From IMG/VR virus record IMGVR_UViG_3300021356_000081, positions 1 to 33,415 of that record: 33,415 nucleotides of DNA. One strand, 5' to 3'. Both the position numbers and the translations under genes were made by a program. Source of the stretch: a virus. Positions 1 through 33,415 of this stretch are shown here, piece after piece. Position 1 is the first letter of the stretch. Every line of letters starts with the position of its first letter. The notes below the pieces were generated by a model. The model searched no databases. It worked only from the letters and a program-made list of their open reading frames with translations, and was not told where the DNA came from.

Positions 1-1
1 C

Positions 2-271
2 TATCCTGATGGGATCGTACAAATAAGACACCAGGATGGTAGAGTGTGTCGATACATTATTGAGATCAAACCTCAAAGACAATGTATCGAACCCAAGAAA
101 CCAGCCAGAGTTACAAAGTCGTATATTAATGAATGTACAACTTATGCAGTCAATCAAGCCAAATGGACCGCAGCCGAGGAGTTTGCAAAAGATAATGGAG
201 TTCAGTTCAAAGTTTTGACCGAACACGATCTTGGAATCCCTCAACCAAAAAAGCGTAAAAAACGCAAATAA
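2..271 (+). CDS. gp4: Head completion protein, gp4-like, 3' part
   Basis: Only the last 89 codons are in the window; the start lies upstream of base 1. The visible part opens with Y-P-D, followed about 18 residues later by I-I-E-I-K-P. That P-D...E-x-K arrangement is the core of PD-(D/E)xK nucleases and matches T4 gp4-type head completion proteins, which act on the filled capsid before tail joining (family knowledge). The C-terminus is strongly basic (Lys/Arg run over the last 8 residues), suiting DNA contact. The stop codon TAA lies inside a late-promoter motif (267-274) that serves the next gene. The GTG at 44 is an internal Val, not a start. The gp4 assignment rests on motif and position. 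Confidence 0.75.
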   Translation, partial: YPDGIVQIRHQDGRVCRYIIEIKPQRQCIEPKKPARVTKSYINECTTYAVNQAKWTAAEEFAKDNGVQFKVLTEHDLGIPQPKKRKKRK

Positions 272-274
272 ATA
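267..274 (+). promoter_or_regulatory. T4-type late promoter AATAAATA
   Basis: AATAAATA matches the T4-like late promoter core (NATAAATA) 29 nt upstream of the gp26-like start at 304. The TAA stop of the preceding gene is embedded in the motif. Confidence 0.6.
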
Positions 275-303
275 ATCATATCTGAAATCTTTATTAGATT
301 GTC

Positions 304-1020
304 ATGCCTTTACCAAAAATTGCTACCCCAACATATGAGTTGGAATTGCCCTCAACTAAACAAACTATTAAGTTTAGACCTTTCTTAGTCAAGGAAGAGA
401 AGTTACTTGTTCTTGCTCTGGAGAGTGAGGATACAAAAAATATTACTACAGCAATCAAAACAGTCATTAAAAACTGTATTAGTACAAGAGGAATCAAGGT
501 AGAAAGTCTTCCCACTTTTGATATTGAATATCTCTTCTTGAACATTAGGGGTAAGTCTGTTGGTGAAGAAGTTGAAGTAAATCTGGTTGCACCTGATGAC
601 GGTGAAACAACTGTCACTGTCAAGATTGACCTTGAGGATATCAAGGTCGTCGAAACTGAAGGACACGATAAACAGATTAGACTTGACGATAGTCTTATGA
701 TGGAGATGAAGTACCCATCTCTTGATCAGTTTATCAAAAATAACTTTGACTTCAACGACACAAGTGTTGACAGATCATTTGAATTGATTGCAACTTGTAT
801 TGATAAAATCTATAACGAAGAAGAGGTCTGGTCTACTGAGGATGTGAGTAAGAAGGAAATTATCGAATTCCTTGAACAAATGAGTTCTGCTCAATTTAAA
901 TCAATTGAGAAGTTCTTTGATACAATGCCTAAACTTTCCCACTCAATAGAACTTAAAAACCCAGTCACCAAAGTTAAGAGTACAGTAGTACTGGAGGGTC
1001 TCTCAAGTTTTTTCGGATAG
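304..1020 (+). CDS. gp26: Baseplate hub protein, gp26-like (T4_baseplate family)
   Basis: This 238-aa protein starts MPLPKIATPTYEL and continues with the pattern K-F-R-P-F-L-V-K-E-E-K-L-L, typical of the T4 gp26 baseplate family (recognised by eye). T4 gp26 is 208 aa, so the size fits. It should act in the cytoplasm during baseplate hub or tail assembly. No clear SD precedes the ATG; the late promoter is 29 nt upstream. The last codons are S-F-F-G-stop, written across a T-TTT-TTC slippery heptamer (1008-1014) with GGAGGG just upstream. A fraction of ribosomes may therefore slip to -1 and make a protein of about 298 aa ending at 1199. Its place right before the tape-measure-like genes resembles tail assembly chaperone genes of other tailed phages. 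The name is fairly sure; the chaperone role is inferred. Confidence 0.8.
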   Translation: MPLPKIATPTYELELPSTKQTIKFRPFLVKEEKLLVLALESEDTKNITTAIKTVIKNCISTRGIKVESLPTFDIEYLFLNIRGKSVGEEVEVNLVAPDDGETTVTVKIDLEDIKVVETEGHDKQIRLDDSLMMEMKYPSLDQFIKNNFDFNDTSVDRSFELIATCIDKIYNEEEVWSTEDVSKKEIIEFLEQMSSAQFKSIEKFFDTMPKLSHSIELKNPVTKVKSTVVLEGLSSFFG

Positions 1021-1056
1021 GTTTGGTACACATGGACTTGGAGAATTACTTCAAGT
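993..1056 (+). promoter_or_regulatory. Putative programmed -1 ribosomal frameshift site
   Basis: Three elements are visible. GGAGGG (993-998) is an SD-like sequence. T-TTT-TTC (1008-1014) lies in the zero frame of the gp26-like gene as X-XXY-YYZ. An 8-bp hairpin (1036-1043 with 1049-1056, loop AATTA, one G-T pair) lies 21 nt downstream. The SD-to-slip distance of 9 nt resembles E. coli dnaX. After the slip the -1 frame is open (R-I-G-L-V-H-M-D-L) and enters the short gene at 1032. The hairpin is farther from the slip site than usual and may not contribute. Confidence 0.6.
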
Positions 1057-1199
1057 TGAATTTTTCCTTAATGCAGTACCATAAATATTCATTAACAGAG
1101 ATCGAAAACATGATGCCTTGGGAAAGGGACATCTATGTTGCATTACTTCAAAATCACTTAGAGGAAGAAGAGCAAAAGATGAAGGCACGCAATGGCTAG
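1032..1199 (+). CDS. Small tail-assembly protein; likely -1 frameshift extension of the gp26-like gene
   Basis: These 55 codons begin M-D-L-E-N-Y-F-K and contain S-L-T-E-I-E-N-M-M-P-W-E-R-D-I-Y, then a Glu-rich helix ending K-A-R-N-G. A short acidic helical segment of this kind, just before a tape measure gene, resembles the downstream half of frameshifted tail chaperones (lambda T, P2 E'). It lies in the -1 frame of the preceding gene with no stop between them, so it may be made mainly as a fusion, although its own ATG is usable. There is no strong SD. It overlaps the next gene by 8 nt (1192-1199). A CATAAATA sequence at 1080-1087 inside it could be a weak late promoter for the next gene, but coding constraint may explain it. 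Confidence 0.65.
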   Translation: MDLENYFKLNFSLMQYHKYSLTEIENMMPWERDIYVALLQNHLEEEEQKMKARNG

Positions 1200-3378
1200 A
1201 AAAATCCGAAGGAGTTCATCAGATAAAAAGGCAGCTGCTGAGAAAATTCTCAGAGAACTTCAGGATGCCAAAAAATCTGATGACGCACCCGCGGGTTTAG
1301 ACGATCTTATTAAAAGTATTCAAAACGAAGCAAAGAGAGAAGAGAAAAGAAAGAAAGAAGTAACGGCAATAGTTAAGACTATAGGTAAGTCTAATAAGCA
1401 ACAATCAAAACCTGCAAAACAAGAGGATATAGATCCAAGAATTCTTGAGTTGCTTGGTATTGAGGACTACGAGGCTGAATTAGACTATGAAGATTATGCT
1501 GTATTGCTCAAAGAAGCAATGGTGAAGAGAACCATCAGTGGTTCTGAGGATCAGGAAGGTGATACCGAAATACTTAAGAAAGAACTTAAAAGAGCAAGAA
1601 GTTCAAGTGGTAAATTCAAACCCAAAAAGAAGACGGTAAAGGCTTCTAACTTTGTTGGTAGATCTGAAACGACAGGTCAATCGGCACAACAGGCTTCGGG
1701 TAAGATTACAACTCTTGATTCTACAGGGCCAGCAAGGACTGAGATCAAACAAGAGAGACAAGAAGAACTCGTCCCCCTTGCCACAACACTCACAAGAATT
1801 GATGATAATCTAAAACAGGTTCTTGAACTCGACAGAGAAAAGAACAAGAGAGAAAAGACTGCTGCAAATAAACTAAGAAGAGAGAAGGCAACAGCAAGTA
1901 GAAGAACACGAGAAGCCCAAATGGAGGGTGGTGGATCAAAATCTGATCCGAAGGCAATTGAGAAGGCAACTAAACCATTTACAGGTGCCTTTGACGCAAT
2001 AATGAATTTCTTCAAGAATATTGCACTTGGAGGGCTTGTTTCTTTCTTATTAGAGGTAGTTAAAGACCCTGGTATTATTGTCAGACCATTCTATGACTTT
2101 GGTAATTTTGTTATCGATTTTATCAATAAGTATGTCATCGGTTTTGTCAACGAAATTCTATTAGCACCTGTCAATTTATTGATTGGTGGACTGAATAACG
2201 TACTCAGTGCAATAAATGACGCAATCAATAGTCTGAAGAAATTGAATCCCTTTGATGATTCTCCACCAAATGATTTTGAACGTATTGGTGACGTTAAATT
2301 ACCAGAAATACCAAACTTAGAGTATCCACAATGGGCACAGAAACAAGAAGATGGTGGTGAAGTTGTAGATGCAAAACAAATATCGATGGAGAAGGGTGGA
2401 GCAATAACTCCGAGCACTGGTGTGAAAGTAGAAGGTATGGGTAAAGACACCCAACTTGTTGCTGCACAACCAGGTGAAGTTATGATGAGTAAGAAGGCAG
2501 TTGATACATATGGTGCGTCCAACCTTCTGAAAGCAAATGCTGCTGCTGGTGGTAGTAACATTCCAACCTTTGCAAAAATTCAGGGACTTGAGGGAGGAGG
2601 TAAAGTCACTGATAATTTCCCTGACTTTGGAAGCATCCTCGGTATGTCAGGTGGTGGCATGGTCGGTGGTGAAAATGATAACTTCGCAAAAGAGATGATC
2701 AAGGTCCATGAAGGACTACGACTTGACAAGTATCTTGATAGTCGTGGATTCCCTACGATTGGTTATGGTCACTTGATTGAGAAAGGTGAGTCTATGCCTG
2801 ACCGTATCACCAAACAGAAGGCAGATGAATTATTTGATATGGATTATGAACATCATAAGGCAGCTGCAAAGAAGATTCCTGGATACGATAAGGCAAGTGG
2901 GTTACAGAAAGCAGCTCTGATTGACCTGACATTTAATATGGGTCCTGCATGGGCAAGTGGATTCCCATCATTTAAGAAGGCATTTGCTGCTGGTGATTAT
3001 GATCGAGCAGGAAAGGAATTAGTTGATAGTGCATGGTATGGTCAAGTCGGTCGAAGAGCACCAACGATTGTGAATCTGATCAAGGGTAAGAGTGCTAATG
3101 CAGCATATCTTAAAGATGCACCTAAGCCAACACCAGGAACTGGTGGATCGAATCAAGCACAGATGTCTTCTTCGTCGCCATCCTCCTCATCTGACATTCA
3201 ACCATACAGTAGTAGTGGTGGCGGAGGAGCACAAGTAGCCATTCCTTTACCTCAAAAACAATCAGGCACAAATAGTGCATCATCCGCTGGTCAAAAATCA
3301 GTCCCAGGATTCTCTGCAGAGGATTTACATAATTTTGATTTGATCGTTGTTAAATCAATCTATAACATAGTGGGATAA
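1192..3378 (+). CDS. Tape-measure-like tail protein with T4-lysozyme (GH24) domain
   Basis: This 728-aa protein has a Lys/Glu/Arg-rich, probably coiled N-terminal third. A hydrophobic segment follows (about residues 265-350, with FLLEVV, YVIGFV and NLLIGGLNNV). Next is a P-G-E-V-M-M-S-K-K-A motif common in tail tape measure proteins. A T4-lysozyme domain occupies about residues 497-640. The triad aligns exactly with T4 lysozyme E11/D20/T26 as E507, D516 and T522 (H-E-G-L-R-L ... T-I-G-Y-G-H). A Ser/Gly-rich tail ends the protein. It probably sits in the tail lumen or hub and cuts peptidoglycan at infection. In T4 the tail lysozyme is inserted in gp5; the gp5-like gene here lacks it. Whether this or the next protein sets tail length is unknown. 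Confidence 0.75.
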   Translation: MARKIRRSSSDKKAAAEKILRELQDAKKSDDAPAGLDDLIKSIQNEAKREEKRKKEVTAIVKTIGKSNKQQSKPAKQEDIDPRILELLGIEDYEAELDYEDYAVLLKEAMVKRTISGSEDQEGDTEILKKELKRARSSSGKFKPKKKTVKASNFVGRSETTGQSAQQASGKITTLDSTGPARTEIKQERQEELVPLATTLTRIDDNLKQVLELDREKNKREKTAANKLRREKATASRRTREAQMEGGGSKSDPKAIEKATKPFTGAFDAIMNFFKNIALGGLVSFLLEVVKDPGIIVRPFYDFGNFVIDFINKYVIGFVNEILLAPVNLLIGGLNNVLSAINDAINSLKKLNPFDDSPPNDFERIGDVKLPEIPNLEYPQWAQKQEDGGEVVDAKQISMEKGGAITPSTGVKVEGMGKDTQLVAAQPGEVMMSKKAVDTYGASNLLKANAAAGGSNIPTFAKIQGLEGGGKVTDNFPDFGSILGMSGGGMVGGENDNFAKEMIKVHEGLRLDKYLDSRGFPTIGYGHLIEKGESMPDRITKQKADELFDMDYEHHKAAAKKIPGYDKASGLQKAALIDLTFNMGPAWASGFPSFKKAFAAGDYDRAGKELVDSAWYGQVGRRAPTIVNLIKGKSANAAYLKDAPKPTPGTGGSNQAQMSSSSPSSSSDIQPYSSSGGGGAQVAIPLPQKQSGTNSASSAGQKSVPGFSAEDLHNFDLIVVKSIYNIVG

Positions 3379-3381
3379 GAT

Positions 3382-6063
3382 ATGGCCATACCTATGTTGT
3401 TGGGAGGAGTTACTAAAGGTCTTCTTGGTGGTGCGGCTAAGAAGACAGTTGGTGGTGGTAAAAAGAATAAAGATGCAAAGAAGTTTGTTGCAGGAAAAGA
3501 TGCTGATGCAATCGTAAAACAACAAAAACAAAGTGTTGTTAAAAAATCGGATATCATTCCAAAGAGACAGACAAAGTTTATAAGTCTTCCATCTTCAGTT
3601 TATAAGGTACCAGATACAAAGACCGATAAAGACGTATCTGTTGATAGTCTCAAGAAACAACTTGATAATATTGATAAGACCACTCAATCATTGATATTGA
3701 TTGGTAAGACCGAGAATGAAAATCTTCAGGCAATGGCCCGAAGTGTTGAAGAGGAATCTGACAAAAGAAATAGAGACAGACTTGAAAAGAATTTAGAAAA
3801 GGGAAAGAAGAAAGGTAAGAAAGGTGCATCCTTTATTACACCACAAGGTGGATTTGATCCTCTCGGTTTTCTATCAAATATTCTTTTAGGGGGAGCTGCT
3901 TTAGGTCTTCTCAACCTTATTAATGGAAAATTTGGAAATCTTGGTAAGATGGACGTAGGTCCATTAAAGAATTTCCTTGTTGCTGCTGCTACCTTACTCA
4001 AACCAGCAAAAAATGCCTTAAAGGGTATAGGTTCGAAATTAGGTGCTTTAGCTGGTAAATTAAAATCAAAATTTCTTAAGGCTATTGGTCGTTTTGGAAA
4101 GGGTGTAAAAAATCTTATAAGAGGTGTCAAGAATTTATTACTTAAAGCAATAGGTATAGAACCAGGAGTACCAGGATCAAAGGGGAATACTAAAAAGGAT
4201 GGAAGTAGAAAAAATAAACGTGGAAGAAAAAAACCCACGAGTAAGAAACCTCCAAAGGTTAAAAAAACACCACCAAAAATTAGACCTGGATCAATTGCTG
4301 ACAAAGCAACAAAATTAAACAAGGGTCTCAAAGACGCTATTTCTAAAAATAAAGTAGCGAGTAATGTCGTTAAGGGTGCCAAGGCTACTGGTAATGTAGT
4401 AAAAGGTAGCGCACAAGCTGTGGCTAAGGGTGCAAAAAGTGCTGTTAACACTGCAAAGGCAGTTGCCAAGGGTGTTAAGGCTACAATGGCAGCCACTAAG
4501 AACTTTTTAGGGAGAGTTCCGATTCTTGGATCATTGTTAGTTGGTGTCTTCACACTCTTCGAAGATGAAGATGGTGATGGAAAACCTGACATGAAGTTTG
4601 ATAAGGCACTATTCAAAGCGGGTGGCGCCGCGATTGGTGGTGCTATTGGTTCTTTCATACCGATACCTGTCATCGGAACGATGCTTGGTACCTTTATTGG
4701 TGAATATATTGGTGATATTTTTTATGAGTTACTGAGAGGTGGTGGTGCCTCTGCTGTTGGAGAGAAGTTAAAGAAAGATTTTAAGGAAGCATTAGGAGGG
4801 TTGGAATGGATTGGAGGTATCTTAAAAGATGCTGGAGACGCTGCATTAGAATGGGTGAAGGGTGTCTTCAATAGATTTTATGAAGGACTTCCAAAGTTGA
4901 AGTTCCCTGAGAAGATTGGTGTCGGTTGGGCATCGATAGACTTCCCGTTCGGTCTCGGTGGTAAAGAAATCCCTCATCCTAGATTGTTCGGTACTGGAAT
5001 CGTTGAACTCCCTGCTGCAATGATGAAGGCCATCACAACTCCAAATGTTGAGACAAAGGGCCCTGTTGATGCACCTAAGGTAGATGTCAAAAATCCAGAG
5101 GAAGGATCTGGAAGTTCTCCTCATGTGACTTCTTCATCAGGTTCTTCATCTCCGACTACAATAACACCTACCGAAGGGTCATCTGGTGGTGGTCTTAAGG
5201 ACACAGTGGATACTGTAAACTTCCAGGAAATTGGTGCAGGGAAGGGTCCTGTTGGATTGACAAGTAAGAGAGGTAGAAGATGGGGTAAGATGCACCGTGG
5301 TGTTGATATTGGTACCAGTGGTCAGAAAGGTTGGTATGTTGCTCTCAAACTCAAGGGTAAGGTCAGTGATGTAGGAACCTTTGCGGGTTATGGAGAAACT
5401 GTTATCATCACATCAGGTGATAAGGATTATTTGTTTGCCCACCTGGCTGCAGGTAGTATCAAGGTCAAAAAAGGTCAGAACTACAATGGTGAAGTCATTG
5501 GTGAGATCGGTAACACTGGTGCTGGAACTGGAGAACACCTTCACTTCGAAGTCAGTCCTAAGGGAACAGGTGGATATCAACAGGATGAGGATCCAATGCC
5601 TTATGTGAAGTATCTACAGATCGGTAGATTCGATGGTACTGCAAATAGTGATCCAGGACAAAATGATACCTCTTCTCAGGGTGAATTGAGTGTAGAACAA
5701 CCACCTAAGAGAAGTGACTTTGCTTCTGGAAGAAGTGGTGGTAAGGCTTTTGCACAGGCACAAAAAGAATATAAAGAAAGACAAGAACAACAAAAGGAGG
5801 CAAATATAAGTTCATCACAACCATCCACTCAGTCTCAGGCATCAAGTACCAGTAGTATTTCACAAGGAACTTCGTATACACCAGGACCAGGATCATCAGG
5901 TTCGGGTACAGCAATTGCTCCTATGCCAGCACAAGCACCTGCAGCTTCAGGTGGAGGTGGTGGAGGAGGATCACCTGTTGGTCGTTCTGGTCCGACCAAA
6001 CAAGACGTAGTAAATAGTTATTATATGTCACAGCTTCTTGGCTTCTTATATAAACAGGGATAA
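3382..6063 (+). CDS. Tape-measure-like tail protein with M23 (LytM) peptidase domain
   Basis: This 893-aa protein has a basic, Ala/Lys-rich N-terminal half with several hydrophobic stretches. One is a Gly-zipper segment (about residues 415-450, G-G-A-A-I-G-G-A-I-G). Just before it, residues 395-403 form DxDxDGxxD, a calcium-loop pattern as in dockerins or thrombospondin repeats. An M23 metallopeptidase domain spans about residues 615-745. Its zinc ligands are H638 and D642 (H-R-G-V-D) and H721 in H719-L-H721-F-E. The C-terminus is a Gln/Ser/Gly-rich linker. Length, hydrophobic segments and position after the chaperone-like genes fit a tail tape measure that also cleaves peptide cross-links on entry. 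The start at 3382 follows the previous stop by 3 nt. Tape measure identity is inferred; the M23 domain is clear. Confidence 0.75.
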   Translation: MAIPMLLGGVTKGLLGGAAKKTVGGGKKNKDAKKFVAGKDADAIVKQQKQSVVKKSDIIPKRQTKFISLPSSVYKVPDTKTDKDVSVDSLKKQLDNIDKTTQSLILIGKTENENLQAMARSVEEESDKRNRDRLEKNLEKGKKKGKKGASFITPQGGFDPLGFLSNILLGGAALGLLNLINGKFGNLGKMDVGPLKNFLVAAATLLKPAKNALKGIGSKLGALAGKLKSKFLKAIGRFGKGVKNLIRGVKNLLLKAIGIEPGVPGSKGNTKKDGSRKNKRGRKKPTSKKPPKVKKTPPKIRPGSIADKATKLNKGLKDAISKNKVASNVVKGAKATGNVVKGSAQAVAKGAKSAVNTAKAVAKGVKATMAATKNFLGRVPILGSLLVGVFTLFEDEDGDGKPDMKFDKALFKAGGAAIGGAIGSFIPIPVIGTMLGTFIGEYIGDIFYELLRGGGASAVGEKLKKDFKEALGGLEWIGGILKDAGDAALEWVKGVFNRFYEGLPKLKFPEKIGVGWASIDFPFGLGGKEIPHPRLFGTGIVELPAAMMKAITTPNVETKGPVDAPKVDVKNPEEGSGSSPHVTSSSGSSSPTTITPTEGSSGGGLKDTVDTVNFQEIGAGKGPVGLTSKRGRRWGKMHRGVDIGTSGQKGWYVALKLKGKVSDVGTFAGYGETVIITSGDKDYLFAHLAAGSIKVKKGQNYNGEVIGEIGNTGAGTGEHLHFEVSPKGTGGYQQDEDPMPYVKYLQIGRFDGTANSDPGQNDTSSQGELSVEQPPKRSDFASGRSGGKAFAQAQKEYKERQEQQKEANISSSQPSTQSQASSTSSISQGTSYTPGPGSSGSGTAIAPMPAQAPAASGGGGGGGSPVGRSGPTKQDVVNSYYMSQLLGFLYKQG

Positions 6064-7364
6064 TGTCACAAGATTCGCTTACAGGACCATCTAATATTCA
6101 AAAGTTTAAAATCTCATCTAATCAGGGAGGTGAATCAGCAGACCTCACTGGTGGTATTGTTGATTTTAGATATTACGAGAGTGTGCTGTCTAATAATGTC
6201 ACAGCAACAGCAATTATTACTGATAGTGGTTTCAAGGGAGAGGGTGATAAACTACAGGAAGATAAAGGTGTGTTAGATAGTCTTCCCATCAGAGGTGGTG
6301 AGAGAACTGATATTGTTATCGAAGATAATTATGGTAATCAACTGACATTTAAGGATGGATTGTATGTGAATAGAGTGAGGGGTGCGGATCCTGGATCTCA
6401 GAAGGAAGTATTTTCAATTGACTTTGCATCCAAAGAATTTTTTGCAAATGAACAGTCAAGGGTACTGGGAAGATATGAAGGAAAAATATCTGATCATGTC
6501 AATAAAATTATAACCGCAATGAAAGGTACTCTTGTCAAGGTTGATAATACATCCCTGAATTATAACTTCATTGGTAATGATAGAAAACCTTTTTACACTT
6601 GTACTTGGTTAGCATCAAAGGCTGTTCCTGATAAAGATGTGGGTAAAAGAGCAGGATACTTATTCTATCAAACAAGAGATGGATTCTTCTTTAGATCTAT
6701 TGATAGTATGTTTGATGAAGAGGCTGGTAAGAAATATGTCCTAAACAATACTGGTCAATTACCTGAGGGATACGATGCAAATATTCTTGACTACAGTATT
6801 GATAGTGATATTGACCTAAAATCTAATCTTACATTAGGTACATATAACAGTAGAGCTATCTACTTTAATCCATTTGCGATGGATTATTATGTCAAAGAAT
6901 TTAAATATCAATCAGATAGTCTTGGAAAGGCTGGTAAGTATTTTGGTGGAGATCAAGTTGCAGAAGAATTTACACAGACTCCAACCAGATTAATGAGTCA
7001 TATATTTGATGTTGGTGCAATGCCTAACGGATCTGGTAATGATCAATTGGCTCAATGGAAGGCAAATTCTACAGCACCAAATTACGATGCTGAGAACACC
7101 ATGGCACAATCAGTCATGAGATATAATCAGATTTTCTCTGTCAAAACAAATATCACTATCCCTCTCGATTATAGTATCAAGGCAGGTAATCTTGTTCAGT
7201 GTGACTTCCCAGAAGTTAGTGGTGAGCATAACATGGAAAAGAACGAACAGACAGGCGGGATATATATGGTAGCAAGTGTGTGTCATAGAAACACACAACG
7301 TGAAAGTTTCACGAGATTGGCTCTAGTTAGAGATTCATTCGGAAGTAAAACAGGATTCAAATGA
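6063..7364 (+). CDS. Baseplate hub protein, gp27-like
   Basis: This 433-aa protein contains the N-terminal pattern F-R-Y-Y-E-S-V-L-S-N-N-V-T-A-T-A-I-I-T-D-S, characteristic of gp27/gpD-type tail hub proteins. A central segment includes F-Y-T-C-T-W-L-A-S-K and G-Y-L-F-Y-Q-T-R-D-G-F-F-F. The C-terminal part (I-K-A-G-N-L-V-Q-C-D-F-P ... G-I-Y-M-V-A-S-V-C-H-R) looks like the closing beta domain of the hub. It should form the trimeric torus between tail tube and spike, directly upstream of its expected partner, the gp5-like gene. The start overlaps the preceding stop by one base (TAATG) and the end overlaps the next start (ATGA), so the genes are probably translationally coupled. Identity is by fold-type pattern and position, since sequence similarity to T4 gp27 is weak. 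Confidence 0.65.
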   Translation: MSQDSLTGPSNIQKFKISSNQGGESADLTGGIVDFRYYESVLSNNVTATAIITDSGFKGEGDKLQEDKGVLDSLPIRGGERTDIVIEDNYGNQLTFKDGLYVNRVRGADPGSQKEVFSIDFASKEFFANEQSRVLGRYEGKISDHVNKIITAMKGTLVKVDNTSLNYNFIGNDRKPFYTCTWLASKAVPDKDVGKRAGYLFYQTRDGFFFRSIDSMFDEEAGKKYVLNNTGQLPEGYDANILDYSIDSDIDLKSNLTLGTYNSRAIYFNPFAMDYYVKEFKYQSDSLGKAGKYFGGDQVAEEFTQTPTRLMSHIFDVGAMPNGSGNDQLAQWKANSTAPNYDAENTMAQSVMRYNQIFSVKTNITIPLDYSIKAGNLVQCDFPEVSGEHNMEKNEQTGGIYMVASVCHRNTQRESFTRLALVRDSFGSKTGFK

Positions 7365-9853
7365 TCGAACAAGGACTCTTTAAAAGATATTTTGTAGGCA
7401 GAGACGGATTCATCTGGTGGATCGGTCAGATCGCTCCTGAGTCTACATGGAAAGATAATAAACCTGCTGGTCCTGTCGGATCCAATGGAGACATGCAGGG
7501 TTTTGGTGAAAGGTATCGTGTCCGCATTATGGGTTACCATACGGCAGATGTAGATAGTCTTCCAGATGAAGAACTACCATGGGCATACATCATGTATCCA
7601 GTCACGGCTGGTACAGGTAGTCGAGGAAGTTCTGCGTCAGCAAATATAACTCAAGGTGATTTTGTCTTTGGTTTCTTCATGGATGGTGAAGATGCTCAGA
7701 TGCCAGTCATCATGGGTCTTCTTGGTAATAATGAATACGCTGCAGTCCAGAAGAACATTACCCCAGCAAGATTCATTCCTTTCAGTGGATTTACAGAGTC
7801 AGATCAACTTCCCAGATATTCGATCAAGACTGATCAAGGTGATGAGGTAGTTGAACAGACAGGTGCTCAAACAACAGACGGAAACACTCAAGCACAGGGT
7901 GATAAGGCAGAAACACCTAATAATACAGTTGCCGATGAATCTGCAACTCAATCAACGACAACAGTTGAAGCTGCAGCGACTGCTGCTGCAGAAGAACAAA
8001 CTCAACCTCTTGCACAACCATCAGACTGTGAACCCATTCCTATGGGTAAAATTCAACAGGATATTCAAAATGCAATCACTGAAATCCAGAAGTTACAAAA
8101 GTCTATTACTGATTATGAACTGGTAGTTACAATTGCTGGTAAGGAATACGACATATCTGACATAGAAGGGTTAATCCAAAAGAAAATGCAATGGGTTACC
8201 AAGAAAGTCTCTGAGGGCATCAAATGGGTGATGAAACAATCTCAGAAATTTGTGACTAGAACAGTCAATGAGATTATGAATAAGACATATTCTCTATTGT
8301 TCCCAAGTGACAGACCTGCACTCCATGTTGCAATTCAAACAGTTAATGATCTCATTGCATGTCTGTTCAGAAAATTCATCGGTAGTTTGGTCACTGATGT
8401 TGGTGAAATGATGGAGAAGGTTGCATCTAATGTCATTAATGCAGCTTCATGTGTTGTTGAAAATATGATTGCAAATACTCTTGGACAAATCGTTGGTGAA
8501 ATTTCTGCAGCAGTGAATGGTGTTTTGGGTGGTATCACCGCACTCACGGGTCAGGTCACCGCAATTGCAGGTCAAATTCTTGGAATCATCACAGACCTTC
8601 TTTCATTCCTGAGTTGTGAAGAAACTCCAAATTGTTCTGAAGTAAACAACTGGAATATTTTAAGTGGTGGTGCACCAATTTCAAAATCAAACCTGGATTC
8701 CTTAGTCAGCAAGGCATCTTCGGTTGCGAGCACTGCGGCTGGTATTGGAGATGCTGCTTCAGGTGCTGGTCAAGGTCTTGATTTCTCAGATGTTCTTGAA
8801 CTTGATTCTTGTAATCTTGGTCCTATTCTGTGTGGACCACCGTTATTGGAATTATGGGGTAGTGGAGGATCTGGTGCTGCAGCTAATCTCGTGATTGGAA
8901 ACTTAGGTGAAGTTATTGGTGTTGATCTGATAAGTTTTGGTGCAGGATATGACAGTGCAAATGCCAATGTAAATGATCCATGCGGTAATGGATCTGGTGC
9001 AGTTCTTAAACCTGTCATCGGTAATTATTTCATCGATTCTACTGACGATCAAGGTAATGTCATATTAGATTCACAGGGTAATCCAATACAAGAAGAAATT
9101 GAGAATGGAATTATTGATATAGTTATTATTGAACCTGGTGCTGGGTACCTTGCAGCTCCTGATGGAAGTAAAGGTGCAGGTGGTTATACATGGGCAGACC
9201 CTGAGGATACTACTGTTAAACATCCTGATGGTTCATATGATACACCTAAACCACCAGGTATTCCTATCACAGTCAATCCTGGTGATGAGGTTGAAACACC
9301 ACCAGGAACTATTATAATTACAGAACCTCAACCAGGTGGAACAGATGATGTAATCACTGGAGTTGATGGTGAGGAAATTCGTGTTGAAGATCAAATCGGT
9401 CAAGGTGGTGGTGAGGAAATTTTGGGTGGTATTCCTATTATCATCCAAAATCCAGGTGTGTTTACATCTCCAAAACCAGACTTTGAACGTATTACTGGAC
9501 AGTATCCTGTTGTTTCGAGTGGTTCTTATCCAGTTATCCTCTATCTTTGTGATGTTGTGATTCTTGAAACTGGATTTAATTATTCAGAAGGAGATCAAGT
9601 TATAATTGAACCAGACATTGGTGCAAAGGCTGAAGCCAAATTTGATGCTCAAGGTAGAGTCATATCCGTCAAGGTTACCGAAGGAGCAGAAGGATTTACT
9701 GAGTTCCCAAGACTTTACATTAGATCAAATTCAGGTTATAATGCTGTTCTACGTCCCAGACTCTGTATAGATAGAGTTGGTTCAGATGAACTCAAGGAGC
9801 CTATGGTACAAGACAAGATCGTCAGTGTAATTGATTGTGTAGGTAAAATTTAA
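7361..9853 (+). CDS. gp5: Baseplate spike protein, gp5-like OB-fold type, without lysozyme
   Basis: Residues 1-150 of this 830-aa protein match the T4 gp5 OB-fold N-terminus: Y-R-V-R-I-M-G-Y-H, then L-P-W-A-Y-I-M-Y-P-V-T-A and G-D-F-V-F-G-F-F-M-D-G. A Gln/Thr/Ala-rich linker (about 150-225) leads to a long helical stretch (about 230-430). Gly-rich beta segments follow, with G-A-G-Y-type repeats and prolines, up to the C-terminus. There is no lysozyme domain and no recognisable T4-type beta-helix, so the three parts of T4 gp5 are distributed over separate genes here. It should bind the hub encoded just upstream. The start overlaps the upstream stop (ATGA at 7361) and the stop overlaps the next start (TAATG). 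Confidence 0.75.
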   Translation: MIEQGLFKRYFVGRDGFIWWIGQIAPESTWKDNKPAGPVGSNGDMQGFGERYRVRIMGYHTADVDSLPDEELPWAYIMYPVTAGTGSRGSSASANITQGDFVFGFFMDGEDAQMPVIMGLLGNNEYAAVQKNITPARFIPFSGFTESDQLPRYSIKTDQGDEVVEQTGAQTTDGNTQAQGDKAETPNNTVADESATQSTTTVEAAATAAAEEQTQPLAQPSDCEPIPMGKIQQDIQNAITEIQKLQKSITDYELVVTIAGKEYDISDIEGLIQKKMQWVTKKVSEGIKWVMKQSQKFVTRTVNEIMNKTYSLLFPSDRPALHVAIQTVNDLIACLFRKFIGSLVTDVGEMMEKVASNVINAASCVVENMIANTLGQIVGEISAAVNGVLGGITALTGQVTAIAGQILGIITDLLSFLSCEETPNCSEVNNWNILSGGAPISKSNLDSLVSKASSVASTAAGIGDAASGAGQGLDFSDVLELDSCNLGPILCGPPLLELWGSGGSGAAANLVIGNLGEVIGVDLISFGAGYDSANANVNDPCGNGSGAVLKPVIGNYFIDSTDDQGNVILDSQGNPIQEEIENGIIDIVIIEPGAGYLAAPDGSKGAGGYTWADPEDTTVKHPDGSYDTPKPPGIPITVNPGDEVETPPGTIIITEPQPGGTDDVITGVDGEEIRVEDQIGQGGGEEILGGIPIIIQNPGVFTSPKPDFERITGQYPVVSSGSYPVILYLCDVVILETGFNYSEGDQVIIEPDIGAKAEAKFDAQGRVISVKVTEGAEGFTEFPRLYIRSNSGYNAVLRPRLCIDRVGSDELKEPMVQDKIVSVIDCVGKI

Positions 9854-10431
9854 TGGCATCTCAACAAAACTATCATACAATTAGATATGGCACTGCTGAG
9901 GGTGAGATTAAATTTGGTCACATCACTCAAGATAATCAAACGTCTGCAGTGATGTTGAGAAATGGTCACCATCCAACTCACTACATCACTCTAGATCAAA
10001 CTGGTGCACCACATAGAAAACATGGAACAATCTGTCGTTCTCCTGGATCATTCCAGGTAAGAGCAGGTGATAATACACCCGATGGTCAACCTGGTGTCTA
10101 TGTCGAAGCAGTTAGTGGTGATCTTGTTCTCCGTTCTCCAAGTGGTAAAGTGAGAATCGAGGGGGTAGATGTTGACATCATTGCTAGTGGTTATGATGGT
10201 GCAACAGGAATCATCAATATTGACGCCAATGACAAAATTATCATGAGAGCACAAACTATTGATGCAGCAGCCACAGCTAGTATGAAACTATTCACAGATA
10301 ATACTTTGAATATGATTGCTAAAGGAATTTTAAATTGTTATGGTGGTTTGATTGACTTTGGTGACGGTGCATGTAGTCTAAAAGGATCAAAAGGTGGATC
10401 TGTAAACGAAATTACGAATACGATATTATGA
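9853..10431 (+). CDS. Beta-helix needle protein, resembling gp5 C-terminus / VgrG spike
   Basis: About residues 85-175 of this 192-aa protein have the short alternating repeats of a triple-stranded beta-helix: G-D-L-V-L-R-S-P-S-G-K-V-R-I-E-G, then I-I-N-I-D-A-N-D-K-I-I-M-R-A and T-L-N-M-I-A-K-G-I-L-N. This is the pattern of the T4 gp5 C-terminal needle and of VgrG spikes. Lying directly after the OB-fold gene, it probably forms the membrane-piercing needle as a separate polypeptide. The start overlaps the preceding stop (TAATG) and the end overlaps the next start (ATGA). The residues before the repeats (about 1-80) may be the joint to the OB-fold protein. The fold is a by-eye inference. Confidence 0.6.
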   Translation: MASQQNYHTIRYGTAEGEIKFGHITQDNQTSAVMLRNGHHPTHYITLDQTGAPHRKHGTICRSPGSFQVRAGDNTPDGQPGVYVEAVSGDLVLRSPSGKVRIEGVDVDIIASGYDGATGIINIDANDKIIMRAQTIDAAATASMKLFTDNTLNMIAKGILNCYGGLIDFGDGACSLKGSKGGSVNEITNTIL

Positions 10432-11297
10432 AGGTACCAGATTTAAAAGTAGGTAAAAGACTCTTTGTTGGAGAAGGACAACCCATTTCTTTGGGAATTG
10501 GTCCACTTGAAATACGTGGTTCTGCCTTTATTGAAGGACCAACAGTCACAGGAGTTCCTCCATTCCCCTTTGTTTATGCAACACATATGGTTGGTCCATG
10601 TGCCAACTCCGATATGTTATTCCCACCAATTGTTCCTGGTGCTCTTGCAATCTTCCCAGGTGGTGGAGGGGGAAATAGTTCTCCTTACTCTGCTGCTGTA
10701 AGTGGTGGACAGGCTACATTTGGTAACTTAGATACCAGTGGTCATGTCGTTGCAGGTATTGACCTTAATGCTCAAGGTGATGTCTATTGTTATAATGCAT
10801 TTAAAGCACCAAGAATTCATGCACTATCGTTGAAGAAGGATCTTCCATTCGATATGCCCCACCCTAACAAAAAGGGTTGGAGACTTCGCCACGTTTGTAT
10901 TGAAGGTCCAGAAATTGCTGTCTACTGTAGAGGAAGAGTCCCTGCAGATGGAATTATTAATCTTCCAACTTTCTGGGATGGACTGGTTAATCCTGAAGAC
11001 ATGACAATTAGTCTAACTCCAATCGGGTGTTGGCAAGAATTGTTCGTCAAGGAGAAACGATGGGGTAAACAAATTGTTGTTGCAAACAATGCTGGTGGTC
11101 CTATCAATGCAGACTATTATATTGTTGCACGTAGACTTGATGATGATCTTGTGGTAGAATATGAGGGTGAATCATATGAGGATTATCCTGGCGGAAACGA
11201 AGGATATTCATTCAACTTTGAAGCCAATTATGTCGAAGGTTTAATTCGAGATATGGTGAATGAAAAAGTAGAAAAAATTGAGGAAGAACAGAAATGA
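10428..11297 (+). CDS. Structural protein with EGPE/LPxxW domain (copy 1)
   Basis: This 289-aa protein has a Gly/Pro-rich N-terminal half. A domain follows at about residues 140-245 that begins H-P-N-K-K-G-W-R-L-R-H-V-C-I-E-G-P-E and continues A-V-Y-C-R-G-R-V, L-P-T-F-W-D-G-L-V and I-S-L-T-P-I-G. The same domain recurs in the next gene. Similar 'H-x-x-x-E-[SG]-P' domains occur in many marine phage fibre proteins and some bacterial surface proteins (recalled, not searched). The C-terminus is an acidic helix. Position after the needle gene and coupled overlaps (ATGA on both sides) suggest a virion component at or near the baseplate. No biochemical function is known to me. Confidence 0.6.
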   Translation: MKVPDLKVGKRLFVGEGQPISLGIGPLEIRGSAFIEGPTVTGVPPFPFVYATHMVGPCANSDMLFPPIVPGALAIFPGGGGGNSSPYSAAVSGGQATFGNLDTSGHVVAGIDLNAQGDVYCYNAFKAPRIHALSLKKDLPFDMPHPNKKGWRLRHVCIEGPEIAVYCRGRVPADGIINLPTFWDGLVNPEDMTISLTPIGCWQELFVKEKRWGKQIVVANNAGGPINADYYIVARRLDDDLVVEYEGESYEDYPGGNEGYSFNFEANYVEGLIRDMVNEKVEKIEEEQK

Positions 11298-11899
11298 CGG
11301 AATTTGTTCCAGGTGGTGAGGGTGCTGCAGGACCAGATTGTACAGATATTGCAGCATGGGGTGAAGCTTCTGTAATCATCCCACAGTATATTGCAAAAGT
11401 AAAAGTCGAACCTGAAGAAGGTTATCCAGAGGGTGCTTGTCCACCATATTATTATTCCAATGCACAAATTGATAATTTGTTGGTTACAGGGATATGTGGG
11501 ACAGAAGAAGTAACTGATTTCGTAGGGAAAACGGTAACTGTCAGTGGTAATATTACTGCTGGATCAAAGTTTTTCAATATTCCACACCCATCACCAAATA
11601 AGAAAAAAATGCGTTTGGTGCATGCATGTCTTGAGGGTCCAGAAAATGCAGTGTATTTCAGAGGTCGAGTCAGAAATGTGACAGAGATCGAACTTCCAGA
11701 TTATTGGAAGGACCTTGTAGATATTGATTCCATTACTGTAACTCTTACTCCTATCGGAGCACATCAAAACGTGATTGTAAAACGTTGGAATGATGAAAAA
11801 GTTTATCTACAGTCTGATGGTCTTCCGATCGATTGTTTCTATCAAGTCTATGCAACACGGAAGGACCTTGATCCGTTGGTTGTTGAGCAGCTAGAATAA
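11294..11899 (+). CDS. Structural protein with EGPE/LPxxW domain (copy 2)
   Basis: The C-terminal half of this 201-aa protein repeats the domain of the preceding gene: H-P-S-P-N-K-K-K-M-R-L-V-H-A-C-L-E-G-P-E, A-V-Y-F-R-G-R-V, L-P-D-Y-W-K-D-L-V and V-T-L-T-P-I-G. The N-terminal part (about 1-80) differs from copy 1 and contains C-P-P-Y-Y-Y-S-N. The two are tandem paralogues of the shared domain with different N-terminal attachments. It is the last gene of the coupled baseplate cluster; a sigma-70-like promoter follows 15 nt after its stop. It is probably a virion protein; no function can be read from the sequence. Confidence 0.6.
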   Translation: MTEFVPGGEGAAGPDCTDIAAWGEASVIIPQYIAKVKVEPEEGYPEGACPPYYYSNAQIDNLLVTGICGTEEVTDFVGKTVTVSGNITAGSKFFNIPHPSPNKKKMRLVHACLEGPENAVYFRGRVRNVTEIELPDYWKDLVDIDSITVTLTPIGAHQNVIVKRWNDEKVYLQSDGLPIDCFYQVYATRKDLDPLVVEQLE

Positions 11900-11913
11900 C
11901 TGGCACACCGCAC

Positions 11914-11943
11914 TTGACAGGGGGTAGGGAGATCGTATATATT
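11914..11943 (+). promoter_or_regulatory. Sigma-70-like promoter
   Basis: A perfect -35 TTGACA (11914-11919) is followed by TATATT (11938-11943) at 18 nt, or TATATA (11936-11941) at 16 nt. It precedes the 76-aa gene at 11967 and has no late-promoter motif, so it probably uses host RNA polymerase sigma-70. Confidence 0.7.
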
Positions 11944-11966
11944 AATAAGGTAATCGATATTGTTCC

Positions 11967-12197
11967 ATGTCCCGACCCCTGCCTGATAGCTTCTACGCCA
12001 AGAATGACGAAGAAGAGTATCTGACCCGTATCGTCGTTGATGAGGCTCTACTTAAGTTTTATCTGTACTCCAGTTATGGTGAAAAACAAGTTGTTGACTG
12101 CGACAACACTGACGAATATGATACAGTCCTCGAATTGATCAATTGTGTCGTCGATGAAAATATCGTTGTTTATGCTGAACCCCCTGCTGAACTGTGA
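11967..12197 (+). CDS. Unknown small acidic protein
   Basis: I do not recognise a family for this 76-aa protein. It starts M-S-R-P-L-P-D-S-F-Y-A-K and is acidic, with an alternating hydrophobic pattern (Y-L-T-R-I-V-V-D-E, L-K-F-Y-L-Y) suggesting a compact alpha/beta fold. There is no signal peptide or membrane segment. It is the first gene behind the sigma-70 promoter at 11914, so it is likely expressed earlier than the baseplate genes. It is coding-like in size and reading, and is followed by another small gene 48 nt later. Confidence 0.7.
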   Translation: MSRPLPDSFYAKNDEEEYLTRIVVDEALLKFYLYSSYGEKQVVDCDNTDEYDTVLELINCVVDENIVVYAEPPAEL

Positions 12198-12245
12198 TCA
12201 ATCATTCATATAATCTGTATAAAGAAATTGTAGAGTGTTACAACT

Positions 12246-12401
12246 ATGAGACCAGAAACCCGTCAATCTATGGAAATGTTGTTCGCGGCGAAGTGGAATT
12301 TACCGACAGCAGCCAGGAATTGCAATCTGACGGACAAGGAGATGAAGATCACGTTCAATGAATATTGTCGTTTAAATCCTGCTACATATGAATCTGATTG
12401 A
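12246..12401 (+). CDS. Small HTH-like protein
   Basis: This 51-aa reading frame begins M-R-P-E-T-R-Q-S-M-E-M-L-F-A-A-K-W and continues L-P-T-A-A-R-N-C-N-L-T-D-K-E-M-K. The spacing (helix, A-A-x-x-x-x-L-T turn, helix) resembles a small helix-turn-helix, so DNA or RNA binding is possible but unproven. It overlaps the start of the amidase gene by 14 nt, suggesting coupled translation. A TATAAT at 12209-12214 lies upstream but has no clear -35. It is short, yet the protein-like composition and tight overlap support it. Confidence 0.6.
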   Translation: MRPETRQSMEMLFAAKWNLPTAARNCNLTDKEMKITFNEYCRLNPATYESD

Positions 12402-13416
12402 ACGTATTGAAGAACTTTCGAAGACTTTACCAAGACCTGCTCACAGTGAAGCAGATACTAAAGGTAAATCACTTGTAATTAAATGGATGTTGGAAGACGG
12501 TTTGACCGTCAATAAAGACATCTATGGCAATATAAGAGGTGTTCTTCCTGGTTCTGGTGCCCCTATTGTTACTGGTTCACATACCGATACTGTAGCAACT
12601 GCAGGAAAGTATGATGGTGCTTTGGGTGTTTTGGCAGGATTGGAAGCAGCCAGAAAACTGAAAGGACAATTAAAACATCCACTAGAAATTGTAATCTTCG
12701 ATGACGAAGAAAATACAATGAGTGGATCAGTTGGGTACAGTTCAAAAAAACCTGACATCACGGCATTTATTGAACTTCACGTTGAACAGGGACCAGTATT
12801 GGATGTTCAACAACTTGACATTGGTGTGGTTCAAGGTATTGTGGGACAGAGGAGATGTTCAGTATCTGTGTTTGGTCAAGAGAACCACGCAGGAACAACT
12901 CCTATGAATATGAGAAATGATGCTCTGGTCAAAACAGCAGAGATCATTACTTATATCAATGAGAAGGCACAAGAGGCAGATGGTCTTGTTGCCACTGTAG
13001 GTGTGTTGGATGTGTCTCCCAATGCCTTCAGTGTGATTCCTGGTAGAGTAGACTTTACTCTACAAGTCAGGGATTTGTATGTGGATAAGATGGAAGAGTT
13101 TGTGGAGGATGTCTGTAAGAAGTTTGATCTTAGATATGAGATTCAACATCAATCAGAACCTGCATTGTGTGATCCCACTATCATGGAACATATTTCAGAC
13201 TCCTGTGGTGAATTGATGATGAGATATATTGAGATGCCTTCAAGGGCGTCACACGATGCTCAAAACTTCACCTTCTGCCCTATGGGTATGATCTTTGTCC
13301 CGTCTATTGGTGGAATCAGTCATTCTCCAAAAGAAGACACAACAGACGAAATGTGTTATAATGGTGTGGAGGTTCTTATTGAGACGATAAGACGAATTGA
13401 TGAATCTGCTGGGTAG
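12388..13416 (+). CDS. M20 family amidase (N-carbamoyl-L-amino acid / allantoate amidohydrolase type)
   Basis: This 342-aa protein has the metal-site motifs of the hydantoinase/carbamoylase M20 family: G-S-H65-T-D-T-V, Y-D76-G-A-L-G, D-D-E107-E108, E-L-H131-V-E-Q-G-P, N-H167-A-G-T-T-P and S-H312-S-P-K-E. It also has S-H-D-A-Q-N near 288. Such enzymes cleave carbamoyl or ureido groups, releasing ammonia and CO2, in purine (allantoate) or hydantoin degradation (family knowledge). It is shorter than the usual roughly 400 aa: only about 20 residues separate D-E-E from E-L-H-V-E-Q-G-P, where relatives have about 60 more. All expected ligands are present, so activity is plausible. The exact substrate cannot be told. 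The last codon and stop lie inside tRNA-Tyr. It is probably an auxiliary metabolic gene for nitrogen recycling. Confidence 0.8.
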   Translation: MNLIERIEELSKTLPRPAHSEADTKGKSLVIKWMLEDGLTVNKDIYGNIRGVLPGSGAPIVTGSHTDTVATAGKYDGALGVLAGLEAARKLKGQLKHPLEIVIFDDEENTMSGSVGYSSKKPDITAFIELHVEQGPVLDVQQLDIGVVQGIVGQRRCSVSVFGQENHAGTTPMNMRNDALVKTAEIITYINEKAQEADGLVATVGVLDVSPNAFSVIPGRVDFTLQVRDLYVDKMEEFVEDVCKKFDLRYEIQHQSEPALCDPTIMEHISDSCGELMMRYIEMPSRASHDAQNFTFCPMGMIFVPSIGGISHSPKEDTTDEMCYNGVEVLIETIRRIDESAG

Positions 13417-13492
13417 ATGTCCGAGTGGTTAAAGGAGACGGACTGTAAATCCGTTGGCTATGCCTACGTTGGTTCAAATCCAACTCTACCCA
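13411..13492 (+). tRNA. tRNA-Tyr (GTA)
   Basis: This 82-nt class II tRNA has acceptor GGGTAGA (13411-13417) paired with TCTACCC (13485-13491) and discriminator A13492. The anticodon stem is ACGGA/TCCGT with loop CTGTAAA, giving anticodon GTA at 13445-13447. The T-arm is GTTGG-TTCAAAT-CCAAC, and there is a long variable arm as expected for bacterial tRNA-Tyr. CCA is not encoded. The acceptor stem overlaps the stop codon (13414-13416) of the amidase gene. Confidence 0.93.
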
Positions 13493-13516
13493 CCTTGCGA
13501 GTATGGCGGGCAGTCG

Positions 13517-13582
13517 CTACAGGGGTGTATTGACGTAAGTCCCGCTTTTATGATATAATTCTATATACAATACCCCCTGTAG
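13517..13582 (+). repeat. Inverted repeat bracketing the HNH promoter
   Basis: The left arm (13517-13532, CTACAGGGGTGTATTG) and right arm (13568-13582, CAATACCCCCTGTAG) are complementary except for one extra T in the left arm. The left arm overlaps the promoter -35 and the right arm covers the predicted transcript start and 5' leader, so this could be an operator. Confidence 0.7.
13530..13559 (+). promoter_or_regulatory. Sigma-70-like promoter of the HNH gene
   Basis: TTGACG (13530-13535) and TATAAT (13554-13559) are 18 nt apart. The start would be near 13566, about 24 nt before the HNH ATG. Confidence 0.65.
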
Positions 13583-13589
13583 TAGAATT

Positions 13590-13904
13590 ATGCAAGCTTA
13601 CAGAACAATTCCATTAGATGAATTACTGATTGAGAATACAAACTGGCAATCAAACAAACTCCGTAGACGATTACTCGAAGAAAACGTCAAAGAACATAAG
13701 TGTGAAGTTTGTTCTCTATCAACATGGAATGGAAGACCGATACCGTTAGAATTAGACCATATCAGTGGTGACAAAACTGATAACCGATTAGAAAATCTTC
13801 GTATGTTATGTCCGAACTGTCATGCACAGACAGATCATTATCGGGGACGTAACATGAAGAAATACCGAGCCCGTGTAGTCCAGCGGCAGAGACAAGCGAC
13901 TTAA
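13590..13904 (+). CDS. HNH endonuclease
   Basis: This 104-aa protein has C38-x2-C41, then L-E-L-D56-H57-I-S-G-D, E-N69-L-R-M-L-C74-P-N-C77-H78: the zinc-binding HNH core with all expected residues. Such small HNH enzymes often act as homing endonucleases in T4-like phages, cutting phage DNA near their own insertion site. The gene sits between two tRNA genes and has its own promoter inside an inverted repeat. Residues 94-104 are encoded by the 5' half of tRNA-Leu, and the TAA stop (13902-13904) is the tRNA anticodon itself. The native protein probably ended near K-K-Y-R, so the last 11 residues look like read-through into the tRNA. Free-standing homing activity is inferred. Confidence 0.85.
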   Translation: MQAYRTIPLDELLIENTNWQSNKLRRRLLEENVKEHKCEVCSLSTWNGRPIPLELDHISGDKTDNRLENLRMLCPNCHAQTDHYRGRNMKKYRARVVQRQRQAT

Positions 13905-13941
13905 AATCGTTCCAGGGTCGGTTCGAATCCGACCACGGGTA
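13869..13941 (+). tRNA. tRNA-Leu (TAA), short variable loop
   Basis: This 73-nt tRNA has acceptor GCCCGTG paired with CACGGGT (first pair G-T) and discriminator A13941. The D-stem is GTC/GAC with GG in the loop. The anticodon stem AGCGA/TCGTT carries loop CTTAAAA, with anticodon TAA at 13902-13904. The variable loop is only 5 nt (CCAGG), and the T-arm is GTCGG-TTCGAAT-CCGAC. CCA is not encoded. Leu tRNAs normally have a long variable arm; this one is class I in shape. The anticodon reads UUA. Confidence 0.85.
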
Positions 13942-13948
13942 TACTGAA

Positions 13949-13977
13949 TTGAGTGTTTTATTATTCGTTGTTAGAAT
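13949..13977 (+). promoter_or_regulatory. Possible sigma-70-like promoter
   Basis: TTGAGT (13949-13954) and TAGAAT (13972-13977) are 17 nt apart, just after tRNA-Leu and before the gene at 13999. It is a moderate match only. Confidence 0.35.
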
Positions 13978-13998
13978 ACTTACTAATACGAAACATAC

Positions 13999-14313
13999 AT
14001 GCCACTTACACCAACCAAATATGACAAAATATACGTCAAATCAAGAAACCCATACAAGACACCTGAACCTCAGATATATAATGATGAAAAGGAAATACAA
14101 CTAAGATTGTATTTTCGTTGCGAAAGCAGTCATTACACAAAACACATGAAAGTCAACTTCTGGTATTCCAATGATATGGAAGAATGGAGATGGACACTCA
14201 CCTCCGATGAAGATGTATCACTTCAAGAGAGTGGAAATCGTGAAAAACTTCGTGATGCTATGAATGATGTTGCCAATACAGTAGAGTATCTACTTGACAA
14301 TGATATGATCTAA
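13999..14313 (+). CDS. Unknown 104-aa protein
   Basis: No family recognised. The protein starts M-P-L-T-P-T-K-Y-D-K-I-Y-V-K and is rich in charged and aromatic residues (V-N-F-W-Y-S-N-D-M-E-E-W-R-W). It ends in an acidic helix (A-N-T-V-E-Y-L-L-D-N-D-M-I). There is no signal peptide or membrane segment. It is the last gene before the intrinsic terminator at 14359 and belongs to the non-structural island. Confidence 0.65.
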   Translation: MPLTPTKYDKIYVKSRNPYKTPEPQIYNDEKEIQLRLYFRCESSHYTKHMKVNFWYSNDMEEWRWTLTSDEDVSLQESGNREKLRDAMNDVANTVEYLLDNDMI

Positions 14314-14358
14314 TGTTATGATGTAAGGGCCGTGTGAAGGACGCCCATTGTGGTAATC

Positions 14359-14385
14359 AACCTCCCTACAAGGGGAGGTTTTTTT
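14359..14385 (+). terminator. Intrinsic terminator
   Basis: Stem AACCTCCC (14359-14366) pairs with GGGAGGTT (14373-14380) around a 6-nt loop, and a T run reaches 14385. It closes the tRNA/HNH island before the late promoter at 14390. Confidence 0.85.
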
Positions 14386-14389
14386 ATGT

Positions 14390-14397
14390 AATAAATA
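14390..14397 (+). promoter_or_regulatory. T4-type late promoter AATAAATA
   Basis: AATAAATA lies 29 nt upstream of the 1632-aa structural gene, right after the terminator. Confidence 0.65.
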
Positions 14398-14426
14398 TCT
14401 AATAATAGATATCGTGTGCAAGACAG

Positions 14427-17400
14427 ATGCCATTATCTCGCTTAGATAATTTTCTGAAGAATGTAAAAGGTAATATTCTTTATGTCGATCCTAACAACCT
14501 GGACGCGACAGATGGTATTGAGAACCAAGGAAACTCAATGGCTCGTCCTTTCAAGACGATTCAAAGAGCTCTGATTGAAGCTGCTAGATTCTCATATCAG
14601 AAGGGAAAAGATAACGATAGATTTGAAAAGACAACGATTTACTTAGCACCTGGTCCTCACCATATTGATAACAGACCAGGATGGATTCCTAATGGTGGTG
14701 CCTTTACTCTTAGAAGTGGTGTAACTTCGAGTGATTTAACAGCGTATAGTAATACAACTAATTTCGATATCTTTGATACAAATAATGACCTGTATAAGGT
14801 CAATAGTATTCATGGTGGTGTAATCATTCCTAGGGGTGTTTCAATTGTTGGTCAGGATCTGAGAAAGTGTGTCATCAGACCAATCTATGTTCCAAACCCA
14901 GAAAACAATTTGATTGAAAGATCTGCGATTTTTAGAGTCACAGGTGGTTGTTATCTAAACTCCTTCACAGTTAAAGACGCAGATACCAATAAGGCATGTT
15001 ATAAAGATTATACAAATAATCCATTCAAACCTACGTTTTCACACCATAAACTGACTGCATTTGAATATGCTGATGGTAGAAATGATGTTAATATCAATGA
15101 CGACTTTTTGACATATACAACTGATCGTACTGATCTTGACATGTATTATGAGAAGATCGGTATTGCTTATGGACCTGGTAGTGGACGTGAAATCACACCA
15201 GATTATCCGAATGCGAATGTAGATATTAATCCTAAGATTGATGAATTTAGAATTGTTGGTCCAGTAGAAGGTTCAGTTGGTATTAACAGTATCAAGGCTG
15301 GAGATGGTGTGACCGCATCTACAGTTATTGATGTTCAACTCACTGAAGGTATTTTTGGTCTTAACACCGATACTAACGTCATCATCAACAATGTAACTGA
15401 TCCAAGATATAATGGAACATTCCTTGTTACTGAGATTGTAAGTACGGATGTAAATGGCACCACAGGATTTAAGTACGAAGTTCCAAACGTTCCTGCTGAC
15501 GCATTACCTAATCCAACAGGATCGAGTATCGAACTTTCTACAGATACTGTAACATCTGCATCTCCATATATCTTTAACGTATCCTTGAGATCAATCTTCG
15601 GTATGTGTGGTATGCATGCTGATGGTAGTAAGGCTGATGGATTCAAATCCATGGTCGTTGCACAATACACTGGTGTTGGTCTTCAGGTAGATGACAAAGC
15701 TTTTGTAAAATATAATTCAACTAGTGGAACCTTTGACGATTTCACAACTGTTCCAAATCTTCATACTGATATTGATGCAGTTTACAGACCAGATTATGCC
15801 AACTTCCACATCAAGGCATCGAATAACTCCTTGATTCAGTTAGTTTCAATCTTTGCTATTGGTTATGCAAATCAATTTGTAGTTGAGTCTGGTGGTGATT
15901 TCTCTGTTACGAACTCAAACTCCAACTTCGGTCAGACTGCTCTGATATCCAGAGGATATAAAGACAATGTATTTGCACAGGATGATGTTGGTTACGTTAC
16001 ACAGGTTGTTCCTCCAAGAACTCTGAAACCTGAAACCACAACGATTGAATTCTCGTCTATTGACATTTCAAAAACCACCTCAGTAGCTAATACATCAAGA
16101 CTTTATCTCTATGAAGAGACTAATGTTGATGAACCACCAGTTACTACAATTCAAGGTTATAGACTTGGTGCAAAGAAAAATGATCAATTGAATGTCATTA
16201 TTCCTGAGTCTGGTGTTCCTACGAACTTCCGTGCCAGAATCGTGATGGATGACACGGCTTATTCCACAAAGAAAATCACTGGTTGCAAGAGAGGAAGAGT
16301 TGGTAGGAATGTTTCTGCTGGTAATAGCATCACAAATAGTATTTTCACTCTGACCGAAGACCACCAGTTTATTCAAGGTGAATCTGTTCGAGTTATTTCA
16401 AATGATGGAAGATTACCTGATGGTCTTGAACACAATAAGGTTTACTTTGCGATTGTAGATGGACTTGGTAACGATAAGATTCAATTGGCTCAAACATTAA
16501 ATGATTCTCTGACGGGAAATAACATCAGTATTAATAATCTTGGTGATACACTGGTCATTGAAAGTAGAGTAAGTGATAAAATTGCTGGTGATATTGGTCA
16601 CCCTGTTCAGTATGATACTACTGAAAATCAGTGGTACGTCAATGTATCAGGTGCTTCAACCGAGAACAACATCTATTCTAAGGTAACTGCTGGTGGTTTA
16701 GGCGATGCTTCACCTAGAACATTCTTAGAGAGACAAGTTGATACGCGACAGTCATCCGATAGAATTCACCAGGTTAGATTTGTTATTCCATCAACAACTG
16801 GATCTGACTCTGCAAGACCACCACTCGACAGTTACATTCTTCAAGAATCTGGTGATGTAACTGGTGCAACTAATACTGAGGTAGCACTTGAGTTTAACCC
16901 AGGTTCTGTTACCATGAGCAATGATGCTCAACTAAGAAACTTTAGATTCATTGCTGGTGTAAATTACAGTGGAGGTATTGCATACTTCGATACAGAGAAA
17001 CCTCACGGTCTTTCGATTGGTTCAACCATTGAAATCAACAATGTAACCAGTTCCAACTTCCCAACTGTTGGTGTAGGTAATTCTGGTTATAATGGTGTAT
17101 ATGAAGTCACTGGTATTTCGAGTGCAAAGACATTCTCTGTAAATCAGATCTACACCGACCCTGGTGTATTTACTAATAATACATCACAGAGAACAACATC
17201 TCTTCCAACATTTAAAAAGAAAAATCTTCCTGGTAATTACCAGTGTTATGATGTTACAACTATCAATGAATACAAAAATGGTGAGCAAGACGGTATTTAC
17301 TATCTGAGTCTTATTAATTGTGACGTAAAACCCACAGTCTCTCCATTTAATACTAAAGACTTTAGTTTCCAACAACCAGTGAGAAATCTTTATCCACAGT

Positions 17401-19325
17401 TGGATAGAGACAATCCTAGATCTATGGCGGAATCGTCAGTATGTTATGCTGTTCCAGATAATATTGGTACAGTTGAAATTAATGAACCTCAAAGGAGTAT
17501 CACTGGCGAAACTCTTGAGAAACTTTTCGATGAAACTGGTATTGGTGTTGGTGTCACTGGTATTATTTCAAACAATGTCGGTACAGCATATACGATCTTC
17601 ACTGAACATGATCATGGTTTGAACAGAATCACGAGACCTGTTATCGATAACCCAGGTGCAGGTTATGGTGATGGTTCTAACACCATTCAGTATTACTATA
17701 ATGCAAAACTTGAGAATATTAGTGCTGGTTCGATTGGTAGAAATGCTACTGCACTGGTCACCGTAGATGGTACTTCATCTGGTGAGATCATTGACATTAC
17801 TATCATGGATGGTGGTAGTGCTTATGTTGAAGGTGGTACTTTTAGAGTTGTTGGTATTGCAACGACGACTGGATTTACTGTTGCTACTGGTTCAGTAAAT
17901 AAAATCTTGGATAACAGAAACGATACCATTAATGTAAGTGGTATCAATGACTATGATGGAAGAAGATATAATGGTCAATATAGAATCACATCAATATCTG
18001 GATTGAAAGAATTTGAAGTTGAATTTCTTGGTGCAGAATCTCCAGGTATTTCTACCACGGGACTTGGACCTGGTATTGTTGGAGATGGTTCATTCTCTGT
18101 CAATGGTCCTTCTTACGACACCGCAAGTTTTGTTTACAACAGAAATGTTGGTCTTGCAACAATTACCACAGACTATGCAAATAGTTTCCGTGTAAACAAT
18201 GGTGTTAGAATCAGTGGTGCAGCATCAACATTTTTCAATGGGGTGTTTGCATGTGTAGATAAGATTGGTTTGACTACCGTTGTATTGGATGTTGGTATTA
18301 ATACTGTCACTCAATCTACATCTGGTACTATTAGAATTCATCCTGCAGGTATTTACACCAATGGTGGTGATCTTGTGATTAGAAATGGTAGACTTCACGG
18401 TAGAGAAACCTCAATCTATGCTGGCATCTCTACAAATATTTTAGGAGCAATCACCAGTAAGACCACCGACACGATCAATGTCGAGAACATGGCAAACTAT
18501 GCATTCCAGATCGGTGACTTCCTTCAAGTTGATGATGAGATCATGAGAATCAAGACAACACCAAGTAGAACCGCAACTGATACTGAACTGAAAGTCTTTA
18601 GAGGTGTATTTGGTACTATTGCAGACACTCATGTTGATGGTTCTACTATCAATAGAGTAAGATTCTATCCTCTTGAGTTTAGAAGAAATTCTATCATTCG
18701 TGCATCTGCCCATACATTTGAATATATTGGTTATGGACCTGGTAACTATTCCACCGCATTCCCAAGTAAGCAGACAAAACAATTAACACTTGAGGAACAG
18801 ATTAATGTACAGGCACAAGCAATTGGTGGTGGTGTTGTAAACTACACTGGTATGAATGACAGAGGTGACTTCTATATTGGTAACAAGAGAATTGCTTCGA
18901 ACACTGGTAGAGAACAGGTCTACGACACTCCAATTCAAACTATGGTCGGAGAGGACCCTTATACAATTGGTTCTAAGAATGAGACATCTGAGTTTAATTA
19001 TGTTGAAGGTTCTGTTCTGAAAGTTGCAAGAAACTTTGTTGTTGATGGTGGTGACTCCCGTGATATCCTGTCACAATTTAATGGTCCCGTACAGTTCTCA
19101 CAGAAGGTAACGAATACATCTGAAGAAGGATTTGAAGCAAATAGTATGTTCCTTCAAGGTAATGCCTCTGTTTCCAGACAAATCACTGTTGGTATCGCAA
19201 CACCATCAAATGCTGGTAACCCTGGTGACGTTGTTTTCAATGCTAACCCAGCAAATGGTGGTTACGTCGGTTGGGTCTATACGACTAATAATGAATGGAA
19301 GACATTCGGAGATATCAGTAGTTGA
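14427..19325 (+). CDS. Large virion structural / fibre protein, pectin-lyase-like
   Basis: The N-terminus of this 1632-aa protein (about 15-60) has I-L-Y-V-D-P-N ... A-R-P-F-K-T-I-Q-R-A-L, the usual entry to a right-handed beta-helix. A segment near residues 470-520 (Q-L-V-S-I-F-A-I-G-Y-A) matches one in the 1178-aa fibre gene. From about residue 300 on, a module Y-N-G-x-[FY]-x-V-x-x-I-x-[ST] recurs at least three times. A G-A-G-Y-type repeat occurs near 1078. The C-terminal part (about 1425-1520) contains S-A-H-T-F-E-Y-I-G-Y-G, again shared with the 1178-aa protein. It is probably a tail fibre or baseplate-attached adhesin, not an enzyme. It has its own late promoter. Confidence 0.75.
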   Translation: MPLSRLDNFLKNVKGNILYVDPNNLDATDGIENQGNSMARPFKTIQRALIEAARFSYQKGKDNDRFEKTTIYLAPGPHHIDNRPGWIPNGGAFTLRSGVTSSDLTAYSNTTNFDIFDTNNDLYKVNSIHGGVIIPRGVSIVGQDLRKCVIRPIYVPNPENNLIERSAIFRVTGGCYLNSFTVKDADTNKACYKDYTNNPFKPTFSHHKLTAFEYADGRNDVNINDDFLTYTTDRTDLDMYYEKIGIAYGPGSGREITPDYPNANVDINPKIDEFRIVGPVEGSVGINSIKAGDGVTASTVIDVQLTEGIFGLNTDTNVIINNVTDPRYNGTFLVTEIVSTDVNGTTGFKYEVPNVPADALPNPTGSSIELSTDTVTSASPYIFNVSLRSIFGMCGMHADGSKADGFKSMVVAQYTGVGLQVDDKAFVKYNSTSGTFDDFTTVPNLHTDIDAVYRPDYANFHIKASNNSLIQLVSIFAIGYANQFVVESGGDFSVTNSNSNFGQTALISRGYKDNVFAQDDVGYVTQVVPPRTLKPETTTIEFSSIDISKTTSVANTSRLYLYEETNVDEPPVTTIQGYRLGAKKNDQLNVIIPESGVPTNFRARIVMDDTAYSTKKITGCKRGRVGRNVSAGNSITNSIFTLTEDHQFIQGESVRVISNDGRLPDGLEHNKVYFAIVDGLGNDKIQLAQTLNDSLTGNNISINNLGDTLVIESRVSDKIAGDIGHPVQYDTTENQWYVNVSGASTENNIYSKVTAGGLGDASPRTFLERQVDTRQSSDRIHQVRFVIPSTTGSDSARPPLDSYILQESGDVTGATNTEVALEFNPGSVTMSNDAQLRNFRFIAGVNYSGGIAYFDTEKPHGLSIGSTIEINNVTSSNFPTVGVGNSGYNGVYEVTGISSAKTFSVNQIYTDPGVFTNNTSQRTTSLPTFKKKNLPGNYQCYDVTTINEYKNGEQDGIYYLSLINCDVKPTVSPFNTKDFSFQQPVRNLYPQLDRDNPRSMAESSVCYAVPDNIGTVEINEPQRSITGETLEKLFDETGIGVGVTGIISNNVGTAYTIFTEHDHGLNRITRPVIDNPGAGYGDGSNTIQYYYNAKLENISAGSIGRNATALVTVDGTSSGEIIDITIMDGGSAYVEGGTFRVVGIATTTGFTVATGSVNKILDNRNDTINVSGINDYDGRRYNGQYRITSISGLKEFEVEFLGAESPGISTTGLGPGIVGDGSFSVNGPSYDTASFVYNRNVGLATITTDYANSFRVNNGVRISGAASTFFNGVFACVDKIGLTTVVLDVGINTVTQSTSGTIRIHPAGIYTNGGDLVIRNGRLHGRETSIYAGISTNILGAITSKTTDTINVENMANYAFQIGDFLQVDDEIMRIKTTPSRTATDTELKVFRGVFGTIADTHVDGSTINRVRFYPLEFRRNSIIRASAHTFEYIGYGPGNYSTAFPSKQTKQLTLEEQINVQAQAIGGGVVNYTGMNDRGDFYIGNKRIASNTGREQVYDTPIQTMVGEDPYTIGSKNETSEFNYVEGSVLKVARNFVVDGGDSRDILSQFNGPVQFSQKVTNTSEEGFEANSMFLQGNASVSRQITVGIATPSNAGNPGDVVFNANPANGGYVGWVYTTNNEWKTFGDISS

Positions 19326-19350
19326 TTTATTCTGATATTTGATCTATAAT
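19322..19350 (+). promoter_or_regulatory. Sigma-70-like promoter of the oxygenase operon
   Basis: TTGATT (19322-19327) and a consensus TATAAT (19345-19350) are 17 nt apart, 22 nt before the first oxygenase ATG. The -35 overlaps the stop codon of the structural gene upstream. Confidence 0.7.
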
Positions 19351-19371
19351 TTGAATATGTGATATCTGAAT

Positions 19372-20001
19372 ATGAGTAACATTGAATACATTCCTTTATT
19401 TCCTCAACTCGTAACCAAGACCGACACTAACCCTGAGTTCCTAGAATTCAGGGATAAGTTTATTGACTATGCCTATGAACTTAAATCAAAATCTCCTGGT
19501 ATTACGAGATCAAATAAAAGGGGATGGCACTCATCCACAAGTATTCTCGATGATGAAGACTTTCAGGATTGTGTAGGTTTTTTAGAAAAATATATCGGAC
19601 AAACTGTCCACACATTATTCAAGGATACCACCAAGGTCAAAGTTGATGGTTGTTGGCTCAATATCAACAATAGGGAAAGTGAGAATATCATACACACTCA
19701 TCCAGGATGTCACTTATCTGGATGTTTATGGATAAAAAGTACAAATGACAGTGGTAAATTAAAAATCTATAGTGATAACGAATTTAATCATTATAATTTG
19801 CACCAATCATATACTGAAAATGTGTTTCAAGAATTTTATTGTTCTCCACGTCATTTCTTTAAACCAATTGAGGGACATATGGTTATGTTCCCATCTGATT
19901 TAAAACACTCAGTTTATCAAAATGATGACCCATACGACAGAATTTCATTAGCATTTAACATTACTGTTCAACCACCAATAAGTGAAGATGACAAATCTTG
20001 A
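19372..20001 (+). CDS. Putative 2OG-Fe(II) oxygenase 1
   Basis: This 209-aa protein contains I-I-H108-T-H110-P-G-C-H-L-S-G-C-L-W, then H179-S-V-Y-Q-N-D and D-R190-I-S-L-A-F-N. This is the pattern of the 2OG-FeII_Oxy_5 type, with iron-binding His residues and an Arg for 2-oxoglutarate (by-eye match). These enzymes hydroxylate a substrate while oxidising 2-oxoglutarate to succinate; the phage substrate is unknown. It is the first gene behind the promoter at 19322, followed by two more oxygenases with 14- and 17-nt overlaps. It differs from the next two in motif type, so it is not a recent duplicate. Confidence 0.8.
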   Translation: MSNIEYIPLFPQLVTKTDTNPEFLEFRDKFIDYAYELKSKSPGITRSNKRGWHSSTSILDDEDFQDCVGFLEKYIGQTVHTLFKDTTKVKVDGCWLNINNRESENIIHTHPGCHLSGCLWIKSTNDSGKLKIYSDNEFNHYNLHQSYTENVFQEFYCSPRHFFKPIEGHMVMFPSDLKHSVYQNDDPYDRISLAFNITVQPPISEDDKS

Positions 20002-20596
20002 ATATCCTATAGTAATTGATAATATTCTTCCTTTAAATAAGTTCTTTGCGATAAGGGATGAATTTAGATATATCGGATGGTCACTTACTAACAGATCTTT
20101 ATCTGACGATGATTACATTTCTTGGGGTTGGAGAAAAAATGTCACTCCAGCTAATTTGTTGTGTATGTATGATACTGCTGGTATAATTAAACTTAAAATA
20201 CAAAGATATCTAAAAACAGGTTTGACATATATTAGATCACATATAAATGGTCAAACTAGTGGTCAAGTGTCTAAAATTCATCATGATTATGATTATTCAG
20301 GAACATATACCGTTGTTGTATTCACTGAAAAAAACTGGAATACACAATGGGGTGGAGAGTTTGTATTTTTTGATAAAGATAGAGATGAATACAAATATGT
20401 GACGTATAAACCAAATAGAGGTGTTTTAATTCCAGCAGAACAGGAACATTATGGTATGTCTCCTAATCCAGCAACAACTAGATTAAGAACTTCAGTCGCA
20501 TTTTCATACGTTACAGATGAAAAATTAGATATTTTATTACGTACTACCAAGGAACCTCGTCAATTTATTGGACCTACACATGGACCTGGATTTTAA
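19988..20596 (+). CDS. Putative 2OG-Fe(II) oxygenase 2 (prolyl-hydroxylase-like)
   Basis: This 202-aa protein carries H98-H-D100 (H-x-D), W-G-G-E-F-V-F-F, H154 in Q-E-H-Y-G and R167 in L-R-T-S-V-A-F: the full double-stranded beta-helix set for Fe(II) and 2-oxoglutarate. The ATG at 19988 is preferred over the GTG at 19982. It overlaps the previous gene by 14 nt. Shared patterns with the next gene (N-G-Q-T-[SA]-G-Q, W-[GA]-G-E, P-N-R-x-V-L) show that the two are related. The DNA here is visibly more AT-rich than the fibre genes around it. The substrate is unknown. Confidence 0.82.
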   Translation: MTNLEYPIVIDNILPLNKFFAIRDEFRYIGWSLTNRSLSDDDYISWGWRKNVTPANLLCMYDTAGIIKLKIQRYLKTGLTYIRSHINGQTSGQVSKIHHDYDYSGTYTVVVFTEKNWNTQWGGEFVFFDKDRDEYKYVTYKPNRGVLIPAEQEHYGMSPNPATTRLRTSVAFSYVTDEKLDILLRTTKEPRQFIGPTHGPGF

Positions 20597-21152
20597 AAAA
20601 ATAAAAGTTATTGATGATTTTTTCTCAGAAGAAATTCGTAAACAGATCTGGGAATACCTTCACCCTACAAGACCATTATGGGCACTCACTGGTGGTGATG
20701 ACTCTCCAAATTGTTATAGGTTTTGGCATATAGATCATCTAGAGAAAGATGAATATTTTTCTAATTTTTTGTTTAGAAAAATTATCAATAAACTTGGTGA
20801 TGAATTTAAAAATTATGGTGTTAATAGAATATATGCAAACGGTCAAACTGCTGGACAACCTGGAAATGTTCATCCCGATGACGGCGATGTGACCTTTTTA
20901 TATTATCCAACACCACAATGGATATATCAATGGGCGGGTGAATTAATTTTTTGTGAGTGTCCAGAACCAAAAGGTTTATGGGAAGGTCTTGATGAAAATA
21001 TCGTTGAATCACAAAAAATAGTAAGAGTCAGACCAAATAGAGCAGTATTATTTCCTGCAAAAATTTTACATCATGCAAATGCACCGTCTAGATACTTTGG
21101 TGATTTAAGAGTGTCATTAGCATACAAGTTGAAAAAACCGTGTAATAAATAA
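20580..21152 (+). CDS. Putative 2OG-Fe(II) oxygenase 3 (prolyl-hydroxylase-like)
   Basis: This 190-aa protein has H98-P-D100 (H-x-D), W-A-G-E-L-I-F, a distal His at 164/165 (L-H-H-A-N-A-P) and R177 in L-R-V-S-L-A-Y. It is a paralogue of the gene just upstream. The ATG at 20580 (M-D-L-D-F-K-K) is preferred to an upstream TTG at 20568. It overlaps the previous stop by 17 nt. The TAA stop overlaps the late promoter of the next fibre gene. The DNA is AT-rich like its neighbour. Confidence 0.82.
   Translation: MDLDFKKIKVIDDFFSEEIRKQIWEYLHPTRPLWALTGGDDSPNCYRFWHIDHLEKDEYFSNFLFRKIINKLGDEFKNYGVNRIYANGQTAGQPGNVHPDDGDVTFLYYPTPQWIYQWAGELIFCECPEPKGLWEGLDENIVESQKIVRVRPNRAVLFPAKILHHANAPSRYFGDLRVSLAYKLKKPCNK
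21144..21151 (+). promoter_or_regulatory. T4-type late promoter AATAAATA
   Basis: AATAAATA lies 34 nt upstream of the fibre gene at 21186 and overlaps the TAA stop of the third oxygenase. A G-rich GGGGGAGAG stretch nearer the start may act as SD. Confidence 0.6.
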
Positions 21153-21185
21153 TAATAAAAATTACATGGGGGAGAGTGAACCCAA

Positions 21186-23543
21186 ATGGCAATCGATAAG
21201 GATTTTGTCGTAAAGAATGGTTTAGAGGTAAACGAAAACCTTCTGTATGCAGACGATAGTACGGGAAAAGTTGGTATCGGTACGACACAGGCTGACAAGA
21301 AACTTGTCGTCATTGGTGATGCTGAGGTAAGTTCAAACCTTTCTGTAGGTACAACCATTACAGCACAACGTGGTGTATTTTCTGGTGTCGTGACTGTCAC
21401 CGATGGTATTGACATTGGTATTGGTGGTACCTTTGTATCTTTTGACAAGCACGATAAAAAGATTGGTGTCAATACAATCTCCCCACAATATACACTCGAT
21501 GTCATTGGACCAGTATCGATTGGTTATACTGCGGAGTATATTTACGGTGACCTTACAGTCACAGGTAATATTAAAGGTACAAATTTGGAGGGTCAGATCA
21601 GTGCTGGTGGCACTGTTACATATCAAGATGTAAATATAACCGAGACTCTCAATGCTAATGGTGCAGAAATATTCACAAAATTCCGTGTTGAAGAGGTAAA
21701 TTCAAATACCTTTAGATATCTGGTAGCAGGTGATCCTGATCCAACTGGTATTGGTTTCACTCAAAATGCAGACAATCCCGCAATTTATCTTAATAGAGCT
21801 CAGAAGTATGAGTTCCATGTAAGTTCTGCTGGTTTCCCTTTCTATATCAAATCCACACCTAATGCTGACCTAAACAACATCTATTACGATGGTGTCGAAC
21901 AGAACGGTTCTGAGGTTGGTATTGTGACATTCAAGGTGCCAATGAATGCACCTAACATTCTGTACTACCAGGCTTCTAATACTGCTGGTATGGGTGGTAC
22001 GATCTATATCGATAATGATTATCAGACATATGAAGTAGGTATTTTAACAGTTACTGAGTTACTTGACGCTCCTGGGCAGTCTGATTTTGAGAATATCTAC
22101 GTCTCTGGTATTGGTACGATTAATAACCTGAAGGGTCCTCAGGACTTCAGTGTCAGTGCTGGTATTCTGACTGTCAGACAAGATCAGACTGCTTTGATTG
22201 GTGTCTCTACTGGCACAGATGCAGTTTCAATTCAAGAGAGATCTAATAGTGCAAATTATCAACTCACATTTACTGAACCTCTTGGTATAGGTTCAAATTA
22301 TCAGAGTTTGTATGTTGATAGTGAAAACGGTCAACTTCAGTACGATCCATCTTCAAACACTCTGTCACTTGACACTGTGGTTGCCAGCTTGACTGGTATC
22401 GCAACTGGTGCCCAACGTGTTAATATTGATAGAAAGAGTGATAACACAAACTATCAGGTAGCATTTACTGAACCTGGTACTGATGAGTATCAAGCGTTAT
22501 ATCTTGATACCCAATCTGCACAGTTTACTTACAACCCAAGTACAAATACATTAACCGCTGCAAATTTTGTTGGTAACCTGACTGGAAATGTAAATGGTAC
22601 AACAACTAATGCAAACTTCATCAATGTAGATGAGAAGAATGATAATACAGTATATCAAGTTCTCTTTAGTGATCAAAATGGTGCAGGATATCAAAGACCT
22701 TATATTGACAGTAATGACGGACAATTTATATACAATCCAAGTACACAGGATTTAACTGTCGGTAACTTGAATGGTGATGGTTCTAATGTGACTAACATCC
22801 ATGGACCTAATATCACCACAGGTGTTATCGATGAAGCTAGACTTCCTAATGCATCAACCTCCGCTCAGGGTGTCGTTCAATTAAATAATACCTTCCCACC
22901 TACAAGCACATCAACCACCACAACTATAACGACAAACGTTGCAAGACAACTTTACAATGCGTCAGTTGGTGTCATACCAACTGGTACTACCATGTTGTTC
23001 TATCAGTCAAATGCACCGAGTGGATGGACTCAAGTTACCACAGCCGTTAATAACCGTGCATTGAGAGTTGTAAACAGTGAGGGTGCCAATAGTGGTGGTG
23101 ATAAGAGCTTTACTAATGTATTTGCCATTAGACCTGTTCCACTTACACAACACAGCCATAATGCAAGTGCTGGTAACCAGAGTGCCAATCACGTACATAG
23201 TGTTGAACTTACTAGTAATGGTAAGCATTCTCATAGTGTAAGTGACCCAGGTCATGGTCACCAATACGAGGATACAAGAGGTGACAAGAGTGATGCAAAA
23301 TATGGTGCTGAGGGTGAAGCTCTATTCAATAAAAATGAAGAAGTTGAAGTAAACACAGAAGGTTCTACCACGGGTATCTCCATAGGGAGTGGCGGTGGTC
23401 ACGAACATGAAGCCTCCGTTGGCGGTAATAGTGCAAATCACAATCACACAATCACCGTTGGAAATGCGGGTACTTCTGGTGCATCAATGGACTTCAGAGT
23501 TCGATATCTTGATGTGATTATTTGTACAAAGGACTCTTATTGA
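21186..23543 (+). CDS. Tail fibre protein with cupredoxin-like insert and H-x-H tip
   Basis: The N-terminal part of this 785-aa protein has short beta repeats (V-G-I-G-T-T, L-D-V-I-G). About residues 170-280 resemble a cupredoxin-like domain common in marine phage fibres, but the copper-ligand positions are replaced (Y-Y-Q-A-S-N-T-A-G-M). Repeats with N-Y-Q-x-x-F-T-E-P follow (about 350-520). The C-terminal 160 residues begin like a tail-collar domain (M-L-F-Y-Q-S-N-A-P-S-G-W). They carry six H-x-H pairs (656, 669, 681, 690, 739, 752), like the metal-binding receptor tip of T4 gp37. It is probably a receptor-binding fibre that trimerises around bound metal. Its 3' end overlaps the minus-strand gene by 7 nt. 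Confidence 0.75.
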   Translation: MAIDKDFVVKNGLEVNENLLYADDSTGKVGIGTTQADKKLVVIGDAEVSSNLSVGTTITAQRGVFSGVVTVTDGIDIGIGGTFVSFDKHDKKIGVNTISPQYTLDVIGPVSIGYTAEYIYGDLTVTGNIKGTNLEGQISAGGTVTYQDVNITETLNANGAEIFTKFRVEEVNSNTFRYLVAGDPDPTGIGFTQNADNPAIYLNRAQKYEFHVSSAGFPFYIKSTPNADLNNIYYDGVEQNGSEVGIVTFKVPMNAPNILYYQASNTAGMGGTIYIDNDYQTYEVGILTVTELLDAPGQSDFENIYVSGIGTINNLKGPQDFSVSAGILTVRQDQTALIGVSTGTDAVSIQERSNSANYQLTFTEPLGIGSNYQSLYVDSENGQLQYDPSSNTLSLDTVVASLTGIATGAQRVNIDRKSDNTNYQVAFTEPGTDEYQALYLDTQSAQFTYNPSTNTLTAANFVGNLTGNVNGTTTNANFINVDEKNDNTVYQVLFSDQNGAGYQRPYIDSNDGQFIYNPSTQDLTVGNLNGDGSNVTNIHGPNITTGVIDEARLPNASTSAQGVVQLNNTFPPTSTSTTTTITTNVARQLYNASVGVIPTGTTMLFYQSNAPSGWTQVTTAVNNRALRVVNSEGANSGGDKSFTNVFAIRPVPLTQHSHNASAGNQSANHVHSVELTSNGKHSHSVSDPGHGHQYEDTRGDKSDAKYGAEGEALFNKNEEVEVNTEGSTTGISIGSGGGHEHEASVGGNSANHNHTITVGNAGTSGASMDFRVRYLDVIICTKDSY

Positions 23544-23863
23544 TTAGGTGGTAACGTATTAATCGGGGGATGAGGTGTAATTTGTGCCTGAACAATCCCC
23601 TGATTTAATGCGTGATTATATAATTGATTATTTCTATCATTCGCTGCTACCGTTTCGTTTCTAAAACTTTCTACTGCAGCAGTTGTTTGTCGTGACATTT
23701 GAGAGTTTTCGACAGCCATCATTGGCATCCAAGCCACAGCACATTTATAATTGTTTACCTCTTGTCCAGTTTGTGGATTATACCCCTGCACTTGTGTATA
23801 CCATGCACACTTATGTCCAACACACTTCTTCTTAATTAACGGGCAAAATTCACCATCTTTCAT
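23537..23863 (-). CDS. Unknown Cys-containing protein on the minus strand
   Basis: The N-terminal half of this 108-aa protein has four Cys (F-C-P-L-I-K-K-K-C, H-K-C-A-W-Y, N-Y-K-C-A-V-A-W), a possible zinc or iron-sulfur site. The second half is helical and Gln/Asn-rich and ends with prolines. No family recognised. It is the only gene on the minus strand among the fibre genes and meets the 785-aa gene tail to tail with a 7-nt overlap. A GATAAATA motif on the minus strand 28 nt upstream suggests late expression. Cys spacing and own promoter favour a real gene over a shadow. Confidence 0.7.
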   Translation of the reverse strand: MKDGEFCPLIKKKCVGHKCAWYTQVQGYNPQTGQEVNNYKCAVAWMPMMAVENSQMSRQTTAAVESFRNETVAANDRNNQLYNHALNQGIVQAQITPHPPINTLPPNQ

Positions 23864-23890
23864 CGTGTTAAATACTGAATGATCTGAAAA

Positions 23891-23898
23891 TATTTATC
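23891..23898 (-). promoter_or_regulatory. T4-type late promoter GATAAATA, minus strand
   Basis: Read on the minus strand the sequence is GATAAATA, ending 27 nt before the ATG of the minus-strand gene (23863). Confidence 0.55.
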
Positions 23899-23907
23899 TG
23901 ATTATAT

Positions 23908-23915
23908 TATAAATA
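23908..23915 (+). promoter_or_regulatory. T4-type late promoter TATAAATA
   Basis: This is an exact match to the T4 late consensus TATAAATA, 27 nt upstream of the 1178-aa gene, and divergent from the minus-strand motif at 23891-23898. A GGAAGGA SD-like sequence (23924-23930) follows. Confidence 0.7.
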
Positions 23916-23942
23916 CAACTAACGGAAGGAAAATCATAGGTA

Positions 23943-26900
23943 ATGTCATTACTTAGGGCCGACAAGATTGCCAATAGGTTTAATAATACGGGTCCTATTA
24001 TTGTAGGTCCATCGACTGTTAGTGGCAGTTTTAGTATTACTGGGATCGCTACAGTCCTTGGTCTTGGTGTTACACAAAGTATTTTAGTAGGTCAGGCAGT
24101 CACCTCAAACTATCTGACTGTCAATAATGGTGCTGATATATTCAATGCAAACCTGACAGGTATTACCACTGCAGGTATCGTCACTGGTGCAACATATTAC
24201 GGTAACGGTGTAAATCTGACTGGTGTTGTTACATCAGTTACTGCTGGTGCTGGTGTTCAAATCAGTCCTGTTTCTGGTCAAGGTAGAGTCACAATTTCTG
24301 CTACTGGTGTTGCGGTTGCGGGATATGCAACTAATGCTGGTCTTGCAACTGATGTCAAAGGTGGTGTAGCTGGTGCAGTTCTGTATCAGATTGGACCAGA
24401 TGATACTGGATTCACTGCGGCTGGTTCTGCTGGAGAAATTCTTCAGTCAAACGGTACTGGAACACCCACATGGGTCAGTCTTGCAGCAATCAATGTATCA
24501 TATGCAGATTCTGCAGGTATTTCTACCAACCTGAAGGGTGGTTCTGCTGGCAGAATTCCTGTTCAAAGTGGTATAGATCAGACAACATTCATAAATGTGG
24601 GTCAGTCTGGCAACATTCTTCTTGCTCAAGGCACATCTACCCCAATCTTTATTGATCCTAAGGCCCAACTTGATGTAAGAAGAGCAAGATTTGCTGGTAT
24701 TGCAACCAATTTACAGAGTGGTTACATCTCATCCGCAACTTCATTGGAAGTTATTGGTGTCACCACACTTGGTGTTGCTACTGCAAAGACACTAGATGTT
24801 ACTGGTGTCACCACTACTCATGACTTAAGAGTTACTGGTGTCGCTACCATAAGTCAATTAGAGATCGGTGAAGAGGGTGTATTAGTTGGTATCACCTCCA
24901 TCCTCGATGAAGATGATATGGTGTCAAACAGAGCTGATGCTCTGGCGACACAACAATCTATTCGTGCATATGTAGATGCAACCAGAACTGGTATCGGACT
25001 GACATTCGATGCTGATACTGGTACAGGTACAATTGATCTTGACGAAGAGACCTTCACCATCGAAGGTACAGCGAACGAGATCTACACCATTGGTCTTGGT
25101 AATACAGTCACAGTTGGTCTGGATACTAACGTCACGGTTCCAAACAACCTGGTAGTTTCTGGTTTCTCCTCTCTGTCTGGACTGACCACAATTACAGGTC
25201 AGTTAGGTGTCACTGGTATCACTACCACACAGTTCTTAGATGTCACTGGTGTTGGTACAGTTCAAACTCTTGGTGTCACTGGAGTTGCTACTGCACAGTT
25301 CCTTGAGGTAACTGGTGTATCAACGATTGCAACACTGGGTGTCAGTGGAGTTACCACAACTCAGTTCCTGGAAGTCACTGGTGTTTCTACATTCCAGGGT
25401 GATGTAACTCTGGGTGCTGGTGTTACCTTATTCAATGGGGATTTTGAGAATTCAAATCTGACTGGTGTCACTACCGTACAAAATCTAGGTGTCACTGGTA
25501 TCACCACAACTCATGCATTAGAGGTAACTGGTGTCTCAACACTCACTGGTTATGTAACTGCTGGAACTGGATTGACAGTTGCTGGAACTGGTATTACTGC
25601 AACGACACTGAATGTCACTGGGTTCTCTACACAGACAGGATTTGCAACATTTGGAAGTTCGATCAACGTAGCTAATCAATTCTATGCAGGTGGTATTTCA
25701 TCTGTTGGTGCAGCAATCACGATGTTCCCATCCACGGGTATCGTCAGTGCTACAGCATTCTATGGTGATGGTTCAAACCTGACTGGTGTTGTTGGTCTGG
25801 TATCCGTCACCAACATCCTGTTTGTCACACCTGATGGAAACGATGACAACGATGGTTATCTTGTATCGACTGCAAAGAGAACTGTTGGTTCTGCTCTGAC
25901 AGTTGCAGAAGCTTCTACAGTCATCAAGATTTCTGCTGGTAATTATACAGAAAATAACCCAATTGTTCTTCCAGAACAGGTCACACTCCTCGGTGATAGT
26001 TTAAGAGAGGTATCACTCATCCCACAAAACGCAGATCAGGATATGATCTACGTTGCAAATGGTAGTTATGTAGAAAATATATCCTTCACAGGATCACTGG
26101 ACGAAGGTAAAGCGATTATTGCATTTAATCCTAATAAGCCATCTTACGTTACTCAGGGCCCTTACATCCGTAACTGCACCAACTTCATCTCAAATAGTAT
26201 TGGTATGAAGATTGATGGCAAACATGTCATCGGTGCAACAAAGGCGATGAACGTCGATAGTTACACTCAACTCAATCAAGGTGGTATTGGTGTTTCGATC
26301 TCCAATGATGGTTATGCTCAGTTAGTTTCTATCTTCACGATATATAACGATCAAAGTATTGTTTGTATCAATGGTGGTCAATGTGACCTGACTAACTCCA
26401 ACTCTTCCTTCGGTAGATTAGGTTTAGTTGCTGACGGTATTGGTTCAAAACAATTCTTAGGTACTGTCACTACTGCAACTGCTGCTAACTCCCAAACATT
26501 TACACTGAATGTAGGTGTTGGAACTCTGGGCATCACCACCGCTGACTACACGGCAAGCACAGGTATTATCACGATTACAACTAATGCTAACCACGGTTTC
26601 AATGAAGGTCAACCTGTAGAGATCAGAGATCTCGAATTCCAGTGTTCAAGTGGTCCTGGTATTGTCACATTCCCATCTGGAAACTATGGATATGTCTTTA
26701 CTGTAGACGCAGTCGGTGCAGCCAATAGTTTCTCAGCTTATGTTGGTGTCTCAACTCTGGCACATGATTATGTAAGAGCAGGTGTCACATCAACGTTTGT
26801 CACAAGACCTTATGATGGACAAGTGGCATATGTCGATGAATTATATAATTCTATTGAAGGTGTCACCATCACTAATGGTGGTTCAGGTTATACTACACCA

Positions 26901-27479
26901 CCAGTAGTTACATTCTCCTCACCATCTGAAACCTGGGGTATTACTGCAACAGGTACAGCTGTCCTTACAAATGGTGTTGTAACTTCTGTTCAAATGATTT
27001 CTAATGGTAGAGGTTACACAGGAACACCAACAGTTACCATCGATGGTGCTGCTACTGGTACCTGTAATATCTTACCTACATACTATGTGGTTAGTAGTAG
27101 TACTCCTATTGTCGGGGGTATATCTACAGTCACCTTTACTGAAAGGGTACCTTACGCGGTTGGTGTAGGAACAACAGTTCCATTCTTCAAACAGAGTAGA
27201 GTACTTGCTTCAAGCCACGCTTTTGAATACATCGGTTCTGGTAATACAGCTCTCACCGCACTCCCACAAAGAGGTGGCGTAGCGATTACAGAAAATGAAG
27301 TTATAAGTCAGAATGGTGGTCTGGTCATTTACACATCTACGGACCAGGCAGGTAACTTCAAGATTGGTGATGGTGTCATCATTAATCAATTGGAGGGTTC
27401 TATAACAGGTGACGCATATCAAAGATCCCTGTTTGCAAACATAACACCTTATATTCTCGCATTAGGAGGAGACAGTTAA
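23943..27479 (+). CDS. Large repeat-rich fibre / adhesin, pectin-lyase-like
   Basis: The first 600 residues of this 1178-aa protein consist of short beta repeats (L-G-V-T-G-I-T-T-T-x-x-L-x-V-T-G-V), including three exact-length 66-bp tandem units at 25203-25400. From about residue 620 a pectin-lyase-like part follows (L-F-V-T-P-D-G-N-D-D-N-D-G). It includes Q-L-V-S-I-F-T-I-Y, which matches the 1632-aa protein. Near residues 980-1040 lies a G-S-G-Y-T module. The C-terminal module (S-S-H-A-F-E-Y-I-G-S-G ... G-N-F-K-I-G-D-G) is also shared with the 1632-aa protein. It is most likely a virion fibre or adhesin. An SD-like GGAAGGA lies 12 nt upstream of the ATG. Confidence 0.75.
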   Translation: MSLLRADKIANRFNNTGPIIVGPSTVSGSFSITGIATVLGLGVTQSILVGQAVTSNYLTVNNGADIFNANLTGITTAGIVTGATYYGNGVNLTGVVTSVTAGAGVQISPVSGQGRVTISATGVAVAGYATNAGLATDVKGGVAGAVLYQIGPDDTGFTAAGSAGEILQSNGTGTPTWVSLAAINVSYADSAGISTNLKGGSAGRIPVQSGIDQTTFINVGQSGNILLAQGTSTPIFIDPKAQLDVRRARFAGIATNLQSGYISSATSLEVIGVTTLGVATAKTLDVTGVTTTHDLRVTGVATISQLEIGEEGVLVGITSILDEDDMVSNRADALATQQSIRAYVDATRTGIGLTFDADTGTGTIDLDEETFTIEGTANEIYTIGLGNTVTVGLDTNVTVPNNLVVSGFSSLSGLTTITGQLGVTGITTTQFLDVTGVGTVQTLGVTGVATAQFLEVTGVSTIATLGVSGVTTTQFLEVTGVSTFQGDVTLGAGVTLFNGDFENSNLTGVTTVQNLGVTGITTTHALEVTGVSTLTGYVTAGTGLTVAGTGITATTLNVTGFSTQTGFATFGSSINVANQFYAGGISSVGAAITMFPSTGIVSATAFYGDGSNLTGVVGLVSVTNILFVTPDGNDDNDGYLVSTAKRTVGSALTVAEASTVIKISAGNYTENNPIVLPEQVTLLGDSLREVSLIPQNADQDMIYVANGSYVENISFTGSLDEGKAIIAFNPNKPSYVTQGPYIRNCTNFISNSIGMKIDGKHVIGATKAMNVDSYTQLNQGGIGVSISNDGYAQLVSIFTIYNDQSIVCINGGQCDLTNSNSSFGRLGLVADGIGSKQFLGTVTTATAANSQTFTLNVGVGTLGITTADYTASTGIITITTNANHGFNEGQPVEIRDLEFQCSSGPGIVTFPSGNYGYVFTVDAVGAANSFSAYVGVSTLAHDYVRAGVTSTFVTRPYDGQVAYVDELYNSIEGVTITNGGSGYTTPPVVTFSSPSETWGITATGTAVLTNGVVTSVQMISNGRGYTGTPTVTIDGAATGTCNILPTYYVVSSSTPIVGGISTVTFTERVPYAVGVGTTVPFFKQSRVLASSHAFEYIGSGNTALTALPQRGGVAITENEVISQNGGLVIYTSTDQAGNFKIGDGVIINQLEGSITGDAYQRSLFANITPYILALGGDS
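25203..25400 (+). repeat. Three tandem 66-bp coding repeats
   Basis: Units start at 25203, 25269 and 25335. Each encodes 22 residues of the form L-G-V-[TS]-G-[IV]-[TA]-T-[TA]-Q-F-L-[DE]-V-T-G-V. They diverge mostly at synonymous positions. More diverged copies occur on both sides (about 24780-24850, 25480-25550) and in the gene at 27831. Confidence 0.75.
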
Positions 27480-27480
27480 A

Positions 27481-27825
27481 ATGGCATTAGCCCTTAATAA
27501 TTATCAGACAATCACTGGTGTGGTTGGACTCAATACAGTAGGTATCTACACTGCACCTACTGGTTATAGTGCTATTGTCCTTTTAGCACAAGCAACCAAT
27601 ATTGGTAGTGACACACAAACTATCAATTTCTCCCATGAAAGGACTACTTCAGGCATTGCAGTCACTACTGAAATGTTGAGAGGATTTCCAGTTCCTTCCA
27701 ATGATGCCGCCAATCTTTTGGCAGGTAAACTTGTTCTGGAACCTGGTGATTCTATGGTTATATCATCCAGTAGTGCTACTGACGTGAAGTTTATCTCATC
27801 TGTACTAGAGACACTTAATCAGTAA
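27481..27825 (+). CDS. Small virion-associated protein, beta-sandwich-like
   Basis: This 114-aa protein reads Y-S-A-I-V-L-L-A-Q-A-T-N-I-G, then P-V-P-S-N-D-A-A-N-L-L-A-G-K-L-V-L-E-P-G-D and a final V-L-E-T-L-N-Q. The order resembles the second half of the gene at 29440 (I-P-V-P-S-G-S-S-F-V-I), suggesting a shared small beta fold. It is tightly spaced: 1 nt after the upstream stop and 5 nt before the next start, with AGGAGG just upstream of the ATG. It has no separate late promoter, so it is co-transcribed with the 1178-aa gene. The function is probably structural. Confidence 0.65.
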   Translation: MALALNNYQTITGVVGLNTVGIYTAPTGYSAIVLLAQATNIGSDTQTINFSHERTTSGIAVTTEMLRGFPVPSNDAANLLAGKLVLEPGDSMVISSSSATDVKFISSVLETLNQ

Positions 27826-27830
27826 TAACA

Positions 27831-29414
27831 ATGGCAAGATACGGAAGTAACGACCGTCTTAATTTAAAAGTTGGTGTCAGTTCTTTTAGTGAGGAGAAGA
27901 CTTCACTAGAAGTAGTCGGACGTATCGGCTTGAATACAGATGCTGCGATGCAGGATCTGGACGTAAGAGGGAATGTTTATATTTCAGGAAGTATCGGCAT
28001 TGGTACTTCAACACCGACCGATGCGGTAGATGTTAATAATACAACAATAGTTAACGTTGGTGTCGTTACCGCCAACGAATACTATGGTTCTGGTCTGGGA
28101 CTGACTGGAATTACAAGTGCCACCAATGCAACTAATATCTACGGTGGTGCTACAGGACAGATATTATATCAAGCACAACCTGGTGTCACTTCTGCATTTG
28201 AAAGTGGTAATACAGGTCAGGGTTTATTCTCTAGGGGTCCAGGTCAACCACCACAATGGTTAGCTGCTGCTCCTGCAGGTGCTATTGAAGGTATCTTGCT
28301 ATTTGATGAAGGTAGTGCTGTCGGTCTTGGTACCACCTTTAGTGGATTAGACTTTAGGGGACTTGATATTTCTGTTGATGGTACTAATAATGGTGGTATT
28401 GCCACTATTACAGTTGTACAACAAACTTATGTAGACCAAGCTGGTATATCCACAAGTGTTGTTGGTGGAGCAGCTTCGGTTACACAAATCAATGTAGATG
28501 TAGGTATATCTTCATTCGCAGACTTTAAGATTACATCGTCTGGTGTTGGTGCAACAGTTGGTGGTTCGGCTGGTGTTGTAACATATTATGGTTCTGGTAC
28601 TGAACTTTCAGGCATTGTCACCTCTCTAGTTGCTGGAGAGAGAATAAGTCTCTCTGCTTCTACTGGACAGGTCACAATTACAGGTATTGCTGATACTGCA
28701 ATAATAGATGCTGACTCTCTGGTGGTATCTGGTGTATCAACATTAGGTATCGTCACTGGTCTTGAATCAATCGGTGTTGTTACTGCATATGTCACCAATA
28801 TTGTTGGTACATCTGCTACATTTACAGGTAACGTCACCATTGGTGGTACCCTGATTTATGAGGATGTAGAGAATGTCGATTCTCTTGGTTTCGTTACTGC
28901 CAGATCAGGTATTCATGTTGGTTATGATTACGATGGTGGTACTGGTATTGGTGCAACACTCCTTCCATCAGGTAATGCAGTCTTTGCTGGTATCGTCACC
29001 GCACCGACAATTGTCGCAACAACGTTTAGTGCTAACACAGTATTAGTATCTGGTGTTTCTACATTCCAAGATGATATAACCCTTGGTGCTGGTGTCACCG
29101 TATTCAATGGTACGTTTGACAATACAAATCTGACTGGTGTCACCACGGTTCAGACACTTGGTGTCACTGGTATCACCACAACAAATCGATTAGGAGTTAA
29201 TACAGACAACCCACTGAACGCAGTTCAGGTCGGAACAGCAGCATCTGCATTTACTGTTGTATCTACAGCTACCTCAGCACAGGTCGGTATTGGAACCACG
29301 GCACCTGATTACACATTAGATGTCAGAGGTGATGCTAATATTGATGGTAGACTGACCATTCGAGAGAACACTGTTCCATCATTGGCAGTCGTTCTTGCTC
29401 TTGGTGGACTTTGA
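27831..29414 (+). CDS. Tail fibre-like repeat protein
   Basis: This 527-aa protein is Gly/Val/Thr-rich with short beta repeats from start to end. The segment at about residues 405-450 (T-L-G-A-G-V-T-V-F-N-G, then N-L-T-G-V-T-T-V-Q) is a diverged copy of a part of the 1178-aa gene upstream. Motifs such as I-G-I-G-T-S-T-P and V-G-I-G-T-T-A-P-D-Y-T-L-D-V-R-G match the N-terminal part of the 785-aa fibre. It is probably a fibre shaft or adhesin. Its TGA stop lies inside the next late promoter. Confidence 0.7.
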   Translation: MARYGSNDRLNLKVGVSSFSEEKTSLEVVGRIGLNTDAAMQDLDVRGNVYISGSIGIGTSTPTDAVDVNNTTIVNVGVVTANEYYGSGLGLTGITSATNATNIYGGATGQILYQAQPGVTSAFESGNTGQGLFSRGPGQPPQWLAAAPAGAIEGILLFDEGSAVGLGTTFSGLDFRGLDISVDGTNNGGIATITVVQQTYVDQAGISTSVVGGAASVTQINVDVGISSFADFKITSSGVGATVGGSAGVVTYYGSGTELSGIVTSLVAGERISLSASTGQVTITGIADTAIIDADSLVVSGVSTLGIVTGLESIGVVTAYVTNIVGTSATFTGNVTIGGTLIYEDVENVDSLGFVTARSGIHVGYDYDGGTGIGATLLPSGNAVFAGIVTAPTIVATTFSANTVLVSGVSTFQDDITLGAGVTVFNGTFDNTNLTGVTTVQTLGVTGITTTNRLGVNTDNPLNAVQVGTAASAFTVVSTATSAQVGIGTTAPDYTLDVRGDANIDGRLTIRENTVPSLAVVLALGGL

Positions 29415-29420
29415 TAAATA
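29413..29420 (+). promoter_or_regulatory. T4-type late promoter GATAAATA
   Basis: GATAAATA lies 19 nt upstream of the ATG at 29440 and is followed by CTAAAAAG. The preceding TGA stop overlaps the motif. Confidence 0.65.
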
Positions 29421-29439
29421 ACTAAAAAGTATTAATACA

Positions 29440-29967
29440 ATGGCGGAGTCATTTACAAATTCACTGACAAGAGCTGCTGGTATTGTGACCACTAGTTCAA
29501 CTGCAAGTATTGGAGCTGGTGTCACCATTATCACTGGTATCTCTACTGATGGTGTTGCTGTTGGTGACATGGTTCGAACCACTCACTTCAGAGGAGGTGC
29601 AAAGGTTGCACATATTGATGCTGGTCAAGTCAGACTTGATAAGACATCTACCAATTCAACTGCCGCAACTTCACAATCTGTAAGTTTCTTAGGTGTGACG
29701 ACTGCATACACTGCATCGTCTAAATCCATCTTGGTCGGTGGAACATTCGCAAACTTATCCGATTCCTCAATCAACATTTTTGTTGAAGTTGGTGTTGGTA
29801 ACACATTAGCTCTACTTGCAAATAACATTCCTGTTCCATCGGGAAGTTCCTTCGTCATCAGTGATGCTGGTAAGACAATTCTCCAGAACGCTGAACAGAT
29901 CAGAGTTTATTGTAATACCGCTGACGCTGTTGATGTTAATCTGAGTGTACTTGCAGGAGTTGGCTAA
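29440..29967 (+). CDS. Small structural protein of the fibre cluster
   Basis: This 175-aa protein has an N-terminal part with Thr/Ala-rich beta stretches. Its C-terminal half (I-P-V-P-S-G-S-S-F-V-I ... N-L-S-V-L-A-G-V-G) resembles the 114-aa gene at 27481. No enzyme motif is visible. It has its own late promoter, and the stop overlaps the next start by one base (TAATG), so the following gene is probably coupled to it. The function is unknown; a virion part is the most likely role given the context. Confidence 0.65.
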   Translation: MAESFTNSLTRAAGIVTTSSTASIGAGVTIITGISTDGVAVGDMVRTTHFRGGAKVAHIDAGQVRLDKTSTNSTAATSQSVSFLGVTTAYTASSKSILVGGTFANLSDSSINIFVEVGVGNTLALLANNIPVPSGSSFVISDAGKTILQNAEQIRVYCNTADAVDVNLSVLAGVG

Positions 29968-30602
29968 TGCTTGGAAATAACGGTTACATCGGAAGAAATC
30001 CTGGCGACTCATCAGTAACTGTTGCTCGTCAGGTTTTCCAACCCACAGGGGTTCAGACTTCATTTCACTTTGCGTCGTCATATGACATTCAATATTTTGA
30101 TGTCTATGTCAATGGTATCAAACAGATAAGAGGTATTGACTATACGACTGCAGTCAATAACCAAGATTTTTCTCTGACAACACCATGTTCACCTGGTGAT
30201 GTTATTGAAGGTGTTGCTTATAAATCATTTAATGCTGCTACAGCTACCATTGGTATCAGTTCAAATGGAACAACCATTGGTGACACATCCACACTTAACT
30301 TCGTCGGTACTGCAACAACATTTTCTCAGACAGGAAGTCAAATTAATGTTGAAGTAAGTGGTGCTGGTGGTGGTGTAGGTACTGCTATCAGATATGCAGA
30401 TAATACCGATAGTCCATTCAGTTATATAAACGCATCAGTCTATGTTGATCAGGATATTAACCTGAATACAACAAATGCTGGTGAACATAATACATATGTT
30501 GTAGTCCAAGAGCCAAGAATTATTGTTGCAACAGGTTCTTCAATTACTGTTGGTCTTGGTAAAACCCTTGTAACTGATTTGTATCAGTTGGGTGACCTCT
30601 GA
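29967..30602 (+). CDS. Fibre-cluster protein with 'xVYVNG' beta domain (paralogue of the gene at 32991)
   Basis: Residues 20-90 of this 211-aa protein read F-Q-P-T-G-V-Q-T-S-F-H-F ... F-D-V-Y-V-N-G-I-K-Q ... C-S-P-G-D-V-I-E-G. The partial gene at 32991 has the same plan (S-A-T-A-G-Q-T-L-F ... V-Y-R-N-G-V). A second shared segment follows (S-T-L-N-F-V-G-T versus S-N-L-N-F-I-G-A). Such domains recur in marine phage fibres (recalled). Translation is coupled to the previous gene. The TGA stop lies in the next late promoter. Confidence 0.65.
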   Translation: MLGNNGYIGRNPGDSSVTVARQVFQPTGVQTSFHFASSYDIQYFDVYVNGIKQIRGIDYTTAVNNQDFSLTTPCSPGDVIEGVAYKSFNAATATIGISSNGTTIGDTSTLNFVGTATTFSQTGSQINVEVSGAGGGVGTAIRYADNTDSPFSYINASVYVDQDINLNTTNAGEHNTYVVVQEPRIIVATGSSITVGLGKTLVTDLYQLGDL

Positions 30603-30608
30603 TAAATA
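30601..30608 (+). promoter_or_regulatory. T4-type late promoter GATAAATA
   Basis: GATAAATA lies 19 nt upstream of the ATG at 30628 and overlaps the preceding TGA stop. An A-rich stretch follows. Confidence 0.65.
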
Positions 30609-30627
30609 CCTTTAAAAGATATAAGCA

Positions 30628-31398
30628 ATGTCAGCAATTAATGTAAACTCAATTACAGGTAGGACTGGTGGTCATGGACCAGTGCTGACGGGTGTGACTA
30701 CCATTTCAGGTGATTTACACGTTGGTAGTGGTATATCCGTAACGGGTATATCGACATTAAGTAATACTGTAGTTGGTGGTGCTACAACTGAGTTAGTAGT
30801 TAATGGTGACGCGAGAGTTACTGGTGTCTTAACTGCAAATAATTTTACAGCTAATGATTTAACTTATCCAACTTCTGATGGTACGGCTGGACAGGTTTTA
30901 AGTACCAATGGTGCTGGTGTTTTAAGTTTTGTCAACGCAATTACTGATGTTGATCAGTGGCGTCTTCGTGCTGATGTATCTACCAATGGTGTTTTAACAA
31001 ATTTTGAGCGAAGTGCTGAGGGTACTGCCACATATATTGGTGCTGGCATGACACATGCAAGTGGGGTTTGGACATTTCCACAAACTGGAAAATGGTTAAT
31101 ATTTGTGAATGCTATTATGGTTATTGACGACGCTGATTCCGTTTTGGTGTACACCGAAGCTTCTACCGACGGCGGTAGCGGCTTTAATGTTGCAGCTACA
31201 GCTTCTGATGGTCAAGTTACTGGCTCAGGTTCTGCAAGAAACGGTTCTGGTTGTTCTTTTTACTTTATGGATATAACTAATACATCTACACATAAAGTAA
31301 GGATTAATGCACAATCTCTTGGCGCGGGAAGTTTAGTAGCTGGAAGTGTTACCTCGTCTGAAACCGCTGCTCTCTTCATTCGGTTAGGAGACACCTGA
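30628..31398 (+). CDS. Fibre protein: repeat anchor plus C1q-like tip
   Basis: The N-terminus of this 256-aa protein (about 1-75) is a short beta-repeat anchor containing T-T-E-L-V-V-N-G-D-A-R-V-T-G, shared almost exactly with the next gene. From about residue 115 the pattern G-V-W-T-F-P-Q-T-G-K-W-L-I-F-V-N ... E-A-S-T-D-G-G-S-G-F resembles a C1q/TNF-like beta sandwich, often seen at fibre tips. It has its own late promoter. It is probably a trimeric adhesin tip on a common base. Confidence 0.65.
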   Translation: MSAINVNSITGRTGGHGPVLTGVTTISGDLHVGSGISVTGISTLSNTVVGGATTELVVNGDARVTGVLTANNFTANDLTYPTSDGTAGQVLSTNGAGVLSFVNAITDVDQWRLRADVSTNGVLTNFERSAEGTATYIGAGMTHASGVWTFPQTGKWLIFVNAIMVIDDADSVLVYTEASTDGGSGFNVAATASDGQVTGSGSARNGSGCSFYFMDITNTSTHKVRINAQSLGAGSLVAGSVTSSETAALFIRLGDT

Positions 31399-31405
31399 TC
31401 CCTCT

Positions 31406-31413
31406 GATAAATA
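31406..31413 (+). promoter_or_regulatory. T4-type late promoter GATAAATA
   Basis: GATAAATA lies 17 nt upstream of the ATG at 31431 and is followed by CCTAAAAAG, as at the neighbouring late promoters. Confidence 0.65.
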
Positions 31414-31430
31414 CCTAAAAAGATATTGAG

Positions 31431-32783
31431 ATGAGTACTCTAAAGACTAATAACCTAGAGCATTTAGATGCTTCCTCCCCCAATATCACTCTGGGGATAG
31501 GGGGAGGTGTCAATATCTCAGGAATATCAACTATATCTAATGTTGTTGTTGGTGGTGCTACAACCGAATTAGTGGTCAATGGTGATGCTAGAGTTACTGG
31601 TATCCTGACGGTAGGTACTGCATCAGTCACATTGAATGGTGATACTGGTGTAGTATCTGGTATCAATACCATCAATGGTGTTAGTTTCCCATCTACTGGT
31701 CCATTAAGTAATCGTAACTTGATCATTAATGGGGCAATGCAGGTGGCGCAACGCGGAATATCATCAACAACTTCTGGTTATAATACTGTTGATCGATTTA
31801 CAAACCAATATGGTGGGACAGACGAAAATATCACTTGGGAAAGAGTTAACCCCGATAGTTCAAGCACTCCTCGTTCCCTGGGTTTTAGATATTCATTAAA
31901 AGCAACAAATGGAGATCAAACATCAGGTGCTGGTGCTGCTGATTTTTGCGGTATTGGACACAGAATTGAAGCAATTAATGTCGCTAATTCCGGCTGGAAT
32001 TACACTTCAAGTTCAAGTTATATAACTCTTACGTTCTGGGTTAAGTCAAGTGTTCAGAAGTCTTTTGTTGCATATTTAAAAACTTTTGATGGGACAGAGC
32101 AGATTTATCCGTTTAACACGGGTACTTTGACAGCGGACACCTGGACTAAAGTAACCAAAACAATTCCTGGAAATTCAAATATCCAGGTTGATAGTGACCA
32201 TGGTCCAGGACTTGAATTGTTTATCTATCAATTCCTTGGTACGGACTACACTAATAATTCTGTCACTGAAAATGCATGGGCTGCTTATGCCGGCAGTACA
32301 AGAACACCAGATGATGACTCCTCGTGGTTCACTACAAATGATGCCACTTTTGAACTTACTGGTGTTCAATTGGAAGTCGGCACTCAACTCACACCTTTTG
32401 AGCACAGGTCATACGGTGATGATCTTTTTCAGTGTCAGAGGTATTATCAAAGAATACAGGCAGGAAGAGTCAATGCAGGAACTATTGGATATGCAGAGTC
32501 AACTCAAGTTGTTATTACTATACCATTACATCGAACACCTAGAGTCCCTCTTGCTCACGATGTATCAGGACGTGGAACATTAACAAAAGTTGGAAACATA
32601 GCTGTTAATGGGTTTGCATCCAGTACAAATAATGTAACAGGTATTAATTTCTTTGCAAGTATTGGTAATGCGCTTACATTGGGTTTATTATCATCTGGAT
32701 CTTTTACTGCTGGAGATGCGGAAATAGTTAGATATGGGGCATCGGGCGATGAAGTAATTTTTACATTAGACACGGAAATTTAG
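31431..32783 (+). CDS. Fibre protein: repeat anchor plus carbohydrate-binding-like domain
   Basis: The first 70 residues of this 450-aa protein repeat the anchor of the previous gene (T-T-E-L-V-V-N-G-D-A-R-V-T-G). From residue 95, N-R-N-L-I-I-N-G-A-M-Q-V-A-Q-R-G starts a domain frequent in marine phage fibres. It continues T-F-W-V-K-S-S and ends F-E-L-T-G-V-Q-L-E-V-G-T and C-Q-R-Y-Y-Q, a beta-sandwich that looks carbohydrate-binding. A further beta part completes the protein. An 8-bp inverted repeat lies near the 5' end (31474-31507). It is probably a host-binding fibre. Confidence 0.72.
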   Translation: MSTLKTNNLEHLDASSPNITLGIGGGVNISGISTISNVVVGGATTELVVNGDARVTGILTVGTASVTLNGDTGVVSGINTINGVSFPSTGPLSNRNLIINGAMQVAQRGISSTTSGYNTVDRFTNQYGGTDENITWERVNPDSSSTPRSLGFRYSLKATNGDQTSGAGAADFCGIGHRIEAINVANSGWNYTSSSSYITLTFWVKSSVQKSFVAYLKTFDGTEQIYPFNTGTLTADTWTKVTKTIPGNSNIQVDSDHGPGLELFIYQFLGTDYTNNSVTENAWAAYAGSTRTPDDDSSWFTTNDATFELTGVQLEVGTQLTPFEHRSYGDDLFQCQRYYQRIQAGRVNAGTIGYAESTQVVITIPLHRTPRVPLAHDVSGRGTLTKVGNIAVNGFASSTNNVTGINFFASIGNALTLGLLSSGSFTAGDAEIVRYGASGDEVIFTLDTEI

Positions 32784-32787
32784 AACA

Positions 32788-32967
32788 ATGATTACACAAG
32801 TAAAGTACTTACCTAAAGATGAGAGTGTACCTGGTGCAAATCCTGTGCAAGTTACATTCGATAACGGACAATTTTCTGTATTTCAATACGACGACACACA
32901 CACTTTATATAAAGAGATACAACAATGGATAGCTGATGGTAATACGATCTTACCTGCTGACTCATAA
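32788..32967 (+). CDS. Small fibre-region protein
   Basis: This 59-aa protein starts M-I-T-Q-V-K-Y-L-P-K-D and ends I-Q-Q-W-I-A-D-G-N-T-I-L-P-A-D-S. This pattern (a short beta part, then W-x-x-x-G-N-T-I-x-x-A-D) is seen in small proteins of other phages' tail regions, as I recall. It starts 5 nt after the previous stop, so it is probably co-transcribed. Its TAA stop lies inside the next late promoter. The function is unknown. Confidence 0.65.
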   Translation: MITQVKYLPKDESVPGANPVQVTFDNGQFSVFQYDDTHTLYKEIQQWIADGNTILPADS

Positions 32968-32973
32968 TAAATA
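32966..32973 (+). promoter_or_regulatory. T4-type late promoter AATAAATA
   Basis: AATAAATA lies 17 nt upstream of the ATG at 32991 and is followed by ACTAAAAAG. The preceding TAA stop overlaps it. Confidence 0.65.
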
Positions 32974-32990
32974 ACTAAAAAGGTTTTACA

Positions 32991-33415
32991 ATGGCGATTG
33001 GAAATCCTATATCTAGTCAGAATAATTATAGGGTAATAAGGTTCTCTGCAACAGCAGGACAAACCTTATTTACGATTACTGACGGATATACATTAGGAAA
33101 AATTTCTGTATATAGAAATGGTGTTCGTCTGAACGAAAACCTTGACTTTGCTGCTGCTGATGCAAGTACAGTCACACTGGTTGATCCATGTCAAGATAGT
33201 GATGAAGTTGTATTTGAACTCCTTGATACATTCAGTGTTGGAGACATTGATGACCGTATCGGTATTTCATCTGCTGGTACATTAATTGGTAGATCATCTA
33301 ATCTTAACTTCATTGGTGCTGGTAATACATTTGCAGTCACTCCTGGTGGAATTGATGTTGCAATTTCTGGTGGTGCAAGAGGTGGTGGATCTGATAAGGT
33401 CTTCCAAGAAAATCA
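32991..33415 (+). CDS. Fibre-cluster protein with 'xVYRNG' beta domain, 5' part
   Basis: The frame is open from the ATG to the window end (about 141 codons visible). It starts M-A-I-G-N-P-I-S-S-Q and contains S-A-T-A-G-Q-T-L-F-T-I, V-Y-R-N-G-V-R-L and L-N-F-I-G-A-G-N-T-F. The same order occurs in the gene at 29967, so these are paralogues. It has its own late promoter. The remainder lies outside the window, so the tip domain is unseen. Confidence 0.7.
   Translation, partial: MAIGNPISSQNNYRVIRFSATAGQTLFTITDGYTLGKISVYRNGVRLNENLDFAAADASTVTLVDPCQDSDEVVFELLDTFSVGDIDDRIGISSAGTLIGRSSNLNFIGAGNTFAVTPGGIDVAISGGARGGGSDKVFQEN

Follow-up and report, generated by a model that had tools for sequence, protein, structure and literature searches.

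The bulged inverted repeat at positions 13517 to 13582 of the virus record analysed here, the full 33,415 bases of which we call the window, is probably one copy of a portable, cis-acting leader RNA belonging to a homing-endonuclease cassette of T4-like cyanophages, which would place the nuclease under translational control of the type described for I-TevI, segB and mobE. This reading draws on comparison with relatives, predicted RNA folds and analogy; it agrees in part with the earlier note: the region does look like an element that regulates the nuclease gene and is organized about a promoter-like box. Similar DNA was found in 453 phage records, 354 of them named for Synechococcus, and two phages that are close to the window at the place of the leader, S-B43 and S-B05, are classed as Kyanoviridae.

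The repeat has the form claimed for it, with one bulge. Arm1 (13517-13531, plus strand; CTACAGGGGTGTATT) can be read as CTACAGGGG(T)GTATT, where the bracketed T is the bulge, and arm2 (13569-13582, plus strand; AATACCCCCTGTAG), its partner in the helix that we call P2, is followed by the start codon 7 nt further on; together they form 15 Watson-Crick pairs interrupted by the single bulged T. No other helix in the window reaches 13 pairs with a loop of 18-62 nt and no more than one bulge, where 40 first-order resamples gave on average 0.475 such helices (0.125 for at least 14 pairs), and a general repeat finder with gapless extension reported no repeat there at its settings. As RNA, the segment 13510-13592 has a predicted folding energy of -26.1 kcal/mol, where shuffled sequences average -14.5 (z -3.9; none of 200 shuffles as good), and the longer segment 13497-13600 gives a weaker result (z -1.98; 7 of 200 shuffles as good). 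Taken alone, the repeat is only modestly unlikely, and what settles the matter is comparison with relatives. Within the window, other copies of arm1 or arm2 were limited to matches with three mismatches, in numbers that shuffles also reached. The search for the arm sequence in other phages that had been proposed, run with exact arm1 plus the -35 against viral contigs, returned no match because the arms differ between copies.

What recurs is the arrangement, GGGC[AG]-arm1-GTAAG[TA]CCC-promoter box-arm2-ATG, which stands ahead of homing-endonuclease-like ORFs of several kinds, both in contigs from IMG/VR and in the cyanophages S-B05, RB11-B, S-SRM01 and Sf-CH5. A scan for TTGACGTAAGTCCC returned 117 stretches, 21 of which contain the module on reading (two of these being cut by the end of the stretch); scans for GGGCAGTC...GTAAGTCCC and for its TAAGACCC variant returned 42 and 91 stretches, chance matches included in both. 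An RNA model found leaders of this first type (type 1) in three of six named records, S-B05 (two), RB11-B (two) and S-SRM01 (one, together with two leaders of a second type described below), and none in RN05-S, S-B43 or Sf-FS3; Sf-CH5 has one. Elsewhere in the window the model gave one further, weak match (26087-26185, minus strand, E 0.11), which was taken as chance. Pattern matches in bacteria and archaea, at least 117 stretches, were likewise left out of all counts as chance, since an estimate made by hand from 17 fixed bases, 31 spacings and 257 billion bases predicts about 900 of them, although there may be a true copy in their number. Rfam gave no match to the leader up to E 1 in the window segment 12000-15000 or up to E 0.5 at 16 loci. 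A search of titles and the beginnings of abstracts, with most subscription journals outside its scope, found no account of such a leader in cyanophages among the papers listed, and neither 'hairpin' nor 'promoter' appears in the passages of PMC10448857 consulted.

The genes behind the module are diverse. Among the first ten ORFs, five had a Pfam match at E up to 0.01 (two to HNH, just under the cut-off, one each to HNH_3 and NUMOD3 above it, and one to an I-HmuI NUMOD-like family below it) and five did not; in a second scan of ten ORFs at E up to 1, eight of them behind type 1 leaders and two repeated, the type 1 ORFs that exceeded the cut-off matched HNH_3 (S-B05) and NUMOD3 (L096, L445). PHROGs assigned the ORFs of L004 and L161:4186 and a short piece of that of L205 to HNH endonucleases, and matched those of L222 and L161:2508 weakly to homing endonucleases, while the ORFs of L097:7097, L204:1562 and L165 matched no Pfam or PHROG family. 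A large group of ORFs begins with YYTYAYLREDGTPYYIGKG (the YYTYAYLRED group); by motif reading we take these to be GIY-YIG proteins, a family that Pfam did not report in the ORFs scanned. By eye, the ORFs of three pairs (L095/L165, L204:1562/L212 and L205/L097:7170) have their first 20-25 or so codons in common and then diverge, a pattern that looks as if protein bodies had been swapped behind a fixed leader and N-terminus.

Leaders of this type contain a second helix, P1, which overlaps arm1. The -35 element TTGAC reported in the earlier note is indeed present, but that reading overlooked its role as part of the 3' strand of P1, where it pairs with GGGCAGTC at 13508-13515. According to the pair counts in our alignments, the 5' strand of P1 in the window (13506-13515, plus strand) consists of a basal GCGGG, the CA side of an internal loop and GTC of the mid stem, and the 3' strand (13530-13545, plus strand), which co-changes with it in relatives, of TTGAC, the GTAAG side of the internal loop, T, CCC and GC; arm1 itself forms the apical stem and loop between them, TACA-GGGG-TGTA (13518-13529, plus strand). 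P1 thus comprises a variable basal stem with GGG/CCC, a conserved and unequal internal loop, C[AG]/GUAAG[UA] (2 versus 6 nt), a covarying mid stem, which immediately after GGGCA changes from TTGAC/GTCAA in the window to GTTGC/GCAAC in relatives, and an apical stem capped mostly by GGGG or UGGC. In an alignment of 31 leaders (A1), made up of 29 distinct leaders and two copies from L161 added by hand, with L166:327 left out, the conserved elements are GGG, TAAG[TA]CC, TAAATA and ATG, and the arms are not conserved; a quick fold placed GGGG in the apical loop in 17 of the 31, TGGC in 9 and TGCC in one, and delimited the loop wrongly in the other 4.

Across A1, 90.3% of the 340 cells of P1 are paired, compared with 76.6% in shuffles (none of 500 as high) and at most 50.8% in slid controls, although there is some circularity in this figure and in the conservation of GTAAG, because entry to A1, except for the L161 pair, required at least four of the five mid-stem pairs of P1 and GTAAG[TA]CC. 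Cells in which both partners have changed number 51, against 22.8 in shuffles. Other measures were closer to chance: 7 of 11 pairs have changed on both sides against 5.6 in shuffles, a value equalled by 39 of 500 and so not well beyond chance, and the number of further pair types was matched by 9 of 500 shuffles for P1 in A1 and by 46 of 500 in the 22-row alignment introduced below. The two outermost basal pairs are often open (15 of 30 and 11 of 31 rows).

As a check on the circularity of A1 we used a set of loci chosen by protein, with one YYTYAYLRED-group ORF as the reference for similarity; 79 of its 80 loci could be used (L503 was too short), and these hold 55 distinct upstream regions, 31 with the P1 motif and 8 more with the second architecture. 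When a hairpin was called if at most 10 of 200 shuffles folded as well, a threshold chosen after the first hairpin results, 38 of the 55 regions had a hairpin, every one of them with TAAATA before arm2; among the 14 without a hairpin TAAATA was present in 4 and absent from 10, and of three regions with a weak hairpin one had both P1 and the box and two had neither. Swapping P1 strands between 30 of the 31 regions (L487, with no GGG in range, was left out) reduced the proportion with all five pairs from 28 of 30 to 49%, which is a weak test since most strands belong to one class.

The second architecture reads arm1, terminator-like hairpin, TATAAATA, arm2 and ATG, with a TAAATA box between the arms. 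It occurs ahead of homing-endonuclease-like ORFs at L442, L446, L448, L457, L462, L480, L494, L506, L521, L522, L527, L528 and L529, and also in S-SRM01, B23 and S-B68; two of the S-SRM01 ORFs behind it match PHROG homing-endonuclease families. In most leaders of this second type arm1 is, by eye, enclosed by a short helix, for example CCTGA/TCAGG or GCTTAT/ATAAGC. The similar ORFs of RN05-S, S-N03, ACG-2014f and MC09 are counter-examples, in that the upstream folds inspected for them showed no such leader.

In P2 the arms differ wholly in sequence between copies, and yet the complementarity of arm1 and arm2 is retained. Among 29 distinct leaders the arm1 motif is CTTGGCGG in 12, AGGGGTG in 8, TCTGGGGAG in 4 and GGGGGCG in 2, with TAGGGGTA, TTGCCGG and GTGGGGGC seen once each. 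In these 29 leaders the arms of the same copy form a duplex of -25.8 kcal/mol on average, compared with -15.2 when arm2 is taken from another arm class, although in 5 of the 29 some cross-class arm2 does as well or better; 50 of 76 distinct candidates (29 distinct loops) were kept for this comparison, and among the 26 set aside are the L007 remnant and the true leaders L161 and L166, in which GGG had been misassigned. In alignment A2, whose 22 rows were picked by hand by arm class and include the out-of-register L500, 91.2% of P2 cells are paired and in 8 of 14 pairs both partners have changed. Counted over P1 and P2, double-change cells number 63, whereas shuffles give 23.4 and slid controls no more than 17. 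A third alignment (A3, 17 rows of GGGG-loop leaders) was not counted, as the arms of its sub-classes are out of register. By eye, arm2 ends about 0-12 nt ahead of the ATG, a closeness that is kept in dissimilar arm classes. Fold and covariation thus predict a helix whose 3' arm lies over the translation initiation region, which is a feature of the I-TevI, segB and mobE type of control. P2 takes from P1 the 5' half of the apical stem and the apical loop, where arm2 pairs, and the two helices should therefore be unable to form fully at the same time. Predicted energies are -22 to -34 kcal/mol for entire leaders, compared with -11 to -22 for their P1 portion, and P2 is present in the complete folds that we inspected; P2 should therefore win at equilibrium.

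Between P1 and arm2 lies a promoter-like box. The TTGACG-18-TATAAT promoter of the earlier note is there as a match at 11 of 12 positions; on its own, however, the match is weak, because 6 kb hold 26 promoter-like sites where 19.1 (sd 4.7) are expected. In the window the box reads TATGATATAAT, an extended -10 (13549-13559, plus strand), which, if used, would put the transcript start at approximately 13566 on the plus strand; RNA from 13566 to 13610 folds to only -4 kcal/mol. Downstream of P1 the relatives carry TGNTATAAT and/or TAAATA. The latter, which in relatives stands just downstream of the position of the -10, is found between P1 and arm2 in 30 of the 31 aligned leaders, the window copy being the single exception; ATAAATA occurs in 22 of the 31, TATAAT in 14 and an extended -10 (TGNTANA) in 24. 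The cyanophage late promoter is given as NATAAATA (PMC2984593), with TAAATA as its core, and the box of the leaders resembles it. Because it has no TAAATA, the window copy may be served by a sigma70-like promoter, or by none. A simple motif test found a Shine-Dalgarno sequence in none of the 31 leaders; GAAGA stands beside the ATG in several, outside the tested span. Where type 1 leaders have an upstream ORF, it is co-directional in 27 of 28, and in 22 of the 28 GGG follows its stop codon within 3-13 nt, so that, judging from gene order, read-through into the leader would be expected. In the window the upstream neighbour is a tRNA.

The leader of the window stands in a row of genes formed by an M20-type peptidase (12388-13416; PF01546, 89.6 bits), a tRNA-Tyr (GTA; 13411-13494, plus strand) directly upstream of it, the leader, the HNH ORF and a tRNA-Leu (TAA; 13869-13941, plus strand). 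The HNH ORF (13590-13904, plus strand) encodes 104 aa, matches PF13392 at 28.1 bits (cut-off 24.8) and PF01844 at 23.7 bits (cut-off 21.4), and is probably a free-standing homing endonuclease. Its last 36 nt (13869-13904) lie within the tRNA-Leu, the 5' half of which shares its sequence with the end of the ORF; the HNH-like ORF of L004 likewise terminates within its own tRNA-Leu (L004 2358-2375), and an HNH relative in S-CRM01 (L531) adjoins a tRNA-Leu. The tRNA-Leu call in the window is 73 nt long and has no space for the long variable arm usual in tRNA-Leu, the calls in the relatives scanned being 84-88 nt; S-SRM01 has a stretch similar to it (92% over 75 nt). The 3' end of the peptidase gene has a DNA match in L004-L006 and none in the loci of RN05-S, S-B43 and S-B05.

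At this conserved site L005 (flanks 94.5-95.3% identical) and L006 (92.7-94.5%) have neither tRNA-Tyr nor leader nor HNH ORF, which amounts to a presence/absence polymorphism. In L004 the site is occupied by a similar leader and a different HNH-like ORF, which only faintly resembles the HNH protein of the window (E 0.013), and L007 has a 50-nt remnant of the leader ahead of its tRNA-Leu. Among the 13 nearest relatives, L004-L016, ranked by the neighbouring 104-aa gene, the full leader is thus confined to L004 and the remnant to L007, the RNA model finding no leader in the remaining 11. This distribution suggests that leader and nuclease are gained and lost together, as would be expected of a homing-endonuclease cassette. 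Between tRNA-Tyr and leader, a tRNA-Leu-like stretch (13496-13509, plus strand; TGCGAGTATGGCGG) agrees in 13 of 14 letters with the 5' end of the tRNA-Leu of L005 (L005 2139-2152). It is possibly a remnant of the insertion target, a match so short that it could also be due to chance, and would point to a cassette that inserted into a tRNA-Leu gene or took its place.

The earlier note had linked the repeat to the HNH gene and its promoter, such that relatives with the gene and promoter should not be without it. At nine loci with distant relatives of this HNH protein, S-CRM01 among them, there was no P1 motif or significant hairpin before the assumed start, although at three of them, L027, L028 and S-CRM01, the test is weak because the assumed starts are not start codons; the TAAATA box is kept at three, L069, L073 and L082, and the RNA model found no type 1 leader in the stretch of S-CRM01 examined. 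We conclude that the leader is not tied to this HNH family. An 84-nt leader is identical in L161:2427 and L097:7170, and the proteins behind it have no significant similarity (best E 2.1); CTTGGCGG arms precede both the HNH_3 protein of S-B05 and the NUMOD3 protein of L096, again with no similarity (best E 0.39); and within the YYTYAYLRED group similar proteins carry several dissimilar arm classes.

These observations bear on the proposals that the repeat is a DNA operator, either for a dimeric regulator or for the nuclease acting as its own repressor, or else a site that the nuclease recognizes or cuts. An operator would account for symmetric arms that straddle a promoter-like box, and PMC2988022 describes I-TevI as a repressor of its own late promoter; a site for a DNA-binding protein would, however, hardly be identical ahead of two dissimilar proteins and dissimilar ahead of similar ones, nor does it call for pairing that is kept through changes on both sides. 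The predicted arm duplexes include at least one G-U pair in 26 of 29 leaders, some outside the core of the arms, and the unequal internal loop of P1 (2 versus 6 nt) suits RNA better than a dimer site. We therefore found no support for operator or autoregulation, and regard them as improbable. More improbable still is a homing target or cut site. Homing endonucleases act close to their own genes and the module sits at an insertion point beside a tRNA, but L005 and L006, in which the site is empty, lack the repeat along with the nuclease, and the same kind of leader occurs at many different genomic places.

It is somewhat less unlikely, but still unlikely, that the element serves RNA processing or transcription control only, with P1 or P2 as a ribonuclease site or attenuator and translation not the target. 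The P1 region by itself folds to -11 to -22 kcal/mol, and the second leader type has a terminator-like hairpin between its arms; against this, no good U-run follows P1 in type 1 leaders by eye, and processing has no need of an arm2 kept near the start codon in dissimilar arm classes.

If the preferred reading, a leader RNA that controls translation, is correct, read-through messages from the upstream gene would hold both arms, fold P2 and bury the translation start, and no nuclease would be made from them, while transcripts that start from the box, downstream of P1 and ahead of arm2, would lack arm1, remain open and be translated. The nuclease would then be produced only with the box promoter on, and for most relatives the box suggests a late time of expression. 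As the RNA is transcribed, P1 would be the first helix to fold and would offer its GGGG loop to the CCCC of arm2, so as either to nucleate P2 or to hold a competing 'on' state. A more far-reaching version, which is possible but which we put forward tentatively and rate well below the leader itself, is a mobile two-state RNA switch, in which P1, with its internal loop C[AG]/GUAAG[UA] and its GGGG toehold loop, and P2 would be alternative folds, the input would be either a protein of phage or host bound at the internal loop or the translation of the upstream gene, and the cassette would have been captured by dissimilar homing endonucleases with arm pairs exchanged as units.

The findings suggest that control by a hairpin with an embedded promoter, known from single homing endonucleases of T4, exists in cyanophages as a sequence-conserved leader common to several nuclease families; if so, the control element itself would be a unit passed between genes. 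The leader could also be used to detect homing endonucleases that lack annotation, it predicts the stage of infection at which they are made, and P1 allows a direct test of whether an RNA switch is at work.

HEARO, the omega RNA of IscB, is also a structured RNA ahead of an HNH gene, but the leader described here has no Rfam match, is about 90 nt long, stands before an HNH protein of 104 aa and also precedes non-HNH ORFs. In seg43(25) of Aeromonas phage 25, a very stable predicted hairpin likewise lies just ahead of a homing endonuclease gene, but there, according to section 12 of PMC2988022, it leaves the ribosome site free, whereas arm2 of the cyanophage leaders ends about 0-12 nt before the ATG. 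The closest parallels are those reported in the same section of PMC2988022 for I-TevI, I-TevII, I-TevIII and segB of T4 and mobE of Aeh1, in which a hairpin covers the translation start and a promoter is placed so that the gene's own transcripts lack the 5' arm. The cyanophage module is not a plain member of this group, since a Shine-Dalgarno motif is found in none of its 31 leaders; it differs as well in being conserved in sequence and common to different kinds of ORF, with arms that differ while their pairing is kept, and in its additional conserved helix P1, which overlaps arm1 and has no counterpart in the T4 account as given in that section. It shares with I-TevI, segB and mobE a predicted hairpin over the start of a homing endonuclease and, in the window, it lies among tRNA genes, as segB does in T4 (PMC2988022, Table 1); a late promoter between its arms, as in those systems, is a candidate feature, with TAAATA in 30 of the 31 aligned leaders and not in the window copy.
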